From NCBI RefSeq assembly GCF_025369935.1, contig NZ_CP104467.1:6021001-6085000 (forward strand): a stretch of DNA of 64,000 nucleotides, in the 5' to 3' direction. The position numbers were made by a program, and so were the translations under genes. The DNA comes from Paenibacillus andongensis. Its GTDB lineage: Bacteria; Bacillota; Bacilli; Paenibacillales; NBRC-103111. The stretch's first letter is position 1; each line of letters starts with the position of its first letter. This document shows positions 1-64,000 of this stretch, in pieces. The notes beneath the pieces were generated by a model. The model saw only the letters and a program-made list of their open reading frames with translations. It was not told the origin of the DNA and did no database searches.

Positions 1-2181
1 TCGATGCAAATAATGATTAACCGTCAGATAACCCTCTCCAGGGAATCCAGAATAAGATCCTACATACTGATCTACCTTTCTAATCTCATTTTGCATAATA
101 GCGGTTGTCTGAAAAACTTCTGTTGGAGACTGTGAGTACCGTGTTACGAATGTATCTGCATTAGGAACACCCATCGTGAAAAATTTTGAGAATCCCGATG
201 CCATGAATTCCATATACCTCTGCACCATTTCATATAACTTCGATGGCAAGGAGGCATTAGTAGCATCCATAGGAAAGTACTCGCCTTGCCACAACTTTAA
301 ATTCGGATGTGTGATTTTAGCCTGAGCATAATCGCCTAGTACATCCGTAATTTGAGCAATCCCCTGATAGCCATGTACATTATAGATGTCATAGTATCCA
401 ACATAAGTTTCTTTCAAGGCATCTCTCATCATTTGGCGATCGGCAACCATGGAGAAACCGCTCGTTGTTACATACAGTTCCAAATTATTTCCCGTTTCCG
501 TCAAATACTCTGCCTTTACCTTTTGAGCCTGTTCATGAGCAATCTTCAGCATCAGAAAATATTGTTCCGTTGTCCCCGAGAAAGATGCTGGAGAGGACGG
601 AGGATGGAAGTTCACCTCATTTACGATTTCGTAGTATTTTACTTTGCCCGCGTATCGTTTCATCGTCTGATAAACGTAATTGGTCCAATCTGCACCTGTT
701 CCGGGGATCCCATTCTGATCTTGAATATCTTTGGAAACCCAGCGCTCCGGCGAGTATTGGTAACTTGACTGAAAACCTGCAGGTGGTATCTCGCTAAAAG
801 GCGGCCTTGCTGATGCCCAGTTCGAAGGATAACCCATTACGGCCAGTACATCTATGCCAGCATCAGTTGCAGCTTTTACATATTGATCCGTATGCTCCCA
901 AGTAAAATGCCCCTTCGTCGGCTCAATTTTATTCCATTGAAAAATCTTTGCATCATCCCAAGTACGAGTTGCGCTTGTATTGATCTTCTTCCATGGCGAA
1001 ATATCGTAGCTGTAGCTGGAGTGTGTCCCGTAATAATCAGCATAGACACCATCGGTAACTGTTGTGTCGTTCGTTGGTACTTTGGAAATTGCACTTCGAT
1101 AAACGATGGCGTCCATGGAAGTTGAGCTTACCGTTGCTTCTAAGTACCACAAACCTACTAATCCGTTTAACTGCGGTAACGTCAGCTCCTCCATCCGATA
1201 GGTGCCGTCCGCCGGGACAGTAACGGTCTTCTGTTCGGTAAACGAATTACCGTATGGATCGGTCGCTTTAATATTAACGGAGTAGAGTTTATCCGTATTT
1301 CCATAATTAACTGTCATCACAGGATAAACGGCTGCTTCATTACGGTAGAAAACCTCTTTCTCACTTCGGAATGCAGGTTTGACAACGCTGTACTGAGAGG
1401 ATGTATGCCAGGGGGTAATATATTTCTCCGATTGAATGGGCTGCCCCAGTGTGGCATCCGCCAGCAGAGCCGTGTCCACACCATGGGTAAAGGTGCTAGT
1501 GCTATGCTCCAATTCATTAGCCGCTAGCGCCCGAGTGGAAATTTTCACATTGGTAATGTTATAAGGGGCTCCCCTCTCTATCATAAATTCATAGGGCATG
1601 AATTTCTCCATCACGGCATTAACCGTGGTCGGCTGGCTGGTTAGCAAGACACCGTCCTTGTAGATGGCTGTGTAACCGCCAGCGCCCATTTTCCATGTAA
1701 AAGCAAGGTTAAAGGGCTGGCCGATGACATAGTCCAGCTGGTTCGGCTGCGCGTAAGCATTCGCTTCGTCGGTGGCCACCCCATTTCTCACGAAAAATCT
1801 AAGCGGCTGATCGTATGTCGACCCCGTCGGCCTTGCTTCGAGTTTTGGGATAAGGGCACTCATTAAAGTGAATCCCGGACCACTCTGTTCGGGAATCAAT
1901 CGAAATAAGAAGTCATACTCGCTTCCAAAATCCGAATAGGGCTTATCAATACGCGCTGTCAGCTCAATTGTCCCTTCACTCGGGTTGATGATGCCCGGAG
2001 CGAAATCGCGGTACCATGTTGCAGTATTGGTGAAGTTGTCCGTTTCACCGTCTGCGGAAGCTGATGGTACGACCATCAAACACGCAGCAAGTAAGGTAGC
2101 AGATATAAGAAACATCATACATATCGATATTTTGAGCAAGCGGTATCTTCCAACTAAATCCGGAAATATTCTATACGCCAT
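1..2181 (-). CDS. Secreted clan-A glycoside hydrolase, 3' end outside window
   Basis: An open reading frame of 727 codons runs from an ATG at 2181 (ribosome binding site GGAGGTG) to the window edge without a stop, so the C-terminus is missing. The first 45 residues form a signal peptide (basic start, long hydrophobic stretch, ASA cleavage site). Residues about 45-240 look like a beta-sandwich carbohydrate-binding region. Residues about 400-700 look like a TIM-barrel glycosidase of the GH-A clan (GH39/GH5/GH10-like): WDDAKIFQWNKIEP is followed by ITNV-type strands, the acid/base candidate E522 in IVNEVN, and the nucleophile candidate E634 in WQGEYF. Family and substrate cannot be fixed by eye. 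It sits beside a YesMN pair and a sugar ABC importer, so extracellular polysaccharide breakdown is a reasonable role. Confidence 0.8.
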   Translation of the reverse strand, partial: MAYRIFPDLVGRYRLLKISICMMFLISATLLAACLMVVPSASADGETDNFTNTATWYRDFAPGIINPSEGTIELTARIDKPYSDFGSEYDFLFRLIPEQSGPGFTLMSALIPKLEARPTGSTYDQPLRFFVRNGVATDEANAYAQPNQLDYVIGQPFNLAFTWKMGAGGYTAIYKDGVLLTSQPTTVNAVMEKFMPYEFMIERGAPYNITNVKISTRALAANELEHSTSTFTHGVDTALLADATLGQPIQSEKYITPWHTSSQYSVVKPAFRSEKEVFYRNEAAVYPVMTVNYGNTDKLYSVNIKATDPYGNSFTEQKTVTVPADGTYRMEELTLPQLNGLVGLWYLEATVSSTSMDAIVYRSAISKVPTNDTTVTDGVYADYYGTHSSYSYDISPWKKINTSATRTWDDAKIFQWNKIEPTKGHFTWEHTDQYVKAATDAGIDVLAVMGYPSNWASARPPFSEIPPAGFQSSYQYSPERWVSKDIQDQNGIPGTGADWTNYVYQTMKRYAGKVKYYEIVNEVNFHPPSSPASFSGTTEQYFLMLKIAHEQAQKVKAEYLTETGNNLELYVTTSGFSMVADRQMMRDALKETYVGYYDIYNVHGYQGIAQITDVLGDYAQAKITHPNLKLWQGEYFPMDATNASLPSKLYEMVQRYMEFMASGFSKFFTMGVPNADTFVTRYSQSPTEVFQTTAIMQNEIRKVDQYVGSYSGFPGEGYLTVNHYLHR

Positions 2182-2299
2182 ACCTACACCTCCAATAAAT
2201 TGTTGTCTCTACTGAATCCAGCATAATACACCCGCTCTCAAGCTTTTTCTTTCTGCTGCGGTTCTTCAATCCCACAAGAATTCAATAAACCACCTCGTT

Positions 2300-2313
2300 T
2301 GTTAGCGCTTACA
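2300..2313 (-). promoter_or_regulatory. cre box (CcpA site)
   Basis: TGTAAGCGCTAACA on the minus strand fits the Bacillus cre consensus TGWAANCGNTNWCA at every position. It lies about 100 nt downstream of the predicted transcription start of the glycoside hydrolase gene, where CcpA would act as a roadblock. Catabolite repression is an inference. Confidence 0.75.
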
Positions 2314-2418
2314 TTTTAAGTTTTACCGAGATGCAAGTGTTGCCAAATCTTTTTAGAAAACCTAGAATCCATTCATTTAATCCGAGATACACCTCCATTC
2401 TCAAGTGGTATGGTACTC

Positions 2419-2448
2419 ATTATAAGGAAATGCACGAAGCTTGCACAA
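2419..2448 (-). promoter_or_regulatory. Candidate sigma-A promoter for glycoside hydrolase
   Basis: A perfect -10 TATAAT (2419-2424) is preceded by TTGTGC (2443-2448) with an 18-nt spacer. The -35 box matches only three of six positions, so activation by a regulator such as the adjacent YesN-type protein is plausible. Confidence 0.5.
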
Positions 2449-2530
2449 CAGGACAGAAACGCGATATGTCCGACAAAAATACGGAACTATCCCATTGGTT
2501 CTTCCTATGACGTTGCATCTGTATTGATGA

Positions 2531-4333
2531 TTACGAGTACGAGGGTGACTTTGGGATAGCTAGCATCTGAGGCTTAAGTTTCGCTACTGCTCGACAACCT
2601 GATCCTGGCTGGCTAAAAAACTGCAGACCACATTCCTCACCATAATGAACCTGGATTCGTTGATTTACACTTTTCACGCCATAACCGCGAGTTTCTATTT
2701 CTAAAACCCCCTTCAATTGCTCTTCTGTCATTCCGATACCATCATCACTTACCTCCAAATATACATATTTTTCCTGTTGATATGCCCTAACCGTGATGAT
2801 ACCCGCCTTACCTGGTTTAGGTCTAATACCATGAATGACAGCGTTCTCAACTAAAGGCTGCAGAATCATCTTGATAATCACAACGCCCGCAATCCCCTCT
2901 TCGATATCGGTCTCAAACCGGATTGCTCCGCGATAACGATAATTGATAATGTGCATATAACGGCTGACCTCTTCTACTTCCTCGGACAGTCTTATATGCT
3001 CTTTGCCCTCGTTTAGGCTGAGCCGAAGAAACTTGGCCAGGGATTCCGTAATTTCTGCAATTTCCTTCGCATCAATGCGTAGGGCACTCCATTGGATGAT
3101 ATCAAGCGTGTTGTATAGAAAATGTGGATTGATCTGCGCATACAGCAGCTTCATCTCTGTCTCCTGCTTGCTAATTTTCACCTGATACACTTCTTCTATT
3201 AATGCTTTGGTCGTCATACTCATCTGGTTAAAAGAACGCTGCAATCGAGCATACTCATCATTACCACGAATATTTGTTTCCGTTTCAAATTGTCCTACAT
3301 CGGCAAGTTTAATTAAACGAATAAGCTTCTTTAGGCGCTTAGTAATAGAGCCTGAAATGAAAAAAGCAGTAATAATGGCAAGAATCGAAACGAATGCAGC
3401 CAAGGCGAACATGAAATTTTGAATGGATCTACTATTCATGCCCAGATGCTGCTCGGTCATCAGTAGAGAAATATTCCAGTCCAACCCGCTCAACTTGCTA
3501 TTGACTGCATAATAAGTACCTAAACCGGGACCGAAATGGGTGATCCCTTCCTGACGGGTGGGCAACGAGGACAAAAACTGCTGTTCCAACTTGACATCAC
3601 CCAAGGGGAGATGCTTGACTCCGATCCTTACACCACCTGTGTGCACTAACGTTTCTGCTCCATCAGGAAGCCTTAGATCGTTAAGAATATCCCAAATGAA
3701 CTTCGAATCAAGCTCAATCATCACATAACCAAGTATTTGTTGGATATGGTTGATATCGTGAATTTCTTTAATAAAGAGCACCTCGTCTGCTTGTGCTAAT
3801 TGTAAGTGCTGAATCACATCAGCATGAAACCAGGCTTGCTTCTTGCTCTCATTCAGCAATGGCTTTATTGCAGAATCCTTTTCAAGCTCCCCTATGCTGA
3901 AAAAATTCGGATTTGCTGATAGGAATGCCGGATTGCCCTTCATAAAAAAGCTCACCTTAAGTACATTTCTTTTCCCTTCATAATTGGTAACATTTTTATT
4001 GAGCACATTGAAGAAATCGATAACTTCGGCCGAAGTCAGTTGACGTTCGGCTACAGTTTGCAATACCTTTTGAATATCATAATTACTTTGCGCCAAATCT
4101 GCGATATCATAACCCACGTCAAGTCCAAATGCTACATTCTTCTCCGCTTGCTTAAGCGCTTCTAGATACGCGTTTCCGGTTTGCTCCACAACCGACTTGT
4201 GAATCGTTGTATAGGTGAAATAAACCAGCAAGAAAACCGGAACAATGATCAGAATTAAATAGGAGAAGACTAGTTTCGTGCGCAAATTGAGATTGTAATA
4301 GAACCCGCTCAGTACATCCGCTAATTTTCTCAT
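2531..4333 (-). CDS. YesM-type sensor histidine kinase
   Basis: A 600-residue membrane sensor kinase. Membrane segments lie at about 20-42 and 305-327, enclosing an extracellular sensing domain of roughly 260 residues. A HAMP linker follows (about 328-380), then the His_kinase family motif QINPHFLYNTL with phospho-acceptor H404, then a HATPase domain with an N box (PLVENAVIHG) and G box (DDGIGM). The ATG overlaps the stop of the response regulator gene by one base, so the two are translationally coupled. In Paenibacillus and Bacillus such pairs usually sense plant or bacterial glycan fragments and control a neighbouring sugar importer. The ABC genes just upstream are the likely targets. Confidence 0.92.
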   Translation of the reverse strand: MRKLADVLSGFYYNLNLRTKLVFSYLILIIVPVFLLVYFTYTTIHKSVVEQTGNAYLEALKQAEKNVAFGLDVGYDIADLAQSNYDIQKVLQTVAERQLTSAEVIDFFNVLNKNVTNYEGKRNVLKVSFFMKGNPAFLSANPNFFSIGELEKDSAIKPLLNESKKQAWFHADVIQHLQLAQADEVLFIKEIHDINHIQQILGYVMIELDSKFIWDILNDLRLPDGAETLVHTGGVRIGVKHLPLGDVKLEQQFLSSLPTRQEGITHFGPGLGTYYAVNSKLSGLDWNISLLMTEQHLGMNSRSIQNFMFALAAFVSILAIITAFFISGSITKRLKKLIRLIKLADVGQFETETNIRGNDEYARLQRSFNQMSMTTKALIEEVYQVKISKQETEMKLLYAQINPHFLYNTLDIIQWSALRIDAKEIAEITESLAKFLRLSLNEGKEHIRLSEEVEEVSRYMHIINYRYRGAIRFETDIEEGIAGVVIIKMILQPLVENAVIHGIRPKPGKAGIITVRAYQQEKYVYLEVSDDGIGMTEEQLKGVLEIETRGYGVKSVNQRIQVHYGEECGLQFFSQPGSGCRAVAKLKPQMLAIPKSPSYS

Positions 4334-5424
4334 CAGCCACGCTCCCGAAATTGTACAGGAATAACACCCACCAACTTTTTAAATATTTTCGTAAAATAAT
4401 AAGTATCTTGATACCCGACTAGATTAGCTACTTCGTATATTTTAATTGCGGGATCACGTAGTAACTCCTGAGCCTTCTCAAGTCTCACCATCGTGATATA
4501 TTCATTAATCGTTTGACCCGTTTCTTTTTTAAATAACCCCTGAAGATGGCCAGATGACATATATACCTCTTCCGCAAGTTGTTGAATCGTTAGGTTTTGA
4601 TTGTAGCTCTTCCGTATAATCGCCTCAACACTGCGAATTACTTTACGCGATTTATTGTTGCGCGATTCATTGACGATTTGTTCGATGTGAAGAAACTTTT
4701 CGAATACAAATGTCTCTATCTCGGTGCTGCTCTGCATCATTCTAAATTGCTGCAGTGAATCCTGCATCTCTTTGACCGCTTCATGTCCGATGATGGCAGC
4801 TGCAGAACGAAAAGCTTTGATAAGAAGCTCACTGCAAAGGATGGCCAGAATCAGTATACTGTCCATTTTGTAGAGCCGAATGGAAGCAAAAAACTGCTTT
4901 AACTCGTCGATTAGTGTTTCAGTCAATCCGCTGCCGGTCAGCTTAACGATACGTTCTCTTAAATCTACAATGATCGTAAGCTCTGCAGGTGCAGTACTGT
5001 CCACATAATAATGGCTGATATCGTCCTTAAGCCGTTTATACTCGCGTTCCTTTTCCATTCTACCGATTACTTTGCCAACAACCTGCATCATCTCTTCACG
5101 ATTGAAAGGCTTTAGCAAATAATCAATTGCATCCAATTTTATCGAGGCTTTCACATATTGGATATCTTGATGTGCACTAATCATAATGACCATGAGATCA
5201 GGGAATTCGATTTTCAGCGCCTCTACAAGCTTAATACCATCCATGCCTGGCATGACAACATCGGTTATGACTAAATCCGGAACGATCGTCCGAGCGATTC
5301 TCAAGGCTTCTGCACCATCCTCGGCTTCACCGGCAATTATAATTCCCAAACTTTTCCAGTCAATTAAATCCCTTAAACCTTCTCTGGTAATATAATCATC
5401 ATCGACAAGCAGTAATTTGTGCAT
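4333..5424 (-). CDS. YesN-type response regulator, AraC output
   Basis: A 363-residue response regulator. The N-terminal receiver domain has the acidic pocket VDDD and phospho-acceptor D55 (ITDVVMPG), with the conserved lysine in YLLKPF. A linker of about 130 residues follows. The C-terminal 100 residues are an AraC/XylS double helix-turn-helix (LTIQQLAEEVYMSSGHLQG, then IYEVANLVGYQDTYYFTKIF). The start has GGAGG 7 nt upstream. It pairs with the YesM kinase directly downstream and probably activates the sugar import and hydrolase genes around it. Confidence 0.93.
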   Translation of the reverse strand: MHKLLLVDDDYITREGLRDLIDWKSLGIIIAGEAEDGAEALRIARTIVPDLVITDVVMPGMDGIKLVEALKIEFPDLMVIMISAHQDIQYVKASIKLDAIDYLLKPFNREEMMQVVGKVIGRMEKEREYKRLKDDISHYYVDSTAPAELTIIVDLRERIVKLTGSGLTETLIDELKQFFASIRLYKMDSILILAILCSELLIKAFRSAAAIIGHEAVKEMQDSLQQFRMMQSSTEIETFVFEKFLHIEQIVNESRNNKSRKVIRSVEAIIRKSYNQNLTIQQLAEEVYMSSGHLQGLFKKETGQTINEYITMVRLEKAQELLRDPAIKIYEVANLVGYQDTYYFTKIFKKLVGVIPVQFRERG

Positions 5425-5508
5425 AAATCAACCTCCAATGATTAGCTTGAGGTGCTAATAAAACAATACACTAGATTGACCATCAGATATAGCTAAAATT
5501 ATCGCAAA

Positions 5509-5542
5509 AAAGTATAGAGAGGCACACGCCCCCCTATACTTT
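5509..5542 (-). terminator. Intrinsic terminator after solute-binding protein gene
   Basis: On the minus strand a 9-bp stem AAAGTATAG/CTATACTTT encloses a G-rich loop and runs into a T stretch. It ends the ABC transporter transcript before the YesN/YesM genes, so the regulators probably have their own promoter in 5425-5508. Confidence 0.75.
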
Positions 5543-5557
5543 CAAATCCACGTCCGC

Positions 5558-7186
5558 TTATTTTTTGGTAAGATTGTTATAAAGTGCTTTGCCAGTTTTC
5601 GTAAACCAATCCTGGGAGGCATTGATGACTTCCTGTCTGCCGTTTGCATCCGCTTTTTTGAAATATTCATCTATTGCACTGATGGGGAGCGCCCCATTAA
5701 TGATCTTGGATACATACTCATTACGTAGATCCATCAGCGCTCTGCCTTTGGATAGCTCCGCATCCGTCTGCGGTCTATAGTAATTAATATTGAACACAAT
5801 ATCATGGGGTCCAGCTGCCACATAGGAATTCATGTCTGGATTGAGGCCTGCAAGTATCGCATTGGGCAGCCAGATTTCTGGAGTCGTCCACATTCTATAA
5901 TATAATTTATAAATAATTTGATCATAAATGGGTTTGATAGGTACTAAATTACCGCTTGCATCCTTATTGTAATGAACGCCTTCCTTACCATAGTTGATGA
6001 ATAATTGCAAATCTTTGTCCTTCAGATATGTATTCAGTAAATCAATCGCTTCATTTTTATTTTTTGCATTCTTCGGAACCATATAATAGTTGGATACTGG
6101 TGCTGGAATGATATAGCCCTTTTGCCCGTCTTTCCCCTCAATTGGCGGCATATACATGAGCTTGGCATTCGGGTCTGTTTTGACCAACGCAGGACGGAAC
6201 CCATTAGGCTCATAATAGCCAAAGTATCCAGAAGCTGCTTTACCTGATGATATTTTCTCCGCAACCTGCTGCGATTTGTTGAACAAATATTCGTTGTCTA
6301 TAAGCCCTTCTTTGTACAGCTTAGCCAAGTACGTGAGCATATCTTTTAAATAGGCATCTTGTGCATCTATCAACTTTCCGTCTTTGACAATGAACGGCAC
6401 AGCAAGGTTGTTTAAGCCGGATAAACCAAATGCACCTGTAATTACATCTAAACCGTCCAATGGATTCCCATTGTTTCCAGCAGAAGCTACATATGGAATT
6501 GTACCTTTGCCACTTGGATCCTTATCCTTGATTGTTTTTAGAAACGTATACAAGTCATCGAGATTTTTCGGAGCCGACAAGCCTAGCTTATCCACCCAAT
6601 CCTGTCTAACCAAGAAACCGCTTCCTAAATCCTGGTCTTTATATTTTTGAAAAGGTGAAGCCGGTATGGCAAGCTTTGCCCCGTCTAAGGTTACAGCAGC
6701 CCATGCGTTGTCAGTTACGTGCTTTTCAATCTCACTGCCAAACTGTTTGACCAGAGGTTCAACGGGTGTGAGCGCACCTTGTGCACTGAATCTCTTGAAG
6801 ATCGTCAAATCATTCGTATAAATAAGATCGTATACATCACCTGATGCAAACATCAAATTGTATTTATCAAGCTGGCTTGCTGCTGGAATAATTGTCCACT
6901 CTACATTTTTATAGCCTGTTTTCTCTTTAATTGCGTTTAAAAACTGGTTATCACTTTCACTTGCGCCTTGTTCGAATCCTTTGACTCCACTATTGCTTGG
7001 AACTGCAATGCGAATTTTAGCGTCTTTATCAAGCTTAGGCGTTGCAACAGCATTCGTCTCTTTATCTGTAGCTGTAGTACCTTTCTCTCCTGTTGTCTCT
7101 TTTGTTTGGCTGCAAGCGGTAAGTAACACCAGTGTAAGCGCTAACAAAACAGATACAACCTTTGTGTAAGTGAAACCCCTTTTCAT
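5558..7186 (-). CDS. Sugar ABC transporter substrate-binding lipoprotein
   Basis: A 542-residue extracellular solute-binding protein of the large family-1 type common in Paenibacillus (LplA-like). The signal peptide ends in a lipobox LTAC with lipidated C25, followed by a short Ser/Thr-rich tether. The body shows typical binding-protein features (repeated Asp/Gly loops and a tryptophan-rich C-terminal half). GGGGG lies 8 nt before the ATG. Two permease genes lie upstream in the same orientation, giving the permease-permease-binding protein order usual for these importers. An ATPase gene is absent; such systems commonly share an MsmX-type ATPase encoded elsewhere. The ligand is unknown, but an oligosaccharide is likely. 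Confidence 0.9.
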   Translation of the reverse strand: MKRGFTYTKVVSVLLALTLVLLTACSQTKETTGEKGTTATDKETNAVATPKLDKDAKIRIAVPSNSGVKGFEQGASESDNQFLNAIKEKTGYKNVEWTIIPAASQLDKYNLMFASGDVYDLIYTNDLTIFKRFSAQGALTPVEPLVKQFGSEIEKHVTDNAWAAVTLDGAKLAIPASPFQKYKDQDLGSGFLVRQDWVDKLGLSAPKNLDDLYTFLKTIKDKDPSGKGTIPYVASAGNNGNPLDGLDVITGAFGLSGLNNLAVPFIVKDGKLIDAQDAYLKDMLTYLAKLYKEGLIDNEYLFNKSQQVAEKISSGKAASGYFGYYEPNGFRPALVKTDPNAKLMYMPPIEGKDGQKGYIIPAPVSNYYMVPKNAKNKNEAIDLLNTYLKDKDLQLFINYGKEGVHYNKDASGNLVPIKPIYDQIIYKLYYRMWTTPEIWLPNAILAGLNPDMNSYVAAGPHDIVFNINYYRPQTDAELSKGRALMDLRNEYVSKIINGALPISAIDEYFKKADANGRQEVINASQDWFTKTGKALYNNLTKK

Positions 7187-7208
7187 TTTTCATTCCCCCA
7201 ATTAACGA

Positions 7209-8084
7209 TTATTGTTTAACAGCGCCTAGCGTCAATCCAGCTACAAAATATTTTTGCAAGAAAGGATATACAAGCAAGATTGGCAACGAGGAGATAAAGA
7301 TCGCAGTAGCTCTGAACGTTTCTGAGGCAATATGGGCAAGTACCTCCGAATTATCTGTACCATTCTGGGTGGCGGCAGAAATGACATTTTGCAAAAATAA
7401 GGGTAAAACCATGACATTCTTTTTTGTTAGATACATGAGCGGGTCCATGTAACTGTTCCAAATACTAACGGCCGAAAAAATCGCGATAGTTGCAAGTATT
7501 GGTTTAGATAAAGGGAACATGATACGAAACAGCACGGTTAGATTGCCAGCTCCGTCTATTCTTGCCGATTCTTCTAGGCTAGACGGTAGCGATTCAAAAT
7601 AGTTGCGAATCAGAATTAGGTTAAACACACTTACCATACCTGGAATAACAAGCACGAGTAAATTATTCATTAAGCCAGTTTCCTTATAGATCAAATAGGT
7701 TGGAACCAAGCCGCCATTAAACATCATCGTAAGCACATACATGATATTGATCATCTTGTGTCCAGGTAATTGCTTTCTGGAAATGGCATACCCAACACAC
7801 GCGGTAAAAAACACTTGCACCAACGTGCCTACAATTGTGACGAATAGGCTGTTTCGGAAAGCAGTGCGAAAATCAATTGCTGAAATTAAAGCTTTATAAG
7901 CATCGAAGTGAAAACCCTTCGGCCATAAGCTAACCTGTCCGCTAATTACATAGGTCTCGTCACTAACCGATTTCGCAAATAAGGTGACATAGGGCAGTAA
8001 ACATATTAAACTTATTGCGATTAATAAGCAGTAATTAAAGATGGTAAATACCTTTTCTCCATGAGACATTCTTTTGTCGAACAT
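7209..8084 (-). CDS. Carbohydrate ABC permease (LplC/YtcP-like)
   Basis: A 291-residue inner-membrane permease with about six transmembrane helices. It carries the MalG-type EAA loop (LEESARIDGAGNLTVLFRIMFPLSKP, residues about 170-195) that docks on the ATPase. The binding-protein start lies 22 nt downstream and the partner permease 21 nt upstream, so the three form one operon. AGAGGGA lies 8 nt before the ATG. Confidence 0.92.
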   Translation of the reverse strand: MFDKRMSHGEKVFTIFNYCLLIAISLICLLPYVTLFAKSVSDETYVISGQVSLWPKGFHFDAYKALISAIDFRTAFRNSLFVTIVGTLVQVFFTACVGYAISRKQLPGHKMINIMYVLTMMFNGGLVPTYLIYKETGLMNNLLVLVIPGMVSVFNLILIRNYFESLPSSLEESARIDGAGNLTVLFRIMFPLSKPILATIAIFSAVSIWNSYMDPLMYLTKKNVMVLPLFLQNVISAATQNGTDNSEVLAHIASETFRATAIFISSLPILLVYPFLQKYFVAGLTLGAVKQ

Positions 8085-8105
8085 GGGTTGAATCCCTCTT
8101 TTCAG

Positions 8106-9032
8106 CTACCAGATTCCACGGTTGGAGTATTTGCTGCTGACCTTGTTCGCAATGATCAACAATATGAAGCCAATAACGGAAGTAAACATCCCGACAGCAG
8201 TTGTATAGCTGTAGCTGGCATTAAGTATGCCTTCTCTGTACACAAAGGTACCAATAACATCGCCCACTTTATAGACAAGTGGATTATAGAATAACAATAC
8301 TTGCTCTGTATCGCTACCCAACATTTGAGATATGCGAAGTATGATAATGAATACGATTGTACTTGCGATTCCGGGAAGTGTAATATGCCAGATTTGCTTC
8401 AGTTTTCCGGCTCCATCGACTTCAGCTGCTGCATAAAGTTCCGGATCAATCGAGGTAAGAGCCGCTAGATAAATAATAGCACTCCACCCTGTTTCCTTCC
8501 ATGCGGTTGAGGTTACCAGCACGCTGCGGAAAAACCGCTCATCTCCGAGAAACTGAATCGGCGATATGCCGAGAGAGCGAAGCAGCGAGTTGACAATCCC
8601 CGTGCTTGGCGACAATATATCGACGAAAATCCCAGCGATCACAACCCATGAAAGAAAGTGAGGAAGATAGGTCAGTGTCTGTGTTATTCGCTTCACAAAC
8701 CCTTTCCTCACCTCATTGAGCAGCAATGCCAATATAATGGGCAGCGGAAATTGAAAAATCAATTTGTACAAATTGATTAAAAGTGTATTACCCAGAACAC
8801 TCAAAAATTTCGGGTCTGAGAAAAGCACCCTAAAATTATCTAATCCCACCCATTTGCTAGCCATAAAGCCATCGAAAACTTTATAATTTTTAAAAGCGAG
8901 TGCTACTCCAACCATAGGGACGTAGCTGTAAACTAGCAAAACCAGCAAAGGAATTGCTATGAGCATATAGAGATCCCAATGTTGAATGATTCTTTTCGAC
9001 AGGTTATTCTTTTTACTAGGTGCCAATCCCAT
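8106..9032 (-). CDS. Carbohydrate ABC permease (LplB-like)
   Basis: A permease of about 308 residues with six predicted transmembrane helices and the MalF-type EAA loop (ELYAAAEVDGAGKLKQIW). The ATG at 9032 was preferred because AGGAG sits 8 nt upstream. An ATG at 9038 is too close to that site, and the open frame extends to a TTG at 9086 without a better signal. It pairs with the LplC-like permease downstream. The N-terminal sequence MGLAPSKKNNLSKRI is short and basic, as is usual for this family. Confidence 0.9.
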   Translation of the reverse strand: MGLAPSKKNNLSKRIIQHWDLYMLIAIPLLVLLVYSYVPMVGVALAFKNYKVFDGFMASKWVGLDNFRVLFSDPKFLSVLGNTLLINLYKLIFQFPLPIILALLLNEVRKGFVKRITQTLTYLPHFLSWVVIAGIFVDILSPSTGIVNSLLRSLGISPIQFLGDERFFRSVLVTSTAWKETGWSAIIYLAALTSIDPELYAAAEVDGAGKLKQIWHITLPGIASTIVFIIILRISQMLGSDTEQVLLFYNPLVYKVGDVIGTFVYREGILNASYSYTTAVGMFTSVIGFILLIIANKVSSKYSNRGIW

Positions 9033-9218
9033 ATCCATAGCTCCTAGCATGTGCTGTTCTGTTATCCTTGCCAAGGTACACCTCAATTCTCCTCTGGTAT
9101 ATCTTAATTATATGGATATACCGTAAGCCCTAGCAACCAGACAAGAACGAGAAATCTATGACAATCATGCGGAGTTATGATGTGGAGGCATGGTATGGTA
9201 TATACGATTACGATGGCA

Positions 9219-9986
9219 CTATAGGAAATAGTAGTGACTCTTATCCTTGTCCAGCAAGGAATACCGTTGAAAATGCTGATAATGCGCGTTGTACAACTGC
9301 CCATTCTTAGCTGGCGAGTAGGTCAAATACAGCTGTTTACGGCTGTGCTCTGATGTATTCACACCGCTCTGATGCGGTGTAAAAGAGTGAAACAGAATCA
9401 TATCACCAGGATTGGTTTCCACAATCTCCCCAGTTTTGAGATCAATTTCAGCCATCTCTTTGGCATTCATGCCTCGTAATTCTCCTATATCGGAACGAAG
9501 GTGATGATGGTAACCCGGGAATAGTTCAAGCCCGCCATTAACCACTGTCGCTCCGTCTATGGCCACCATCACACTGATAAGTCCTTCTATTGAAAAACCC
9601 TGCCACCAAGCAGCATCCTGATGCATCGCATAACCATTTGCTCCAGGCAGCTTAAAAATCAATTTATCTTTAAACAATAGCGGTTCATCCAAATAAATAT
9701 CACGCAAGGGTGCCAAAATACGTTCATCTCGAACCAAATTATCAAATACCGCGGAAATGTCATGGACGGGATCTAAACGCTCGATCTTAACTTCTCCGTT
9801 CGCATAACGCTTATGTCCTGCTCGGATATTATGGATATCCGTATATTGACTGAGTGTGAGCAGCTTATCACATTCTACTTGCAGCACCTTAGCCTCCTGT
9901 TCGCTAAATACATTACGCAGAACGAGATACCCTTTGTCCTTGTAGCTCTGAATTTGCTCATTAGAAAGAATGTTTATCCTTTTCAT
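9219..9986 (-). CDS. Phytanoyl-CoA dioxygenase (PhyH) family protein
   Basis: A 255-residue member of the Fe(II)/2-oxoglutarate dioxygenase PhyH family. The metal triad is visible as H122-x-D124 (MHQDAAWW) and H205 (FTPHQSG), with R216 as the likely 2-oxoglutarate anchor. It would hydroxylate a small molecule in the cytoplasm, with no signal peptide or membrane segment seen. It lies upstream of the sugar importer in the same direction and divergent from an AraC regulator, so it may act on the imported compound. The substrate cannot be predicted. Many PhyH proteins in Paenibacillus sugar loci are uncharacterised. Confidence 0.85.
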   Translation of the reverse strand: MKRINILSNEQIQSYKDKGYLVLRNVFSEQEAKVLQVECDKLLTLSQYTDIHNIRAGHKRYANGEVKIERLDPVHDISAVFDNLVRDERILAPLRDIYLDEPLLFKDKLIFKLPGANGYAMHQDAAWWQGFSIEGLISVMVAIDGATVVNGGLELFPGYHHHLRSDIGELRGMNAKEMAEIDLKTGEIVETNPGDMILFHSFTPHQSGVNTSEHSRKQLYLTYSPAKNGQLYNAHYQHFQRYSLLDKDKSHYYFL

Positions 9987-10148
9987 CCCCTAATCCCCTT
10001 TACATTTTTTTTTGGAAATCATATAATTACTTCACTTAAATGATTCCTCATTTCTCATGATACTCCTGATTATTTTCAATTAACATACATTCCTTTTTTA
10101 TATTTTATATACTTTTTTGCATTACATAATAGAAAGTAGAGAGCTGCT

Positions 10149-10931
10149 ATGAACAAAATCCGCCTCACAAGGTGTTATTATACGGCGCATAGAAAAGAAT
10201 TTTCACTGGAGGAAGATGTTTATGAAGGATGGGTCATTCTTGCCGTGGAGTCCGGTCGATTTCAATTCTCTCTCGAAGAAGAAACAGCGGTACTTAAAGA
10301 GCCTGTGTATAACGAAGCTGGATTTGGTGATCTCGTTATTTGCCCTCCTCATGTCGTCTTAACAAGAAAGGTTCTAGAGCCTGTCTCTTTTCATTTCATT
10401 GAATTTACAATGGATGGAGAATATGCCAAAGGCAAAGTTCTCATCAGAGACTTTCAACGCCTTTCTTCAACATTCAGCTACCTCAGACAAATCGCCGAGG
10501 AACCCTTAGAAGACCATCATGAATTTGCAAACCATTTAATTAATGATCTACTGCTTGTGAGTGCCAGAGAACAGAAATTAGCTGAACAACAGTCCCAAGA
10601 TAAACAAGACCCTCTCACCGTTCAGGCCATGGCTTATCTAAATCAGCACGCATTTGGAGCGAAATTAAGCATGCAGCTCTTGGCTGAAAAACTTGGCATC
10701 AGTAATTCTCAACTATCCCGCCGGTTTCAAGCTGCATACAGATACTCGCCAATTGAGTACGTAACCTTACTTCGACTCCAGAGAGCAAAGTCCTTACTTA
10801 TCGACACTGACCATACAATCGATCATATCGCTGAGCAATGCGGATACCAAAACGGCTTTTATCTAAGTCGGATTTTCACTGCCAAACTAAAAATAAGCCC
10901 TTCGGCTTACCGAAGAACTTATCGATTTTAA
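10149..10931 (+). CDS. AraC-family regulator with cupin-like sensor domain
   Basis: A 260-residue regulator. Residues about 15-110 resemble the AraC ligand-binding cupin. Residues about 155-258 form the double helix-turn-helix (LSMQLLAEKLGISNSQLSRR and IDHIAEQCGYQNGFYLSRIF). It is transcribed divergently from the PhyH gene across a 162-nt AT-rich gap, which suggests it controls that gene and perhaps the importer operon. The ribosome binding site is weak (AGAGAGCTGCT before ATG). Confidence 0.88.
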   Translation: MNKIRLTRCYYTAHRKEFSLEEDVYEGWVILAVESGRFQFSLEEETAVLKEPVYNEAGFGDLVICPPHVVLTRKVLEPVSFHFIEFTMDGEYAKGKVLIRDFQRLSSTFSYLRQIAEEPLEDHHEFANHLINDLLLVSAREQKLAEQQSQDKQDPLTVQAMAYLNQHAFGAKLSMQLLAEKLGISNSQLSRRFQAAYRYSPIEYVTLLRLQRAKSLLIDTDHTIDHIAEQCGYQNGFYLSRIFTAKLKISPSAYRRTYRF

Positions 10932-11003
10932 AAAATACTGTTACCATTTTCAATACTTACCGAAATGTAGCTCGAGCAGATTTTTTATTTAAGTTGTTTA
11001 TAC

Positions 11004-12323
11004 TCATACTAAAGGACAAATTTCTACAACAGTGTTCTCGGATCTAGATCGTTCTGCTGCAAAGCCGATTTGGTGGCCATAAATCGATTTCTCCAGAGCT
11101 GTCGAAGACAGAGAAGGTTTTTCTCCCCGTAAAGTACGAACAAAATCTGCAACCAACCGCAAATCACCGCCACCATGCATGTCAGCTGCTACATTAAGCT
11201 CGATACGTTCTTCCTTGTATACATGACCCGACCTTGTATCCGGTTGCCTAACCAAGAAGTAACCATCTTCCATCGTGCCGGAAATTTCGCCTTTGGTCCC
11301 CGTGATATGAATCGTCCGGCACGGCTTGGAGGTGGCGCCTGTTAGATTGTGCGATGCCGTACTTCCGTCCTCGAATTCGATGATGACCGTTTGATGATCG
11401 ACAACATCGTTATCGCAGCGCCATACGCAGCGTCCGTATGGATTGGATGTTCGCAACGATTCAATTTTTTCTTCGTGGGTAGGGACTGTACCTAGATGCA
11501 TATTGTCCCATGCATAATTGCCCCACAACTCTTGTTCCATATACATTTTCTTGGCGGAATACGTACACGTGGCTTCAATCGGACAATCAACAAGACACCT
11601 TGTACCAGCGCCTTCCGGGGCCTTCTCCTCCCGAAACTGGAATAATCCGCCAAAACTGCTAACCTTCTTCGGTCGTATACTGCCTTTCATCCAAGAAATC
11701 ATATCTAAGTCATGGCAGCATTTTGCTAAGAGCATAGAAGAATCACAGTTCGCTATACTATTCCATTTTCCTCGTACGAAAGAAGTCGCCATATGGTGGT
11801 AGCTGACATTTTCCTCTGTCTGAATGGCGACGATATCTCCGATGATTCCGCTTTCGATCTGCTTGCGGATTTCCAAATAAAAAGGTGCATAACGCATGAC
11901 ATGACAAATCATCACGGTACGATTATAGAAGTTCGCTGCTTCGTACAGTTCAAATACTTCCGTTTCACTTACGCCAATCGGCTTCTCTAACAGAACATCG
12001 TATCCCGCCTTCAAAAGTGGCAACGTTGTCTCCAGATGGAACCGATCCATCGTTCCATTAATAGCGGCATCCGCTAATTGGGGATGAACAACAAGATTCT
12101 CAACGGATGCAAAGCAATTTTCCGTAGAAATACCAAAGCGTTCTGCTGTTAATCGCCGGCGTTCTAGATTCGGCTCAACAACACCAACGATTTGTAATTC
12201 ATCTGGATGCTCTAAAGCATAGGAAGCATAAATCAGACTGCGGTTTCCTGCACCGATAATGACAGCCTTAATAGGCTGATCTTCGGACTTAAAGGATGGA
12301 TCCACTTTTTTATGCATGCTCAC
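11004..12323 (-). CDS. Gfo/Idh/MocA oxidoreductase with Cys-rich insert
   Basis: A dehydrogenase of about 439 residues. The Rossmann fold shows VIIGAGNRSL near the start, and the family motif EKPIG follows at about residue 115. The C-terminal alpha/beta domain carries an unusual cysteine group (RCLVDCPIEATC, then RCVWRC) that could bind metal. The GTG at 12323 is favoured because GGAGG lies 7 nt upstream, in the 14-nt gap after the preceding gene. It is the last gene of the minus-strand cluster. It probably oxidises or reduces a sugar with NAD(P); the substrate is unknown. Confidence 0.85.
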   Translation of the reverse strand: MSMHKKVDPSFKSEDQPIKAVIIGAGNRSLIYASYALEHPDELQIVGVVEPNLERRRLTAERFGISTENCFASVENLVVHPQLADAAINGTMDRFHLETTLPLLKAGYDVLLEKPIGVSETEVFELYEAANFYNRTVMICHVMRYAPFYLEIRKQIESGIIGDIVAIQTEENVSYHHMATSFVRGKWNSIANCDSSMLLAKCCHDLDMISWMKGSIRPKKVSSFGGLFQFREEKAPEGAGTRCLVDCPIEATCTYSAKKMYMEQELWGNYAWDNMHLGTVPTHEEKIESLRTSNPYGRCVWRCDNDVVDHQTVIIEFEDGSTASHNLTGATSKPCRTIHITGTKGEISGTMEDGYFLVRQPDTRSGHVYKEERIELNVAADMHGGGDLRLVADFVRTLRGEKPSLSSTALEKSIYGHQIGFAAERSRSENTVVEICPLV

Positions 12324-12337
12324 GATCTTACCTCCAT

Positions 12338-13417
12338 TTAAACGTGATAGATATGCGGATTTTGACGGCGGCATTCTTCCATTACCCACATCTGCTGCCG
12401 TACTTGCTGCGGTGTGATTTCCAATGCAGCGCCATCACATAAAGTACGATAAAGCATCAAATACAATTTCTCCGTCATATCGTCAAACGCCGACTTGCCC
12501 TCTGGGATCGATACATCCCAGCTTTCGGAGCTCCAAGTTAATGTCTCTCTACAGTAAGCTGGCATTCCATCACTGTCGAATAGCGGTTCTTTCGTTAACT
12601 GTTGATCCGGCGCTTCCTCCGGTTTGAAATATTTCCATTCAAGTTGCCCCGCAGTTCCGTGGAGACCGCCATTCGTACCTTGAATATTAAATTGTTCATG
12701 AGGAAAAGCAGAGCACGATGAGATTTCAAGATCAATAGTCGGATGGCCTTGTTTTCTAAGTATTAGCTTCACATAATCTTCCGCATCACCAAATGTATTC
12801 GTGCGATCCATGATACACATTACTTGAGGTAATACATCCGTTCCGAACAATTGCAGCGCTTGATCCAACGGGTGCGGTCCTGTGTTCATTAGGTTACCGC
12901 CATTGTTGCTTTGCAGCGTTTGCCAATCCCAACGACGAGCGAAGCCGTTCAAGGAGAAATCAATCTGAACGATACGGCCTAGTACGCCGGAATTAATTAC
13001 TTTTTGAATCTGGACAAATGCAGGCTGATAACGGGATTGCTGAAATACTGCCAATATTTTACCAGATTGTTCCGAAGCTTCAATCAGTTGATCCACTTCT
13101 TCCACTGATTTCGCTAGCGGTTTTTCACAAAGCACATGAAACCCCTTATTTAACAACTCCAAAGTGATTGGGAAATGCAAGTGGCTTGGGGATGCGTTGA
13201 CGACCAAATCCAGCTCCTCGTTCGCAACCATTTCCTCCCATGTATCATAGGCTTTGCAGCCATACTCCTGTTCCGCACGTTTCTGACGTTCTGCAATCGA
13301 ATCGGCTACTGCGACAATCTGATAATATTCCTTAATTTGTACAAGCAAATTACCATGAATGTCGCGACCGCTGCGACCTTGTCCAATAATCCCAACCTTC
13401 AGTACCGTTTGACTCAT
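12338..13417 (-). CDS. Gfo/Idh/MocA family oxidoreductase
   Basis: A 359-residue NAD(P)-dependent sugar dehydrogenase-like protein. It has the N-terminal nucleotide motif GIIGQGRSGRDIHG, the EKPLAKS motif at about residue 98 and a C-terminal substrate domain containing NTGPHPLDQAL, the usual position of the catalytic His. GAGGTG lies 8 nt before the ATG. It sits 14 nt ahead of the Cys-rich Gfo gene and 22 nt after the AraC gene, so these three are probably co-transcribed. Confidence 0.88.
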   Translation of the reverse strand: MSQTVLKVGIIGQGRSGRDIHGNLLVQIKEYYQIVAVADSIAERQKRAEQEYGCKAYDTWEEMVANEELDLVVNASPSHLHFPITLELLNKGFHVLCEKPLAKSVEEVDQLIEASEQSGKILAVFQQSRYQPAFVQIQKVINSGVLGRIVQIDFSLNGFARRWDWQTLQSNNGGNLMNTGPHPLDQALQLFGTDVLPQVMCIMDRTNTFGDAEDYVKLILRKQGHPTIDLEISSCSAFPHEQFNIQGTNGGLHGTAGQLEWKYFKPEEAPDQQLTKEPLFDSDGMPAYCRETLTWSSESWDVSIPEGKSAFDDMTEKLYLMLYRTLCDGAALEITPQQVRQQMWVMEECRRQNPHIYHV

Positions 13418-13439
13418 AAATGGTACACCTCTTCTCGTG

Positions 13440-14351
13440 TCAATTTACAGATTTATTGCCGAAAGTTTTTTTATATTCCGTAGGTGTGATTCCGCAACGT
13501 TTCTTGAAGGTTCGGATAAAATGGCTCAGATGATGGAATCCAACCTGAAACCCGATCTGTGTAATCGTATGCGTATCGCGACGGATGAGCTCCATCGCCC
13601 TCTCGATTCGTACTTCAGTGACGAAATCAACAAACGTTTGTCCCGTTTCTTTTTTAAACTGATGGCTGAAATAAGCTGGCGCCATATTCGCTATGAATGC
13701 CCCATGCTCCATCGGAATATCTTGACTAAAGTTATCATAAATGTATCGTTTCACATCATCGATTGGATGTTTGTCCGCAAGAGCTGGTTGTTTAGCAGGC
13801 TTCCTCTTCGCCTTTCGGTATTCACGGTCAATGAGGATCAGCAGCTTGGCTAAATTAAGCAGGATCGAATGTTCGAATCCAACTTCACGATGCTCAAATT
13901 CATCCTGAATATCCTGAAGAAGCTGCTCGACGAAAATCTGCTTACTTTTCCCGAAATGAAGCCAAGATTGGTGTATGAAAGGAATCTTATAGTCCTCATC
14001 GGAATGCTGAAGTAAAGGATTTAGCGTATCAGAGAAAGGCTTTAATTGATCCTGTACTAGATGATGTATAAAATCGACAAGCACCACTTCGAACTCTTTA
14101 TCCTCGATTGCACTCAGACTGTGCCTGGTATTGGGAGCTATAATGAAAATATCGCCTCTGCTTACTGTAAGCGACTTTCCGCGCAATTGATGATTGCATA
14201 CCCCGCGTAGGACATAAGCGATCTGAACATAATCGTGACTATGCATAGGCTGCTTCAGCAGACTGCTAGAGTAACGCAAGATTTTAAAAGGAAACGCTTT
14301 ATTAAGCTGATCCTTACTTTGATAAAAGGGTATTTCCCCTTCCATCCCCAT
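13440..14351 (-). CDS. AraC-family transcriptional regulator
   Basis: A regulator of about 303 residues with an N-terminal cupin (HSHDYVQIAYVLRG region) and a C-terminal AraC double helix-turn-helix (IPMEHGAFIANMAPAYFSHQ and ITQIGFQVGFHHLSHFIRTF). The ATG at 14351 was chosen over 14372 because AGGTGG lies 7 nt upstream of it. It is embedded in the cluster rather than divergent from it, so it is a candidate local regulator of the sugar isomerase/Gfo/NagAB genes. Confidence 0.87.
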   Translation of the reverse strand: MGMEGEIPFYQSKDQLNKAFPFKILRYSSSLLKQPMHSHDYVQIAYVLRGVCNHQLRGKSLTVSRGDIFIIAPNTRHSLSAIEDKEFEVVLVDFIHHLVQDQLKPFSDTLNPLLQHSDEDYKIPFIHQSWLHFGKSKQIFVEQLLQDIQDEFEHREVGFEHSILLNLAKLLILIDREYRKAKRKPAKQPALADKHPIDDVKRYIYDNFSQDIPMEHGAFIANMAPAYFSHQFKKETGQTFVDFVTEVRIERAMELIRRDTHTITQIGFQVGFHHLSHFIRTFKKRCGITPTEYKKTFGNKSVN

Positions 14352-14376
14352 ATTACAACCACCTACAATCATGTCA

Positions 14377-15228
14377 TTATGATGGACTCATCAGCTTCTT
14401 CACAAATTGAAAATCGTGTGCCAATCGTTCATAAGCAGGAAATGGGGCATGGCACTCCAAAGTCACCCAACCGGCATAGCCCGTTTCGAGAAGAGCTTCA
14501 AACAGCGGCTGATGATCAGCCTCCCCTTCGCCAAGACGGCATTGAAGAAATATCTCTTCACCTCGGTGGGTCGTATTGATAAACGTGCCCGGAACGCCAA
14601 CTTCACTGACACGCAGCTCATCCTTAACATGCACATGAAATAAATGCTTGCCCAATTTCAATACGGAATCGCGGCCGTAATCGGTGTCAGTTATATACAT
14701 ATTTCCCGCATCATGGATCATGCCAATATTATCGTAAGCGATTAGGTCAAGTAGACGCAAGCTGCTTTCTACGGTTTCAATGAGTGATTGATTATGAATT
14801 TCCATAATAATATTGATTTGATGTGCCTGCGCTTCTTCCGCACAACGATTGAGCCAGTAAGCCGCCTTAACGTAGTGGTAATCATGTGCCATAAAGGCAT
14901 TTGGACCCCCTGGTGAGACACGAACCATCGAGGCACTTAGCTGATTTGCAATGTCAAGCAGCCTTTGAAATTCTTCGAACGTCCGTTCGGATTCTATATC
15001 GCTTGCCGTAGAAAACCCACCTGTATAGGTGGCCAAGACAGGAATCTCGAGCTCCAAGTGTTCGGACAGTGCTTTCATTTCTTTGATCCGCGGTTGGCTG
15101 ATTGCTGAGGATAGATGGTGTTCGCGGACGGCAATTTCAATACCATCCATGCCTAGCTGTTTGGATAACAGCATCGCCTCTTGAATGCTATGCTCCAAAA
15201 ATACGCCACTAAATGCAGCAAATTTCAT
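14377..15228 (-). CDS. Sugar phosphate isomerase/epimerase (TIM barrel)
   Basis: A 283-residue member of the xylose-isomerase-like TIM-barrel family (AP endonuclease 2 superfamily). Metal-site acidic residues are visible in IIMEIHN, GMIHDAGN, HVHVKDEL and VTLECH. Its ATG overlaps the nagA stop in an ATGA arrangement, which indicates translational coupling, and GGGAGG precedes it. Members act as epimerases, isomerases or dehydratases on sugars or inositols. The pairing with Gfo/Idh/MocA dehydrogenases suggests work on a keto-sugar. Confidence 0.85.
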   Translation of the reverse strand: MKFAAFSGVFLEHSIQEAMLLSKQLGMDGIEIAVREHHLSSAISQPRIKEMKALSEHLELEIPVLATYTGGFSTASDIESERTFEEFQRLLDIANQLSASMVRVSPGGPNAFMAHDYHYVKAAYWLNRCAEEAQAHQINIIMEIHNQSLIETVESSLRLLDLIAYDNIGMIHDAGNMYITDTDYGRDSVLKLGKHLFHVHVKDELRVSEVGVPGTFINTTHRGEEIFLQCRLGEGEADHQPLFEALLETGYAGWVTLECHAPFPAYERLAHDFQFVKKLMSPS

Positions 15229-16406
15229 TCTTTTTCCTCCCTCAAGAAGACTTGTTTGCCCAACTTAAATGTTCGTTCCAACCGAATTCGGCTTCCTTCT
15301 CTACGGAACAGTACTAAATCGGCCGGTGCTCCTGGAGTTAAGCCTGCAGCTGAAGGTAGCTTCATAAAACGGGACGTTCTTACTGAAGCCATGTCCCAAG
15401 CATCCGCTAATTCTGAAAGCTCCCGGTTCGTAACATGCTCAATGCCCTTGAGCAGCATTTGCGCCGATCCAGCTAAGAGGTGCTCGTCTTCAGCAAGATG
15501 CAACTTGCCCTCTGACGTTAAAACGACGGAACCGCCTATGTGCGTTGTGTAAGTACCCGCCGGCAGTCCGCTTAAGGAAACCGCATCACTTACCAGCATA
15601 GCTTGGGTACCTTTCACTTTAAACACAACCTTCAATACCTGATCAGGCAAGTGAAAACCATCAGCGATCACACAGCTCCACAACCGATCCTGAGCCAATT
15701 GCTCCCAGATATAATTAGGATGGCGAGGCATCATCAGATGAGCACCGTTACCAAGATGAGTTGACATCCGAGCACCCGCTTCCACCGCTTCACCTATTTG
15801 TTCCGGTGTCGCGGATGTGTGTCCAATCGAAACGGTTACACCATTTTCTGTACATTTGGCGATAAATGGAGCGCTGTTCGGCCATTCTGGTGACAGCGTG
15901 ATAATACGGATTCGTCCACCGGCTGCTTCCTGCCAACGGTTAAACAACTCCCAATCCGGAGGCCTAACATGATCGTAATTATGGGCTCCACGAGCACCGT
16001 CATTCGGCGAAATGAACGGACCCTCTAGATGGATGCCGGCAATTCCTTGATCTGCAACTGGATCATGTTTGCATGCTAATGCTATCGATTCCAAAGCTTC
16101 TTGAATGGCTTGAACACTGTTTGTAATGACCGTTGGAAAGCAGGAAGTCACCCCTTCCTGCCAAAGCTTGCGAATCACTTCACTAACCATCTGGTCAGGA
16201 TACGGCACTTGATTAAAATCATGACTTGCATAACCATTAATCTGCAGATCGACTAGTCCTGGAGCGACAATAGCCAACTTTGACGATTCTGAGTACTCCG
16301 ATCTGATCGACTCAATGCTCCGAATAACCCCTTGTTCTATGCAGATCGAGATAGGCTCACCCGTTGCATAATGAATAGCTTCGAAGTTCATGCCTTTAAT
16401 TCCCAT
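15225..16406 (-). CDS. nagA: N-acetylglucosamine-6-phosphate deacetylase
   Basis: A 393-residue amidohydrolase that removes acetate from GlcNAc-6-phosphate. Recognisable family motifs are VDLQINGY, HLEGPFISP, SIGHTSA, HLGNGAH and the catalytic Asp in VSDAVSLSG. The ATG at 16406 overlaps the end of nagB by 11 nt, with an AGGG signal upstream; a second ATG at 16391 is possible. It forms a pair with nagB, feeding GlcN-6-P to fructose-6-P. The operon contains no PTS or NagR/YvoA-type GntR regulator, so the substrate probably arrives by another route. Confidence 0.92.
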   Translation of the reverse strand: MGIKGMNFEAIHYATGEPISICIEQGVIRSIESIRSEYSESSKLAIVAPGLVDLQINGYASHDFNQVPYPDQMVSEVIRKLWQEGVTSCFPTVITNSVQAIQEALESIALACKHDPVADQGIAGIHLEGPFISPNDGARGAHNYDHVRPPDWELFNRWQEAAGGRIRIITLSPEWPNSAPFIAKCTENGVTVSIGHTSATPEQIGEAVEAGARMSTHLGNGAHLMMPRHPNYIWEQLAQDRLWSCVIADGFHLPDQVLKVVFKVKGTQAMLVSDAVSLSGLPAGTYTTHIGGSVVLTSEGKLHLAEDEHLLAGSAQMLLKGIEHVTNRELSELADAWDMASVRTSRFMKLPSAAGLTPGAPADLVLFRREGSRIRLERTFKLGKQVFLREEKE

Positions 16407-17166
16407 AAGAATCCCTATCTACGTAAAGAGTACAATCCGGATGTTGCCGCAATATCGTAGACGGACATTCCGTTGAGATGGATCCGTTAAGCGTACGCTC
16501 AACCGCCTTACGTTTCGTAGGCCCAGGGACTACGCAGAACAAATGGGATCCAGAGAACAAAGTCGGGATAGTCAGTGTAAGCGCATGAGTGGGGACTTCA
16601 TCGAAGGAAGAGAAACAACCGTCATTCACCTGCTGCTGCTTGCAAGCGTCATCCAGTTCAACCACTTTGATAACCTTCTGATCATTAAAGTCAGCGACTG
16701 GTGGATCATTGAATGCGATATGCCCGTTCTCACCGATTCCAAGACACACGATATCGATGGGTGCCTGACGAAGCAGTTCTCCGTAACGGTGGCATTCTTC
16801 CTCGCTCTCATTCGAGCTGTCAATCAGATGCACTTTACCCGGCTTTACTTGATCAAACAGACGCTCACTGAGAAAACGGCTGAACTTTTGCGCCGCATTT
16901 ATCGGCAAACCGTTATATTCATCCATATGGAACGCTGTAATTCGGGCCCAGTCAATCGATTCATCCTCCGACAAATAGGTCAAAAGCTCATTTTGTGACG
17001 GTGCCGCTGCAAAAATGATTCGAATGCCCTGTTTTATGGACAGCAATTGCTTGATCCTTGCAGCAACTTCAGCGCCTGCAGCAGCCCCTAATGCACGACG
17101 ATCGTTAAATACTTTAACCTTCAAAGAATCTACCGTTTGTTTATAGGCAATTGGTATTTCATTCAT
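16396..17166 (-). CDS. nagB: Glucosamine-6-phosphate deaminase
   Basis: A 256-residue NagB-type enzyme converting glucosamine-6-phosphate to fructose-6-phosphate and ammonia. The family motifs FHMDEYNGL and IGENGHIAFNDP (catalytic His/Asp region) are intact. GAGGAG lies 9 nt before the ATG. It overlaps nagA downstream and follows a Gfo dehydrogenase gene by about 57 nt. It is cytoplasmic, with length near the family norm. Confidence 0.93.
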   Translation of the reverse strand: MNEIPIAYKQTVDSLKVKVFNDRRALGAAAGAEVAARIKQLLSIKQGIRIIFAAAPSQNELLTYLSEDESIDWARITAFHMDEYNGLPINAAQKFSRFLSERLFDQVKPGKVHLIDSSNESEEECHRYGELLRQAPIDIVCLGIGENGHIAFNDPPVADFNDQKVIKVVELDDACKQQQVNDGCFSSFDEVPTHALTLTIPTLFSGSHLFCVVPGPTKRKAVERTLNGSISTECPSTILRQHPDCTLYVDRDSYGN

Positions 17167-17223
17167 ATTTCCATACTCCTCTCGATCATCCGAATAACTA
17201 TGCGAAAGAGATCCTTCAGGATG

Positions 17224-18246
17224 CTATACTTCCATAATGAGCTGAACACCTTTGGCCGAGCTTTCATAGATGGCTTCAACCAATTGCACGGCCCTTAATC
17301 CGTCCTCGCCAGTAACGAGAGGTTGTATGCCGCTTTCGATTGATGCTATCACATCAATAAACTGGCTTTGATGAAAATCAGAAACAATACTGCGTGGATC
17401 AGAAATCCCTCCGTATATTCTCGCTTGGGTCCAGTTGGGCTCGCTAATGCCTGGAACAGTCCAGTGAACAATGGAAGAACCCTCCAACTTAATAGTCCCT
17501 TTTTCCCCATAGAGATTAAGGGTTGCCGGGAACCCTGGTTGGATGTTGGTTGAAGCCATAATCGTGCCGAAAGCACCGTTTTTGAATTGCAAAATTGCTA
17601 GCCCCAAGTCTTCCGCTTCGATTTGATGCGTTTGAGTGGCTATTTTACCAAAGACCGTATGAATCTCTCCGGCAAACCAAAGCAACAGATCCAACACGTG
17701 TATACCTTGATTCATAAGAACGCCACCATCCTCGGCAATCGTCCCCCGCCAATCGGCTGCGTCATAATAGGCTTGCGTACGAGAAAATGACAATGATGCC
17801 TCCACGAGTAGAAGTCTGCCAATTGCTCCTTCATCTAACACACGTTTGACTGCTTGATGCTGGGCTTCAAAGCGCCGTTGGGAGATAACAGACAGTGTAA
17901 CCCCTCGTTCTTTCGCCGTGCGTACTAGTTTTGAAGCATCATGTGTATTCATCGCAATCGGTTTTTCCAGCACTAGATGCTTTCTAGCGTTCAAAACATC
18001 TAGCCCAATGCGGGCATGACTTCCGCTTGAAGTCGTCACACAGACGATATCTACATCCGGACTATGGATCAACTCTTGATAATCAGTCGTCCAAACACAA
18101 TTCTCCTGCTTCGCAACCGCTTTCACTCTTGCTTCATTGCGGCTGGAAACAAAGGTTAAGCTTGCATCCTCGATCTCGCGGATGGCCTCAATATGAAAGT
18201 CAGCGACGGATCCGCATCCAATAATGCCAAATCTCCACGTTTTCAT
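17224..18246 (-). CDS. Gfo/Idh/MocA family oxidoreductase
   Basis: About 340 residues. The Rossmann motif FGIIGCGSVADFH starts at residue 5, EKPIAMN lies near 95, and the substrate-domain motif NQGIHVLDLLLW includes the likely catalytic His. The ATG at 18246 has GAGGT 8 nt upstream; a GTG at 18261 would overlap the preceding gene more and has no better signal. It lies directly behind a sugar isomerase gene, overlapping its end at the ribosome binding site, so the two are probably coupled. Confidence 0.88.
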   Translation of the reverse strand: MKTWRFGIIGCGSVADFHIEAIREIEDASLTFVSSRNEARVKAVAKQENCVWTTDYQELIHSPDVDIVCVTTSSGSHARIGLDVLNARKHLVLEKPIAMNTHDASKLVRTAKERGVTLSVISQRRFEAQHQAVKRVLDEGAIGRLLLVEASLSFSRTQAYYDAADWRGTIAEDGGVLMNQGIHVLDLLLWFAGEIHTVFGKIATQTHQIEAEDLGLAILQFKNGAFGTIMASTNIQPGFPATLNLYGEKGTIKLEGSSIVHWTVPGISEPNWTQARIYGGISDPRSIVSDFHQSQFIDVIASIESGIQPLVTGEDGLRAVQLVEAIYESSAKGVQLIMEV

Positions 18247-18250
18247 TTTG

Positions 18251-19105
18251 CTATACCTCACTTAGTAGCGAACGCAGCGCATCGAGCGTCATACGAGTTC
18301 CGGTCATCTGACTGCCGCCCTCAGGAATGTAATGCGTTTCGATCGTGAAGAGTCCATCGTATCCGTCTGCCAACAATGCTTTGAGATGTGGAATCACAGG
18401 CACGCTGCCTGAACCAAGTGGCACACAACGTGCTGTTCCGTCTGCAGTTACATAAGAGTCTTTAAGGTGAACATGAGCCAAAACGTCCTTCATGAATTCG
18501 TAACCTGCGGGAAATGCTTCACGACCACCGTATGCCTCGTTGCCCGGATCCCATAAACCCCTTAAAGCGGGCGAATCGACACTGCGCACAATTTCAGCCA
18601 CTTCTTCCGCAAAGCCGCCATTGCAGGAAGGCTCATTCTCGAGCAAAAGCTGTATACCTTCACTCCGGGCTTCTTGAGCAGCTTGCCGCAACTGATGGAC
18701 AATATCTTCCCTATAAAGCTGCGGTTCCGCTTCACGCCAAAACGAAAAAATACGAACCCGTGTTGTGCCAAGCAGCTTAGCAAGCTGAGTCGCGCGATTC
18801 AGCTTAACAAAGTGTGCCTCAACGCTCTCTTCTTTCTGACCGAAAGTATCTCCGGCGGCAATCGGTCTGCTTGGATCCAGCGCACATTTAAACAAGGGGG
18901 AAGCGATAGCCGAAATGAATAACCCGCGGGTTTTCACCTGACGCCTCACTTCGATGGCTTGATCGTCAGTAAGAGTGACAACATTCTGTCCGTTAATGAC
19001 ACGAACTTCTACATGCTTTAAATCCTGTTCGACTGCCCAATCCAACGCTTCTTCGAAATTTGCTGAGACCTCATCCGTCAAGACACCTAATCGTTCCAAT
19101 ATCAA
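18251..19105 (-). CDS. Sugar phosphate isomerase/epimerase (TIM barrel)
   Basis: A 284-residue xylose-isomerase-like TIM-barrel protein with metal-ligand motifs LLLENEPSC, GLWDPGN, HVHLKDSY and TIETHYIPEGG. It starts with TTG at 19105, with GGTGG about 10 nt upstream. It is the first gene of the minus-strand sugar cluster. A -10-like TATGAT lies upstream near 19170, but its -35 is weak. Substrate unknown. Confidence 0.82.
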   Translation of the reverse strand: MILERLGVLTDEVSANFEEALDWAVEQDLKHVEVRVINGQNVVTLTDDQAIEVRRQVKTRGLFISAIASPLFKCALDPSRPIAAGDTFGQKEESVEAHFVKLNRATQLAKLLGTTRVRIFSFWREAEPQLYREDIVHQLRQAAQEARSEGIQLLLENEPSCNGGFAEEVAEIVRSVDSPALRGLWDPGNEAYGGREAFPAGYEFMKDVLAHVHLKDSYVTADGTARCVPLGSGSVPVIPHLKALLADGYDGLFTIETHYIPEGGSQMTGTRMTLDALRSLLSEV

Positions 19106-19280
19106 GATTTATATCCCACCATTCTTTATGCTCTAACCACAGTACTTAGCCTTCTTGTTACTTGATTCTTATCATATCAATTAAGTTTTGTGAAAAGTTG
19201 ACGTTTTTTTCGAAGTATATTTACATTTTTTAAGCAATACACTCCGTCCTTCGGACAAATCCTTATTTGTCATCACATTT

Positions 19281-20588
19281 TCAACTAACCAAAAACCCAA
19301 CTTTTACATTTGAATCTTCTTTCATCCATGACATCGTTTGCCCTTTATGCAGATCCGACTTCATCGATTTCACCAGCTTCTCAATATTCACGCTTTGCTC
19401 ATAATGCCTATGAAGCGCAGCCGATACATACAATTCATTTAACTGGGCAAAAGTAAACCCTTCCGTTTGTTTCGCCGTTACTCGAATCAACTCTTCGCTC
19501 AGAAGCTTCCCTATCCCCTTTTGTTCTAAATAGATTTGTCTCAGCTCTAAATCTGGAAGCTTGATTTCATAAGCACGGTCGAATCTCCCTGCCCGGTTCA
19601 TAAGTGCCGGATCAATTTGCTCCGGATAATTCGTTGTCCCAATGAGGAAAATGCCTTCTTTGGAAGTCGCGCCATCCAAAATGTTCAAAAAGTACGACCT
19701 CGCCCGCTGAGGCATAGCGTCGATATCCTCAATAACAAGAATCATTGGCGCCATGTTCGCCGCAGCTTGAAACACCTCTTGAATAGATTCGCTACCCGTA
19801 TTCTCCGTTATTTGCCAATAAGCAACAGGAGCCTTCACACTGCCGGCAATCGATTTGACTAGCGTCGTTTTTCCATTGCCAGGTTTGCCGTAAAGCAAAA
19901 CACCTCTTTTGTAAGGAAGCTGATACTCTTTGAAAAAAGCACGATCCTCAGCAAAAAACTGATCGATAGAGCGATAAATATCAGTCTTCACTTCGTCTTT
20001 CATAATGACCTCCGAACGGTCGACCATGCGTGTAATAGGAGCTAATTCCTTCTCCATGCCATGAGGGCCATCCGTGAAAACAGTCACTTGTCTTCGGTCC
20101 AAATCCCTACGCCGCTGCCGGGCATGTTCTAAAAAACAGAGCAGACTCTCATCATCCACAGCAAAAACAAAATCCTCTTCTCCAACGCCATTCATACGAA
20201 AGATAGGCACTCTAGCTAATGCGATTCCCCAGGATGGGTAAGCGAAAACGTTATTGCGCAGTGTAGGAAACGTCCGATAGGCCGATACTTCACTTTCCGC
20301 ATCCATTCCGAATGCACGTGATTCCATATGGTCGAAGATTCTAGTGACGAAATGCACATCATCACTGCCGGTTTTCACATCCTGCTCCAACAGCTCCCAA
20401 TACTCTTCTTTCCTGTCATCACTCAGATAAGCTTCAAAATGCTGTTCATATTTATCACTAAGCACATTTTGAATGCGTTCCAGCACATAGGCATAGTCCC
20501 TATATGCTGAAAGCGAGCGGCCTTCCGACCTATTCGAAAATGTTACTACTGCTGATTCCTCCAAACTTACTCCCTGAAAATAATTCAT
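19281..20588 (-). CDS. AAA ATPase linked to RtcB
   Basis: A 435-residue protein with one AAA module: Walker A GKPGNGKTT (234-242), Walker B LVIEDID (284-290), sensor-1 N320 and arginine-finger region AGRFDR (333-338). The first 200 residues are a family-specific N-terminal domain without a motif recognisable by eye. The AAA core resembles BCS1/proteasome-type unfoldases. Its ATG overlaps the rtcB1 stop by 4 nt (ATGA), so it is translated with the ligase. It may remodel an RNP or protein during RNA repair, but no function is established from sequence. Confidence 0.85.
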   Translation of the reverse strand: MNYFQGVSLEESAVVTFSNRSEGRSLSAYRDYAYVLERIQNVLSDKYEQHFEAYLSDDRKEEYWELLEQDVKTGSDDVHFVTRIFDHMESRAFGMDAESEVSAYRTFPTLRNNVFAYPSWGIALARVPIFRMNGVGEEDFVFAVDDESLLCFLEHARQRRRDLDRRQVTVFTDGPHGMEKELAPITRMVDRSEVIMKDEVKTDIYRSIDQFFAEDRAFFKEYQLPYKRGVLLYGKPGNGKTTLVKSIAGSVKAPVAYWQITENTGSESIQEVFQAAANMAPMILVIEDIDAMPQRARSYFLNILDGATSKEGIFLIGTTNYPEQIDPALMNRAGRFDRAYEIKLPDLELRQIYLEQKGIGKLLSEELIRVTAKQTEGFTFAQLNELYVSAALHRHYEQSVNIEKLVKSMKSDLHKGQTMSWMKEDSNVKVGFLVS

Positions 20589-22006
20589 TTAGCACCTTTT
20601 ACTGCCGCCATGGGCTTACATTTAGCTACAACCTCAGCCAATCCCGCTCCGACAACACTTTCAATAATTTGATCTACATCTTTATAAGCTTGAGGTGATT
20701 CATCTAGAATTGACTCTAACGACCTTTGGTTAACAACAATTTCCTCATCCGTACCTACTCGCATGGAAGAGGCAAATTCATTTAAAGTTATCAATCTTTT
20801 CGTCGCGCTGCGCGAGCGAATTCGTCCTGCACCATGACAGATGGAGTGAAAGTTGGCTTTGCCGCCTGGGGCTCCTACCATGATGTAGGATGCTGTCCCC
20901 ATTGAACCGGGAATCAACGCTGGGTGACCTGTATTTAAATAAGGCTGCGGATTGCTTGAATGGCCTGCCGGAAGCGACCTCGTCGCCCCTTTGCGATGCA
21001 CAAAATAGGACTCCCCCTCATGCTTTTCCTCCCAAGCATAGTTATGCATGAGATCATAAAGCGTCGTCATTTCAAACTTCGACCCAAACACATCCTTACC
21101 AGCCTCACGAATGGCATAGGCAATGAGATGGCGGTTTACAACCGCATAATTGAGCGCTGAATACATCAAATTTACATAAGTCTGAGCTGTCGGATGATCT
21201 AATGGCGCAAATAGCAGCTTTGGATCCGCTGTTCCTAATCCGTTCATCCGCATGACCTTCATCATATCATTGCTGCAATATTGACTCACAGAGCCACCCC
21301 ATGCACGCGAGCCCGAATGAATCATAATGACCACTTGACCATCAAATAGTCCCCATGCTTCAGCCACCTCACGGTTCTCTTCCGCAATCTCTATGGATTG
21401 AATCTCCGCAAAATGGTTCCCATTCCCAAGCGTCCCCAGCTGGCGATGTGACCGATGCCATACGTTGTCCGGAAATCGATTCAATGCATTTTCATCCAAA
21501 GTAAATTTGCTGCTTTCTACATGTGTAAGCGAAGTCGCCTTGCGCGGCGTATAGCCGTCGGGAATATACTTCTTTGAAAGTCCGTGCAGCCCTTTGGTGA
21601 CGATGTGTTCCAATCGGATGTCCGAGAAATGTCCACGTACGTGGTCTTCCACGGGTAAGTACTTCTCGATCGTCTTCACCAGCTTGCGGCGCAGCTTCAC
21701 ATCCTTCAGGTCAGCCTTGTGCAAATTCGTCATATGCACCTTCATGCCACAGCCAATATCGCTACCGACAATGGACGGTGATACATATCCGTCATGCGTA
21801 TTCCATACTGCTGTCGTGCCTATGCAAGTACCAACACCAACGTGTACGTCAGGTGTATAGCTCATATACACTTGATTTGGAATCTGCAAATTGTTGTTAG
21901 CCATTTGAAAAACTTGATAATCCAAAGCTTTAAATAATTCAGGTCCTGCGTATACATGCACAACTCCCGATGGGAGCTGGACCTGTTGAATATAGTTTTC
22001 TTTCAT
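20585..22006 (-). CDS. rtcB: RtcB-type RNA ligase, copy 1
   Basis: A 473-residue RtcB ligase, which joins RNA 2',3'-cyclic phosphate or 3'-phosphate ends to 5'-OH ends using GTP and manganese. All active-site motifs are present: SDIGCGM (D83, C86), LGNGNHFAEI, MIHSGSRAWG and CHGAGRIRSR, the last carrying the His expected to be guanylylated. It sits between a nucleotidyltransferase gene (upstream, 15 nt gap to the start) and the AAA ATPase gene (4-nt overlap). A second RtcB paralogue lies at 24736-26154. No RtcA or archease gene was seen in the window. Confidence 0.95.
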   Translation of the reverse strand: MKENYIQQVQLPSGVVHVYAGPELFKALDYQVFQMANNNLQIPNQVYMSYTPDVHVGVGTCIGTTAVWNTHDGYVSPSIVGSDIGCGMKVHMTNLHKADLKDVKLRRKLVKTIEKYLPVEDHVRGHFSDIRLEHIVTKGLHGLSKKYIPDGYTPRKATSLTHVESSKFTLDENALNRFPDNVWHRSHRQLGTLGNGNHFAEIQSIEIAEENREVAEAWGLFDGQVVIMIHSGSRAWGGSVSQYCSNDMMKVMRMNGLGTADPKLLFAPLDHPTAQTYVNLMYSALNYAVVNRHLIAYAIREAGKDVFGSKFEMTTLYDLMHNYAWEEKHEGESYFVHRKGATRSLPAGHSSNPQPYLNTGHPALIPGSMGTASYIMVGAPGGKANFHSICHGAGRIRSRSATKRLITLNEFASSMRVGTDEEIVVNQRSLESILDESPQAYKDVDQIIESVVGAGLAEVVAKCKPMAAVKGAK

Positions 22007-22021
22007 ACGTTTTGTTCCTCT

Positions 22022-22807
22022 CTACGAACCCCAAACCTCCCTCAGCGCATCTCGGAATAAAGCATCTAATGCTGCTTCTTGCTTTTCTCCAGAGACCGCG
22101 ATATGTTTGGCAGTTTCTTCAAAATAAGCGATTTGTCGATCTAAATAGTCGTTGATTACTGTAATTTTCGGCTCTAAGTCGAACTCGACGCCAGCCTTCT
22201 TACGCGTCAACAACGTATATACTTCTTGTTTTAATTTCGATTCCGGCAGCATTTGCTCCACCAGATCCTCAAAATCCATCGGCGGCATGCTGCCGCGCTC
22301 TTCAATCCACTGGCAAGCTAGTATTGGCCGCAACACATAGAAATACTTTTTGATTTTCACATACTCACCCTGCAAATATTCCCGAAAGTTCCCTTTGGCC
22401 ATATGCAAATAGTGGTACATACTGGACCGTGGAGAAAAAGTTAACGGTGAAAGCTCGCGGATTTTCTCCGTTACACCGTATTGCTCCAAATATTGAATCG
22501 GAGACTGCAGCCATTCGAGTAAGGGCGGGTTCGATTTCCGAAACAAGTTCAGTGCCTTTTTCAAATCCCAACCGTTAATGTCGAGCTGATCGCTGATCGG
22601 ACGCTCAATAACATCTCGTTTCTCGAATAGAGATAAGTACCAGTCTACGGGTCTTACATAGATGAACCTCACATCATAATCACTGTCCTTCGAAGGAAAT
22701 CCCCAGGCTCTACTACCCGATTCACAAGCATAGAGGATCCGAACGCCTTCCTCTTGTTCAATTCGTTTAAGCTCACTATCTATTTTTCTCGTATCAAAAA
22801 ATGTCAT
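22022..22807 (-). CDS. COG3541-type nucleotidyltransferase
   Basis: About 261 residues. The N-terminal DNA-polymerase-beta-like nucleotidyltransferase signature is clear: GSRAWGFPSKDSDYDVRF, with the two catalytic Asp residues in DSDYD. The remainder is helical and matches the YcgL/COG3541 pattern in general layout. The ATG at 22807 was chosen because AGGGTGAG lies just upstream; the open frame extends to 22861 through a terminator hairpin, which is unlikely to be coding. It is the first gene of the nucleotidyltransferase-rtcB1-AAA operon. A role in adding nucleotides to damaged RNA ends before ligation is an inference from context. Confidence 0.85.
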   Translation of the reverse strand: MTFFDTRKIDSELKRIEQEEGVRILYACESGSRAWGFPSKDSDYDVRFIYVRPVDWYLSLFEKRDVIERPISDQLDINGWDLKKALNLFRKSNPPLLEWLQSPIQYLEQYGVTEKIRELSPLTFSPRSSMYHYLHMAKGNFREYLQGEYVKIKKYFYVLRPILACQWIEERGSMPPMDFEDLVEQMLPESKLKQEVYTLLTRKKAGVEFDLEPKITVINDYLDRQIAYFEETAKHIAVSGEKQEAALDALFRDALREVWGS

Positions 22808-22843
22808 GGGACTCACCCTTTCTTCGTATGATGTGGACGCAAA

Positions 22844-22874
22844 AAAGCCATAGACCAACATCGTCTACGGCTTT
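22844..22874 (-). terminator. Intrinsic terminator in the leader of the rtcB1 operon
   Basis: On the minus strand a 12-bp stem AAAGCCGTAGAC/GTCTATGGCTTT (one G-U pair) with a 7-nt loop is followed by a T run. It lies only about 37 nt before the nucleotidyltransferase ATG, downstream of a 29-codon ORF. No promoter fits between hairpin and gene, so operon expression seems to need read-through or antitermination. Confidence 0.8.
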
Positions 22875-22912
22875 ATCATGTCAAATTTAAACTAGGCCTA
22901 CTCAAGGAGTAC

Positions 22913-23002
22913 CTACGTATTCGTCATAAGTCCGGTTGAGACCGATGATATGCTTTGCTTTTCAATTGTCAGGTTATTCATAGAAATTTGATTGCGAATC
23001 AT
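22913..23002 (-). CDS. 29-residue peptide, candidate leader peptide
   Basis: A short ORF that starts with ATG at 23002, preceded by an excellent AAGGAGG at 7-nt spacing, and ends with TAG at 22913. It encodes a polar, Ser/Thr/Asn-rich peptide beginning MIRNQISMNNL and ending STGLMTNT; no family was recognised. It lies 26 nt behind the predicted transcription start of a strong promoter and about 39 nt ahead of a terminator. The arrangement suggests a leader peptide controlling the rtcB1 operon, or a free-standing micropeptide gene. Confidence 0.6.
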   Translation of the reverse strand: MIRNQISMNNLTIEKQSISSVSTGLMTNT

Positions 23003-23034
23003 TTCGTCGGCCTCCTTTCCATTCATTTACAAAC

Positions 23035-23064
23035 ATCATACGAGTCAAACCTAAGAACTGTCAA
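23035..23064 (-). promoter_or_regulatory. Strong sigma-A promoter of the rtcB1 leader
   Basis: A perfect -35 TTGACA (23059-23064) and -10 TATGAT (23035-23040) are separated by 18 nt on the minus strand. It is one of the best promoters in the window and drives the 29-codon ORF, then the attenuator-like hairpin and the nucleotidyltransferase-rtcB1-AAA genes. Confidence 0.8.
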
Positions 23065-23118
23065 TCTGTTGTGACGGGAAAGATTAATTATAATGATCGT
23101 GCCCATTAATATAATTTA

Positions 23119-24234
23119 TCATTGCTTGGAAATGTTTTTATCTCCAACAAGCGAGTTCAGCTGCTCTAGTAGGTTACCTCCACCGTTGAAAGAAATCGTC
23201 CCGATTTTCTCGCATATCTTCTCCAGAAACTCAAGCTCCTTCAAACGAAACAGGGTTTGGTTCTCATCCATAAGCTTAGCCGTATTGAGCAAGCTTCGTG
23301 TAGAAGCTGTCTCCTCACGCCGCGTAATGAGATTGGCTTGAGCCTTCTTCTCAGCCAACAAGACCGTATTCAGAATATCCTTAATATCACCCGGCAGAAT
23401 AATATCTTTCACACCTGCGGATAAGAACTGCACGCCATAATCTAGACTTTTCTCATTCAAGCGCGACAAAACGTAAACGGTGATTTCCTGTTTCATTTTC
23501 AACAAATCATCTAACTTCAATGTACCTACATACTCACGCAAAATAAGCTGCAGCTGAATGTACATCTGCTCTTCGAACGACTTGATTTCAAGAGCTCTAA
23601 GCGGATTCAAAATGCGATATTGGCACACAAAGTTGAGTCGCAGTGTTACCTTATCCTCCGTCATCATTTCTTGCCCCGTCATATCCATTTGCTGTTGGCG
23701 CAGATCGACGGTTTTCACCGCGACTCCTATAGGTCCCTTCCAGAAATAATATTTTCCGGGTGCCAGCTCCTTTTGCATAACATGGTTATAAAACAAAGCT
23801 CCACTTTCGTGACTAGCCACATCAAACGTCTGATAGTAACCAATTAGCTTTGGAATGATAGCTGGATCAATTTCCTTTGGTAATTCAGGATTACGTATAT
23901 CCGCACGAAGATAAGTGTGCTTTTTCAAAACATTCCAAAAAGCATAGTTCCCGGCTATCAACACCCCAACAAATTTGCCGTCTTCATAATGCAGCACATA
24001 TTCATTGTCTTGGACAAGCACGATATCCAGCTCTTGTATGAGTATTTCGTCATGCATAAACAGCAGAAGGTCTTTTCCTTTTACGCTAAAAGGCTGCGTA
24101 ATATTAAGAATAATAACGTTATCATCCGAAAATGGAGACAACCGATATGTTCCAGGCCGTAAGCATTTATAGTAACTGCCTTTACGAAAAAGCAGTCCTC
24201 GTTCGTCATTTTGTATCGTCACTTTTTTAAACAT
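23119..24234 (-). CDS. Slipin / SPFH (band 7) domain protein
   Basis: About 371 residues from the ATG at 24234, which has AAGGAGG 6 nt upstream. Residues about 110-330 match an SPFH/band-7 domain (VKTVDLRQQQMDMTGQEMMT through LAEKKAQANLITRREE), followed by a helical tail. No clear N-terminal membrane helix is seen, unlike membrane slipins, so membrane attachment is uncertain. It lies downstream of rtcB2 and the tRNA-like RNA on the same strand. Slipin genes are known companions of RtcB in bacterial RNA-repair neighbourhoods. Its molecular role there is not established. Confidence 0.85.
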   Translation of the reverse strand: MFKKVTIQNDERGLLFRKGSYYKCLRPGTYRLSPFSDDNVIILNITQPFSVKGKDLLLFMHDEILIQELDIVLVQDNEYVLHYEDGKFVGVLIAGNYAFWNVLKKHTYLRADIRNPELPKEIDPAIIPKLIGYYQTFDVASHESGALFYNHVMQKELAPGKYYFWKGPIGVAVKTVDLRQQQMDMTGQEMMTEDKVTLRLNFVCQYRILNPLRALEIKSFEEQMYIQLQLILREYVGTLKLDDLLKMKQEITVYVLSRLNEKSLDYGVQFLSAGVKDIILPGDIKDILNTVLLAEKKAQANLITRREETASTRSLLNTAKLMDENQTLFRLKELEFLEKICEKIGTISFNGGGNLLEQLNSLVGDKNISKQ

Positions 24235-24735
24235 GTTATACCTCCTTGAATAATGGATCACATATTTGGAGTCTTCCTGCAATTAGGGCGGAATTCTGCT
24301 TAAGAGTACAAGAAATGAATAACAGCCATTTGAAAATTAGTTGGAGTTGTCGAGTTTCACAATCAAACCGTTTATCGTCCAATTCTTAACAAACTTTTGT
24401 AAACATTCGTGTAATCGGTATCTGCAGACTGCATAGCCTTAGTGCAGTGTGCAATTTCAAAGCCACAGAAGACTCCAGTACGCGATCAATAGGGGATGTT
24501 TTTCGCTCGATTGAAGTCGAGTGCTCTACCACTGAGCTAATCGTTCCACACGATAGGGGATTCGAACCCCTGCACCAGGGGAATGCACGCCGAAATGAAC
24601 ATTACAGTATACAAACACATAGGGATGTGTGAGCACTGCCGGACTATTTGAAATCCTAGCCTTAGTAAAGTCATCCGTACATACATCCAAATTTATGATT
24701 ATACGTCCATTGACGTCTATCATCACTAGATTTTC
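24235..24735 (-). other. Long rtcB2-slipin intergenic region with structured RNA
   Basis: This 501-nt gap is too long for a simple operon junction. On the minus strand it holds a 6-bp hairpin (ACACAT/ATGTGT, near 24613-24630), a -10-like TATACT (24606-24611), the permuted tRNA-like core (24506-24571), and a second hairpin with arms ACTGCA/TGCAGT (near 24428-24448). The ribosome binding site of the slipin gene follows. No conserved ORF was recognised. Confidence 0.65.
24506..24571 (-). ncRNA. Circularly permuted tRNA-like RNA (YrlA-like candidate)
   Basis: Read on the minus strand, four tRNA-type arms follow each other without gaps. The T arm (24555-24571) has a 5-bp stem and canonical loop TTCGAAT. 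A closed acceptor hairpin (24540-24554) pairs ATCGT with ACGAT around GTGGA. TA follows, then a D arm (24523-24537) with stem GCTC/GAGC and loop AGTGGTA, and after one A an anticodon-like arm (24506-24521) with stem CTCGA/TCGAG and loop CTTCAA. The order is a circular permutation of tRNA, with the acceptor ends fused and no CCA. Bacterial Y RNAs of the YrlA type carry a tRNA-mimic module and often lie near rtcB. The true transcript ends and any outer Ro-binding stem could not be identified by eye. Confidence 0.75.
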
Positions 24736-26154
24736 TTAAACACCTTTAATCGCAACCATCGGCTTACAAGTCGCCACTACATCTGCTAGCGACGCGCCCA
24801 CAACACTATCAATAATCTGATCCACATCCTTATAGGCTTGTGGACATTCATCAAGAATCGTTTGCAGGGAACGATGATTAACCAGAATCTCATCTTCCGT
24901 ACCAACTTTCATCGATTGCGCGAATTGATCGACGGTGACAAGCTCTTTCGTTGCCTTCCGTGATCTTGCCCTCCCCGCACCGTGACAGATGGAGTAGAAG
25001 TTTTTCAGCCCTTCCTCTTTCCCCACCATAATGTAAGATGAGGTCCCCATAGAACCCGGGATTAATGCCGGATGCCCAGTTTCTTTATAGGCAGCTGTAT
25101 TCAGAAAATGACCTGGCGGCAGCGCTCTTGTCGCTCCCTTTCGATGAACGAGCATGGATTGATTGCGGTGAAATTCCTTTAATGCATAGTTATGCATAAG
25201 GTCATAGAGTACCGGCATTTCAGTATCCCCGCCAAACACTTCTTTAAAAGCTTCACGAACACCGAAAGCAATCATATGTCTATTACTTACTGCAAAATTC
25301 AGTGCGGAATACATCAGATTTAAGTAGGTTTGCCCTTCATGACTTGCAATTGGCGCATATAAGAGATTCCGATCCGGATTTACGATACCCCAACTGTTCA
25401 TTACTTCTCTGAACACTTTGGTGAATTCTTGCCCCAACATAGCTCCCCATGCACGAGAACCAGAGTGAATCATGACGACAACCTGACCGTCGAACAAGCC
25501 CCATTTTGCAGCTAAATCCTTATGTGCCTCTGCCACTTCTAGATACTGAATCTCTATAAAATGGTTCCCGCCGCCAAGCGTCCCAAGCTGTCCATGGGCA
25601 TACTTACGGATTTTTGCAGGCAAATTCTCAAGGTAGGCGTGGTCGAATTTGAACGAAGACTCTTCAACATGTGTAAGCCACTGTTCATTCGGAACATATT
25701 TCTCAGGAAGTCCTTTTAATCCGTTTTGAACGACATCCATGATATCGATATCCGAGTAATTCGTATTCGTACGCTCATTCGTTGGAACATATTTCTCGAT
25801 CGCTTTGATCAGCGCTCTACGAATTCCCTTGTCTTGAATATCACTTTTGTGCAGGGATGTCATATGCACGCGCATGCCACAGCCGATATCTACGCCAACA
25901 ATTGAAGGGGAAACGAACCCGTCTTTCATGCTCCAGACTGCCGTTGTCCCAATACAAGTACCAATACCAACATGGGCATCCGGGGTGTAGCTCATATGCA
26001 CACTTCGCGGAATCCGCAGGTTATTATCTGCCATTTCAAATACTTTGTTTTCAAAGGATTGGAACACATCCGTATTAGCAAAAACATGAAGATTACCATG
26101 CTCTAATGTCATTTCGTAATGATTACCGCCGTGTATCTTTGTTTTCATATCCAT
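24736..26154 (-). CDS. rtcB: RtcB-type RNA ligase, copy 2
   Basis: About 472 residues from the ATG at 26154 (GGAGG, 8-nt spacing); the longer open frame to 26214 lacks a signal. All RtcB motifs are intact: VDIGCGMRVH, LGGGNHFIEI, MIHSGSRAWG and CHGAGRARSR. It is clearly paralogous to copy 1, sharing long identical stretches such as the LVHRKGATRALPPGH region and the C-terminal YKDVDQIIDSVVGA region. It is divergent from a WYL regulator gene and followed by the tRNA-like RNA and slipin gene. Why two active ligases sit 3 kb apart is not evident. Confidence 0.95.
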   Translation of the reverse strand: MDMKTKIHGGNHYEMTLEHGNLHVFANTDVFQSFENKVFEMADNNLRIPRSVHMSYTPDAHVGIGTCIGTTAVWSMKDGFVSPSIVGVDIGCGMRVHMTSLHKSDIQDKGIRRALIKAIEKYVPTNERTNTNYSDIDIMDVVQNGLKGLPEKYVPNEQWLTHVEESSFKFDHAYLENLPAKIRKYAHGQLGTLGGGNHFIEIQYLEVAEAHKDLAAKWGLFDGQVVVMIHSGSRAWGAMLGQEFTKVFREVMNSWGIVNPDRNLLYAPIASHEGQTYLNLMYSALNFAVSNRHMIAFGVREAFKEVFGGDTEMPVLYDLMHNYALKEFHRNQSMLVHRKGATRALPPGHFLNTAAYKETGHPALIPGSMGTSSYIMVGKEEGLKNFYSICHGAGRARSRKATKELVTVDQFAQSMKVGTEDEILVNHRSLQTILDECPQAYKDVDQIIDSVVGASLADVVATCKPMVAIKGV

Positions 26155-26268
26155 TTGGTTAACCTCCGTTTTTCTTCTAAAGCTATCTTCGCTTATTTGA
26201 GATGGAGTGAACATGGTGAAAGTATGACGACAGGTGAAAAGTTTTCCATTTTCTCCATATCTCTCCCC

Positions 26269-26277
26269 TGTTACAAT
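26269..26277 (+). promoter_or_regulatory. Candidate extended -10 promoter for WYL genes
   Basis: TGTTACAAT gives a TGn-extended -10 (TACAAT at 26272-26277) 34 nt ahead of the first WYL gene; no convincing -35 is seen. It lies in the 157-nt gap shared with the divergent rtcB2 gene, where a WYL-protein operator would be expected. Confidence 0.45.
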
Positions 26278-26311
26278 AGTTAAAGGTTGAATTGAAGAGC
26301 GAGGGATTCAA

Positions 26312-27637
26312 ATGGCTAAGGAAAGCTTTGATAAAGAAATTCAATTTCTGCGTATGCTTGTCCTCACTAGCGGGGCATATAGTCGTCAGCAATTTGCGGA
26401 GAGGCTGGGTATCTCGGTCCATACTTTTGATAAAACATTACGTCGGTTAAAAGAAATCGTAGCTTCGATGTATCAACAGGCGCCAGATATGCAAAAGAAA
26501 GAACTCGCCGAGATGCTTCGTTACAGCTATTTCGATTCAACTGATCCTATGCTGCTGTTCTTATTTCGAGCAAAGTCATTGAAAGAATCCGAAAGTCAGC
26601 GAATATCTACGCTTCTTGCTACTATGAATGTGCAGCCCCTTACCGCTATTGAACTCCTGGACGTATGTTGTAAAGATATCCAAACGGATTCCTCTCTTCC
26701 TGACGAGAAGACGATTCGAAACGATTTAAAATATCTGGAAGAAGTCGGTGTCATCAAAAAAGAACCCGGACCACGTCCCTATCGTTATCGCATACATAAT
26801 GATTTAATCCAAGAGCTTACACTTGATGAGCTAATTGACCTTTATGATTTTATCGATGTGATGTCGAATACGCAGGTACCGTCCGTTCAAGGCTATTTAC
26901 TGCGAGATGGGCTTAAAAAGCATATGAATCGGACCTCATCGGAACCAGCATCCATAGAACCATTCCTTTATAAATATCATTATCATTCACGTATTTTGGA
27001 TGAAGCGCATCTGTCCATCCTTCTATCAGCTATTCAAAATCGCTGCAAGATCGATTTCTTATACTTTTCGCCCAAAAATTCGCAATCCTATTCTTCGAAA
27101 AATACAAATCCCTTATTTGAACGTGAAATGGAAGGGAAGCTCCAAAAAACATTACCGCTCAAAATTGTCTACGATCACCAATATGGACGATGGTACCTTC
27201 TCGCTTATGATTCACGGCATGGCATCAAGAAATATCGGATGGAAGGCATGACTCAGATTGAGCATGGTGAGCGTGTCGACTCCATCCTTTTTGATGAGAA
27301 GAAAAGTGTATTGGAAGAGAGTATAAAGCATAGTTGGGTTCTTGATACCGGACGATCGGTTACCTTGAAAGTAAGATTTTTTAACCCAGGTGATACGGGG
27401 CCGAATTTCATTAAAGATCGCGTCCTGCTTCAGGGGCAGTGGGGAGAGATTACGGAAGAGACGACAGATTGGTTTATTTTCGAGATAGAGGTTAATGGAA
27501 CTACGGAAATTAAGCCTTGGATTAGAAGCTTCGGATCCAGCTGCGAGGTGCTTGAACCCCTCTATTTTCGGAATGAGATGATATCGGAGTGGAAGGAGCT
27601 TGAGGCGTATTATGAACCTGTTCGAGAAAATATTTAA
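26312..27637 (+). CDS. WYL-domain transcriptional regulator with N-terminal HTH
   Basis: A 441-residue regulator. Residues about 15-50 form a helix-turn-helix (YSRQQFAERLGISVHTFDKT). A second winged-helix-like region follows (about 110-150), and the WYL domain is centred on GRWYLLAYDSRHG (about 290-305), with a C-terminal WCX-like segment. WYL domains bind nucleic acid or nucleotide ligands and occur as regulators of phage defence and DNA/RNA-damage systems. Divergent from rtcB2 and overlapping a second WYL gene, it is the probable sensor/regulator of the RNA-repair island. Confidence 0.88.
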   Translation: MAKESFDKEIQFLRMLVLTSGAYSRQQFAERLGISVHTFDKTLRRLKEIVASMYQQAPDMQKKELAEMLRYSYFDSTDPMLLFLFRAKSLKESESQRISTLLATMNVQPLTAIELLDVCCKDIQTDSSLPDEKTIRNDLKYLEEVGVIKKEPGPRPYRYRIHNDLIQELTLDELIDLYDFIDVMSNTQVPSVQGYLLRDGLKKHMNRTSSEPASIEPFLYKYHYHSRILDEAHLSILLSAIQNRCKIDFLYFSPKNSQSYSSKNTNPLFEREMEGKLQKTLPLKIVYDHQYGRWYLLAYDSRHGIKKYRMEGMTQIEHGERVDSILFDEKKSVLEESIKHSWVLDTGRSVTLKVRFFNPGDTGPNFIKDRVLLQGQWGEITEETTDWFIFEIEVNGTTEIKPWIRSFGSSCEVLEPLYFRNEMISEWKELEAYYEPVRENI

Positions 27638-28412
27638 CTATCAAATGATCACGCGGCTGGAGGATTCGGGCACTTTCATGATCACCTCACAGGAAAGGTC
27701 ATGGCTGAAGACCATGCTTAACCACCCCTCAGCGTCCTATGCCTTCACCCCAGTAACACTAGAAAAGCTTGAATCTGTGCTAGTTGATGAGAACACCTTG
27801 GATTTTGCTGAAGCCTTTGTTGAAAAAGCTCGAAGTAAGGAGAAGCAGGTCTATCACCCGATGCTTCGCGCATTACGTCGATTCATTATAAGACAAACTG
27901 CTATCCAACTTACTTACAAAGTGAAGGATGATCGGACTTTTACCAATGAAATGGCTTATCCCTATAAGCTTGAGTATTCCTTGGTAAAAAAAGAATGGTA
28001 CTTGCTCTGGTATCACATCAGACATCGGGCGATGATGAGTTCAAAGCTCGACAAGATTGAATCGATCAAAGAATTGACCATTTCTGCTGAGCGAGTCGCC
28101 CAAATTGGCTTAGACATAGAGAAACTGCTGCAAAAACGTCAGATTCATGCAACGATTGAGGTTATAAAGGAATACAATCGGGAGTTATCGCGGATTTTAT
28201 ATGCCTTCTCTTGCTTTGAGAAGCAAGTTGATTATGATGAAATTCGAGAAACGTATACAATCCGATTAACTTTTCTAAATAATGAAGCCGAATATGTCCT
28301 TAGCAAACTTCGTTTCTTGGGCAAGCGGGTGCGTGTCACCCAAGGCGATCATTTGCAAAGGAGAATGCTTGAATCGGCCAAAAAAGCTTTGGCTAGGTAT
28401 GAGGAAACATAG
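27612..28412 (+). CDS. WYL-domain protein without N-terminal HTH
   Basis: About 266 residues from the ATG at 27612 (GAGG, 6-nt spacing), overlapping the preceding WYL gene by 26 nt. The WYL signature is KEWYLLWYHIRH, followed by a WCX-like C-terminal region. The first 80 residues show no confident DNA-binding motif, so it may act as a heteromeric partner of the larger WYL protein. It ends one base from the convergent symporter gene. Confidence 0.82.
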   Translation: MNLFEKIFNYQMITRLEDSGTFMITSQERSWLKTMLNHPSASYAFTPVTLEKLESVLVDENTLDFAEAFVEKARSKEKQVYHPMLRALRRFIIRQTAIQLTYKVKDDRTFTNEMAYPYKLEYSLVKKEWYLLWYHIRHRAMMSSKLDKIESIKELTISAERVAQIGLDIEKLLQKRQIHATIEVIKEYNRELSRILYAFSCFEKQVDYDEIRETYTIRLTFLNNEAEYVLSKLRFLGKRVRVTQGDHLQRRMLESAKKALARYEET

Positions 28413-28413
28413 A

Positions 28414-29940
28414 TTATTCACTCAATTCCACCCGTGCCAATTGGGATTGAACCATCATCTTATCGTAATGATCCGGATCATTCTTCTTCGAAGTTAGCAA
28501 GGTACCCAGGATCCCTCCAAGGAATCCAAGCGGAATAGAAACAATCCCTGGATTATTCAAAGGGAACAGCGCTTCACAACGAATCCAGCCTGACGATGGA
28601 TCCATCACATTGGGACTTAGAATCACGAATAAGATCGAAGCGATAAGTCCCGTTAACAGTCCGATTATGGCACCAGTTGAATTGAATCTGCGCCAGTACA
28701 GCGTAAGCACAAGTAAGGGCAAGTTCGCAGAAGCAGCTACTGCAAAAGCCAGAGAGACAAGGAATGCCACGTTTAACCGCTGGGCACCTAAAGCAAGTAT
28801 GATAGACAATACACCGACCACTACTGCGGAACATTTGGCAACCAGCATTTGCTGGGCCTCCGTGGCTTTTCCTTTTTTCAATATACTGCTGTAAATATCA
28901 TGGGAAAAGGCGGACGTAGCCGCCAGCACCAACCCCGAGACTACAGCCAGAATCGTGGCAAAAGCAACCGCTGAAATGAACGCCATCCAAAACTCGCCGC
29001 CAAGTGCCTTGGCAAGTAAAGGCGCCGCCATATTGTCCTCGCCTAATAATAATGTTCGGTCAACGAAGGCCGCTGCACCAAAACCAAGAAAGATGGTCAT
29101 CACATAAAAAGCGCCGATTAGCCAAGTGGCATGAATGACGGAAGACCTGACGGTCTGCGCCTCTTTGACTGTATAGAATCTGGAGATGATGTGCGGCAGT
29201 CCTGCCGTCCCCAATACCAAAGCCAGATTAAAGGAAAGCGTATCCAAGGGTCCCGAAAATAAATTCCCAGGCTGCACAAACTTCTCCTTTAACGGAGTGG
29301 CCTGCGAAACATACATATACAGATCATAAATATTCCAATGAAATCGGGCAAGTACCATCAGGCTGATCATAAAAGTACTGCACACGAGTAGAATAGCCTT
29401 GATAATTTGCACCCAAGAAGTAGCAAGCATACCACCGAAAGCCACATAAATGGTCATCAAGCTGCCCACTACAAGGATGGCAGAGGAATACTGCACCCCA
29501 AGCAGTAAATGAATGATCCCCCCTGCGCCAACCAATTGAGCAATCATATAAAAAATCGTGATCAAGATATTGTTAATCGCCATACAACCTCTAAGATTCT
29601 TCTCTTGAAACCGCACTGCGATCGCATCTGCCATCGTAAAACGTCCTAGATTATGCAGTGGTTCTGCGATGATATAGAGAACAACCACGTAGGATGCTAG
29701 GAAGCCTATAGAATAGAAAAAACCATCAAAGCCATAAATGGCAATTGTCCCCGTAATACCAAGAAAAGAAGCGGCACTCATATAATCACCGGAAATGGCC
29801 AGCCCGTTTTGAAAGCCAGTGAGTCGATTTCCAGCCACATAAAAGTCATTCGTGTTCATTGTACGTTTAGCAGAATGGTACGTAATAACTAGCGTCCCAA
29901 TCACTACGGCCACGAAAAAGACAAACGCGAAAAAATTCAT
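28414..29940 (-). CDS. Sodium:solute symporter, acetate/monocarboxylate type
   Basis: A 508-residue membrane protein of the SSS family (ActP/YwcA-like) with about 13 transmembrane helices and the conserved GDYMSAASFLGI, LVGAGGIIHLL and LVLGTAGLPHIISRFYTV motifs. It is close to the symporter encoded just upstream (30080-31600) but lacks its own DUF485 partner. A terminator between the two genes suggests separate or reduced transcription. The likely substrate is acetate or another short monocarboxylate; this is inferred from the family. Confidence 0.9.
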   Translation of the reverse strand: MNFFAFVFFVAVVIGTLVITYHSAKRTMNTNDFYVAGNRLTGFQNGLAISGDYMSAASFLGITGTIAIYGFDGFFYSIGFLASYVVVLYIIAEPLHNLGRFTMADAIAVRFQEKNLRGCMAINNILITIFYMIAQLVGAGGIIHLLLGVQYSSAILVVGSLMTIYVAFGGMLATSWVQIIKAILLVCSTFMISLMVLARFHWNIYDLYMYVSQATPLKEKFVQPGNLFSGPLDTLSFNLALVLGTAGLPHIISRFYTVKEAQTVRSSVIHATWLIGAFYVMTIFLGFGAAAFVDRTLLLGEDNMAAPLLAKALGGEFWMAFISAVAFATILAVVSGLVLAATSAFSHDIYSSILKKGKATEAQQMLVAKCSAVVVGVLSIILALGAQRLNVAFLVSLAFAVAASANLPLLVLTLYWRRFNSTGAIIGLLTGLIASILFVILSPNVMDPSSGWIRCEALFPLNNPGIVSIPLGFLGGILGTLLTSKKNDPDHYDKMMVQSQLARVELSE

Positions 29941-30013
29941 AATGAACCGATTCCTTTCTTGGCTGCTCTTTATTTACTACTAAGAGAATATCATATTTAA
30001 GCTCAAAAAAAGC

Positions 30014-30057
30014 AAAAACATGCAGCAAGCCTTAAGAAAGGCTGACTGCATGTTTTT
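30014..30057 (-). terminator. Intrinsic terminator after DUF485-symporter operon
   Basis: A long hairpin: AAAAACATGCAG pairs with CTGCATGTTTTT and an inner GCCTT/AAGGC stem closes a 4-nt loop, with a T-rich run on the minus strand. It separates the upstream symporter operon from the paralogous symporter gene at 28414-29940. Confidence 0.8.
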
Positions 30058-30079
30058 GGCGTTCAAGAGAATAGGCTGC

Positions 30080-31600
30080 TTACATACCCGTATTTGCTTT
30101 TACATTAATTTCCGTATATTTCACATCGTCTCTTTGTGTGGAAAGCATCGTTCCAACAAAAGCTCCAAGGAACCCAAGCGGTATGGAGATAATGCCAGGA
30201 TTAGCCAAATTAATAAGCGGATTGCCCACCAGAATCGCCTTCCCTGCCTCTCCCCAAATATTTGGGCCCACGGCAACAAGTAGGATACAGCTTAATAGTC
30301 CACTTAACATACCGACAATCGCACCAGTCGTGTTAAACCTTTTCCAGTAGACAGTGAAGAGAATGACTGGCAAATTAGCACTTGCCGCAACAGCGAAGGC
30401 AATAGATACTAGGAAAGCAACATTGAGCTTTTGAGCAAACAGTGCAAAGATGATCGAGAGCACGGCTACACCAATCGAAGCGAAACGGGCTACTTTCAAT
30501 TCTTCCTTATCCGTCGCTTTGCCTTTACGAACGATTTGTCCGTAAAAATCATGGGAGAAGGCCGAAGCGGCAGAAAGCACTAATCCGGTAACGACCGCTA
30601 ATATCGTAGCAAAAGCAACCGCTGAAATAAAGGCAAACAAGAAGTCCCCGCCTAGTGCTTTGGCTAACAGCGGCGCAGCCATGTTCCCACCTTTATCAAT
30701 CGCTGTGATATCCTTAGCGCCAACAAATGCTGCAGCTCCAAAGCCAAGGAATAAGGTCATGACATAGAAAATACCGATAACCCATGTTGCCGAGACAACA
30801 GAACTTCTTGCTGTAGCCGCATTTTTAACTGTATAGAAACGAGTAAGAATATGCGGCAATCCAGCAGTTCCGAGCACCAAGGCAAGGTTAAGCGAGAGCG
30901 TTTCAACCGGAATCTTATATTTGTTACCCGGATTTAAAAACGCCTCTTTCAATGGAGTCGCTGTTTTCAGTTGGGTAAACATTTCGGAAATACTGAAATT
31001 AAATTTCGCTAGAACGATAAGTGATAGAATCAGCGTCCCACCCATCAGAAGGACCGCTTTGGTAATTTGCACCCAACTCGTGGCTCTCATTCCGCCAAAT
31101 ACCACATAGATGGTCATCAAGATACCCACGATTAATACAGAGGTATAGTAATTAAATCCGAATAGAAGTTTGATCAAAGCACCCGCTCCTACAAGTTGCG
31201 CGATCATATAGAAGATGGAAATAGTGATCGTGTTTAATGCGGCAACCCCACGAACATTCTGGTTAGCAAATCGCGCTGCGATCATATCTGCCATCGTATA
31301 TTTCCCCAGATTTCGAAGCGGTTCCGCTACTAAATAGAGGACGACAAGATAGGCAACTAGAAAACCTAGACTGTAGAAGAATCCATCAAATCCAGTCAAG
31401 GCAATCGTCCCTGCGATTCCCAAGAAGGAGGCTGCCGACATATAATCCCCGGCAATCGCAAGCCCGTTCTGCCACCCCGTTAAACCACCGCCGCCCGTAT
31501 AAAATTCATTCGAGCTATCCGTTTTCTTAGCTGCATAATACGTAATAATCATCGTTAACAAAATAATACAAAGAAATAGAATGACGGCAGTTGGACTCAT
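30080..31600 (-). CDS. Sodium:solute symporter, acetate/monocarboxylate type
   Basis: A 506-residue SSS-family symporter with about 13 transmembrane helices and the same signature motifs as its neighbour (GDYMSAASFLGIAG, QLVGAGALIKLL, TAGLPHILTRFYTV). Its start overlaps the DUF485 gene by 4 nt. A DUF485 protein plus SSS symporter is the known arrangement for ActP- and MctC-type monocarboxylate uptake. The LytS/LytT-like pair upstream probably controls it. Confidence 0.92.
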   Translation of the reverse strand: MSPTAVILFLCIILLTMIITYYAAKKTDSSNEFYTGGGGLTGWQNGLAIAGDYMSAASFLGIAGTIALTGFDGFFYSLGFLVAYLVVLYLVAEPLRNLGKYTMADMIAARFANQNVRGVAALNTITISIFYMIAQLVGAGALIKLLFGFNYYTSVLIVGILMTIYVVFGGMRATSWVQITKAVLLMGGTLILSLIVLAKFNFSISEMFTQLKTATPLKEAFLNPGNKYKIPVETLSLNLALVLGTAGLPHILTRFYTVKNAATARSSVVSATWVIGIFYVMTLFLGFGAAAFVGAKDITAIDKGGNMAAPLLAKALGGDFLFAFISAVAFATILAVVTGLVLSAASAFSHDFYGQIVRKGKATDKEELKVARFASIGVAVLSIIFALFAQKLNVAFLVSIAFAVAASANLPVILFTVYWKRFNTTGAIVGMLSGLLSCILLVAVGPNIWGEAGKAILVGNPLINLANPGIISIPLGFLGAFVGTMLSTQRDDVKYTEINVKANTGM

Positions 31601-31914
31601 AACGAAGTACCCCCAGTTTCCGATTTTATTTCTTCAATTTTTCGGTCGAATTCCTTGGATTTCCTGGAGTAAATGATACATAGCGCCCAAGTCATCAGAA
31701 ACTGTGCAAAAGCGTACACCCATGCCCATGAAATAGGGCCGATTGCCGGATTATTCAGTACTTTGGTGTAAGAGGTTAAGATAGGCAGTGTAAAATAAAA
31801 AAGAAGGAAAAAAATCGTCATCGGAATGATAAATCGCTTTTTGCTGCCGATTAATTCCTTGAATTTTTCAGATTGTGCCACTTCCCCATAATGTATTGGC
31901 TTGTTGTTTGACAT
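31597..31914 (-). CDS. DUF485 membrane protein, symporter partner
   Basis: About 105 residues with two transmembrane helices (FIIPMTIFFLLFYFTLPILT and AWVYAFAQFLMTWALCIIY), typical of DUF485 proteins encoded before actP-like symporters. The ATG at 31914 follows a GGGGGG site by 8 nt; a GTG at 31920 is too close to it. It overlaps the symporter start by 4 nt. Confidence 0.88.
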   Translation of the reverse strand: MSNNKPIHYGEVAQSEKFKELIGSKKRFIIPMTIFFLLFYFTLPILTSYTKVLNNPAIGPISWAWVYAFAQFLMTWALCIIYSRKSKEFDRKIEEIKSETGGTSL

Positions 31915-31933
31915 TTGCACGTCCCCCCTTAAA

Positions 31934-31958
31934 TGTAAGCGCCTTCAGCTTGATTATA
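31934..31958 (-). promoter_or_regulatory. -10 box and imperfect cre before DUF485-symporter operon
   Basis: A perfect TATAAT (31953-31958, minus strand) lies 39 nt before the DUF485 start, with only a poor -35, suggesting activator dependence. A cre-like TGTAAGCGCCTTCA (31934-31947 read on the plus strand, one mismatch to consensus) overlaps the expected transcription start. Repression of acetate-type uptake by CcpA plus activation by the LytT-like regulator is the inferred scheme. Confidence 0.5.
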
Positions 31959-32049
31959 TGCGAATTTCCGTCCTTTGTATGAAGACTGTCGCGAATCGTC
32001 ATATTCCCCGCCTGAATTGCCTAAAAGGGAGTTTTAAACGGTTTCACTT

Positions 32050-32814
32050 TCATTTGAGCAGCCTAAACAACTCTTTGGCCATCTCCCGCGAAACGGGTAT
32101 TTGCGTTCTTCTTTCATTTTTCAAAATCAAATTAAAAGCGCCATTGAACCATGGAACTAATTCATCGATACCATTTAAATTAACTAAATAACTGCGATGA
32201 GGACGAAAAAAAGGCAGTTCCCCGAGCTTATTTTCTAGCTCCTGCAGGCTCATTTTGGACATATAAATCTGGTTGGAAAACGTATAAATATGGATGCTTT
32301 TCTCTTCCCTCTCGGCATAAAGGATAGTCTCAGGATCAAGCAGGACATGCTTCTCCCCATCTATGATCAATAGCTTATTCCAGTTCCTTGCTTTGGAGGA
32401 AAATTGCATTTTGCTTGGCCGTGATTCCGCCATCAGTGGGCTATTGGAAAGCTTGCTGCGAATCCGATCCAGTGATTCCTTGAGACGCTCGTGACTATAA
32501 GGTTTAAGTAAATAATCAACAGCATTCAACCCGAACGCCTCAACCGCATGGTCATCGTGGGCCGTTGTGAATACAATTAGGGGCGCATGCGCAGCCATTT
32601 TTAGCATTTGGGCGGCTTGCACGCCGTCTAATTCCGGCATTTGAATATCCAAATATATAGCATCTGGCTCCCATTCTTTCACAAGCTCCAATAACTCCTT
32701 ACCGTTGGAGGCATGCGGCATCAACTCAACATCTTCTTCCATCCCCAACAGATAGATCAGCTCTTTACGGGCCAGCCACTCATCTTCAGCAATCATGACC
32801 TTAATGGTTCTCAT
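32050..32814 (-). CDS. LytTR-type response regulator
   Basis: About 254 residues. The receiver domain has the acidic pair in MIAEDEW, phospho-acceptor D56 (YLDIQMP) and the lysine in YLLKPY. The C-terminal LytTR DNA-binding domain spans about 150-250 (PFFRPHRSYLVNL). The ATG at 32814 has AGGAGGG 9 nt upstream and lies inside the 3' end of the kinase gene (14-nt overlap). It is probably the activator of the DUF485-symporter operon located directly downstream. Confidence 0.9.
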   Translation of the reverse strand: MRTIKVMIAEDEWLARKELIYLLGMEEDVELMPHASNGKELLELVKEWEPDAIYLDIQMPELDGVQAAQMLKMAAHAPLIVFTTAHDDHAVEAFGLNAVDYLLKPYSHERLKESLDRIRSKLSNSPLMAESRPSKMQFSSKARNWNKLLIIDGEKHVLLDPETILYAEREEKSIHIYTFSNQIYMSKMSLQELENKLGELPFFRPHRSYLVNLNGIDELVPWFNGAFNLILKNERRTQIPVSREMAKELFRLLK

Positions 32815-34567
32815 CTGCGTATACCCTCCTCTCCGTACTTGTCCCAGGAATGTTAAATGAAAATCTACATCCGCCATTTACATGATTTTCGATAAAAAGC
32901 CTTGATTCCTGGCCAAATAAGCCGATTAGTCGTTGATTGACATTGTAAACACCTATCCCGTTCCCTTCGCTGCTATTTATTGGTACTTTGCCTAATTGCT
33001 CAATCACTTCAGGACGTATGCCGCTCCCGTTATCTTCGATTGATATTTGTAAAGTATCCTTACAGCTCAACACTTGTATTCGGATTCGCCCCCCGTGATT
33101 CCTATCTTTCAATCCATGTTTGATACAGTTCTCAACTAAGGGCTGCAGTGTAACGGGAGGAATCATAGCTATCAGCAAATCAGAGTCCAACTGAACTTCC
33201 ATCGTGATCTGATCCTTGAATCGAATCTGGATAATTTCCAAATACGACCTAAGGTGCATGATTTCCTGTTGGATCGAAATGGTATGGGACGCAATAAGCT
33301 TGATGTTAAGCCTCATATAAGTACTAAGCTGCATGGTAATGTGCCTTGCCATATCAGGCTCAATTCGAATTAAGGAGACAATGGAGTTCAATGTATTGAA
33401 TAAAAAATGAGGATTTATTTGCGACTGCAGAATCCTTAGTTCGGATTCCTTCATTAATGCCTCCATATTCTCATGCATGGCAACACTAAGCTGATAAGAC
33501 AGCAGTTTGCCTAATCCTTCTGCAAGTACGATTTCAACCGAACGAATTTCCTGTGGTTTTTTAAAATATAGCTTGATCAAACCGGCAACATGTCCAGCCT
33601 GCTTGATCGGAACTATGATCGCAGCCCGAAGTGTTCTATGATTCGGTTGGATGTCCTCGTGGTTCAGAGCGATTTGCAGCTTACCTGTACCAATGGCTTG
33701 TCGTGAAAGCTCAGAGCGAATCGGCTCACCGGGTATGAGAATCCTATCCCCGAGCCCAGCGTGAGCAAGAATGTTCTGCGTATTGGTCACTGCAACCGCA
33801 GCTGTCTTAAGCTCCCTTAGCAGCAACCAAGCAATCGCATCTGCCGATTGATAGGTCAGTCCCTGCTTCAGATGTGGCAGCGCAGCTTCTGCGATATGCA
33901 GGGCGCGCTGTGTTTCATAAGCAACCGCGCGTTCCTCTTCCCGAAATACAACACGCAGCATGGTTGTGAATATCGCGATGGAGATGCTGTTCGTGAGCAC
34001 CATCGGAATGCCGATCAAATCCACAAGTTCAATAGCCTTCTCGGATGGCGTTGATACAATAAGGATGATTCCCATCTGTACGATGGGCGCGAACATGCCG
34101 ATAAAAATGGCTTTAACTGGAGAAATGACCCGTTCCTGCAAGAAGAATCTCGCCACTCCGCCCGCTAACAATCCGATCAGCGGAGCGGCGATTCCGCCTG
34201 CCAAACCGGTAAATCCACTCATCATATATAAGTGGCATCCCGTAATTAAACCTGCACCGATCCCGACAATCGGACCTCCCATTAAACCTCCGATGACAAC
34301 GCCAACCAGAGCGGAATGGGCTAATGCTTGATCGGCCTGCAGAGGAAAGATCCAAAAGGAAGATGAAATGACTCCCCCCTCGATCACCACTCCTGCATAG
34401 GTGCCAAGAATGCCAAACAAACCAAATAAACAAATGAAATAAATTGTATTCATAACGGACATTTTTCTGTCCAGAAGCTGACGTACGATAGGAATTCGCG
34501 TCAGGATAAACGTCACGATCAACAGAATACCCATACGCTCAAAAAGCAGAAGTGCAAGCGCCTCCAT
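32801..34567 (-). CDS. LytS-type sensor histidine kinase
   Basis: About 588 residues from the ATG at 34567 (AGGAGG upstream). The N-terminal ~190 residues contain six hydrophobic helices of the 5TM-5TMR_LYT type. A GAF-like domain (about 215-350), the His_kinase motif SQINPHFLFNTLNSI, and a HATPase domain (PLVENCIKHG, EDNGSGI) follow. Related LytS-type sensors (BtsS, LytS of B. subtilis) respond to pyruvate or related metabolites. With symporter genes downstream, sensing a short carboxylate is plausible. Confidence 0.9.
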   Translation of the reverse strand: MEALALLLFERMGILLIVTFILTRIPIVRQLLDRKMSVMNTIYFICLFGLFGILGTYAGVVIEGGVISSSFWIFPLQADQALAHSALVGVVIGGLMGGPIVGIGAGLITGCHLYMMSGFTGLAGGIAAPLIGLLAGGVARFFLQERVISPVKAIFIGMFAPIVQMGIILIVSTPSEKAIELVDLIGIPMVLTNSISIAIFTTMLRVVFREEERAVAYETQRALHIAEAALPHLKQGLTYQSADAIAWLLLRELKTAAVAVTNTQNILAHAGLGDRILIPGEPIRSELSRQAIGTGKLQIALNHEDIQPNHRTLRAAIIVPIKQAGHVAGLIKLYFKKPQEIRSVEIVLAEGLGKLLSYQLSVAMHENMEALMKESELRILQSQINPHFLFNTLNSIVSLIRIEPDMARHITMQLSTYMRLNIKLIASHTISIQQEIMHLRSYLEIIQIRFKDQITMEVQLDSDLLIAMIPPVTLQPLVENCIKHGLKDRNHGGRIRIQVLSCKDTLQISIEDNGSGIRPEVIEQLGKVPINSSEGNGIGVYNVNQRLIGLFGQESRLFIENHVNGGCRFSFNIPGTSTERRVYADENH

Positions 34568-34605
34568 ATTCCCCCTCCTGCTAGTTAACACGATAACACG
34601 ATGGC

Positions 34606-35421
34606 TTAATCAAAATCATTCCATGTGTAGCCTTCTTTTTGCCAACGGCGTTCATCCCGGCAAGAAGAACAACGTTTTGGTGGATCCCAGCCACGCATGC
34701 GGAAAACATCCTGTTCCTCTACCTTCCATTCAAAACGTTTTCCGCATTCCCAGCATTTAAGTCGTTCCGCTTCGCGCGGTTGATGGAACAGATTGGAAGT
34801 CATATCCATTTGAGGTGCTGCACCTTCTAAAACTAGGCGACTCTCCCCCTTATTTTGAAGATGAGCAATTACTTCCATTATCGCTTTCTTCACCTTCTGA
34901 TAATCGACAAGCTGCCATCGCTTGAGCAGTGGAATGAAGCGTTCATCCGAAGTGCCCGCAACTTTCTGTAAGAAAAGCAAAATCATGCCTCGGTTGCGAT
35001 CTTTCAGATAGGACATATCTATATCGCCAATTCCGGCTTCAATCCACTGGCTCCACTGATGCAGCAGCAGGTCAGTCAGCTGATCGCATTGGATCAGCCA
35101 TCCTTTTTCTGTGAAAATAAGCAGGGGCATATCGCGATTGTACTCCAACCCAAGAAAATCATTCTTGATCATCCAATCGACTCGTTCTGTAATTTGCTCT
35201 AGAGTCAAGTAACTATAGAAGCCATAGGCGACATTCTTGTTCAATTCCAGCTCCAACAGCTTTTTATCGCGTGAGCCCTTTAAAATTTTGGCCAACATGC
35301 TCCTTCCTCCACTACCGATCAAACTATCTGCCGCGTGAAGGATATAACGGATTTCCTCTTCTTTTAAACTAGCTTCCAGCTCCGGTTTTGACTGCTTCTT
35401 CTTATGATTCAATGTGGCCAT
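34606..35421 (-). CDS. RQC-like winged-helix protein with zinc ribbon
   Basis: A 271-residue cytoplasmic protein. Residues about 20-110 look like an RQC-type winged helix (IRYILHAADSLIG through the GLEYNRDMPLLIFTEKGW segment), as in RQC-minor-1 proteins. The C-terminus holds a zinc-ribbon pattern, CWECGKRF...CSSCRDERRW, at about 225-260. It lies behind the Wadjet genes in the same direction, but a terminator and 260 nt intervene, so it is not clearly part of that operon. A nucleic-acid-binding role is likely; the exact function is unknown. Confidence 0.65.
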   Translation of the reverse strand: MATLNHKKKQSKPELEASLKEEEIRYILHAADSLIGSGGRSMLAKILKGSRDKKLLELELNKNVAYGFYSYLTLEQITERVDWMIKNDFLGLEYNRDMPLLIFTEKGWLIQCDQLTDLLLHQWSQWIEAGIGDIDMSYLKDRNRGMILLFLQKVAGTSDERFIPLLKRWQLVDYQKVKKAIMEVIAHLQNKGESRLVLEGAAPQMDMTSNLFHQPREAERLKCWECGKRFEWKVEEQDVFRMRGWDPPKRCSSCRDERRWQKEGYTWNDFD

Positions 35422-35605
35422 AAACAGCCGTTCCTCCTACTAATGTCGGATTAACCAGCTTCAATCAACAGTTTCTTTTGCAGACTCATTCTAGTATTGT
35501 ATTATTAATTATAGACAATATTTTAATATAGCAAAACTAGAATAGAAAGGTTGTTCTCCGTGCTGCGGCATTGCATAGATACATTTGGCTCTCATAAACA
35601 AGAAT

Positions 35606-35651
35606 AGTCTGCCTGAACTCCGGTGCGTAACGACGGGAGACTGGGCAGACT
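35606..35651 (-). terminator. Terminator hairpin after jetC
   Basis: Arms AGTCTGCC/GGCAGACT with an inner CTCC/GGAG stem. The minus strand does not run into a long T tract (ATTCTTG follows), while TTTC follows on the plus strand, so termination strength is moderate. It closely resembles the hairpin at 44486-44535. Confidence 0.6.
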
Positions 35652-35681
35652 TTCTTTAGAATCTATTTACTTTTCAAGCCG

Positions 35682-38600
35682 CTAAATGAATAACTCTATC
35701 TGCTTAACATCCCCTAATCTTTCAAGTGAAATCGGCGCGTAATCACGGAAATAAGCCTGATTAATTTCCTTTTCTTTGGTCATGACTAGCTTGCTTCCAT
35801 TAGCCGCTTGTCTAAGCCTGCAGCTAAAGACGACAGGGAAATAGTCTTTAAGAAATTTCCCTTCCGCATGAGCGGTGAGCGCTATGATCTGGAAGCCAAG
35901 CTGCTCAGCAATAAAAAAGACAGGACTCAAGACATGATCGCTCGATGCTTTCCCGAACGGATTATCCAAGATGACGGTGCGATGTCTTTTCATATTCGCT
36001 TGAATATGCTGACGTTTTTCAGCGACGTAATTGAGTAGCCCCAAGAACAAGGTCATATTCTTGCTCCATTTTTCCCCGCCGGACCAATTATTTGACTGCT
36101 CCCACGAGAAGGAAGCCTTCGTTACGTTATTCTCATTGGTTACTTTGCGGCAGGATACTTTCATCGGCCTTTCTTGCAAAACAATGTGCAGAAGCTGCTT
36201 GGTATCCAACCATTTTTCAATCTCCTTGCGAACCGTCGATTTCACTTCCTGCCCGCTGTCATCACGGTAGTGGCCTTTTTCCAGTTCGGCCAAAATCCAT
36301 TCCAGATGCTTGCGCAGATGGTCCTTAGCCTCAAGTTCATCCCATTCGGGAATTTGGAACGAGTAAATGTGCTTCCACTGATCCTCGACCTTGACTCTGG
36401 TTTTGTTCGGGATATCGCGAAGCTCAGAAGCGATCAGCTTAATATGGCTGTGCACATGAATGATATACTGCTCGAGCTGCTGATTATGTGTGCGCATCGT
36501 TTCTTCTGCGACATGATTGACACGTTCAATCCGGCTGTGCATTTTCTGTTGAAATTGCGTTAGCTCCTGATAGTTGTCTTTTTTCTCGACACCTTGCTCG
36601 GCCATATCTCTCATTTTGACATCTTTGATCTGTTTCCGGCAAAAATCAATAAAGTGAAGTCTGGCCTTTTTCACGGATGCCTCTTCTGCTTCCAGTTCTT
36701 TCATAACAGCAGAGAGCGAAGTCACAGATGTCCTGACCATTTTCATTCTGTCATACGGAAACTCCGCTTTCTGCTCCTGTGCGATGAAGGCTGCCTGAAT
36801 GAGCGGATTTTCAAACCCATGCATGATTTTGTACTGATTTAAATATTGGATAACCTCTTCAATTTTGCTTAATTGGACTTGGATTTGCGCATGTTGCTGC
36901 TGTAATCCCATTTTCTGCTGTTGCAGACGTGTATCCTCACTGTGGACTTGCTCATCCACTACACTCAGTGACTCCGTAAAGGTTAGAGGCAGCCCACCCG
37001 AATGCGCAGCGCTATACTGCTCAATCAGAAGTTTAATCCTCGTCGCCAGCGCATCAAATTGTTTCTCGACTCGCACGAATTCTTCTTTATCACGTGTCAA
37101 CCGAGATTCGTGTTCCTTGAGAGCCGACAACAGCTCCGACATCTGTTCTTCGCCAGTGACCGAGAAGGCAAGATCCTCATTCAAGTTCAGGTCCGCTTGT
37201 TCCAGTCGGAGCTTGCTCATCTCCTTCTCCAGCGTTGTTCTGCTGGACTTGGCATGGCTCCATTCTGCTTCAAGCTGCTGTCGCCCTTGAGATATGTGAT
37301 TTAACTTGAGATGCAAATCTTTTCGTTCTGTTTTCAACCAATCTAAGCTATGACTCGCTTCAATCGGCTGCATATCCAGCATTTCGATATACAAATCTTG
37401 ACTTTGAAGACTCGCTTTCTCCGTTCTCAAATAGTTCATTCTGCTTTTCACGTCTTCGATTTGCAGCTTCACTTGCTCCATGGAGCGCTGTCTGCTCTCC
37501 CACTTGCTTTGCCGATCTTCTGACTGCTGGGCAAGCTGGTCGATGACCCCATTCAAAGAGTCGATTTCTTTCCCCAACTCGACATATTTCCGCCCTTTTT
37601 CAATCCACTGCTGAAGCTGAACCATCTCACCTTTTTGTTCTTCCATGATGGAATTGTGCTGCCCAATCGTCTGCTCAACCTGGCGAATGGATTTCCGAAT
37701 GGCATCCCCCTGGCTCTCTAACTCACGCACTCGTTCGCGATTCGTTCCAACTTGTCTTTCCATTTCTTGCACGACCTCAAGCGGATAGGAAGCAATGAAT
37801 CGACTGAAAGAAGCTTGTAGATCGGAAGTGCGCTGCAAATCGCGTTCCTTTTCTTTTCGTGTCGTCCGAACTTCTTCCCCTTTTTGCGATATCGTTTGCT
37901 TCCAGCTCACGAATTCGGCTTCGTCCGCATTATCACGCCAATGCTGCGGTTCAACCCAAGCGTTATCATCCACAGCAGGCGGTGTATCACTATTGGCAAG
38001 ACGCGCTGCTTCCTGTGACGAGATCACTTGAATCGGGAACTGCATGTCCTCCGCATACTGCCGAAGCTTGCTCGTTACTAACCCAACCTCACCTTCGGTC
38101 GTAATTAACGTCACAGACCAAAGAGGTTGAGTCATCGCCCGTTCGGTTAGCTCCAAGCCCTGCAAATATTGAATGCCTGTCTCCAATAAGGCGAACTGAT
38201 TTCTCCACTTGTCCACTAAGCCTGCCACATAGACATCAGCAAAAAATGTATGCTGGTAGCTGTAGTCATCGATATAACGGAAAGCTAGACGCTCCTTCAA
38301 TAAGTAAGCTTCCTTCTCCAGCTGCTGCTTTTCCGTATCCTCTCTAAGCCGCTCTTCAATTGAACTCTGCTTCTCATAAACGGAGGAGAGTCTCCCCCAT
38401 GAGGACTTGTACGCAGCAATTTCGGCAAGCATGGATTGATGTTCTTTTTTAAACGCTTCGAGATTTTGCTCTGAACCGGCACGTTCCACGTAGGCGATCT
38501 TGAGGCTTTCACTCACACCTTCCAGTTCTCGCTCGCTTTCTTCTTTACCGAATGCCAAATCCTTGTTCTTCTGCACAAGCTGCACATTGCTGTCATCCAA

Positions 38601-40112
38601 CTTCTGATAACGCTGAATCCAGTCCGTCATGCTGCCTTCCATGCTTTCGACGGGTAGGTTGGTCAAAACATCGGCTCTCAGCGCCTCTTTATCTTTCTCG
38701 CGCGCCTGCACGATAGATCTATGTTCAATGAGCTGCTTATTTAGTTCTTCTAGTTCGCTTGACAGCTCTCTAAGCATCGTTTCCTCTAAATCGGTCCTAT
38801 TCTGATAAGCAGTTAATTCCTGACTCAGTTTCTCTTCTTCAACCTGCCACTCTTGCTCCATCTTGCTGTAAATACTGCGAATTTGCCCGCCATTATTGAG
38901 CCATGCCTCTCTGAGATCAGCCTCTTCCTCGGTATTGCCGAACCGATCCAGTTCACTTTGCAAATAGTTCATGCGCTCCTCGGCTGAGGTCAACTGCTGC
39001 CTGTATTCGGCCAAACGCAAAGAGTAGTAGTGCTGCTTAGCACTTCGTACAAGCGTTTCTTTGAGCTCAACGTCTTCCTCAACCAATCTGAGCTTTGTTT
39101 CCAAGGCGGATTGCTCCTGCTTTTGCTTGGCAATATGAAGCGACTCCTTCTTCCGAGCCAATACCTGCAATTGCTGGTCGCATTCTGACATCTGATTATG
39201 CCATTGCGAGAGCTTGGCACTTTCCTCATTCTTCTGCTCATTCACGAGCAGCCAATAGGCCTTCGTTTCAGCTTGAGCGGCTGCATAAGCCATCTGTTTG
39301 GTATCCATTTTGGCAAAATGGCGCACATAGCCATCCAGTTCCACGAGGATTTTTTTATTTTCTTCGATTTTCTCTTTTAATTCTTTATATTTTTTGAAGC
39401 TGTCCCTATGCATTTCAAAATTATTCGCGAACTCGCCCTGCTCATAACCTGCCATAGCATCTTCTACCGTTGGGATCAACAAGCGATCGAACAATTGGCT
39501 CGTCGTTTTACATTCATCAAAAAAGCTCTCAACACCGCCCTCTGAGCTATTGATCTTGGCAATACGATCCCACTCTGATGCGATAATGTGATAATCGTTT
39601 TCCAATATTTTCTTGTACTCTTTCAACGTGGACGGCAGCTTCGCATTCATTCTTTTCGACGTCATCTGGTGGTAATAATCATGAATTTCACCCTTATCGG
39701 CTGATCGAAGACTGCCCGCACTTTCCTTCACAAAAGGAATCCGATCAATAGCATCCACATCAAGCTCTGGATAGTCATAGACATACCGGTAGGAGTCGAT
39801 TCCCGTTGCTGTCAGAAACAAGCTGACGCAAGTTACCACATATCTCCGTGGACGTTCACTCAGAATCCACTCGATCGCGATATGCGCAGGACCATTTTCC
39901 AGACTTAACGTATCCTTCATTTTTCGTCCGGCAAGCTCTGCATGCGGAAGAATGGCTTGAATGGCAGACTGGATGAAAACCGTCTTGCCTCCTCCATTTT
40001 CGAGCAGGATCGCGCCATTATGCCCATCGAAATGAAACAATTCATCGTTGTAGCGCTTATTCCCATCCTCATAGACCACATTCGTAAACCGAATTTTAGA
40101 GATCGCTGGCAT
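35682..40112 (-). CDS. jetC: Wadjet JetC, SMC-like ATPase
   Basis: About 1476 residues from the ATG at 40112 (GGGAGGG, 8-nt spacing); the open frame extends to 40205 inside jetB. It is an SMC/MukB-type ATPase with Walker A at residues 40-44 (GGGKT), two long coiled-coil arms rich in Glu/Gln/Arg around a hinge near residues 650-770, the ABC signature WSGGEKWSKNM, and Walker B VILDNPFGKAS. JetC forms the loop-extruding motor of the Wadjet anti-plasmid complex with JetA and JetB. The start overlaps the jetB stop by 17 nt. Confidence 0.92.
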   Translation of the reverse strand: MPAISKIRFTNVVYEDGNKRYNDELFHFDGHNGAILLENGGGKTVFIQSAIQAILPHAELAGRKMKDTLSLENGPAHIAIEWILSERPRRYVVTCVSLFLTATGIDSYRYVYDYPELDVDAIDRIPFVKESAGSLRSADKGEIHDYYHQMTSKRMNAKLPSTLKEYKKILENDYHIIASEWDRIAKINSSEGGVESFFDECKTTSQLFDRLLIPTVEDAMAGYEQGEFANNFEMHRDSFKKYKELKEKIEENKKILVELDGYVRHFAKMDTKQMAYAAAQAETKAYWLLVNEQKNEESAKLSQWHNQMSECDQQLQVLARKKESLHIAKQKQEQSALETKLRLVEEDVELKETLVRSAKQHYYSLRLAEYRQQLTSAEERMNYLQSELDRFGNTEEEADLREAWLNNGGQIRSIYSKMEQEWQVEEEKLSQELTAYQNRTDLEETMLRELSSELEELNKQLIEHRSIVQAREKDKEALRADVLTNLPVESMEGSMTDWIQRYQKLDDSNVQLVQKNKDLAFGKEESERELEGVSESLKIAYVERAGSEQNLEAFKKEHQSMLAEIAAYKSSWGRLSSVYEKQSSIEERLREDTEKQQLEKEAYLLKERLAFRYIDDYSYQHTFFADVYVAGLVDKWRNQFALLETGIQYLQGLELTERAMTQPLWSVTLITTEGEVGLVTSKLRQYAEDMQFPIQVISSQEAARLANSDTPPAVDDNAWVEPQHWRDNADEAEFVSWKQTISQKGEEVRTTRKEKERDLQRTSDLQASFSRFIASYPLEVVQEMERQVGTNRERVRELESQGDAIRKSIRQVEQTIGQHNSIMEEQKGEMVQLQQWIEKGRKYVELGKEIDSLNGVIDQLAQQSEDRQSKWESRQRSMEQVKLQIEDVKSRMNYLRTEKASLQSQDLYIEMLDMQPIEASHSLDWLKTERKDLHLKLNHISQGRQQLEAEWSHAKSSRTTLEKEMSKLRLEQADLNLNEDLAFSVTGEEQMSELLSALKEHESRLTRDKEEFVRVEKQFDALATRIKLLIEQYSAAHSGGLPLTFTESLSVVDEQVHSEDTRLQQQKMGLQQQHAQIQVQLSKIEEVIQYLNQYKIMHGFENPLIQAAFIAQEQKAEFPYDRMKMVRTSVTSLSAVMKELEAEEASVKKARLHFIDFCRKQIKDVKMRDMAEQGVEKKDNYQELTQFQQKMHSRIERVNHVAEETMRTHNQQLEQYIIHVHSHIKLIASELRDIPNKTRVKVEDQWKHIYSFQIPEWDELEAKDHLRKHLEWILAELEKGHYRDDSGQEVKSTVRKEIEKWLDTKQLLHIVLQERPMKVSCRKVTNENNVTKASFSWEQSNNWSGGEKWSKNMTLFLGLLNYVAEKRQHIQANMKRHRTVILDNPFGKASSDHVLSPVFFIAEQLGFQIIALTAHAEGKFLKDYFPVVFSCRLRQAANGSKLVMTKEKEINQAYFRDYAPISLERLGDVKQIELFI

Positions 40113-40857
40113 GTTCGCTTCCCTCCCCCTCAAACGCATCGCTTTGATATAAAAACTCCAAAATACCTCGGTTATACTCCAATTCCATAAAATAACGCTG
40201 CACAACCACTTTGGCCTTTTCAGTCAAGGCAATTTCTTGGTTGCCAATATCGATCACTAACTCTTGCGCAACCAGAAACTTGCGGACAGAGTCCATAAAG
40301 CTAACCCGGCTAATCGTATTCCCGCTTTGTCTCGCCGCTGTCTCCTTGATATCGTCCATGGCACTCCATTTCTCAATCAAGGCCGTCCAGTTATATGAAA
40401 ATTCCTGCTCCATCTCTCTTAATTCTGCTTCAGGATGCGTCTTCAATAACGCAATTCGCTCATTCACAAGCTCTGTCCACTCTTCAATCCCGATGAAACT
40501 TCTCGTAGGCTCCATTGTTTGATAGCTATCATAGAAGGCGCCAATTAGCACTATAATGCTGACATACATCAGATAAAGATCCGCATTCACGGCATTCGCC
40601 CGCAGATAGGTGCGTTTAATTACTTCGTTATTCAGATGAAAAGGCGATAGCCGTGTCTCCGGTATCATATACAGCTGTTCCCCGGCAATGATCGTAACGC
40701 AATCGACTTCTCGCGCGAATTGATCCACAAGTCCACGCACCACGTCGTCCGCCATATATTCTTGGAGCCATTCTTTGCCCACTGCATTATCGCGAGCGAG
40801 CAAGGTATAGATGCGAAAAGCTCTCATTACAGTCCCATTTTCAAGTCCAATTGTCAT
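40096..40857 (-). CDS. jetB: Wadjet JetB, kite-like subunit
   Basis: A 253-residue protein with winged-helix (kite) character, rich in helices and without signal or membrane segments. It sits between jetA and jetC, overlapping both (17 nt each), in the standard A-B-C order. GGGGAG lies 6 nt before the ATG. JetB bridges the kleisin JetA and the SMC heads of JetC. The assignment rests on length, position and the strong identity of jetC and jetD. Confidence 0.85.
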   Translation of the reverse strand: MTIGLENGTVMRAFRIYTLLARDNAVGKEWLQEYMADDVVRGLVDQFAREVDCVTIIAGEQLYMIPETRLSPFHLNNEVIKRTYLRANAVNADLYLMYVSIIVLIGAFYDSYQTMEPTRSFIGIEEWTELVNERIALLKTHPEAELREMEQEFSYNWTALIEKWSAMDDIKETAARQSGNTISRVSFMDSVRKFLVAQELVIDIGNQEIALTEKAKVVVQRYFMELEYNRGILEFLYQSDAFEGEGSEHASDL

Positions 40858-42367
40858 TCTGTTCTCCCCACGAAATCAACATATTCTGTATGCTAAACCT
40901 GTCGTTTACCTTGATAATATCCTCTTGCTCAATAATAACCAGACAGCGTCTGCCCAGAAGCATATACATGTCTTCCAGCAACGACCCCGGCTCTTCTTTT
41001 TGCTGATTATCTCTATCATCCGCCTGAAGCGGACTTCTTTGATGCAAATAGATCCAAAAATCATAGAAAGCTCTTTCGTTCAGCAAGCTTGCATGTTCGC
41101 TCTCTCCGAACCACTGAATAAACGGTTTCAACTCGACTTGACCCTGCTCTTCCATCATTTGCAGCAGCAGCTCCATAAGAAGCATGTACAGCTTTTTCTG
41201 CATCGTCTGATACCGATATTCCTCACTGTCTCCGCCAAGCTCCAGGAATTTGTCATCCCGCTCCTGTCCGCTGCCGTCTTCGAGCATATTTTGCTCCGCC
41301 CAAACGGTCAAGAGCGACCACATCTTCGTCTCTTGAATCGGCAGGAACGGTGCCAGCACACCTTTCATCGTTTCCAAAGGCAATGGCGTACTAAAGATTA
41401 GAGAAGCAATATCCTGATCAAAATTAAAGGAATCCAGTCCTGTATAATATAAGGATTCTTGCGCCGCGCCCAGAGCATGTGATTTCAAGACCATACTTTG
41501 GTGAAAAAGAACCGAATGCTCGCCATGCACCTTCTCCAGCTCATTGGATATGCGCAAAATCAGTTCATAAGGCCGTTGATCCGCTTGTCTAACAGTTTGT
41601 GCCTGAACGCGGTCCTTGGTCTCCTTCACAAACTGCCGCAGTTCCTCGAACTCTTCATTCTCCATCTGCAAGCGCAAATAAATATCTTCCAGTAGACCTT
41701 TATAACGTCCGAATGTTTCTTCAGATACGATATTCCTTTTCAACTCATGCTCCAGCTTGACCATCCGCTCCTGCAGAGCTTCCACATCAATTCGCATCTC
41801 ATTAATTTGCCGCAGCGCTCCTTCGAACTCACCCTTTTCCAATTGCTTGCGCAGCACCAGCTGATGAATCGATAATTGAAATTCGGTATAAAATTCCTTG
41901 GTCGCAAAAATAAGCTCCAACCCATCTTCGTCGAGCGTGTAGTACTGTGTATTCGTTTTTAAGTCGAAAGCGTTCGCTTTTAGAATCGATATGTAAATAT
42001 GCTCCGTCAACCCGGATTCCCAATTCATAAATGTAAAATCACGCTTTTTCCCAGTCGTCGGACGAAACACTTGTGTAATCTGCCGGGCCAGATCCTCAAA
42101 TCCGGCTTCATCCAAATCGATGAAAATCCCCGTCACCTTCAACAGAAACTCGGCTAAGTCCTTGACACCCGCCTTGTTATTGCGCATCAACTTCTGCTCA
42201 AAAAAATATAGAAGCGTCAACAATCCTAGCTCCATGAAATCTATCGGTTTGTTTTGCCGATCGGTTTGGCGCTTTCTCTGAAGCTCATAGAGAGGATCAA
42301 AAAGTGCCAGCTTGGTCATGCGTTCCCGAAACCCGGAAATAACCTGACCAATTTCTACGTAATCCAT
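40841..42367 (-). CDS. jetA: Wadjet JetA, kleisin-like subunit
   Basis: About 508 residues from the ATG at 42367 (GGAGG, 8-nt spacing), within the last 13 nt of jetD. The N-terminal region is winged-helix-like, followed by a long helical segment with coiled-coil character (about 185-260, EMRIDVEALQERMVKLEHE). It matches the JetA kleisin in size and gene order. It would link the two SMC heads and recruit JetD. Confidence 0.87.
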   Translation of the reverse strand: MDYVEIGQVISGFRERMTKLALFDPLYELQRKRQTDRQNKPIDFMELGLLTLLYFFEQKLMRNNKAGVKDLAEFLLKVTGIFIDLDEAGFEDLARQITQVFRPTTGKKRDFTFMNWESGLTEHIYISILKANAFDLKTNTQYYTLDEDGLELIFATKEFYTEFQLSIHQLVLRKQLEKGEFEGALRQINEMRIDVEALQERMVKLEHELKRNIVSEETFGRYKGLLEDIYLRLQMENEEFEELRQFVKETKDRVQAQTVRQADQRPYELILRISNELEKVHGEHSVLFHQSMVLKSHALGAAQESLYYTGLDSFNFDQDIASLIFSTPLPLETMKGVLAPFLPIQETKMWSLLTVWAEQNMLEDGSGQERDDKFLELGGDSEEYRYQTMQKKLYMLLMELLLQMMEEQGQVELKPFIQWFGESEHASLLNERAFYDFWIYLHQRSPLQADDRDNQQKEEPGSLLEDMYMLLGRRCLVIIEQEDIIKVNDRFSIQNMLISWGEQNDNWT

Positions 42368-43035
42368 GCTGTGTGCCTCCAAATCGTACAAAGCTCATGT
42401 GTAGGTAATATTTCTTGCGGGAAGTAACCGCCGGCTGCTAAACAGCCATTGATTTTTATTTGTTCTTCTTCTGTAAAATGAATCAGGAACTCCTGTAAAG
42501 CCTGCTCAAAATCACGTTGGTTTTCTTTGCCGGAAGCAAACTCCCTGCTTAGACATGCTCTGTAAAAAGGAAGGGCCAAACGGGCCGGTCTGCCAAAAAG
42601 AGCCAGCACACGCTCATTGAATAGATGCCAAATGTGGATTCCTTCTTTATCTATATCGCCAAAATAGTAGAACTCATGAGCAGGGTCCCTGAGCGGAAGC
42701 TGCATCGGCAGCAGCTCAATGCTCTTCGTTACACGATATCCGCCGCCAAAAATTAACGTCGTGAACGGGACATCCGTCAAAACTTGCAGCAGCGCTTGAT
42801 AGGTCGTTTTATTTTCAACAATGAGATGTCGGTGCACGGCATTCGTTATGCTATACGGATTAACCGCAAACATCAAGGGATCATCCACACCGTCAGCTTC
42901 AAGCTCTAGTATTGCACCAGCAAATTGTTCATCAGTACATGGATGCGCTTGAAATATTAATTCTAGTTCTGAAAGTGAAACTTTGTTTTTCTTAATTGAT
43001 TGTAGATGCGTGCGTAATCGAGAAATGGGGTCCAT
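42355..43035 (-). CDS. jetD: Wadjet JetD, Toprim nuclease, short form
   Basis: A 226-residue protein matching the C-terminal JetD/DUF2220 Toprim domain. The catalytic Glu is in IVENKTTYQ, the glycine turn in LIFGGGYR, and the metal-binding DxD in YFGDIDKEGI. This nuclease cleaves plasmid DNA captured by JetABC. Only about 70 residues precede the Toprim core, less than in the JetD proteins of roughly 300-400 residues known to me, so the N-terminal arm domain seems reduced. It is the first gene of the operon; AGGAG lies 9 nt before the ATG. Confidence 0.85.
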   Translation of the reverse strand: MDPISRLRTHLQSIKKNKVSLSELELIFQAHPCTDEQFAGAILELEADGVDDPLMFAVNPYSITNAVHRHLIVENKTTYQALLQVLTDVPFTTLIFGGGYRVTKSIELLPMQLPLRDPAHEFYYFGDIDKEGIHIWHLFNERVLALFGRPARLALPFYRACLSREFASGKENQRDFEQALQEFLIHFTEEEQIKINGCLAAGGYFPQEILPTHELCTIWRHTAWIT

Positions 43036-43067
43036 ACTGATATGCTCCTGTTTGAGAATGTAAACCT

Positions 43068-43076
43068 ATTATATCA
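43068..43076 (-). promoter_or_regulatory. Extended -10 promoter of the Wadjet operon
   Basis: TGATATAAT on the minus strand is a perfect TATAAT with a TGn extension, 32 nt before the jetD ATG. The -35 region is poor. It is the only good promoter signal ahead of jetD-A-B-C. Confidence 0.65.
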
Positions 43077-43134
43077 AAATTTCAAAGGTTGAAGGATTCG
43101 TAGGCTATTGGGAAGTCGTTCCATCCAATAAAAA

Positions 43135-43168
43135 AAGCCTGTTTGAGCGATTAAGCCCAAGCAGACTT
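43135..43168 (-). terminator. Intrinsic terminator after DUF4272 gene
   Basis: A 14-bp imperfect stem AAGTCTGCTTGGGC/GCTCAAACAGGCTT with a 6-nt loop runs into seven T residues on the minus strand. It isolates the Wadjet operon from the DUF4272 gene. Confidence 0.85.
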
Positions 43169-43189
43169 TATCAGAATTGCGATTCCACG

Positions 43190-44365
43190 CTAAGTGTCCA
43201 TGCTGATTTGATCCCATGATTCATGGCCAGCTTGTATTAACCAAAATAACGCCCTGCGTCTTTCCATGACAATACTTTCGTTTAAGTCATGGGCAGGCGC
43301 TTCCCCACGAACTCTAGCATTGACGCAAGCCCAATGCAGCCGATAGACTTTGTCCGCTTCATCCAGAATCTCCTGACCGCTTCGCATCTGGATGCGACTT
43401 AAGAAATCCTCGAACGTATTGCAACTAGAAACCGTTTGTATCGCATAATCACAGTCACAGAGCTGATTCGGCAATTGGAGTGTTTCAACTAAACCGAGTG
43501 CCCAGATCAGCGTCCAGAACGCCTCATATTGCCAGCTAATTTGAATGGCTTCTTCCTTACTCGGTTGGCTTCCGAATAGCAAGTGTCGCTCATTCTCCGT
43601 CATATATTCTACCGCTTTATACTGCTTCAACAGATTGAGAACGAATTCTCTTGATTCCTTCAAATCTGCCTCGTTCGCGATATCACACGCATACTGGATC
43701 ACTAAAAGCAGTGCAACAGCTCTACTGGCTATTTCCTCTTGAGATCGAATCTGAATATTCGTGAGTGGCGGCAGCTCCGGCAAATGCTCAATAAACGGAA
43801 TATCATTTTTCTTTAGATAAGCAATCGACTTTTGTTTACGTTCTTCACCTTCCGTGGTCTTCGACTCCGTGCCTCTTATTTTATTCGTACAAGCATGAGG
43901 AGTGAACTTCGAAGGCCCGATTGTCCCATCAGGATATACGATCACAAGCCCGTCTTGCCCCAGCAAGGTACCATCAGGTAAAAAACCAATTCCGCTTACC
44001 CGTTTTGTCAAGGCGAGAAAACGTTGATAGTAGCCTTCATCGTATTCTTTGTCCGTTTGAATAGCTAGCATTGTATTAATGACCGAGATTTGTGTTAACA
44101 CCAATGATTTTATATGTTCATCTTGAATTTGTATGTTTTCATAAAACCCCATCATGCCTGGGATATTTCTGCTGAAATAACCGGGTTCACTTTCTTCCGA
44201 CGCTATTTTAATGAAAATATGGTTCTTATTCAACAGCTTCTTGGAGCGAATGGCGTATTCGTTGTCATTTTTTTCTATTTTAAAGCCTTTGCCGAAAATT
44301 TCAGTTATGTACTCATCAATTCCTTGTGTGTCGTTTCTTGATGCGTATATAGTGAAATACTTCAT
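43190..44365 (-). CDS. DUF4272 domain protein
   Basis: About 391 residues from the ATG at 44365 (CGGAGG, 7-nt spacing). Residues about 190-385 show the DUF4272 pattern (RKQKSIAYLKKNDIPFIEHL, RSQEEIASRAVALLLVIQYA, then WQYEAFWTLIWALGL and VMERRRALFWLIQAG). The first ~180 residues are a distinct domain with no match recognised by eye. The function of the family is unknown. It is monocistronic by its flanking terminators and lies beside the Wadjet operon, where an accessory defence or immunity role is possible but unproven. Confidence 0.7.
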   Translation of the reverse strand: MKYFTIYASRNDTQGIDEYITEIFGKGFKIEKNDNEYAIRSKKLLNKNHIFIKIASEESEPGYFSRNIPGMMGFYENIQIQDEHIKSLVLTQISVINTMLAIQTDKEYDEGYYQRFLALTKRVSGIGFLPDGTLLGQDGLVIVYPDGTIGPSKFTPHACTNKIRGTESKTTEGEERKQKSIAYLKKNDIPFIEHLPELPPLTNIQIRSQEEIASRAVALLLVIQYACDIANEADLKESREFVLNLLKQYKAVEYMTENERHLLFGSQPSKEEAIQISWQYEAFWTLIWALGLVETLQLPNQLCDCDYAIQTVSSCNTFEDFLSRIQMRSGQEILDEADKVYRLHWACVNARVRGEAPAHDLNESIVMERRRALFWLIQAGHESWDQISMDT

Positions 44366-44451
44366 TTGATTTCCTCCGATCTTTTTGGTCACTTTTCAGT
44401 ATAGCACCTCGGACGAATAATTGTATTCCACTAACTCTAATGAGGTTTCCC

Positions 44452-44499
44452 ATGACAGAACCCCTTATTATTTTAGAAGTAACTAAAAAGTCTACTTGA
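44452..44499 (+). pseudogene. Relic duplicate of the yhbH start
   Basis: CATGACAGAACCCCTT at 44451-44466 repeats exactly the start of yhbH (44642-44657), and the preceding GAGGTNTCC ribosome binding site is also duplicated. Here the frame continues only 15 codons (MTEPLIILEVTKKST) before TGA, inside a terminator. It looks like a leftover of a short duplication rather than a gene. Confidence 0.6.
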
Positions 44500-44535
44500 T
44501 CTCCAGCGTAGACGTGGGAGATTCAACAGACTTTT
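44486..44535. terminator. Terminator-like hairpin between DUF4272 and yhbH genes
   Basis: Arms AAAAGTCT/AGACTTTT plus inner TCTCC/GGGAGA, with T runs on both strands. Read on the minus strand it is strikingly similar to the hairpin at 35606-35651 (shared AAAGTCTG, TCTCCC, TACGC, TGGAG/CGGAG and AGACT blocks). Confidence 0.65.
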
Positions 44536-44642
44536 CTTCACATATCCCCCGCACACTTGAATATATTTAGTAACAAGCTTTATTACTGCCAAAGTCTGTT
44601 TCAGCGTCAAGCTTGCCATAAAGCATCTCAGGAGGTGTCCTC

Positions 44643-45800
44643 ATGACAGAACCCCTTTTTATCGTTTCCAAAGAGGATTGGTCCTTGCACCGTAAAGGAT
44701 ACCAAGATCAAACTAGACATCAAGAAAAGGTCAAAGAAGCCATTAAACAGAATCTTCCCGATCTGGTTACCGACGAAAGCATTGTCATGTCCAATGGAAA
44801 ACAGGTCGTGAAAGTACCTATTAAGAGTCTGGATGAATATCGATTCCGCTATAACTTTAGTAAAGGAAAACACGTTGGTCAGGGCGACGGGGACTCACAG
44901 GTCGGCGATGTGTTGGGTACAGATCCACAGCCAGCCCAAGCCCCTGGGAAAGGTGAGGGTGCAGGTGATCAAGCTGGCGAGGATTACTATGAAGCGGAAG
45001 TGAGCATGGAGGAACTGCAAGCCATGTTGTTCTCAGAGCTGGAGCTGCCCAATTTGAAGAAAAAAGATAAGCGCAATATGACGACGACAGAAGTGATTTT
45101 CAACGATATCCGCAAAAAAGGGATTATGTCCAACATCGATAAGAAACGGACCATTCTGGAGAATATGCGGCGTAATTCGCGCTCGAACTCCCCTGGGATC
45201 CATCATATTAGTCCCGATGACCTTCGTTTCAAAACGTGGGAAGAGGTAGAGAAACCTCACTCGAATGCACTGATTATTGCGATGATGGACACCTCCGGTT
45301 CCATGGGTTCCTTTGAGAAATATATAGCCCGCAGCTTCTTCTTCTGGATGACACGCTTCCTGCGTACGAAGTATGAGAATGTCGAAATTGTATTTATTGC
45401 TCACCATACGGAAGCTAAAGAGGTCACGGAGGAAGAGTTTTTCACCAAAGGCGAAAGCGGAGGTACGATTTGCTCCTCGGCTTACCAAGCCGCGATTGAT
45501 ATTATCGACAAACGGTACCCGCCATCACAATTCAATATTTATCCGTTTCATTTCTCCGATGGAGATAATTTGACGTCAGATAACGAACGCTGTGTGAAGC
45601 TCATTACGCAGTTGATGGAGCGCTCCAACATGTTCGGCTACGGAGAAGTCAACCAGTACAACCGCAGCAGTACACTCATGTCCGCTTTTCGCCATATTCA
45701 TGATCCCAAATTTCTTCATTATGTCATTCGTGAGAAAGGTGAAGTGTACAAAGCACTGAAAACCTTTTTTACCAAGCAGGAAGGAGTGGCTGTTCAGTGA
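44643..45800 (+). CDS. yhbH: YhbH-family (DUF444) sporulation protein
   Basis: A 385-residue DUF444 protein. The start has AGGAGG upstream. The N-terminal third is charged with a low-complexity [14 protein letters not shown] linker. The C-terminal half is VWA-like with a MIDAS motif DTSGSMGS. In Bacillus it acts with PrkA kinase and SpoVR in mother-cell sporulation; prkA is not in this window. It overlaps spoVR by 4 nt. Confidence 0.93.
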
Positions 45801-47227
45801 GTAAAACCGAAATCCAAAAGCTCGAATACGCCATTGATGAAATAACGGAAATTGCTAAAGGCTTTGGACTTGATTTCTTCCCGATGAGGTATGAAATCTG
45901 CCCCGCCGAAATTATATATACCTTCGGTGCCTATGGGATGCCGACGCGTTACAGTCACTGGAGTTTCGGTAAAAACTTTCACCGCATGAAAACACAGTAT
46001 GATTTTGGACTGAGCAAAATTTACGAATTGGTCATTAACTCTGACCCCTGTTATGCCTTCTTGCTAGATGGGAATTCTCTCATCCAAAATAAGCTGATTG
46101 TCGCACACGTGCTTGCCCACTGTGATTTCTTCAAAAATAACGCCCGCTTCGCAAATACGAATCGCAATATGGTAGAAAGCATGTCCGCTACCGCCGAACG
46201 AATTCGGCAATATGAAATCGAACACGGCATTGACGAAGTCGAGCAATTCATTGACGCCGTGCTAGCTATTCAGGAGCACATTGATCCTGTCCTGACCCTA
46301 TCCTATCGACAGTCGCGCAAGCGCCAAGAAACCAATAAAGCCTCAACCCCAGCCGCACGTTCCAAAGCAACCTATGGATATGAGGATATTTGGGATCTAG
46401 ATGTTAAGAACATCCCCTCTGCACCTGAAAAAGAGGAAAACAAACGCTTTCCACCTCAGCCTGAGAAAGATATTTTGCTCTTCATCGAGGAGAATGCCCC
46501 TTATATGGAAGATTGGCAGCGGGATATTCTGACGATGCTCCGCGATGAAATGCTCTATTTCTGGCCGCAGCTAGAAACGAAAATCATGAACGAAGGCTGG
46601 GCGTCGTATTGGCACCAACGCATACTACGCGAATTGGATTTGACGGAAGAGGAGACGATTGAGTACTCCAAGCTCAACTCCTCGGTCGTGGTTCCGTCCC
46701 GTCATACCTTAAATCCTTATTATCTCGGGCTCAAAATTTATGAAGACATCGAGAAGCACTGGGACAATCCGACGGAGGAAGAAATAAGAAGACATGGGCG
46801 TGAACCCGGTAGTGGTCGAAAGAAAATATTTGAGGTTCGCGAATACGAATCGGATACTTCTTTTATCCGGAATTATTTGAATAAACCACTTGTGGAAGAA
46901 CTCGATTTATATGTATTTGAAAAGAAAGGCCCTGAATGGAAGATTACGGATAAAACGTGGGAAAACACCCGGGATCAGCTGATCTACTCGCGTGTAAATG
47001 GCGGCTTCCCCTACATTGTTGTGGAAGATGGCGACTACCAGCGCAGCGGCGAGTTGTATTTGAAGCACGCTTTCGAAGGGGTCGAACTTGATCTCAAGTA
47101 TGTCGAGCGAACGCTCCCCTACATTTACAAACTCTGGGGCAAATCGATTCATATGCACACCATCGTGGAAGATAAGCCGGTTTTGTTCACTTTTGACGGG
47201 AAGAAGCATCATCGTCGTTTTCTGTAA
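45797..47227 (+). CDS. spoVR: Stage V sporulation protein R
   Basis: A 476-residue SpoVR-family protein, involved in spore cortex formation in Bacillus. It starts with GTG at 45797 in a GTGA overlap with yhbH. Family-typical stretches are [42 protein letters not shown] and [15 protein letters not shown]. No signal or membrane segment is seen. Confidence 0.95.
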
Positions 47228-47234
47228 ATACGAT

Positions 47235-47268
47235 GAGGCCACTTGAGCGCATTAGTTCAAGCGGCCTC
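47235..47268 (+). terminator. Intrinsic terminator after spoVR
   Basis: A stem GAGGCCaCTTGA/TTCAAGcGGCCTC with a 9-nt loop, 8 nt behind the spoVR stop. The following run (TATTTGC) is only weakly T-rich. Confidence 0.7.
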
Positions 47269-47411
47269 TATTTGCATCTGGTTTATTTTCCCGAACCTCG
47301 ACAGAAATAGTGGTATTCCGACAACGATAATCGACGGACTTATAACTTAATAGATGATATTCTTAACTCTCAGTTGTTTATATTTATTTTTTTGATAGGA
47401 GATGAGTTGAA

Positions 47412-47624
47412 GTGAGAATGAATATTCTTTTTAACAAAACACCGATTTCTGTCAATTTCGTTGGAACGGACCACAAATTAATTCCCTCTCTGATCAACGC
47501 TCTTCGTTATAACAAATTTACAACGATGAACCTTGCTCAACCGTTAGAGCACGTTGATTTGTTTAGTTCGGAAGCCATTTTATATGCCAAAGATGGGAAT
47601 AAAGCAAGAATCCCAATTTTTTAA
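47412..47624 (+). CDS. Small hypothetical protein
   Basis: A 70-residue ORF starting with GTG at 47412 (AGGAG 10 nt upstream) and followed by a strong terminator. The sequence starts MRMNILFNKTPISVNFVG. It has no membrane helix, signal peptide or recognised family. The clear ribosome binding site and private terminator argue that it is real; a later ATG at 47418 is possible. Confidence 0.5.
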   Translation: MRMNILFNKTPISVNFVGTDHKLIPSLINALRYNKFTTMNLAQPLEHVDLFSSEAILYAKDGNKARIPIF

Positions 47625-47687
47625 TGACATAATCGTTACATACGCATAAAGCTCTGACCCAAAAGTAAACAAGTTCACTTAGGGCAC

Positions 47688-47738
47688 AGAAAACAAAAAA
47701 ATGAGACGGCATACTTGCCTTCTCATTTTTTTGTTTTC
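47688..47738. terminator. Strong bidirectional terminator
   Basis: Arms GAAAACAAAAAAATGAGA and TCTCATTTTTTTGTTTTC form an 18-bp perfect stem with a short GC-containing loop. The flanking A and T runs let it work in both directions, ending the small ORF and any minus-strand transcript. Confidence 0.85.
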
Positions 47739-47778
47739 TTGCGATTGCTATGGAAAGTCACCCCGACCTCTAGTTAGC

Positions 47779-47953
47779 GGAACGTAATGACGTTATTTCG
47801 AGAAATCTGCGCATAAAATCGATTGAGAGGAACGAGAGGGCGCTATTTGATCAAAAAGGAGCGATCCGTAGACAAAAAGCCGGAAATAACGCATCCTCGT
47901 TCCTCTTCCTCAGGATTTCGGCTGTTTTCGTCCAAATAACGCCTCTACGTTCC
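47779..47953. repeat. Four-unit inverted repeat element
   Basis: A 20-bp unit of the type GGAACGNNNNGRCGYTATTT occurs twice forward (47779-47798 and 47829-47848) and twice inverted (47884-47903 and 47934-47953), with regular spacing of about 50 bp. The two halves can fold back on each other. It resembles palindromic intergenic repeats I associate with Paenibacillus genomes. Confidence 0.65.
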
Positions 47954-48032
47954 CTCGACACCATGCTTGAGCTTTTGCCGTTACTATTCGAGCCTTCCAA
48001 ACTAGTTACCGCTCTGCCATCGGTTATCCAAA

Positions 48033-48761
48033 TTACGACTTAGCGTGCAGTTTAATAACAGCACGAATCGCCGTCATAATTTCACGTTCAACCGCTGAAG
48101 CAACAACATCGGTATGAGGGTTATAAACTTCTCTCAAATCAGCATCGGCGTAACCGTCCAGCGCAACAATCGCACCGGCACGAACGCCACGCAATGAAGC
48201 AATCACATAGAGCGCTGCGATTTCCATCTCAACAGCAAGAACGCCGGCTTGCTTGTACTTGCGGTGCGGGAATTCCTCGACACCTTGGAAGAAAGCATCC
48301 AAGGTAACGGTAATCCCTTTCCGCACAAGACCATCCGTCTCTGATGCGGCTTCGAACAATGCCTGCACGACATCCAAGTCAGCAACTGCTGGGAAGCCAT
48401 GCGGAACGAGTTGGCGAGTTAAGCCCTCTTCTCTCACAGCTGCCGTACTGACGACTAAGCTGCCTGGCGGCACATCAGCCGAATAGGAACCTGCTGTACC
48501 AACGCGAATCAGTGTCTTCACGCCGCCTTTGATCAGCTCCTCGAAGCAAACCGCCGCACCCGGCGAGCCAACGCCATGGCTGACAACCGTAATCGGAACG
48601 CCTTGGAATTCACCGACAAATGTGCGGTATTCACGGCTGAAGGCGAGTTCTTTGCTATGATCAAGCTTGCTGGCTATGACTTCCGCGCGAAAGGGGTCAC
48701 CGCATACGATCGCATAGGGTGATAAATCCTCTGAATGAACCTGTAAAATTGGCAATAGCAT
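48033..48761 (-). CDS. Nucleoside phosphorylase
   Basis: About 242 residues from the ATG at 48761 (AAGGAG, 10-nt spacing), one base after the stop of the upstream gene. It belongs to the PNP/uridine phosphorylase family: AIVCGDPFRAEVIASKL at the phosphate site, THLIRVGTAG-like RVGTAGSYS, and VEMEIAALYVIASLRG at the ribose site. It cleaves nucleosides with phosphate to base and ribose-1-phosphate. As the last gene of the nucleoside importer operon it fits salvage of imported nucleosides. Purine versus uridine preference is not clear. Confidence 0.88.
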   Translation of the reverse strand: MLLPILQVHSEDLSPYAIVCGDPFRAEVIASKLDHSKELAFSREYRTFVGEFQGVPITVVSHGVGSPGAAVCFEELIKGGVKTLIRVGTAGSYSADVPPGSLVVSTAAVREEGLTRQLVPHGFPAVADLDVVQALFEAASETDGLVRKGITVTLDAFFQGVEEFPHRKYKQAGVLAVEMEIAALYVIASLRGVRAGAIVALDGYADADLREVYNPHTDVVASAVEREIMTAIRAVIKLHAKS

Positions 48762-48762
48762 G

Positions 48763-49434
48763 TCAATCAAACTCCTTCTTTTCCCATTCATCTTCGGGAA
48801 TCGGAATCGCTTCCCCCGAGAAGCGCTGCTCTTGGAATGGATCGGCCACATTATGGAAGCCGTTTTGTTCCCAGAAGCCTTCACGGTCAGCTGTCATAAA
48901 TTCGACGCCTCGAATCCATTTCGGACTTTTCCAAAAATACAGATGAGGCACAATCAACCGTAGAGGCCAACCATGTTTAGGCGTCAGCGGCTTCCCATCA
49001 TATTTCAAAGCCAACAAAACGTGATCGCCCATCAGATCCTCGAGCGGGACGTTCGTTTCATAATCGTTGTCGGCATGCAGCATGACGAACTTGCCTTGCG
49101 GCTTTATATCCAGCAGGCGAAGGAAATCGCGAAATAGAATCCCTTCCCAAGCCGTGTCAAGCTTAGACCAACGGGTTACGCAGTGAATATCGCAGAGGAC
49201 TTGCGTTTGAGGCATCGCCAGCAATTGTTTATAAGTGACAACTTTGTCCTCTTCGACCTCGCCAAACACTCGCAATGTCCACTCACCCATGTCGTATTCC
49301 GGTACTTCTCCTTCATGCAAAATCGGAAACCGGTCAGTCAAAACCTGCCCCGGCGGGACTCGGTCTGACATTGCCGAACCTATAGAGGGAACCTTCATCT
49401 TTCTGATTCGATCAGCTTTGGTGTCTTTAGACAT
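48763..49434 (-). CDS. Molybdopterin-dependent oxidoreductase (YuiH-like)
   Basis: About 223 residues from the ATG at 49434. It is a sulfite-oxidase-fold molybdopterin domain with the Mo-ligating Cys in CDIHCVTRWSKLD and the family motifs WEGILFRDFL and GWPLRLIVPHLYFWKSPKWI. No twin-arginine or other signal peptide is seen, so it is probably cytoplasmic. It sits between a nucleoside permease gene (the start lies 26 nt after its stop) and the phosphorylase gene, an unusual partner for nucleoside uptake. Substrate unknown. Confidence 0.85.
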   Translation of the reverse strand: MSKDTKADRIRKMKVPSIGSAMSDRVPPGQVLTDRFPILHEGEVPEYDMGEWTLRVFGEVEEDKVVTYKQLLAMPQTQVLCDIHCVTRWSKLDTAWEGILFRDFLRLLDIKPQGKFVMLHADNDYETNVPLEDLMGDHVLLALKYDGKPLTPKHGWPLRLIVPHLYFWKSPKWIRGVEFMTADREGFWEQNGFHNVADPFQEQRFSGEAIPIPEDEWEKKEFD

Positions 49435-49459
49435 CTGTTCATTATCTCCTTTTAGCAGC

Positions 49460-50383
49460 CTAGCGCGAGCTTCCGTTAGCTTTCTGAGCATCTGCCATGT
49501 AACTGCTCTTTCTAAAAAAGAGCATCGCAAGCAGCGTCACAATATAAGGAAGCATTTGTGTGAAATGAGTCGGCAGCGAGAAGCCCTGCAGCCTGATGCT
49601 GAATGCATCCATCAGTCCGAACAGGAGACTTGATGCCATAACGCCAAGCGGATTGGCTTGTCCTAACATCGTTGCGACCAGCGCTATAAAGCCTCTTCCC
49701 GCCGTCATGCCTTCGGTAAACATCGTGACTTGACCGAGTGACAGCTGAGCGCCTGCCAACCCGCAAAGCAAGCCGCAAATTAACACGGCCAGATACTGCA
49801 TACGGCTTACTTTAATGCCTATACTTTTCGCAGCAATTGGGTTTTCACCCACGGCCAGTAATCGGAAGCCAAGGACTGATCTAAACAAAAAGTACTGCAG
49901 GCCAAGCACCAGTGCAAAGGCCAAGTAAACAAGCGGGGAATGGCCTGATATAATACCGCCGATAACAGGAATATCTTGCACAAAAGGAATGTTCCACTTC
50001 GGCAGCCCCACCATATTTTTATCGTAGAAGGCGCCTTTCACGTGGAAAATGGCTTTGAGGCAGAACGCTGTTAAGCCCAGCGCTAGAAAATTAAATGAAA
50101 TACCGACGACGATCACGTTCGCTTGCAAATGGATGCTTATATACGCAAATGCAAGCGAAAAAACCATCGTCACCGCAATCGCAATCAAGACAGCTAGATA
50201 CACATTGCCAGAATAATGATTGCCTACAATAGCAGAGAACGCGCCAACAAGAACGAAGCCTTCCAAACCAACATTGAACAACCCCACTCTTGAGCATATC
50301 GCACCGCCGAGCGCAGCGAGGAGAATCGGAGCAACCATCCGAATCATGGAATTAAATAACGAAACATCAAGAAGATGCTGCAC
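49460..50383 (-). CDS. nupQ: Nucleoside ABC transporter permease (NupQ-like)
   Basis: A 307-residue permease of the branched-chain/BMP type with about nine hydrophobic helices; the EAA-like loop includes AVGENPIAAKSIGIKVSR. It starts with GTG at 50383 with GGAGG 8 nt upstream and overlaps the preceding permease by 17 nt. It is the second permease of a guanosine/nucleoside importer like B. subtilis NupNOPQ. Confidence 0.87.
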   Translation of the reverse strand: MQHLLDVSLFNSMIRMVAPILLAALGGAICSRVGLFNVGLEGFVLVGAFSAIVGNHYSGNVYLAVLIAIAVTMVFSLAFAYISIHLQANVIVVGISFNFLALGLTAFCLKAIFHVKGAFYDKNMVGLPKWNIPFVQDIPVIGGIISGHSPLVYLAFALVLGLQYFLFRSVLGFRLLAVGENPIAAKSIGIKVSRMQYLAVLICGLLCGLAGAQLSLGQVTMFTEGMTAGRGFIALVATMLGQANPLGVMASSLLFGLMDAFSIRLQGFSLPTHFTQMLPYIVTLLAMLFFRKSSYMADAQKANGSSR

Positions 50384-51434
50384 CGCTTCCCCCTCCTTTC
50401 CTGCGTTTCCATAGGGTATAACTGAACTTAGCCGTGACGAACAAGATCAAGAGAGACTGAATGACACTCGATATTTCAAGGGGTATGCTCGTGTTTCGTT
50501 CAACACCCATACCGCCTGTCTGAAGTGCAGCCAGAAGAACTGCGGCAATAGTCGTACCAAGCGGATGCGCGCCAGAAAGCAGCGTAGCCATTATGCCGGA
50601 CCATGCGAAACCCGGATTCGTTATCATGCCGTCCGTATAGCGGTACTGCATGCCGAGCACTTCGACAGCGCCTGCAAGACCAGCAAAACCACCACTCGCA
50701 AACATGCTGGCGAGCATTAATTTACCACGGTTTACGCCGCCATAAGCGGCAAACAACGGATTGTAGCCAAGCATGCGGATTTCATAACCGGCAGCACTGT
50801 ATTTAATAAACAAGAATAAGAGAACCGCAAAAACAATGGCGATGATGAAACCCGCATGCATGCTCATCCCTTGGAAAAGCTTGGGCAGCCATATGCTTTT
50901 ATCAACCATCATCGTTTGTGCGAGTGCAGCTGAACCTGTTTTATCCTTGAGCGGATAGGCAACCAAATAGCCTGCAAACAAAGCTGCAATATAATTGAGC
51001 AAGAGTGTGGTGACAATCAAATTCATTTTAAATCGCGCGTCAAGCCAACCAGCAAGGGCTGACCATATACCGCCGACTGCAATACCGCCTAGCAGTGCTG
51101 CAAATAATTTAAATAGTGCAGGTCCAGGAAAATAGAGCGCAATCATCGCGCTTGTTAAAGCACCGAGAATCATTTGACCTTCCGAACCCATGTTGAAAAA
51201 TCCGGCGCGGAAGGCAATCGAAACGCCTAATCCAACTAATATAAGCGGTGTCGCGCGTGTCAATGTATTTGTAAAAAAATAAAAATTGCCAAAAGCGCCT
51301 TTCCACATTTGTGCGTATGTGTCCGAAATAGAGCCGCCAATCAAGACGATGGCAATGGCCCCGCCCAGTAAACCGATACATACAGCAATAAGCGGCTGCA
51401 GAAGCGCCCCAATGTTACCTTTCCAATTAAGCAT
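50367..51434 (-). CDS. nupP: Nucleoside ABC transporter permease (NupP-like)
   Basis: A 355-residue integral membrane permease with about ten helices. The conserved NMGSEGQMILGAL and MLGYNPLFAAYGGVNRGK motifs are typical of BMP-family nucleoside transporters. Its ATG (AGGAGG upstream) overlaps the ATPase stop by 8 nt. Confidence 0.88.
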   Translation of the reverse strand: MLNWKGNIGALLQPLIAVCIGLLGGAIAIVLIGGSISDTYAQMWKGAFGNFYFFTNTLTRATPLILVGLGVSIAFRAGFFNMGSEGQMILGALTSAMIALYFPGPALFKLFAALLGGIAVGGIWSALAGWLDARFKMNLIVTTLLLNYIAALFAGYLVAYPLKDKTGSAALAQTMMVDKSIWLPKLFQGMSMHAGFIIAIVFAVLLFLFIKYSAAGYEIRMLGYNPLFAAYGGVNRGKLMLASMFASGGFAGLAGAVEVLGMQYRYTDGMITNPGFAWSGIMATLLSGAHPLGTTIAAVLLAALQTGGMGVERNTSIPLEISSVIQSLLILFVTAKFSYTLWKRRKGGGSGAASS

Positions 51435-52926
51435 GGGAATGACCTCCTGCCATCAACAGGCTGATTTGCTCCTCAGTCGCATGCTGCGCTGACAGCTCTC
51501 CCGCAATTCGCCCTTCATACATTACGATAATGCGATCAGAAAGCTTAAGAATCTCCGTCAATTCCGAAGATACCAATAGAATCGCACCCTGTTCATCACG
51601 TTTTTTCAACAGCTCATCATGGATCACTTCCATCGCTCCAACATCAACGCCACGCGTAGGTTCAGCAGCGATAAGGAACGGTTGTTTTTGGGCTATTTCT
51701 CTGGCTACAATCAGTTTCTGAAGATTGCCTCCAGACAGAAATTTGACTTTCGTATCCTGAGAACCCGTTTTAATCTGGAATTGCTGGATGAATCCGTCAA
51801 CCATATTTCGCAGCGACTTACCTTGCAAAAATCCGTTACGTCGATGCGTTCTGTGATGTCCCATTGTACCATTTTCAAGTACGCTGCCTTCCTTAGCAGC
51901 CCCCCATTGGTAACGATCCTCAGGAATATGCGAAAGCCCGCTTTCTCTGATCTCACGAACCGAACGGCCTGTAATGTCTTTGCCCATCAAACGAATGTGA
52001 CCTTGATCGATCGGCTGGAGTCCTGTAATGCTTTGGATCAGCTCAGACTGTCCGTTACCGGAAATACCAGCGACGCCTAAGATCTCACCAGCCTTCACCT
52101 CAAAACTGACGCGATCCAATATGGGCTTCCCCTTCTTGCCTTGTATCGTAATCTCCTTCACTTCGAGAACCGTTTCACCAAGTCTTGCGGCACTTTTGCT
52201 CGTTTGCACCAGGTCTCTGCCAACCATTAATCTTGAAAGTTCTTCTGCATTCGTTGCCGAAGTATCTACAGTCCCTCTGATTTTGCCGTCCCGAAGCACC
52301 GTAACTCGGTCCGCAACTTCCATGACCTCATGTAATTTGTGCGTGATGACAATGAAGCTTTTGCCCTGGCTCGCTAAGCTCTTCATAATGACAAGCAGTT
52401 CCTTCGCTTCCAGCGGTGTCAAAACGCCAGTAGGCTCGTCCAAAATAATGATATCCGCACCTTGGTAGAGCACCTTCAAAATCTCAACACGTTGTTGTAA
52501 TCCAAGCGGAAGGTCAGCGACTTTCCTGAGTGGATCGATGGGTAGTCGGTACTTGTCACACAATGCCTTAACTTGGTGCGCAGCTTTCTTTCGGTCGAAC
52601 TTCACGCCGATTTGCGGTTCATTGCCGATGACAATATTTTCAGCCACTGTAAAAGATGGAAACAGCATGAAATGCTGATGCACCATACCAATGCCATGAC
52701 GAATCGCATCCGTAGGATTCACGAATTGGATTTTTCTTCCGTGTAAAAGAATCGCGCCCGACGTTGGCTGCTCCATTCCGTAAAGGATCCGCATTAGGGT
52801 TGTTTTACCTGCCCCATTCTCGCCAACAAGCGCATGGATTTCACCTTCGCGCAGCGAAAAATCTACGTTGGAGTTGGCTTTCAAGCTCCCGTAGGTTTTG
52901 GTAATTTGGTTCATTTGAAGCAGCAT
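51427..52926 (-). CDS. nupO: Nucleoside ABC transporter ATPase, two domains (NupO-like)
   Basis: A 499-residue double ATPase. The first half has an intact Walker A GENGAGKTT, Q-loop MVHQHFMLF, signature LPLGLQQRVEIL and Walker B IILDEPTGVL. The second has the degenerate P-loop GISGNGQSEL and signature SGGNLQKLIVAREI, as usual for this family. It powers the NupPQ permeases. Confidence 0.92.
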   Translation of the reverse strand: MLLQMNQITKTYGSLKANSNVDFSLREGEIHALVGENGAGKTTLMRILYGMEQPTSGAILLHGRKIQFVNPTDAIRHGIGMVHQHFMLFPSFTVAENIVIGNEPQIGVKFDRKKAAHQVKALCDKYRLPIDPLRKVADLPLGLQQRVEILKVLYQGADIIILDEPTGVLTPLEAKELLVIMKSLASQGKSFIVITHKLHEVMEVADRVTVLRDGKIRGTVDTSATNAEELSRLMVGRDLVQTSKSAARLGETVLEVKEITIQGKKGKPILDRVSFEVKAGEILGVAGISGNGQSELIQSITGLQPIDQGHIRLMGKDITGRSVREIRESGLSHIPEDRYQWGAAKEGSVLENGTMGHHRTHRRNGFLQGKSLRNMVDGFIQQFQIKTGSQDTKVKFLSGGNLQKLIVAREIAQKQPFLIAAEPTRGVDVGAMEVIHDELLKKRDEQGAILLVSSELTEILKLSDRIIVMYEGRIAGELSAQHATEEQISLLMAGGHSHA

Positions 52927-53020
52927 ATCGGGTTTCGCACTCCTTTCCTAGAAATGCGGAAACTGCCTACGTCGCCGTAAACAGTTTCCAGGGTTATATG
53001 ATGTTTGTAAGGACTTATTA

Positions 53021-54064
53021 CTATTTCAGAGGATTCGGAACCGTAACTTTGCCAGCTACGATATCGTCTTTGATGGCTTTAACTTTAGTCACAACGTCTT
53101 GACCAATAAATGGACTTAATTTGGATTTGCTTTCTTTGGTTACAAAAGTAAGACCTACTCCGTCTTCTTTCAAGCCGTAATCCATAGCGCCAAATTTAAA
53201 GGTTCCATTTACGAAATCTTTCACCGTTTGGTAAGCAACGCTGTCTGTACCTTTCAATTGAGAGAGTACGATGTGTTCAGGATCCGTCACTGTACGGTCG
53301 ATATCTTGGCCGGATGTGTAGAAGCCCTTTTCCTTAGCTGCTTCGAACACGCCCAAATCGCCAACAGCTGATGCCGCTGCGATGAAATCTGCACCTTGAG
53401 AGAATTGCGTCAATGCCAGCTCTTTCGCTTTGGCTGGATCCGTGAAGCTTCCTACATAGTTAACGATGAATTTTGCATTCGGATTCGTTGATTTCAAACC
53501 TTCTTGGAAACCGACTGTGAATTTTTTGATCAAAGGAATATCAAGTGCTGCGACCATACCGACAACATTTTTCTTAGTTGCAAGACCTGCTGCCGCACCA
53601 AGCAAGTAGGATGCCTCATGCTCGCGGAAGACTACACTTCTAACATTCGGTAAATCTACAACTGTATCAATAATAGCAAAAGATTTCTTCGGATTTTCAG
53701 CAGCTACCTTTTTCAGAGCATCCTCGGATTCAAAAGAGCTGGTAATAATAAGATCATAATTATCTGCAACAGCAGCACGCAGGTTTTGTTCAATCGCGCT
53801 GGGATCCGTAGATTCTACTGTTTTCACATCAACACCGAATTCTTTACCTGCTTTTTTAACACCCTCATCCTCTTGAGCAAAGAAAGGGTTCACACCAATT
53901 TTTTCTGGTGTTATTAGAATGATTTTTTTGGATGATTTGGTTTCAGGCGCTTTTGTTGCTTCTGCAGCTTTCGTAGCTGCCGGAGCTGCTGCATCATTTT
54001 TAGCAGTGCCGCAGCCAGTAAGCAGTAATGTAACGGCGAAAATGGATACTAACGTTTTTTTCAT
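53021..54064 (-). CDS. nupN: BMP-family nucleoside-binding lipoprotein (NupN-like)
   Basis: A 347-residue binding protein with lipobox LTGC (C18) and an Ala/Lys-rich tether. The body shows the BMP-family pattern (KIILITPEKIGVNPFFAQED, ITSSFESEDALKKVA, MVAALDIPLIKKF, and VYQTVKDF-type C-terminus). It delivers nucleosides to NupOPQ. It is the first gene of the operon; a 94-nt gap separates it from the ATPase gene. Confidence 0.9.
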   Translation of the reverse strand: MKKTLVSIFAVTLLLTGCGTAKNDAAAPAATKAAEATKAPETKSSKKIILITPEKIGVNPFFAQEDEGVKKAGKEFGVDVKTVESTDPSAIEQNLRAAVADNYDLIITSSFESEDALKKVAAENPKKSFAIIDTVVDLPNVRSVVFREHEASYLLGAAAGLATKKNVVGMVAALDIPLIKKFTVGFQEGLKSTNPNAKFIVNYVGSFTDPAKAKELALTQFSQGADFIAAASAVGDLGVFEAAKEKGFYTSGQDIDRTVTDPEHIVLSQLKGTDSVAYQTVKDFVNGTFKFGAMDYGLKEDGVGLTFVTKESKSKLSPFIGQDVVTKVKAIKDDIVAGKVTVPNPLK

Positions 54065-54137
54065 GTGTGGCTCTCCCCTTTTGATCTGTTTATTTTTTAA
54101 AATTTTTCGACAAAGTGTGACTTTTCAACTAAGACTG

Positions 54138-54166
54138 ATAGTAGTAGATTCCCTATGTCATGTCAA
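54138..54166 (-). promoter_or_regulatory. Sigma-A promoter of the nucleoside transporter operon
   Basis: A perfect -35 TTGACA (54161-54166) and TACTAT (54138-54143) are separated by 17 nt, 73 nt before the binding-protein start. No purine riboswitch could be recognised in the short leader. Confidence 0.7.
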
Positions 54167-54275
54167 GATTAAAAACGTCAACCATTATTTATTGACACCT
54201 ATCATCTTAACTGATATATTTCAATAAATCATACTATTCCTATATGAATTAAAAATTTGGAGGTGTTTTATTCTT

Positions 54276-55613
54276 ATGAAACCATTGAAATCCCGCAAGC
54301 CTTTGCAAGTAGCTGTTTTAACAGCCATCCTCTTCTCCTCTGTGAGCACATTAAGCAGTGCCGCTGAAGCGAGTGATGCCACAGCCTCATACAAGCAGTT
54401 TTTGAATGATCAGTATGCCATCAGCTTGTCAGACTCCTTATCCAAGGGCGATTTCGTTATCGCAGTTAACCGCATCTTGAAGGCGGAAGCGAAAGATCAG
54501 ACCAATGCATTTACAGACTTGCAAAAGGATAGCCCTTATTACAAAGCAGCGCTTGCTTTGCATGAGCAAGGAATTCTGTCCGAAGGCAAGCTGCAGGGTG
54601 ATCAACCGCTTACTCAGCTGCAAGCGACTTTCATAGCGTTAAAAGCCGCAGGCTTGAAAGAACTCGCCTATACCTATCCCAAGGATAAAATCAAAGCCGC
54701 TTTGGCTAAAGTACATATTGATTACGATCAAAACAATCAACTAACACTGCAAGCCGCCCAAGAACTGGCCGCCGCTATTGATACAGGCCTAGTTTCCTCT
54801 GATTTCGATGCGAATGCTGCGGCTAGCCAAAGCTTTGCTGGCGAACTGCTTGGTAAGATTCTTACTTTCAAAGGACAATATAAACACTATATTGGAACGA
54901 CTTCCGATGATGATATTTTCCGCAAAATTAACGATACCTGGCGTACGGAGGATCTTATTTCATCAACAGATTTGCGTGCAGTCTTCGATGAAGCCTTGAA
55001 AAAGAATCTAGTGACAGGCTACAACTTGAAAGACTCTCGTTTCGATGCAAATTTTGATCCAAAGCTATCTCTCACCTATGGACATTCAGACATTACGCAT
55101 GCGATTCAGTTAATCGGACTCTTGCGCAGCGAGAACATCCAAGCGAAAGTACAGCTGGAACCCAAAACATCTGCCTTCATCTATTTGAAAGAATGGGGCG
55201 AGCCGACACAATCGGACGATTATCAAGTCGTCCAAATCGAGAATGGCAATTTCATCGCTTACGCCAAGGAATACGACATTGAGTTCGAATTCGATAACGC
55301 CGAGCAAAAGAACAAGTTCCAGCAGGTCATTTTCCAATATGCTAAAAAGAACAGTAAAGACGAGACAGGACTCATTTATTCTTCCTGGTGGCAACCTCTC
55401 TACTATTCATTAACCGATGTGAAAGACTACAAAGTAATTGCTAATAATAAAGTCAGCAAAGGCCATTATTATGCACAATCCTTCTCCCTCAGTGATAAAT
55501 CTAACGATGTCGTTACCGGCCTAAAGAAAATCAATGCTAGCTTGAACGTTGACTCCTACAAGTTCTGGGTGGACGAACCTTTCTACAATTATTTGCTAGG
55601 CGATTTTAAATAA
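54276..55613 (+). CDS. Secreted protein with SLH-like N-terminal region
   Basis: A 445-residue exported protein; the signal peptide ends near residue 30 (STLSSAAEA). Residues about 50-180 resemble S-layer-homology repeats (SKGDFVIAVNRIL, FTDLQKDSPYYKAALALHEQG, LTQLQATFIALKAAG), which usually bind cell-wall polymers. The C-terminal half is an uncharacterised alpha/beta region. GGAGG precedes the ATG. It is monocistronic, with a terminator 3 nt behind the stop. Confidence 0.65.
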   Translation: MKPLKSRKPLQVAVLTAILFSSVSTLSSAAEASDATASYKQFLNDQYAISLSDSLSKGDFVIAVNRILKAEAKDQTNAFTDLQKDSPYYKAALALHEQGILSEGKLQGDQPLTQLQATFIALKAAGLKELAYTYPKDKIKAALAKVHIDYDQNNQLTLQAAQELAAAIDTGLVSSDFDANAAASQSFAGELLGKILTFKGQYKHYIGTTSDDDIFRKINDTWRTEDLISSTDLRAVFDEALKKNLVTGYNLKDSRFDANFDPKLSLTYGHSDITHAIQLIGLLRSENIQAKVQLEPKTSAFIYLKEWGEPTQSDDYQVVQIENGNFIAYAKEYDIEFEFDNAEQKNKFQQVIFQYAKKNSKDETGLIYSSWWQPLYYSLTDVKDYKVIANNKVSKGHYYAQSFSLSDKSNDVVTGLKKINASLNVDSYKFWVDEPFYNYLLGDFK

Positions 55614-55615
55614 AT

Positions 55616-55657
55616 AAAAACAGTTGGACGGGAGCTATCCCGCTCAACTGTTTTTTT
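55616..55657 (+). terminator. Intrinsic terminator after SLH-like gene
   Basis: A stem AAAAACAGTTGgaCGGGA/TCCCGctCAACTGTTTTT with a 4-nt loop and a seven-T tail. Confidence 0.85.
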
Positions 55658-55736
55658 ATTTATAAGCATAATTCGAAATTTAATTTCATAGACTCATAGA
55701 AAGGATCTGATTTAAGAGAATAGGAGCAGTTGCCCC

Positions 55737-56531
55737 ATGTACATGTTACGACTTGTAAAAATGAATGCAGCTTACCTACTTATCTATCTCCTTATTATGA
55801 TAACTAGTTTTATATGGACGATCATCTGGGGAACCCATTCAGCGGTGAAACCACCGCCAAAACTCCCTGTTTCCGAATATAGCATCAACCAAGCGAGTAA
55901 CGGTGTTACGCTCCATAGTATTCGGACTCCACCACAGAACATTGGGCTGAAAGCAATTACAGGCAATGTGACTGAAAGGCAGGAAAATGGGATTAACGGC
56001 GGGTTTTTCTGGCAGGGCTATCTCCTTAGCATCGCAGTTATTAATGATCGTCCCGTCAAAGGGGAGCCTGGCGATTACGGCTCTGGCTGGTTTAATATTG
56101 ACCGCAAACGTGGAACGCTTGTATGGGATGAGAAGGCTCAAACTTTCACCATTCAAGTCGTTGAACACGCGGACGAGCTGAAGGTCATGGATCGCGCTCA
56201 TTATTGGGCGCAGGGAGGCGTGAGCATGGGACTTACAAATCCAGACGGATGGGCGGAGCAAGCGATAGCGGAAGAGATGCCTGTCATTAACGAGAAACGC
56301 ATGCGATCAGGTATCGTCTACGACAGGATTAACAACGTTTATCTAGTCGTAGCTCCAACGCCATGCACCGGAGAGCAGTTCCGCACAGCCGTACAAGAGC
56401 AAGTCGGAAATGGACAGCTAGTGGATGGGCTGTTTCTGGACGGCGATGGTTCCTCCCAGCTCAAAGTCGCCAATTACTTGCTCCCCGGCGATCATCGCGA
56501 GGTGTATCAGATGATTGCGCTGTTGAATTGA
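55737..56531 (+). CDS. Phosphodiester glycosidase (NAGPA-like) domain protein
   Basis: A 264-residue protein with one N-terminal membrane helix (about 12-33), then an extracellular NAGPA-type domain: GINGGFFWQGYLLS, VYDRINNVYLVV and the hallmark LFLDGDGSSQL. Related proteins cleave or bind phosphodiester-linked sugars in the cell envelope. It is convergent with pncB, 32 nt apart. Confidence 0.8.
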   Translation: MYMLRLVKMNAAYLLIYLLIMITSFIWTIIWGTHSAVKPPPKLPVSEYSINQASNGVTLHSIRTPPQNIGLKAITGNVTERQENGINGGFFWQGYLLSIAVINDRPVKGEPGDYGSGWFNIDRKRGTLVWDEKAQTFTIQVVEHADELKVMDRAHYWAQGGVSMGLTNPDGWAEQAIAEEMPVINEKRMRSGIVYDRINNVYLVVAPTPCTGEQFRTAVQEQVGNGQLVDGLFLDGDGSSQLKVANYLLPGDHREVYQMIALLN

Positions 56532-56563
56532 AGAGTAGGGGGGCAGGCCACATCGTGTGACAG

Positions 56564-58006
56564 CTACCCTTGATGCTCATGAATCAAATCCATCTTCAAC
56601 TTCCACAGTGCCGCGCTTAAATTCACACGATAAACCTCCGGATTAAGCTTGCGCAAATATTGCGGCCAAAACGACTGCTTCTGCTGCGTATGGTAATCCC
56701 GAATTTCATCCAACGCGGGCTCCTTATAGACAAGCTTCCCTTGGAGAAATATGGGGCGGAGCAGTGGAATTGCTTCATAGTCATCAATGTATTTGTAGAT
56801 ATAAGGATGGATGGGGTCGAAAAGCTTGATTCGTTCACCATTCTTGATATCGACTTCATGCTGAAGTGCCAAATAGTCGGCTTCCGCTTTGCCTGTCTTT
56901 TTGTTAATAATCCGGTAAGCTTCCTTGAAGCCCGGATTGGTCACTTTCTCAGGGTTGCCCGAGATCTTAATGACCGGCACGAATTCGCCGTTCTTCTCGC
57001 GGGCCACCAGCTTGTAAACCCCTCCCAGCGCGGGTTGATCTGCAGCGGTAATGAGCTGGGTGCCAACGCCCCAGACGTCGATCTTGGCATCTTGGGCTTT
57101 CAGCCCCTCGATGATGTTCTCATCCAGATCATTGGATGCGACGATCTTCACCTCGGGAAAGCCCGCTTCATCCAGCATGTGCCTAGCCTGCTGGGATAAA
57201 TACGCCAAATCGCCGCTATCCAGGCGAATGGCGTTCATGCTCTTGCCGCGGCTCTGCAGCAGGCGCGCCGTCTTGATCGCGTTCGGCACGCCGCTGCGCA
57301 GCGTATCGTACGTATCAACGAGCAGCGTCACTTGCTCCGGCAGCGCCTCAGCATAAGCACGGAAGGCTTCCTCTTCCGTGTCGTGGGCCTGCACCCATGC
57401 GTGAGCATGCGTGCCTTTGGTCGGGATGCCGAACAGCATCCCGGCTCTGAGGTTGGATGTCGCATGGAACCCTGCGACATAGGCCGCTCTTGCGCCCCAG
57501 ATCGCGGCGTCAGCCTCTTGGGCGCGTCTTGTGCCGAACTCCAGCAGCACATCGCGCGGAGCCACCTGTTTGATTCGCGAAGCTTTCGTCGCGACAAGCG
57601 TCTGGTAGTTCACGAAGTTGAGAATCGCCGTCTCAACCAGCTGCGCCTCGAACATGCAGGCTACTACGCGTACGAGCGACTCATTCGGGAAGACAAGTGT
57701 ACCCTCCGGTACAGCTTGCAAGTCTCCTCCGAATTTAAACGCGCGCAGCGCCTCCAGGAAATCTTCCCGATAATTCTCTTCCTGTGTCCGCAAGTAGGCA
57801 ATCTCCTCATCGCCAAAATGCAGATTTTGAATGTAATGAATCACCCGCTCTAAACCAGCGAAGACCGCATATCCGCTCCCGAAAGGCAGCTTACGGAAAT
57901 AGACTTCGAAAACAGCTTTCTGCTTATATGTGCCTTGGAGCCAATGCGCGTACATCATATTAATTTGGTATTTGTCAGTATGCAGCGTCAAGTTGTCGTA
58001 TTTCAT
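56564..58006 (-). CDS. pncB: Nicotinate phosphoribosyltransferase
   Basis: About 480 residues from the ATG at 58006 (AAGGA, 8-nt spacing), directly behind nadE. It converts nicotinate, PRPP and ATP to nicotinate mononucleotide. The family motifs TLHTDKYQINMMYAHW, LLEFGTRRAQEADAAIWGAR, GTHAHAWVQ and IRLDSGDLAYLS are all present. Last gene of the pncA-nadE-pncB salvage operon. Confidence 0.95.
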   Translation of the reverse strand: MKYDNLTLHTDKYQINMMYAHWLQGTYKQKAVFEVYFRKLPFGSGYAVFAGLERVIHYIQNLHFGDEEIAYLRTQEENYREDFLEALRAFKFGGDLQAVPEGTLVFPNESLVRVVACMFEAQLVETAILNFVNYQTLVATKASRIKQVAPRDVLLEFGTRRAQEADAAIWGARAAYVAGFHATSNLRAGMLFGIPTKGTHAHAWVQAHDTEEEAFRAYAEALPEQVTLLVDTYDTLRSGVPNAIKTARLLQSRGKSMNAIRLDSGDLAYLSQQARHMLDEAGFPEVKIVASNDLDENIIEGLKAQDAKIDVWGVGTQLITAADQPALGGVYKLVAREKNGEFVPVIKISGNPEKVTNPGFKEAYRIINKKTGKAEADYLALQHEVDIKNGERIKLFDPIHPYIYKYIDDYEAIPLLRPIFLQGKLVYKEPALDEIRDYHTQQKQSFWPQYLRKLNPEVYRVNLSAALWKLKMDLIHEHQG

Positions 58007-58011
58007 AGGAT

Positions 58012-58845
58012 TCATCCTTTCCACCAATTGTCATAACACGTTACTGGACCTTTGCGTTTATGTTCGGTAACAGCGTAGCGCTCCTCAATCTTCTGCACAG
58101 CAGAAGCGAGCAGGGGGCTTCCTTCCAAGTAGTCATCCAACTGATCGTAAGTGAGTCCCAGTGCTTCTTCATCCGGAAGACCTGGTTTGAGATCTTCCAA
58201 ATCTGCCGTAGGCTTTTTCAAATACAAATGTTCAGGGCACCCCAACTGCTTCAGCAGCTGCTTGCCTTGTCGCTTATTAAGGCCATAGATCGGAGCTACA
58301 TCGCATGCCCCATCCCCATGCTTTGTGAAAAATCCGGTAATCGCCTCAGCCGCATGATCCGTCCCCAAAACAAGCAATTGATAGTGCGCGGCCAAATCAT
58401 ACTGGACTTTCATCCGCTCACGAGCCTTCACATTCCCTTTGTGAAAGTCGCTCAAGACCTCTCCCGTAGCTTCGGCAAATTGCCGAACGGATGCATCCAC
58501 AGCGGATTGTATGTTAACCGTTACGACACGGCTAGGCCCAATAAAACGAATTGCAGCCTGTGCATCATCTTCATCTTTCTGTATACCGTATGGAAGTCTT
58601 ACAGCCATGAATTGAAAGATTTCATCGCCGTTTTTTATATTCAGCTCATGGATAGCTATTTGGGCCAGCTTACCAGTTAATGTGGAATCTTGACCTCCGG
58701 AAAGCCCGAGGACATAGCCTTTGGCTCCTGTATGAACCAGATAGTCCTTGAGGAATTGTACTCGGCGCTTGATTTCGTAAGCCACGTCGATGTTTTCCTT
58801 CACAAACAATGAAGCTTGAATCGTTTCTTGTCTTAAATTTCCCAT
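58012..58845 (-). CDS. nadE: NAD synthetase, ammonia-dependent
   Basis: About 277 residues from the ATG at 58845 (GAGGAG, 9-nt spacing). It carries the PP-loop [11 protein letters not shown] near residue 50, [22 protein letters not shown], and the C-terminal [13 protein letters not shown]. The glutaminase domain is absent, as in Bacillus NadE. It amidates nicotinate adenine dinucleotide to NAD. The open frame extends upstream through pncA, but that segment lacks a start signal. Confidence 0.95.
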
Positions 58846-58916
58846 TTTCACCATCTCCTCATTTTCTGTGAATTTTGTCCGATTCATACCACGGCTATCA
58901 TCGAAACTGCCAGCTG

Positions 58917-59456
58917 TTAACCACGAACGACTTTCGCCCCTAAAGTATGTTGAAAATGCTGCAAGGCCCATTCATGCCCTGTCTGATTAAAACTAGCGAC
59001 TGCATCTTCATGAATAACAATTTCGAAGCCTTTGTTGTAAGCATCCACCGCAGTATGCAGAACACAAATATCTGTGCAAACACCAACCAGATGCAGCTCT
59101 TGAATTCCTCTTGCCCTTAAATTAAGCTCCAACTCCGTGCCGCAGAAGGCGCTGTATCTTGTTTTGTCCATCCAATAAATCTCGCTCTTATTGTCCTCAT
59201 GTACGCTTTTCAATCTGCCATATAAATCGCGCCCCGCTGTGCCTCGAATATTATGTGGAGGAAACAACTTCGTCTCTGGATGGTAGGGGTCTTGTTCATC
59301 GTGTAGATCAACAGCCATGACCACAAAGTCCTTCTTAGCCAAAAATTGCTCTGTCACTTCACAGATTCTCGCTTCAATCAGAGCGCCTGGTTCCCCGCAA
59401 GGAAGCTTCCCAACAACAAAATCCACCGTATAATCAATGACAATAAGAGCTCTCAT
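58917..59456 (-). CDS. pncA: Nicotinamidase / cysteine hydrolase
   Basis: About 179 residues from the ATG at 59456 (AAGGAG, 8-nt spacing). An isochorismatase-fold amidase with the catalytic triad visible as Asp in VIDYTVDFV, Lys in MDKTRYSAF and Cys in [13 protein letters not shown]. It hydrolyses nicotinamide to nicotinate, the substrate of PncB. First gene of the NAD salvage operon. Confidence 0.92.
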
Positions 59457-59484
59457 CCTAAACACTCCTTCATATTGTATAGTT

Positions 59485-59511
59485 GATATTATTATTAAGA
59501 CAATATCAAAA
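59485..59511. promoter_or_regulatory. Candidate NrtR operator before pncA
   Basis: The AT-rich imperfect palindrome TTGATATT...AATATCAA lies about 30 nt before the pncA start and includes an ATTGTC half-site on the minus strand. A similar ATTGTCAA/TTGATAAT palindrome lies near 60332-60348, ahead of the Nudix regulator gene. Shared half-sites next to both genes fit autoregulated NrtR control, but this is an inference. Confidence 0.4.
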
Positions 59512-59525
59512 TAGAAAAGAGAGGC

Positions 59526-60299
59526 CTAGCTGTAAATGGACAGCTGAGGCACATAATCCGTAAATCGGTACAACTGAGCAGCTCGCTGGGAGTAACGGTT
59601 AGACATTTTGCCCTGTCCGTTATGATCCAACACTTCTTCGATAATTCCTTTGCGACTTTGGGTCGATGTAATTTTCCGAATAAAATTCCGTTCCTTGAAC
59701 GTCGGAACGACCGTTTGAATGACTTGATACAGCTCACTCATCGTGAATTCCTCAGATAGGAACTCTCTGGCAATCGTCGTCGTCAGCATCTTCTGCTGAA
59801 TTTGAGCAAGTGCATCTCTCATGATGATTTCATGATCAAAAGCAAGATCCATCGCCAGCGCTTCATCGATAGGGAAGAGGCGAACGTCAGCTGCATCATC
59901 AGCGGCTTGACGTTTCTCGAGATAGCGTTCGTGCACGAGTGCGAAGAACGCGTGGGAGATCATCCATCCCCGTGGATCGCGCTGCGGCGTACTATACACA
60001 TTGAAATATTCAATGTGTACGTCCGAAACCCCCGTCTCCTCCGTTAGTTCGCGCCTAGCGCTCTCTTGAATCGTTTCGGTTTCCATCGAGAATCCGCCCG
60101 GAAGTGCCCACTGGCCTTCGAAAGGCCATTGTTTTCTTTGAATCAATAACACTTGCAGCTCCCGATTAGGAAGCGACTTCTTCACGGATCCTTTTCCTTC
60201 TGAGGTAATCGTAAAGATGACGATATCCGTAGGCGCGCCGTCAGGTGTGCGGTATTTACTCGCTTGGTAGTTCGTTTCATTCTCTATTGGCATGTTCAT
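59526..60299 (-). CDS. nrtR: NrtR-type Nudix transcriptional regulator
   Basis: A 257-residue protein. The N-terminal Nudix domain keeps a full Nudix box (from GGFSMETETI through RRELTEETGV). The C-terminal ~90 residues form a winged helix (FTMSELYQVIQTVVPTFKER and NFIRKITSTQ). This architecture and the position just ahead of pncA-nadE-pncB match NrtR, a repressor of NAD synthesis genes that binds ADP-ribose. Because the Nudix box is intact, it might also be catalytically active. Confidence 0.82.
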   Translation of the reverse strand: MNMPIENETNYQASKYRTPDGAPTDIVIFTITSEGKGSVKKSLPNRELQVLLIQRKQWPFEGQWALPGGFSMETETIQESARRELTEETGVSDVHIEYFNVYSTPQRDPRGWMISHAFFALVHERYLEKRQAADDAADVRLFPIDEALAMDLAFDHEIIMRDALAQIQQKMLTTTIAREFLSEEFTMSELYQVIQTVVPTFKERNFIRKITSTQSRKGIIEEVLDHNGQGKMSNRYSQRAAQLYRFTDYVPQLSIYS

Positions 60300-60405
60300 T
60301 TGATCACCTGTTTAGTACATTTCTTTTTATATTGTCAATTTGATAATTTCATTATGACATATTTAAAACAGTTTTGCAATGGGAATTCGGTGGCTGGTCT
60401 GCAGC

Positions 60406-62502
60406 TTACTTCTCAATCACAATCAAACACGTGCTATCCGGCAACGGAACCACGTTTCCATCTTGATCCATGATCCTTACTTTATCCGCAAGCGCCTCCG
60501 TATACCCTTCCTGGAGGAAGTGCTTGCTCTCCACAATTTTGGCCTCGTTACCTAATGTATCCAGGATGAACGCCGTAAACTCGCTCGGGGTAAAGTAACC
60601 GAATTGCTCCTGAACTTCATGCACATAAGCTTCTTCTCCCCACGTATATGTAAAAAGGAATTCCATCGCATCATTCACGGGCATGATGACCTCATCCTTA
60701 GCTAAGACCTCATACTGAATCGTTCTCCCTGCGAAATCCTTCGCATACCGCTGCAGCCAAGCCATCGCACCATCTTGCAGAAATTGAATGGTCCGTTTCT
60801 GCTCAGCAGGTTCCGTCATAATACCATCGCGGATAACGATTCGTCCTCCGGGTGCTAGAACATCGAAAGCGCTTCGCAGCGCTGCCGCAACCGTTGCATG
60901 GTTGAATTTCTTTCCGCCAAAAGGGATGTAAGAATATAATTCGTGCAGGATCGATGAGAAAATAACCGTGTCAATGGATCCCGGCTCTACATATTGTTTG
61001 AGATCAAGGGCATCCCCCTTCATAACGTCCCACCGATGCCCCTCTAGCTGCTTCTTGCGTTCCAGCGCTTCAATTACATTCGACGAAATGTCGATCCCAA
61101 TGGGATGCTTGTCCGGCAAATACTGCTCAATGAGATCCAGCATAACCCCGCCGCCAGGTCCAATATCGACAACCCGCTTCCCAACAACGTAATCGAGCAT
61201 CATCTTCTTATAATCAGCCGTTTGGTTCATCGTGGCTAAGTATTCTTCCTCGTTATGAAAACGGTCATAAGCATCTCTGCGTAATTCGAACAGATCGAAC
61301 AGAAGCAGAACCGCCTTTTCATATAGTGGAGATTTCTCGGCTTCCACACAAAATTCAATCAGCTTCTCAGCAGCAGGAGAAAATTGGAAGGTAAAGAATA
61401 TCGTGTCTGGGAGCTGCAGCTTTCGATCAATGAAGTGTTTCAGATGGGCATTGCCCCACAGAGCATCGGACTTGACATTTTGAGATAATTCCATCGGGTC
61501 TTTCATTAAATCATTCCAAGCAAGCTCACCCAAATATTTCTCAATCATCCTCTTCTTATACACATTTACCTTTTTGCTGCCCTTATAATCGTAATACATC
61601 GTATTCATCAAAGGTTCGAAGCTAATGTGTTGAATAGAATCAGCTTGTCCACTTGAAAACTGAATCATCAGGAATACTTTCACCAACTGCTCCAAAGAGA
61701 ATTCTTGCAGGGCCGCTTCTACGAACCACAGCGTTCTACCATCCAAAAATGACGTCAATGCATCAATTGGAACTTCATCCAGCAGCTTCTCATATTCGGC
61801 ATCAAAATTTTCTCCCTTTTGAATCGTGTTTCCCCGTAGTCTGGCAAGACGATCCTTTATAACAGGCTCTTTTGCCAAAGAGTCGGATACGATCAGCTCG
61901 ATCATTGACTCCACTTCATTACGCACGGAATGCCAGAGTTCTTCTGATACACCTGCAATAATGCATTGATTCAGCGGCAGGAGTAAATCTCTTAATTCAT
62001 CAGCTGAAAGTAAGTTTTCCTTTATCAAATGACTTAGCGGTGCATGTTCTTTAAGCGGAACTTCGCCACGAATCGTTTGACCAATTAGCCCATGTGTGTA
62101 GATTAACGTATGTATGACAGTTGACTTATCGCTTGTATCACCTTTATCGAGCTTGTATAACTGCGCTGAACCTAGGTTATGGACGGAAAGATGAATACCT
62201 GCTTCTTGCCACACGAAACGGTCTCTTGAAGTCCCACCCTTTGCTACTTCAGACCAAATCAACACCTCTTCTAGTACATCTTTCTTCCAAAAGGACAATG
62301 CTAGCCCGTCCAAAATGTGCAATGTCCGCTCAACATAATCAAGCACAGGGTTCGCCTGTGCCAGCTCCTGGATCGACTGAATCCGCTCGAAGTTAACGAT
62401 GCGCTCCTCCGCCGAAACGATATAGGTTAACCATTTAGGTTGGTCTGCGGCATTTGTGTCCCCTGCCCGATACCTTTTTATTAATTCTAATGAACTTAAC
62501 AT
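60406..62502 (-). CDS. Large SAM-dependent methyltransferase
   Basis: A 698-residue cytoplasmic protein. The class I methyltransferase core sits at about 430-600, with VVDIGPGGGVMLDLI as the SAM-binding motif, then IGIDISSNVIEAL and DTVIFSSILHELYSY. The first 420 residues are a helical region without a recognised family. It lies about 107 nt upstream of nrtR on the same strand. Substrate unknown; association with the NAD locus may be incidental. Confidence 0.75.
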   Translation of the reverse strand: MLSSLELIKRYRAGDTNAADQPKWLTYIVSAEERIVNFERIQSIQELAQANPVLDYVERTLHILDGLALSFWKKDVLEEVLIWSEVAKGGTSRDRFVWQEAGIHLSVHNLGSAQLYKLDKGDTSDKSTVIHTLIYTHGLIGQTIRGEVPLKEHAPLSHLIKENLLSADELRDLLLPLNQCIIAGVSEELWHSVRNEVESMIELIVSDSLAKEPVIKDRLARLRGNTIQKGENFDAEYEKLLDEVPIDALTSFLDGRTLWFVEAALQEFSLEQLVKVFLMIQFSSGQADSIQHISFEPLMNTMYYDYKGSKKVNVYKKRMIEKYLGELAWNDLMKDPMELSQNVKSDALWGNAHLKHFIDRKLQLPDTIFFTFQFSPAAEKLIEFCVEAEKSPLYEKAVLLLFDLFELRRDAYDRFHNEEEYLATMNQTADYKKMMLDYVVGKRVVDIGPGGGVMLDLIEQYLPDKHPIGIDISSNVIEALERKKQLEGHRWDVMKGDALDLKQYVEPGSIDTVIFSSILHELYSYIPFGGKKFNHATVAAALRSAFDVLAPGGRIVIRDGIMTEPAEQKRTIQFLQDGAMAWLQRYAKDFAGRTIQYEVLAKDEVIMPVNDAMEFLFTYTWGEEAYVHEVQEQFGYFTPSEFTAFILDTLGNEAKIVESKHFLQEGYTEALADKVRIMDQDGNVVPLPDSTCLIVIEK

Positions 62503-62591
62503 GCCGGAATATATCCTCCCATTTCCTACCTATTTATAAAACAAGTATAAACCAACCTCATGGCAATCTCACGTTTCTTCATTCAACTGCT

Positions 62592-62912
62592 TCATTGATG
62601 ATCCGCATATAAATTCGCGTAATTGACAAGTATGGTCATAAAGCCCAACACGACAAATGAAAAAAAGGCCATTAAATCCAGATGATATACGTTGGGAACG
62701 ACAATAAACACAGCACCTAAAATAAAACAAAGCCAATTTTGCCAAACTTTTTTACCGGTTTTCCCTAGGGCCATCAGAGATCCTACGAACTGCAAGCTGC
62801 CTAGCAGCGCGCAGGTGTAAAGCGCATTCGTATGATCTTCGAAGCCGAACACCCAGGGACTCGCCAGAAACCAAAGGCCCATACAAGCGGACAATAAGTT
62901 TTTCCAATACAT
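62592..62912 (-). CDS. SPW-repeat membrane protein
   Basis: A 106-residue protein with four transmembrane helices and the SPW motif LASPWVFGF near residue 17. Function of the family is unknown. AGGAGG lies about 12 nt before the ATG, and a promoter overlapped by a cre box precedes it. Confidence 0.85.
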   Translation of the reverse strand: MYWKNLLSACMGLWFLASPWVFGFEDHTNALYTCALLGSLQFVGSLMALGKTGKKVWQNWLCFILGAVFIVVPNVYHLDLMAFFSFVVLGFMTILVNYANLYADHQ

Positions 62913-62947
62913 CGTCTGCTGCCACCTCCTACTTTACGAGATGTAAT

Positions 62948-62977
62948 AGTATATGCAATCGCTTTCAAAAATGTGAA
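62948..62977 (-). promoter_or_regulatory. Promoter with cre box in the spacer, SPW gene
   Basis: -35 TTCACA (62972-62977) and -10 TATACT (62948-62953) are separated by 18 nt. The spacer contains TGAAAGCGATTGCA (62954-62967), one mismatch from the cre consensus. CcpA bound there would block RNA polymerase directly. Confidence 0.65.
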
Positions 62978-62980
62978 ATG

Positions 62981-63026
62981 GAAAAGCCTCCAGCTCACCC
63001 AAATCAATTAGGCAGCAAGAGGCTTA
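62981..63026 (-). terminator. Terminator after RsiV-like gene
   Basis: Arms AAGCCTC/GAGGCTT with an inner partly paired GCTGCC/GGGTGAGC region, followed by TTTTCC on the minus strand, 15 nt behind the stop of the last gene. Confidence 0.65.
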
Positions 63027-63040
63027 TATTTCTAAATTTC

Positions 63041-64000
63041 TTATTGTTCAAAATGAATGACGCCTGCGTCGCTCGTTTTCACATCTGCTTGCAGGATGTC
63101 CGTTACGAATTTCAAAGGTACATACAGCGTATCGTTCAGAATAACTGGAGCAGTCCCTAGCGTAACCGGAGCCATTTTCGCATAGAAATAGCTATCTTTA
63201 CCCACGGAAACACTCGTCCACTCAGCACCCTTTTTCAATTCTGCAGCGTATGTCTCTTGATTCCATTTCACTTCGTAGTCAAGTCCTTCTGCCACTTTGC
63301 GTAAAGGCACCAGACTCACGCCTTCGGCATTAGTTAGGCTATCTCTTGCTACTAAATCCAGCTTCATTTTCACTATAGGCGTAGGGGCAACGGGTTTTGG
63401 TGTCATCTGCCATTTCTCAGGTAAGTTAAAACGGAATTCCGGTGTGCCTGTGGAGCCTGGCGCAATCGAATATTTCGGGAACACAATAACCGCTTCGCCT
63501 TTTTCCACATAAAAGCTTTGCTCCTCGCTGATTCCTTTAAATGCATCTTTGAAATAATTCTCCGGTTTTTCATTGATTTGGGCTTGAATTCCGGCATTGA
63601 CATTCTCCTTGAAGTTATCTCCAAGCAGATCCTGCAAAGTAACACGCTGCCCTTGTTCGTGATTTAGGACATTGTACGTATCAACGCGCGGCATACCTGT
63701 ACCGCCTGTAGCTGCATAAGTTGTGACTTCAAGTGAAACAACACCCGCCTGGTTGCCCGAACCATCCGATTTCAACGCATAATGAATCGTCAGCTCGTAG
63801 GGGCGATAAGTGAAACCATTCGTCTTTGCATCAGCCGCGGCTTGAGCAGCCTCATTCTCCCAAATCGCCAAATCTTTGTTCGCGTGGGATAAAATGATGT
63901 CATTCGTTTGCTCTTGATACTTCGTATCCAACATGCCTGAAAGCTGCGGCACTTTGATATTGGTTTTTAGATCCTGCGTTTTAGATGTGAGATCTACTTC
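63041..64000 (-). CDS. RsiV-like surface protein with copper-amine-oxidase-like domain, 5' end outside window
   Basis: The frame is open from the stop at 63041 to the window edge (320 codons). A GTG near 63952 is not the true start, since the preceding 16 codons (EVDLTSKTQDLKTNIK) also fit the fold. The visible part has a PdaC/RsiV-like DUF4163-DUF3298 region (VPQLSGMLDTKYQEQTNDII, then FRFNLP) and a C-terminal copper-amine-oxidase N-domain-like segment (GVSLVPLRKVAEGLDYEVKW and LYVPLKFVTDIL). Such proteins are usually exported and cell-wall associated in Paenibacillus; the signal peptide would lie outside the window. Confidence 0.8.
   Translation of the reverse strand, partial: EVDLTSKTQDLKTNIKVPQLSGMLDTKYQEQTNDIILSHANKDLAIWENEAAQAAADAKTNGFTYRPYELTIHYALKSDGSGNQAGVVSLEVTTYAATGGTGMPRVDTYNVLNHEQGQRVTLQDLLGDNFKENVNAGIQAQINEKPENYFKDAFKGISEEQSFYVEKGEAVIVFPKYSIAPGSTGTPEFRFNLPEKWQMTPKPVAPTPIVKMKLDLVARDSLTNAEGVSLVPLRKVAEGLDYEVKWNQETYAAELKKGAEWTSVSVGKDSYFYAKMAPVTLGTAPVILNDTLYVPLKFVTDILQADVKTSDAGVIHFEQ

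What the first reader, a model, noticed from the sequence alone, without database searches (positions are those of the whole stretch)
19281..28412. RNA-repair island with two RtcB ligases and WYL control
Within 9 kb lie two complete RtcB ligases, a nucleotidyltransferase, an AAA ATPase, a slipin, two WYL-domain regulators, a structured RNA and a leader peptide. Both RtcB copies keep every active-site motif, so neither is decaying. RtcB-slipin-WYL neighbourhoods are known in RNA-damage repair, but the duplicated ligase with one copy tied to nucleotidyltransferase/AAA and the other to tRNA-like RNA/slipin suggests two branches (end modification plus ligation, and RNA capture plus ligation) under shared WYL control.
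Basis: partly seen in the sequence, partly recalled or inferred. Interest (0 to 1): 0.82.

Follow-up and report, generated by a model that had tools for sequence, protein, structure and literature searches.

The report
Two-ligase RNA-repair locus, tRNA-mimic RNA
A bacterium carries a gene cluster with two different RNA-sealing enzymes, one of them next to a small RNA that imitates a rearranged transfer RNA; such repair kits are known, but here two separately controlled modules are joined and the RNA-protein part is swapped for another in close relatives.

Summary
The window has two intact RtcB ligases (58% identical, old paralogues), RlaP, an AAA ATPase, an SPFH/slipin, an HTH-WYL and a WYL protein, a structured RNA and a short leader ORF. 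The genome has no other RtcB and no Ro60/TROVE.

The RNA is real: about 300 nt with a circularly permuted tRNA-like core; 28 of 49 pairs show compensatory changes. The core is found upstream of this slipin type in 75 of 80 loci (33 of 38 not used for training).

Relatives show two portable modules: WYL pair + promoter block + RtcB_B + [RNA1-slipin], and leader + RlaP + RtcB_A + AAA. They are joined in 18 of 24 genomes with RtcB_B. In 5 of these 18, DUF6847 with another conserved RNA stands in place of slipin-RNA1; 7 have neither.

Shared WYL control is not supported: the WYL-side promoter block occurs once in the genome, before RtcB_B. The other half has its own promoter, leader and terminator, also where WYL genes are absent.

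RtcB-RlaP-Band-7-tRNA-like systems were described by Burroughs and Aravind 2016 (recalled; not held). Verdict: new variant of a known kind.

The parts
19281..20588 (-). AAA+ ATPase (FtsH/PAN-like AAA module), last gene of the RlaP-RtcB_A half
   Evidence: Pfam AAA 90 bits; follows RtcB_A in 15 of 18 joined loci
20585..22006 (-). RtcB_A, RNA 3'-P/5'-OH ligase, 473 aa
   Evidence: PF01139 379 bits; alignment to 4dwr; own clade, 58% identical to RtcB_B
22022..22807 (-). RlaP nucleotidyltransferase, start corrected from 22861 to 22807 (261 aa)
   Evidence: PF10127 343.6 bits; ATG 22861 lies in the terminator
22841..22874 (-). intrinsic terminator hairpin AAAGCCGTAGAC-loop-GTCTATGGCTTTTTT between leader ORF and RlaP
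   Evidence: read; conserved in the leader alignment of 23 loci
22913..23002 (-). leader ORF, 29 codons (MIRNQIS...), inside a leader whose Shine-Dalgarno 23014-23007 can pair with 22945-22938
   Evidence: the pairing is predicted by RNAalifold on 23 loci
23035..23064 (-). sigma-70-like promoter of the RlaP half: TTGACA, 18 bp, TATGAT
   Evidence: read; conserved in the alignment
23119..24234 (-). soluble SPFH/slipin-type protein with three tandem SPFH1-like beta units (371 aa)
   Evidence: PF01145 87 bits; stomatin profile match; no hydrophobic segment; models
24410..24709 (-). RNA1, about 300 nt structured RNA
   Evidence: 36-sequence alignment A4, 28 of 49 pairs with compensatory changes, 0 of 500 shuffles reach it
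24505..24573 (-). permuted tRNA-like core of RNA1: T-arm, acceptor hairpin, D-arm, anticodon-like arm
   Evidence: R1 82.1 bits, only such place in the genome
24736..26154 (-). RtcB_B, RNA ligase, start corrected from 26214 to 26154 (472 aa)
   Evidence: PF01139 413 bits; alignment to 4dwr; start:
26207..26230 (-). conserved WYL-side promoter/operator block TCGTCATACTTTCACCATGTTCAC
   Evidence: 49 of 53 WYL1-divergent stretches; unique in the genome without mismatch
26312..27637 (+). WYL1: HTH-WYL-WCX regulator
   Evidence: Pfam HTH_11, WYL, WCX
27600..28412 (+). WYL2: WYL-domain protein without detected HTH, overlapping WYL1
   Evidence: Pfam WYL; pair kept in 16 of 18 joined loci

Best explanation
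The locus is a composite stress-induced RNA-repair island built from two separately regulated modules. Module 1: the WYL pair and the promoter block drive RtcB_B, RNA1 and a soluble slipin. The slipin is expected to form an SPFH oligomer that holds RNA1; the tRNA-mimic part of RNA1 is expected to engage tRNA-binding partners or cleaved tRNA so that RtcB_B seals 2',3'-cyclic-phosphate/5'-OH breaks. Module 2: a terminator-type leader controls RlaP, RtcB_A and an AAA ATPase; RlaP is expected to restore lost nucleotides before RtcB_A ligates, the AAA to remodel the complex. Shown: gene content, intact motifs, RNA structure by covariation, slipin-RNA1 linkage, module independence, separate control elements. 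Inferred: RNP formation, tRNA as substrate, order of events, inducing signal.
For: Families and motifs. RNA1 fold: core 95.7% of cells paired against 89.4% in shuffles, 52 cells changed on both sides against 18; whole RNA 170 cells against 57.4, 28 pairs against 14.9, 0 of 500 shuffles. Linkage: R1 hit upstream of the slipin in 75 of 80 loci at E up to 0.1, 61 with 56 bits or more; 42 of the 80 trained the model, so 33 of 38 are independent. It holds in a genome of another class-level group (one more of 398 sampled; slipin 66% identical next to it). No TROVE in the genome, so this Y-RNA-like RNA has no Ro60 partner. Modules. Separate control. The link of RlaP with RNA ligases and its predicted role is stated in PMC7824862 (passages). 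A translation-stress repressor controlling rtcB, a slipin and a tRNA operon in Anabaena (PMC10272220, passages) and induction of rtcB by cleaved tRNA in Salmonella (PMC7790460, passages) are parallels.
Against: No expression, binding or ligation data. RNA1 is absent from 12 of 18 joined loci, so it is not needed for the two-ligase arrangement. RtcB_A occurs without RlaP and AAA in some loci. RNA1 also occurs with slipin and no RtcB within 7 kb (many of the 80 loci), so the slipin-RNA1 pair may have another job. The anticodon-like loop varies and the acceptor hairpin is 5-6 bp, so it is not a functional tRNA.
Confidence: 0.6

Rival explanations
1. RNA1 is a decoy or sensor: invading anticodon nucleases cut its tRNA-like anticodon arm instead of real tRNA, and the cut RNA or its repair by RtcB_B signals damage.
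For: The commonest 7-nt loops are CTTTCAA (13) and CTTTTAA (12) between an almost invariant CTCGA/TCGAG stem; CTTTTAA equals the tRNA-Lys(UUU) loop (recalled). The passages of PMC7790460 propose YrlA as a possible inhibitor of the nuclease.
Against: 18 different loop sequences, one changed in length in the window itself (CTTCAA), and 17 of 74 cores fail this stem pattern. The same passages say YrlA fragments were not detected.
Confidence: 0.25
2. RtcB_B matures RNA1 itself: the permuted tRNA-like RNA is processed and re-ligated or circularised, as in permuted tRNA genes of algae and archaea.
For: The order T-arm, acceptor, D-arm, anticodon arm is that of a circular permutation; RtcB_B lies directly upstream in part of the loci.
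Against: The acceptor strands are joined by a short loop without CCA; 5-6 instead of 7 pairs; conserved flanks on both sides form one larger fold; slipin-RNA1 occurs without RtcB within 7 kb.
Confidence: 0.1
3. The island is a chance stacking of two unrelated repair operons at an integration-prone site, with no functional tie between the ligases.
For: Both halves occur alone; PIN-domain genes, DUF6847-RNA2 and slipin-RNA1 come and go between RtcB_B and RlaP.
Against: Joined in 18 of 24 genomes with RtcB_B, same strand and order each time; the two clades keep 70-97% and 75-100% identity within themselves.
Confidence: 0.25

Closest known systems
RtcB-RlaP and SPFH/Band-7 + tRNA-like RNA repair systems (Burroughs and Aravind 2016, NAR; not held, abstract recalled)
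   Same: RtcB ligase, RlaP nucleotidyltransferase, Band-7 protein and a tRNA-like noncoding RNA as its cognate RNA.
   Different: Two RtcB clades in one island; RNA1 shown to be about 300 nt with a permuted core; slipin-RNA1 replaced by DUF6847-RNA2 at the same place in relatives. I could not check whether the 2016 paper already shows these.
rsr-yrlBA-rtcBA operon with Ro60 and YrlA Y RNA (Salmonella, PMC7790460, passages read)
   Same: RtcB beside a noncoding RNA with a tRNA-like module; YrlA is the best Rfam match of RNA1.
   Different: No Ro60/TROVE in this genome, no RtcR/sigma-54 type control seen, RNA1 far larger than the YrlA model (114 positions) and matching only positions 30-81.
TrcR regulon of Anabaena PCC 7120 (PMC10272220, passages read)
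   Same: One repressor controls rtcB, a slipin gene and a tRNA operon under translational stress.
   Different: WYL is not mentioned in that text (0 occurrences); genes are not in one cluster.
Eukaryotic vault (MVP, TROVE protein TEP1, vault RNA; PMC13174449, passages read)
   Same: SPFH-type protein with several beta units before the SPFH domain plus a small RNA; MVP is the only family among the rows shown that aligns along residues 5-311 of the slipin model (Z 7.2, rmsd 7.0, 216 residues).
   Different: Below the level at which such a match is trusted; with the N-terminal part alone, single units match SPFH1 of erlin, prohibitin and HflK (Z 5-6, 44 residues) better than MVP (Z 3-4).

Membership tests
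RtcB RNA ligase | PF01139 domain with complete active-site motifs | tested here: met
   379 and 413 bits; aligned motifs
RtcB RNA ligase | joins 3'-P or 2',3'-cyclic-P to 5'-OH RNA ends | not testable with these tools
   needs biochemistry
RlaP nucleotidyltransferase | PF10127 match and RNA-ligase neighbourhood | tested here: met
   343.6 bits; next to RtcB_A in 16 of 18 joined loci
YrlA Y RNA (RF02553) | reaches the Rfam gathering score | tested here: not met
   32 bits against 69, partial match
Y RNA | Ro60/TROVE partner in the genome | tested here: not met
   PF05731 not found in the genome; the control genome Deinobacterium rings
tRNA gene | recognised by ARAGORN and at or above the Rfam tRNA score | tested here: not met
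   ARAGORN 0 in the window; 28.6 bits against 29
slipin / SPFH | Band_7 domain and stomatin-like fold | tested here: met
   PF01145; stomatin profile E 2e-19; Z about 10 to stomatin SPFH
slipin / SPFH | N-terminal membrane anchor | tested here: not met
   no 19-residue window at 1.6 or more on the Kyte-Doolittle scale; a symporter control has 115
vault protein MVP | MVP-type repeats before an SPFH-like shoulder | tested here: inconclusive
WYL-controlled operon | conserved site between WYL gene and target | tested here: met
   for the RtcB_B side: 49 of 53
WYL-controlled operon | same site at the RlaP-RtcB_A promoter | tested here: not met
Burroughs-Aravind Band-7 + tRNA-like RNA system | identity with the RNA described in 2016 | not testable with these tools
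   paper not held

The most novel reading that the evidence does not exclude
RtcB_B works with interchangeable RNA-protein cassettes. Slipin-RNA1 would be a soluble, vault-like SPFH particle whose tandem SPFH1 units replace the membrane anchor and which carries a 300-nt RNA with a permuted tRNA mimic that brings damaged tRNA to the ligase; DUF6847-RNA2 would be an unrelated cassette doing the same job in the same slot.
Probability: 0.25. Interest if true: 0.85.

Novelty: new variant of a known kind. Interest (0 to 1): 0.58.

Why it matters
It gives a testable Ro60-free counterpart of the Ro60/Y-RNA/RtcB systems: a scaffold protein, a tRNA-mimic RNA and a ligase that travel together. If the slipin-RNA1 and DUF6847-RNA2 cassettes are functionally equivalent, the question of what Y-RNA-like RNAs do for RNA repair becomes open to direct genetics in a culturable genus, and two RNA folds without an Rfam entry of their own gain a context.

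Tried and rejected
Ordinary tRNA gene: ARAGORN finds none in the window. Known Rfam family: none at the gathering score in the window. Ro60 partner: absent. Recent duplication of RtcB: rejected, both clades are monophyletic and about 58% apart (support 0.94 for A, 0.68 for B; a quick FastTree, 46 sequences of those extracted, shorter ones dropped). Shared operator: a matrix scan of 18 leader promoters gave scores at shuffle level apart from L087. Leader peptide as the selected product: doubtful because of frame changes. Membrane tether by the slipin: not supported. Vault homology: looked for with two models; the full-length model is weak (mean pLDDT 62), the N-terminal model good (89), the match to MVP stays inconclusive. 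RNA2 in the window: none, DUF6847 is not found in this genome. T-arm in RNA2: first thought to be a constant part, but it is missing in most distant copies, so 'tRNA mimic' fits RNA1 better than RNA2. Literature: 10 searches found no held paper on slipin with tRNA-like RNA or on DUF6847; the key 2016 paper and the 2020 Ro60 review are not held. One-genome double counting: L102, L103, L106, L107, L110, L118, L120, L135 and L142 are genomes also mapped from unnamed handles, so the 53 stretches are fewer genomes. Rows dropped: the core alignment used 43 of 74 recovered cores; typical ones were chosen, and the derived subfamily with a longer acceptor (L136, L140, L147, L154, L161, L165, L166, L170, L176, L177) was left out; A4 used 36 of 38 chosen (L133, L181 lacked the 3' end pattern); leader counts are 22 of 28 (by a motif that L084 meets without a convincing leader) and 23 of 24.
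Full report
What was checked. NCBIfam gives no equivalog above its cut-off for the seven proteins and PADLOC names no defence system beyond generic WYL and AAA relatives. Both RtcB are full length and keep the active-site motifs, and the 7.64 Mb genome holds no third copy. The genome belongs to the same genus as Paenibacillus sp. V4I3: G053, a same-genus genome, has a contig of the same length and position of match as that record.

RNA1. Rfam sees only fragments (YrlA 32 bits, tRNA 28.6 bits). Comparison of 80 loci with a related slipin shows a conserved RNA upstream of the slipin gene. Its core runs T-arm, acceptor hairpin, D-arm, anticodon-like arm, a circularly permuted tRNA order. On 43 sequences 95.7% of cells are paired (89.4% in shuffles) and 52 cells changed on both sides (18.0 in shuffles), 0 of 500 shuffles reaching either; slid structures fall to 32-48%. 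The D-arm stem is lost in part of the set (15-19 gaps per pair) while the GG of its loop stays. The core lies in a larger fold of about 300 nt: on 36 sequences, 49 pairs, 95.0% paired (86.7% shuffled), 28 pairs with compensatory change (14.9 shuffled), 170 cells (57.4 shuffled), 0 of 500 shuffles. The structure was derived from the same alignment, so the slid control leans in its favour. The single-sequence folding energy of the window copy is not remarkable (z -1.84). A helix pairs the D-loop GGUA with a 3' GGAUACCG; it hardly varies, so it is not proven by covariation.

RNA1 and slipin. Model R1 finds RNA1 in 75 of 80 slipin loci at E up to 0.1; 61 of them reach 56 bits or more; L124, L141, L171, L174 and L178 are missed. 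42 of the 80 trained the model; 33 of the other 38 are hit. In the own genome only the window copy stands out (82.1 bits, next 50.2). In 392 genomes of the order, 141 have a match at E up to 1e-9, but matches of about 54-59 bits are mostly what tandem tRNA genes give, so the true number is lower. In 398 genomes across the phylum, the own and one other match at 1e-11; the other also has the slipin next to it. This slipin lacks a membrane anchor. Its N-terminal 180 residues are predicted with good confidence as three beta units like the SPFH1 part of SPFH proteins; the full model also aligns with the major vault protein, at a level that is not decisive.

Modules. RtcB falls into three classes in 104 genomes of the family (78 have RtcB, 85 have RlaP). 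I mapped 41 loci including the window. RtcB_B and RtcB_A are joined, same strand and order, in 18 of 24 genomes with RtcB_B (in G054 RtcB_A is a fragment); 6 have RtcB_B elsewhere, and 13 mapped loci have RtcB_A without an intact adjacent RtcB_B. Of the 18: WYL pair 16, RlaP 16, AAA 15, slipin 6, DUF6847 5, neither 7. RNA1 is present in all 6 with slipin and RNA2 in all 5 with DUF6847. A and B clades are each monophyletic, 58% apart in the window. So the two-ligase island is a conserved but modular composite, not a duplication in place.

Control. A block TCGTAATACTTTC[GA]CCATGTTCG lies between WYL1 and whichever repair gene comes first, RtcB_B or RNA1-slipin (49 of 53 stretches). In the genome it occurs once. 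The RlaP half has TTGACA-18-TATGAT, a Shine-Dalgarno sequence that can pair with a downstream element (GAGGCCGA with TCGGTCTC; TCGGCCTC in L093, L096, L097 turns a G-U into a G-C), a short ORF and a terminator. The leader also precedes RtcB_A directly where RlaP is absent (L078, L079, L090, L091, L093, L097). This argues for separate control, with possible read-through from the RtcB_B promoter; no expression data exist here.

Mechanism. From the families: RtcB seals ends left by metal-independent nucleases, and RlaP is predicted to restore lost nucleotides (PMC7824862, passages). Cleaved tRNA induces the Salmonella rtc operon (PMC7790460, passages), and a repressor of rtcB, a slipin and a tRNA operon responds to translational stress in Anabaena (PMC10272220, passages). 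By analogy I propose that module 1 forms a slipin-RNA1 particle serving RtcB_B, and module 2 an RlaP-RtcB_A-AAA repair line for ends that lost nucleotides. The RNP and substrate steps are inference. RNA1 as decoy is the main rival.

Known or new. RlaP-ligase links and prfH/RtcB units are in print. Band-7 with a tRNA-like RNA is, as I recall, in Burroughs and Aravind 2016, which is not held. New to me, and not found in 10 searches of the held library (listed under Tried and rejected), are the size and fold of RNA1, the exchange of slipin-RNA1 for DUF6847-RNA2 beside RtcB_B, and the DUF6847-RNA2 pair itself, which holds in 30 of 30 fetched DUF6847 loci (about half of these are the genomes that trained the profile) and 20 of 20 mapped again with longer flanks (largely overlapping with the former).

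Noticed in passing
L062, L063, L064, L067, L070, L083, L108-L117 (part), L139, L224-L273: DUF6847 (DIP1984, PF20935) genes are followed directly by a conserved RNA of about 220 nt (RNA2) in 30 of 30 fetched loci; no Rfam match at gathering score. Its ends appear complementary by eye; some copies carry a T-arm-like hairpin, most distant ones do not. Mostly without RtcB within about 6 kb, but beside RtcB_B, beside short RtcB with WYL (L270, L271) or beside RNA1-slipin in others.
   Followed up: partly
L125:2111-4184 and L278:2679-4752 (same genome, seen twice), L122:9453-10085: Clusters of 19 and 7 tRNA genes lie next to slipin-RNA1; L125/L278 also has a short RtcB. It resembles the stress-induced tRNA operon of Anabaena.
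   Followed up: no
L071:8783-9244 and the same place in L062 (fragment), L064, L070, L072: A PIN-domain gene with a small partner ORF sits antisense between RtcB_B (or RNA2) and RlaP in five relatives, possibly a toxin-antitoxin pair inside the repair island.
   Followed up: partly
L083:8820-8893 and 9124-9197 (-): Two tRNA-His genes lie upstream of RtcB_B in a relative without WYL neighbours.
   Followed up: no
L101 (G055): A same-genus genome keeps RlaP with the leader but has no RtcB.
   Followed up: no
window 28414-29940 and 30080-31600: Two adjacent, similar genes of 508 and 506 aa that read like sodium/solute symporters (by eye; the first is strongly hydrophobic) lie directly beyond WYL2.
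   Followed up: no

Follow-up and report, generated by a model that had tools for sequence, protein, structure and literature searches.

The 64,000-nt stretch of DNA analyzed here (the window) carries a small RNA-repair operon preceded by a promoter, a short open reading frame (ORF) and a terminator, which raises the question of whether a ribosome on this leader decides if the repair genes behind it are transcribed. We regard it as probable, at roughly 0.6, that the leader is a ribosome-mediated transcription attenuator acting over RNA-repair genes throughout the Paenibacillales. An earlier note, made from the sequence alone, had described a strong promoter, a 29-codon ORF with a Shine-Dalgarno (SD) sequence and a 12-bp terminator about 37 nt before the nucleotidyltransferase ATG, and all three are present where it placed them (Table 1). 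The promoter is the best-scoring site across 9.7 kb in a promoter scan, with a predicted transcription start near 23028 on the minus strand. From the terminator stem to the RlaP ATG (22807) there are 36 nt and from the U-tract only 33 nt, too short a gap, as the note had argued, for a second promoter to fit. The 189-nt leader transcript folds at -50.0 kcal/mol, better than 200 shuffles (z = -3.35). A simple terminator scan did not report the leader hairpin, though this is conserved and readily seen in the sequence, and a search at up to 3 mismatches found this terminator to be unique in the genome. An Rfam 15 search of the leader with E values up to 5 gave no family match, neither a T-box nor another leader described in Rfam being recognized.

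Table 1. Features of the leader and of the operon behind it (window coordinates)
Feature	Position	Strand	Basis
Sigma-A type promoter of the leader, TTGACA-18-TATGAT	23035..23064	-	11/12 consensus bases
Promoter boxes: TTGACA, 18-nt spacer, TATGAT	23064-23059 and 23040-23035	-	sequence
Leader RNA element, full span of R1 and R2 model matches	22841..23030	-	covariance models
Outer P1 strand TGG (partner CCG, 22935-22933)	23019..23021	-	pairing in leader alignments
SD of leader ORF, AAAGGAGG	23011..23018	-	sequence
P1 5' strand (segment 1), GAGGCCGA, overlaps SD	23007..23014	-	covariation, swap test
Leader ORF, 29 codons and TAG (22915-22913), MIRNQISMNNLTIEKQSISSVSTGLMTNT	22913..23002	-	sequence
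P1 3' strand (segment 2), TCGGTCTC, near ORF 3' end	22938..22945	-	covariation, swap test
P2 hairpin, begins at leader stop codon	22893..22915	-	covariation
Terminator hairpin with U-tract to 22841	22841..22874	-	sequence, covariation, swap test
Terminator arms, 12-bp stem: segment 3 and segment 4	22874-22863 and 22855-22844	-	sequence
RlaP, RNA-repair nucleotidyltransferase, first gene behind leader	22022..22807	-	PF10127, E 7.7e-103
RtcB1, RNA ligase, behind leader	20585..22006	-	PF01139, E 4.3e-113
AAA ATPase, RtcB1 partner, behind leader	19281..20588	-	PF00004, E 2.2e-25

Upstream of the leader lie the genes of an SPFH protein and a second RtcB. Between these two genes we observed a YrlA Y-RNA-like RNA (24483-24572, minus strand; RF02553, scoring 32 bits against a cut-off of 69) that overlaps a tRNA-like match, and the same pair of matches occurs at 4229-4319 in another locus (L003). 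The Ro60/TROVE protein is absent from the window's genome, and a Y-RNA-like, tRNA-mimicking RNA is thus placed here in an RNA-repair operon without Ro60. The listed start of rtcB2 (26214) is probably located inside a promoter motif, GTCGTCATACTTTCACCATGTTC (26208-26230, minus strand), with 26154 as the likely start. This motif recurs before rlaP in many Paenibacillus loci, beside a divergent gene that begins like a WYL regulator, and is possibly a WYL-regulated promoter.

The nearest named genomes belong to Paenibacillus of the P. phytorum/P. alginolyticus group. Leader DNA was matched in 28 of 30 genomes of the GTDB genus at E ≤ 0.001, three of these matches (G002, G008 and G027) spanning about half of the leader or less. 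Across 18 leaders the mean column identity is 85%, and the 5' end and the SD region are among the most fixed parts. A first covariance model (R1), which has the window among its 27 training rows, scores the window leader at 229.5 bits and has matches in 11 of the 22 genera of the family (51 of 104 genomes); a second (R2), built from an alignment (A4) with no window row, still gives 194 bits and matches in 158 of 392 genomes of the order (27 of 49 genera; E up to 0.01). Judged by these model matches, the window region is one member of a family of structured leaders in the order Paenibacillales. In the class, 21 of 398 genomes matched at E up to 0.001, nine of them outside the order, and the three of these nine that were examined (L232, L233 and L237) were plain terminators without the SD or the helix P1 described below and were rejected as members. 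A weak model match at L038 was taken as chance.

For the comparison of flanking genes we used a set of 95 members, obtained from 99 matches (A5) after removal of three antisense or partial rows and of one row without an ORF (L226). The flanks were taken from the higher-scoring R1 and R2 matches, so that the weakest R2 matches lie outside this set, and the leaders of the genus enter it through some representatives only. Also left out were an element-like sequence before a GNAT acetyltransferase gene (L151), three loci in which P1 was not seen (L155, L220 and L227), a terminator alone after an SPFH gene (L159), a decayed copy before RlaP (L160), a near-copy of L214 before Hen1 (L217) and a match cut short before RtcB1 (L219).

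Within the genus, a near-full RtcB1 is encoded in 26 of 30 genomes (split in one), and all 26 have the leader element. Two genomes have neither (G016 and G029), the latter showing, besides a distant RtcB, no more than a weak match of terminator type. G027 retains only RtcB1 fragments, with a leader that lacks promoter, SD and ORF start, and G028 has the element before RlaP yet no RtcB1. Just upstream of the decayed leader of G027, after a DUF6847 gene, there is a tRNA-like stretch with GGTTCGAATCC (L104, approximately 1310-1400, plus strand); Rfam did not flag such a stretch at the same place in L160. Elsewhere, the leader terminator stands alone, without promoter or ORF, at two other contig places of one genome (G015; L110 at 1518 and L111 at 1516), the L110 copy lying directly behind an SPFH gene. 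Hairpins of the form TGGACG..GTCCA without a U-tract lie between the upstream gene and rlaP at L027 (approximately 5022) and L042 (approximately 5915), in species where the leader model gave no match.

That the leader is a cis element placed before RNA-repair genes, as the earlier note had it, is borne out across the family: promoter, SD, ORF and terminator are conserved, and the next gene is an RNA-repair gene in 91 of the 95 members. RtcB1 follows in 51 cases, RlaP in 24, Hen1 in 11, the AAA ATPase in three, and KptA and another RtcB in one each; gene names were confirmed on examples by Pfam (RtcB, RlaP, Hen1_N, AAA and PTS_2-RNA/KptA). Among members that were not used for building R2, the proportion is 56 of 59. 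The four members without a listed repair gene comprise one before TatD (L184), one before a 218-aa gene (L153), one before a gene of no named family (L212) and one at a contig edge (L230). The 218-aa protein is encoded directly behind the element (L153 3323-3979, plus strand), matches no Pfam or NCBIfam family, and has near it an RNaseH_like gene (PF04308) that is likewise present in the KptA locus (L156); it is a candidate RNA-repair gene.

The element is also found in varied positions relative to individual repair genes. Several genomes of the genus carry it directly before RtcB1 with no RlaP between, three loci directly before the AAA ATPase alone (L139, L192 and L223), and genome G046 has RtcB1 and the partner AAA ATPase at separate loci, each with an element of its own (L138 and L139). 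Two genomes (L026 and L034) show the order element, RtcB1, second element, RlaP, Hen1 and Pnkp, the last checked by family search; the genes before their first element we take, from names read off the sequence, to be those of NUDIX, PRPP synthetase and NAMPT, in this order. In 82 of 95 members, the 60 nt upstream contain a promoter-like site (at least 9 of 12 bases), compared with 6.6 expected from shuffles. The gap between terminator and gene is 60 nt or less in 57 of 91 members, and such genes can therefore be expressed from the leader promoter only by read-through. These data bear on the idea that the element is an independent small RNA or small-protein gene that merely adjoins the repair genes. 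It does possess its own promoter and terminator, and in some members the gap to the gene exceeds 100 nt and offers space for a second promoter, but its recurrence before RtcB1, RlaP, Hen1, AAA and KptA in separate settings, the short gaps in most members and a peptide that is not conserved make this idea hardly credible.

The central feature of the leader, absent from the earlier note, is a helix (P1) in which the leader's own SD strand, GAGGCCGA, pairs with TCGGTCTC inside the ORF, extended by the outer pairs TGG/CCG. In an alignment of 27 leaders, 12 of 34 pairs have changed on both sides, with 25 such cells compared with 8.0 ± 2.0 after shuffling. Among 36 diverse realigned members, whose alignment was fitted to the covariance model and hence leans towards it, 25 of 34 pairs have changed on both sides (125 cells compared with 42.8 ± 6.0 shuffled), and none of 500 shuffles reached as high. 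The outer P1 pairs are kept in 97.5% of cells in the 27 leaders and in 88.8% in the 36. For P2, 8 of 9 pairs have changed on both sides in the 27 leaders and 9 of 9 in the 36 (helices 3 and 4), and for the terminator 6 of 11 in the 36. In swap tests on 47 cluster representatives, P1 and the terminator came out as strongly cognate: pairing of the SD with its own segment 2 is 3.78 kcal better than swapped pairing (p ~1e-13, a value that, like the other p values from these representatives, is too small because the 47 share descent), and the cognate terminator arms are 6.02 kcal better. Pairing of segment 2 with the stretch that follows it, as an alternative small hairpin, was weak in the same representatives (p 0.09). 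Comparison of the leader sequences establishes P1, P2 and the terminator as structures, along with the geometry of the ORF and the link to RNA-repair genes.

A near-perfect SD, lying right after the start site and forming one strand of a highly conserved helix, could be taken to respond to failed initiation: ribosomes without an intact anti-Shine-Dalgarno would leave the SD free, P1 would form, and P1 would permit read-through. The re-ligation of a cleaved 16S 3' fragment by E. coli RtcB, reported in PMC7790460, would fit this reading. We nevertheless consider it improbable, as P1 neither overlaps nor competes with the terminator, which is unhindered in folds that contain P1.

We then turn to the strand that could compete with the terminator. 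The earlier note had pointed out that 22928-22947 is partly complementary to the terminator 5' arm, and segment 2 is the core of that strand. This complementarity is confirmed, with an energy lower than that of 96.5% of unrelated GC-matched Paenibacillales terminators. Across the representatives, own terminators fit segment 2 better than 108 unrelated GC-matched terminators from the same loci (mean z -0.97), with 13 of 47 below the 5th percentile and the window at the 3.5th. For the RNA as it is present before the terminator 3' arm is made, ensemble folds with the SD and start region masked gave a pairing of segment 2 with segment 3 (2:3) of 0.45 when the terminator was the leader's own and 0.24 when it was an unrelated one (p 2e-7; 36 of 47), compared with 0.27 and 0.20 (p 0.10) when unmasked; for the window the masked values are 0.57 and 0.17. 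The minimum free energy fold of the window with the SD masked had no 2:3 pairing, which appeared in the ensemble folds only. Covariation between segment 2 and the terminator 5' arm was not detected in the swap test (-0.44 kcal for cognate minus swapped pairing, p 0.47), nor did other choices of stretch reach significance; the test is weakened because both strands are themselves conserved. Folds of the whole transcript almost always end in the terminator, with and without masking (0.89 and 0.92), and 2:3 can therefore act only during transcription. Of the antiterminator proposed in the note, then, the preference over unrelated terminators and the gain from an occupied SD and start region stand and covariation does not, and the folding models make a 2:3 antiterminator likely.

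The same evidence has to be weighed against a simpler role for P1, namely that it only blocks the SD and allows the leader a single round of translation, while read-through is set by a leader-binding protein (perhaps a repair protein feeding back), by RNA polymerase pausing or by terminator leakiness. Such a role would agree with the strong covariation of P1 and the terminator, as opposed to 2:3, and with the terminator being the most stable state in whole-RNA folds. It would leave unexplained why segment 2 is better matched by its own terminator than by unrelated terminators, particularly when the SD is occupied, and why this segment stays within the ORF close to the stop, which a pure SD block would not need. 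On balance we regard this simpler role as unlikely and favor the ribosome-mediated attenuator.

Folding with a ribosome placed at successive codons specifies where it would have to stand for read-through. Over the 47 representatives, predicted 2:3 pairing is 0.45 with the ribosome at codons 1 and 3, 0.33 at codon 5, about 0.25 in the middle of the ORF and 0.13 at the stop codon. Without a ribosome it is 0.27 (0.30 for the window), so that some 2:3 is predicted here as well, and P1 formation is still incomplete when the decision falls (0.48; 0.53 for the window). The window itself gave 0.71 at codon 1, 0.74 at codon 3, 0.18 at codon 5, 0.30 to 0.59 in the middle and 0.00 at the stop, a curve that is not smooth, as it rises again at codon 14 (0.59). 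Progress past the first codons is predicted to restore termination, and the trigger would therefore be a ribosome kept on the start or close to it. The earlier proposal that ribosome progress or stalling decides read-through survives as a predicted ribosome-dependent switch, narrowed from a stall anywhere on the leader to one near its start.

An ORF that begins with ATG is present in 95 of 95 members (the ORF-less L226 having been left out beforehand) and is 18-56 codons long; a strong SD is found in 90, and segment 2 lies inside the ORF in 85, with the stop codon a median of 11 nt after its end (47 representatives). The motif of segment 2, CGGYC, was found in 62 of the 95 members and occupies frames 0, 1 and 2 in 11, 24 and 27 of them. 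With the frame varying and the peptides differing, what is conserved is the RNA and its position in a translated frame, and not the peptide. The conservation check suggested in the note thus speaks against a sequence-specific stall peptide. Across the family, the loop that separates the two strands of P1 is enriched, in varying frames, in the k-mers TGAATA and CTGAATA, which are often part of CAATTGAATA.

Composition of the ORF is relevant to an attenuator with control codons, in which chosen codons would stall the ribosome when one tRNA species is cut or uncharged. There is a mild excess in frame of Asn (10.3%, p 3e-5; other frames 6.5% and 5.0%) and of Gln (7.5%, p 0.01; other frames 4.9% and 5.0%). 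The Asn excess could, however, stem from the A-rich loop, for which the other frames are only a partial control, and the members show no run of one codon, no conserved codon position and widely differing peptides, which makes a codon-specific attenuator very unlikely.

Returning to the ribosome-mediated attenuator, we propose a four-segment leader in which segment 1 is the SD and start region, segment 2 lies near the ORF 3' end, and segments 3 and 4 are the terminator arms. P1 (1:2) would serve as anti-antiterminator and also as a block on re-initiation, 2:3 as antiterminator and 3:4 as terminator. With no ribosome on the leader, P1 would form and the terminator would stop transcription; a ribosome that has reached the stop codon would cover segment 2, so that the terminator would form again. 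A ribosome detained at the start, or within the first codons, would hide segment 1, and segment 2, thereby freed, would take the terminator 5' arm, letting RNA polymerase read into rtcB, rlaP, hen1 or kptA. Slow or crippled ribosomes would in this way induce repair without a protein sensor. Possible causes include cleavage of rRNA at the decoding site or of tRNAs in the anticodon loop, and inhibitors of initiation or early elongation. From the nature of the controlled genes, we infer that damaged ribosomes or tRNAs are the signal.

Elements of this scheme are familiar from other leaders. In the E. coli trp leader, the leader SD pairs with a later leader segment, as here, and Trp codons and the supply of the amino acid set the response, which distinguishes it from the present leader. 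A close likeness is the vmlR leader of Bacillus subtilis, which likewise comprises an upstream ORF, an anti-antiterminator, an antiterminator and an intrinsic terminator, is read through when a ribosome stalls on the ORF, the working proposed here, and is constitutively induced by ribosome assembly defects (PMC9226507). Its ORF is a tripeptide in the bulge of the first hairpin, with a single-stranded SD, and its target is an antibiotic-resistance ABCF, whereas here the ORF has 18-56 codons, the SD is itself the anti-antiterminator strand and the targets are RNA-repair enzymes. The ilvB and fthC uORF motifs resemble our leader in having a uORF with SD, a structured leader and a terminator, and for fthC the initiation rate has been suggested to matter; both concern other genera and genes, and ilvB relies on Ile, Leu and Val codons (PMC11109978). 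In a term search, the words rtcB, RNA repair and Paenibacillus were absent from the main text of two surveys of bacterial structured RNAs, including PMC11109978. Among titles and the openings of abstracts, with subscription papers mostly outside this search, we found no earlier description of such a leader for RtcB, RlaP, Hen1/Pnkp or KptA/WYL, which does not prove its absence from print.

RNA repair itself is under different control in Salmonella, where the rsr-yrlBA-rtcBA operon depends on RtcR and sigma-54, and the RtcR CARF domain, on binding tRNA fragments that end in a cyclic phosphate, activates transcription (PMC7790460). That operon is induced by damage to the translation machinery, the same trigger as proposed here, through a regulatory protein, in contrast to a leader RNA behind a sigma-A type promoter. 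In the parts of the literature covered, bacterial sensing of broken RNA has been shown only for RtcR-type operons.

Control by RNA before RNA ligase, nucleotidyltransferase, Hen1 and KptA genes would thus extend across a bacterial order, with a logic that can be tested in one reporter strain. The short translated leader probably lets the ribosome report damage and switch on repair. Tentatively, the damaged ribosome itself may be the ligand of an RNA-only repair regulon, which would be the first described. If this is true, ribosomes that are damaged at the decoding site or have no usable tRNA would bind the leader SD and stay at the first codons, and a ribosome holding one strand of a hairpin would turn on the enzymes that mend ribosomes and tRNAs; one type of leader would then coordinate RtcB, RlaP, Hen1 and KptA operons across the order. 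The leader can also serve as a marker, in that a gene of unknown function behind it becomes a candidate RNA-repair factor, and the signal that calls RNA repair in these Gram-positive bacteria becomes directly testable.

What the first reader, a model, noticed from the sequence alone, without database searches (positions are those of the whole stretch)
24506..24571. Circularly permuted tRNA-like RNA between rtcB2 and a slipin gene
Seen: on the minus strand a T arm with loop TTCGAAT, a closed acceptor hairpin, a D arm with loop AGTGGTA and an anticodon-like arm follow directly in permuted order. All stems pair perfectly over 66 nt, and the D-loop GG and T-loop TTC needed for the tRNA elbow are kept. 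Known: YrlA-type bacterial Y RNAs carry a tRNA-mimic module and occur near rsr/rtcB genes. Inference: this is a YrlA-like RNA, or a new class, in a Firmicute RtcB island that has no Ro60/Rsr gene in the window, so it might work with slipin or RtcB instead.
Basis: partly seen in the sequence, partly recalled or inferred. Interest (0 to 1): 0.92.

Follow-up and report, generated by a model that had tools for sequence, protein, structure and literature searches.

The report
tRNA-mimic RNA paired with slipin
Between two genes of a bacterial RNA-repair island lies a conserved RNA carrying an out-of-order tRNA look-alike; relatives of it precede one kind of slipin (SPFH) gene in many Firmicutes and Proteobacteria, which suggests an undescribed RNA-protein partnership in RNA repair.

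Summary
The permuted cloverleaf (T arm, closed acceptor hairpin, D arm, anticodon-like arm) at 24506-24571(-) is one module of a larger structured RNA, at least 24415-24669(-). Its helices covary in 100 Paenibacillales sequences (95.6% of cells paired; about 33-46% when partners are slid). No Rfam family describes it: YrlA matches only the cloverleaf, at 32 bits against a cut-off of 69, and the genome has no TROVE/Ro60 protein.

The RNA's partner is the slipin, not rtcB. RNA and slipin mark the same genomes: 45 of 104 family genomes have both, none has slipin alone, and one has the RNA with only a slipin fragment in the fetched stretch. A homologous core plus one to three tRNA-like modules precedes distant slipins in Vibrio, Pseudomonas, Burkholderia and others. 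A T arm was found upstream, sense strand, in 78 of 80 loci, against 0/80 antisense, often behind a sigma54 site in rtcR-slipin-rtcB operons.

Best reading: an undescribed RNA class acting with a soluble slipin as an RNP, in the place held elsewhere by Ro60-Y RNA. The RNP step is inferred; a cis-acting leader is the main rival.

The parts
24415..24669 (-). Conserved structured RNA (extent of model R1)
   Evidence: R1 238 bits; 100-sequence alignment A3; covariation
24602..24668 (-). P0 closing helix: 5' strand 24668-24665, 3' strand 24605-24602
   Evidence: Pairs 24666/24604 (E 0.15) and 24668/24602 (E 0.45) rank among the top covarying pairs; in proteobacterial leaders flank complementarity beats swapped flanks, 0/20000 permutations reach it
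24640..24657 (-). P1 hairpin
   Evidence: 4 of 5 pairs with two-sided changes; pair 24652/24645 E 0.025
24604..24638 (-). P2 long hairpin (GCAGUGC ... GUAUACUGU; outermost pairs compete with P0), homologous to CCGGUGC ... GUAUGCCG in Proteobacteria
   Evidence: model R2 cross-match
24555..24571 (-). T arm, loop TTCGAAT
   Evidence: covariation
24540..24554 (-). Closed acceptor hairpin
   Evidence: all four pairs of the helix show two-sided changes in relatives
24523..24537 (-). D arm, loop AGTGGTA
   Evidence: GG-A motif in 69/100 relatives; the stem is lost in some
24506..24521 (-). Anticodon-like arm, 6-nt loop, no anticodon register
   Evidence: 99.8% of cells paired
24448..24467 (-). 3' hairpin (TGTGGC ... 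GCACA)
   Evidence: Pair 24465/24450 significant; helix 9
24415..24422 (-). 3' conserved element GATACCGA
   Evidence: GATACC nearly invariant
24235..24414 (-). Spacer from RNA to slipin; no terminator-like site found
   Evidence: Median 192.5 nt in 100 loci
23119..24234 (-). Slipin / SPFH protein, the linked partner; three N-terminal beta repeats, SPFH domain, long helix; no clear membrane segment
   Evidence: Pfam Band_7; co-occurrence; hydropathy; AF2 model; repeat profile comparison
24736..26214 (-). rtcB2 (RtcB family RNA ligase)
   Evidence: not found near the RNA in many relatives
22022..22861 (-). RlaP nucleotidyltransferase
   Evidence: PF10127 343.6 bits
20585..22006 (-). rtcB1
19281..20588 (-). 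AAA+ ATPase
26312..27637 (+). WYL regulator 1, divergent, conserved neighbour
27600..28412 (+). WYL regulator 2

Best explanation
A structured non-coding RNA (255-nt conserved part here; about 300-500 nt of leader in Proteobacteria) that carries tRNA-like module(s) and forms a functional pair with the soluble slipin encoded just downstream. Shown: a conserved, covarying fold; strict co-occurrence and fixed order with the slipin in Paenibacillaceae; homologous core and tRNA-like modules upstream of distant slipins in Proteobacteria; frequent placement at the head of RtcR/sigma54-type RNA-repair operons. Inferred: the RNA acts in trans, binding the slipin oligomer through its P0-P1-P2 core while the tRNA-like module presents or competes for a tRNA-handling enzyme (RtcB, RlaP, a modification enzyme or an anticodon nuclease), as the YrlA module is thought to do for Ro60/Rsr. 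In this genome the module is a permuted tRNA closed at the acceptor end; it has no free CCA end and no usable anticodon, so it is a mimic rather than a tRNA.
For: Conservation and covariation. RNA and slipin in the same genomes: 45 with both, 0 slipin only, 1 RNA with only a 37-residue slipin match in the fetched stretch (L149), 58 with neither; same strand, 117-429 nt apart, in 100/100 loci (in L149 the slipin is only that fragment). T arm upstream of 78/80 distant slipins, antisense 0/80, inside the gene 0/80. Core homology: R2, built without Paenibacillales, has its five best hits in 486 kb at the expected place in L214, L212, L186, L195 and L154 (E 5e-5, 1e-4, 0.015, 0.09, 0.4). RNA as a unit of its own: Beggiatoa MAG locus L268 has three tandem copies with 544-nt spacing, core, tRNA-like modules and 3' domain, with no ORF of 80 aa or more wholly between them. 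RNA-repair context: RtcR in 48/80, RtcB in 50/80 and RlaP in 18/80 loci, sigma54 site 29/42 sense against 0/42 antisense. Most tRNA-like modules lack a 7-nt loop with U33 (29/124 have one).
Against: No transcript, binding or phenotype data were available. The RNA precedes the slipin on the same strand in every Paenibacillales locus aligned and no terminator-like site was found between them here, so it could be a cis-acting 5' leader. The tRNA-like module varies and decays in some members: D and anticodon-like arms gone in L047, T arm not found in L199 and L202, so the core may matter more than the mimic. R2 matched only 5 of 38 Paenibacillales sources at the right place, three of them weakly. 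Deletion of PaFlo8, the SPFH protein of the P. aeruginosa rtc locus and possibly an orthologue, had no reported effect in several assays (growth-related and virulence-factor tests, biofilm, swimming; PMC13086221).
Confidence: 0.55

Rival explanations
1. Cis-acting leader: the RNA is the 5' UTR of the slipin operon, and the tRNA-like module senses tRNA damage, nuclease or tRNA-processing activity to control slipin expression.
For: Same strand, short and fairly constant spacing; sigma54 site upstream of the RNA, so RNA and slipin probably share a transcript in many Proteobacteria; no terminator-like site here.
Against: L268 has three tandem RNA units of which two are not next to the slipin; the tRNA-like part varies (1-3 modules, permuted or canonical order), which is unusual for a sensor.
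Confidence: 0.3
2. The tRNA-like elements are working tRNAs co-induced with RNA repair to replace damaged tRNAs.
For: Rfam tRNA scores up to 58 bits in some leaders; in Anabaena a tRNA operon, rtcB and a slipin gene respond to the repressor TrcR (PMC10272220).
Against: Permuted and closed at the acceptor end in Paenibacillales; 29/124 modules have a 7-nt loop with U33, with 18 different triplets; NCCA encoded after a 7-nt acceptor in 23/131; embedded in a conserved non-tRNA core.
Confidence: 0.05
3. A divergent YrlA-type Y RNA that binds an unrecognised Ro60-like protein.
For: Same T-acceptor-D permuted module; Y RNAs also occur in RNA-repair operons (PMC7790460); some Paenibacillaceae encode a protein with a partial TROVE match.
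Against: Below the YrlA cut-off; only the module matches; no TROVE hit in this genome; no association between TROVE and the RNA.
Confidence: 0.05
4. Degenerate tRNA remnants with no function of their own.
For: Individual modules decay in some members.
Against: Compensatory changes across helices and full co-occurrence with slipin.
Confidence: 0.02

Closest known systems
YrlA Y RNA (Rfam RF02553) of rsr-yrlBA-rtcBA operons
   Same: Permuted tRNA-like module in the order T arm, closed acceptor hairpin, D arm; RNA-repair operon setting; linked to a partner protein
   Different: 32 bits against a cut-off of 69, module only; different core (P0/P1/P2); longer; partner gene is slipin/SPFH rather than Ro60/Rsr
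Circularly permuted tRNA genes (from knowledge; PMC3978253 seen)
   Same: 3' half precedes 5' half
   Different: Here the acceptor is a closed hairpin, there is no anticodon register, and the module sits inside a larger conserved RNA
Eukaryotic vault RNP (MVP, vault RNA, TEP1)
   Same: Repeats + SPFH-like shoulder + helix order; structural match to MVP over model residues 4-351 (VIA-align Z 11.7, 253 aligned, rmsd 10.5, with 9bw5); an RNA partner is proposed here
   Different: Three repeats rather than nine; no significant sequence match to MVP; the repeats alone fit SPFH1 domains better (Z about 6) than MVP (Z about 4); the RNA was not compared with vault RNA beyond the Rfam scan
Two-piece (permuted) tmRNA (from knowledge)
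   Same: Permuted tRNA-like RNA
   Different: No tag reading frame or CCA end recognised here; ARAGORN reports no tRNA or tmRNA gene in the window

Membership tests
YrlA (RF02553) | Reaches the curated model score | tested here: not met
   32 bits against 69
YrlA (RF02553) | tRNA-like module in permuted order | tested here: met
   Model positions 30-81 align; arms covary in relatives
YrlA (RF02553) | Ro60-binding Y stem at the ends | tested here: not met
   Model positions 1-29 and 82-114 do not align; the flanks hold a different P0/P1/P2 core
YrlA (RF02553) | Ro60/TROVE partner in the genome | tested here: not met
   No PF05731 match in the own genome; no association across the family
tRNA | Open acceptor with CCA end and a 7-nt anticodon loop | tested here: not met
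   Closed acceptor hairpin and 6-nt loop in the window; ARAGORN finds none
SPFH / Band 7 (slipin protein) | Band_7 domain | tested here: met
   PF01145 87.3 bits, cut-off 23.6
Major vault protein | Tandem beta repeats + shoulder + cap helix | tested here: inconclusive
   Similar order in the model and a structural match over 4-351, but only three repeats, a better fit of the repeats to SPFH1 and no sequence match
RtcR/sigma54 RNA-repair operon | rtcR, sigma54 promoter, rtcB | tested here: met
   Met for many proteobacterial loci, not for the window, which has divergent WYL regulators beside rtcB2
Trans-acting RNA | Discrete transcript with a protein partner | not testable with these tools
   No RNA-seq or binding data

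The most novel reading that the evidence does not exclude
A bacterial RNP in which a vault-like soluble SPFH cage is assembled with a tRNA-mimic RNA as the alternative to Ro60-Y RNA in RNA-repair operons, a possible link between SPFH cages, vaults and Y RNAs.
Probability: 0.35. Interest if true: 0.97.

Novelty: categorically new. Interest (0 to 1): 0.9.

Why it matters
If right, many bacteria, including 1,624 of 5,426 complete E. coli genomes that carry the leader of locus L226 (no feature annotated under the 15 rows listed), hold an undescribed RNA class tied to a slipin in RNA repair. It would make the role of slipin in rtc operons testable and could connect SPFH cages with Ro60-Y RNA and vault biology. 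It also warns that tRNA-like hits upstream of slipin genes may be modules of a larger RNA.

Tried and rejected
Folding energy alone: uninformative. Association with rtcB as the main partner: rejected. YrlA membership: rejected. Weak R1 hits outside the order (G401, G701 and others, 30-39 bits): rejected, no slipin nearby; the many hits at model positions 129-163 and 137-163 look like ordinary tRNA background. Two blastn hits (L076, L077) had no slipin nearby and no strong R1 match, and were treated as tRNA background. Covariation with 28 sequences was underpowered; repeated with 100. Phages: no match to the slipin. Literature searches in the held open library found no report of this RNA; two papers I wanted, PMC4201824 and 10.1093/nar/gkw722, are not held, so prior mention cannot be excluded. 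The N-terminal repeats on their own gave no Foldseek match at E <= 0.001. An hhalign script failed twice before it ran.

Full report
The isolated fragment folds into the four arms, but its energy is not unusual against shuffles, so the case rests on conservation.

A blastn search of the Paenibacillaceae with 291 bases around the element found matches in 36 of 104 genomes. Alignment shows that the conserved unit is much larger than the cloverleaf. A covariance model R1 found full-length matches in about 150 of 395 genomes of the order, down to E 1e-86; partial matches near E 1e-6 are tRNA-like background. On 100 aligned sequences 95.6% of base-pair cells are standard pairs, against about 33-46% when partners are slid, and every measure exceeds all 500 shuffles. 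That alignment was fitted to the model, so I also ran a tree-based null on independent MAFFT alignments. The pairs listed there are structural: T stem, P2, the 3' hairpin and P1 below E 0.05, with P0 pairs ranking next but weaker (E 0.15 and 0.45).

The RNA follows the slipin, not rtcB. In 100 of 100 aligned loci a slipin match is downstream on the same strand, median 192.5 nt away. A protein search gave the slipin in 45 of 104 family genomes; comparing handles, these 45 all have the RNA, one further genome (G057) has the RNA with only a 37-residue slipin match in the fetched stretch, and the remaining 58 have neither. RtcB and RlaP are present at only part of the loci.

More distant slipins (33-46% identity) were then examined. 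Named plasmid records from Subdoligranulum, Burkholderia, Citrobacter, E. coli and Photobacterium all show a T-loop motif in the leader. In 80 further loci from a genome scan a perfect T arm lies within 600 nt upstream, sense strand, in 78; one miss (L249) has only 263 nt upstream and in the other (L259) two T arms lie further upstream. Antisense and in-gene controls gave 0/80. A core model R2 built from 29 sequences, nearly all proteobacterial and one from Clostridia, found the Paenibacillales core at the expected position as its five best hits in 486 kb; two are clear (E 5e-5 and 1e-4) and three are weak. It also hits upstream of the slipin in more than half of 48 held-out loci. The P0 helix is supported by a flank-swap permutation test, 0 of 20000.

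Context in Proteobacteria: RtcR in 48/80, RtcB in 50/80 and RlaP in 18/80 loci within the fetched flanks. A sigma54-type site lies upstream on the sense strand in 29/42 loci of the divergent-rtcR set, none antisense. In Citrobacter the order is rtcR, gap, slipin, nucleotidyltransferase. The leader of E. coli locus L226 occurs in 1,624 of 5,426 complete E. coli genomes, with no annotated feature under the match in the 15 rows shown.

In a Beggiatoa MAG (L268) three copies of the RNA unit stand in tandem at 544-nt spacing. ORFs of 80 aa or more flank the array but none lies wholly between the copies. This favours an RNA that is a unit of its own.

The slipin has no clear membrane segment: of 39 sequences all but two have a maximal 19-residue hydropathy of 1.53 or less; L257 and L074 reach 1.75 and 1.91. 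An AlphaFold2 model (mean pLDDT 83.5) shows three five-stranded repeats, an SPFH domain and a long helix. The repeats are related to each other by profile comparison (98% probability). The whole model aligns to MVP over residues 4-351, but the repeats alone resemble SPFH1 domains more than MVP and no sequence match to MVP was found, so the vault comparison is architectural.

Mechanism. Shown: conserved RNA, linked slipin, RNA-repair setting. Inferred: an RNP in which the core binds the slipin oligomer and the tRNA-like module engages a tRNA-handling enzyme. The leading rival is a cis-acting leader. Working tRNAs are unlikely as a class, because only 29 of 124 modules have a 7-nt loop with U33.

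Limits. There are no expression data, the T-arm and promoter counts use simple patterns, loci from one scan are ranked by similarity to one query, and the literature library is partial.

Noticed in passing
window 26312-28412: Two WYL-domain regulators lie divergent from rtcB2 and next to the RNA-slipin pair in many Paenibacillales loci, including loci without rtcB2; they may replace RtcR.
   Followed up: partly
L309 (E. coli 13C1079T): Unannotated leader, slipin, nucleotidyltransferase and zeta toxin between yjbD and lysC.
   Followed up: no
L268:2274-3965: Three tandem RNA units at 544-nt spacing before one slipin.
   Followed up: partly
L047, L199, L202: Natural losses of parts of the tRNA-like module while the rest of the RNA is kept.
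   Followed up: no
L234: Pseudoalteromonas slipin ORF is longer (540 aa) than the usual 370-400 aa.
   Followed up: no
L149: RNA present (78 bits) but only a 37-residue slipin match downstream; possible broken gene.
   Followed up: no
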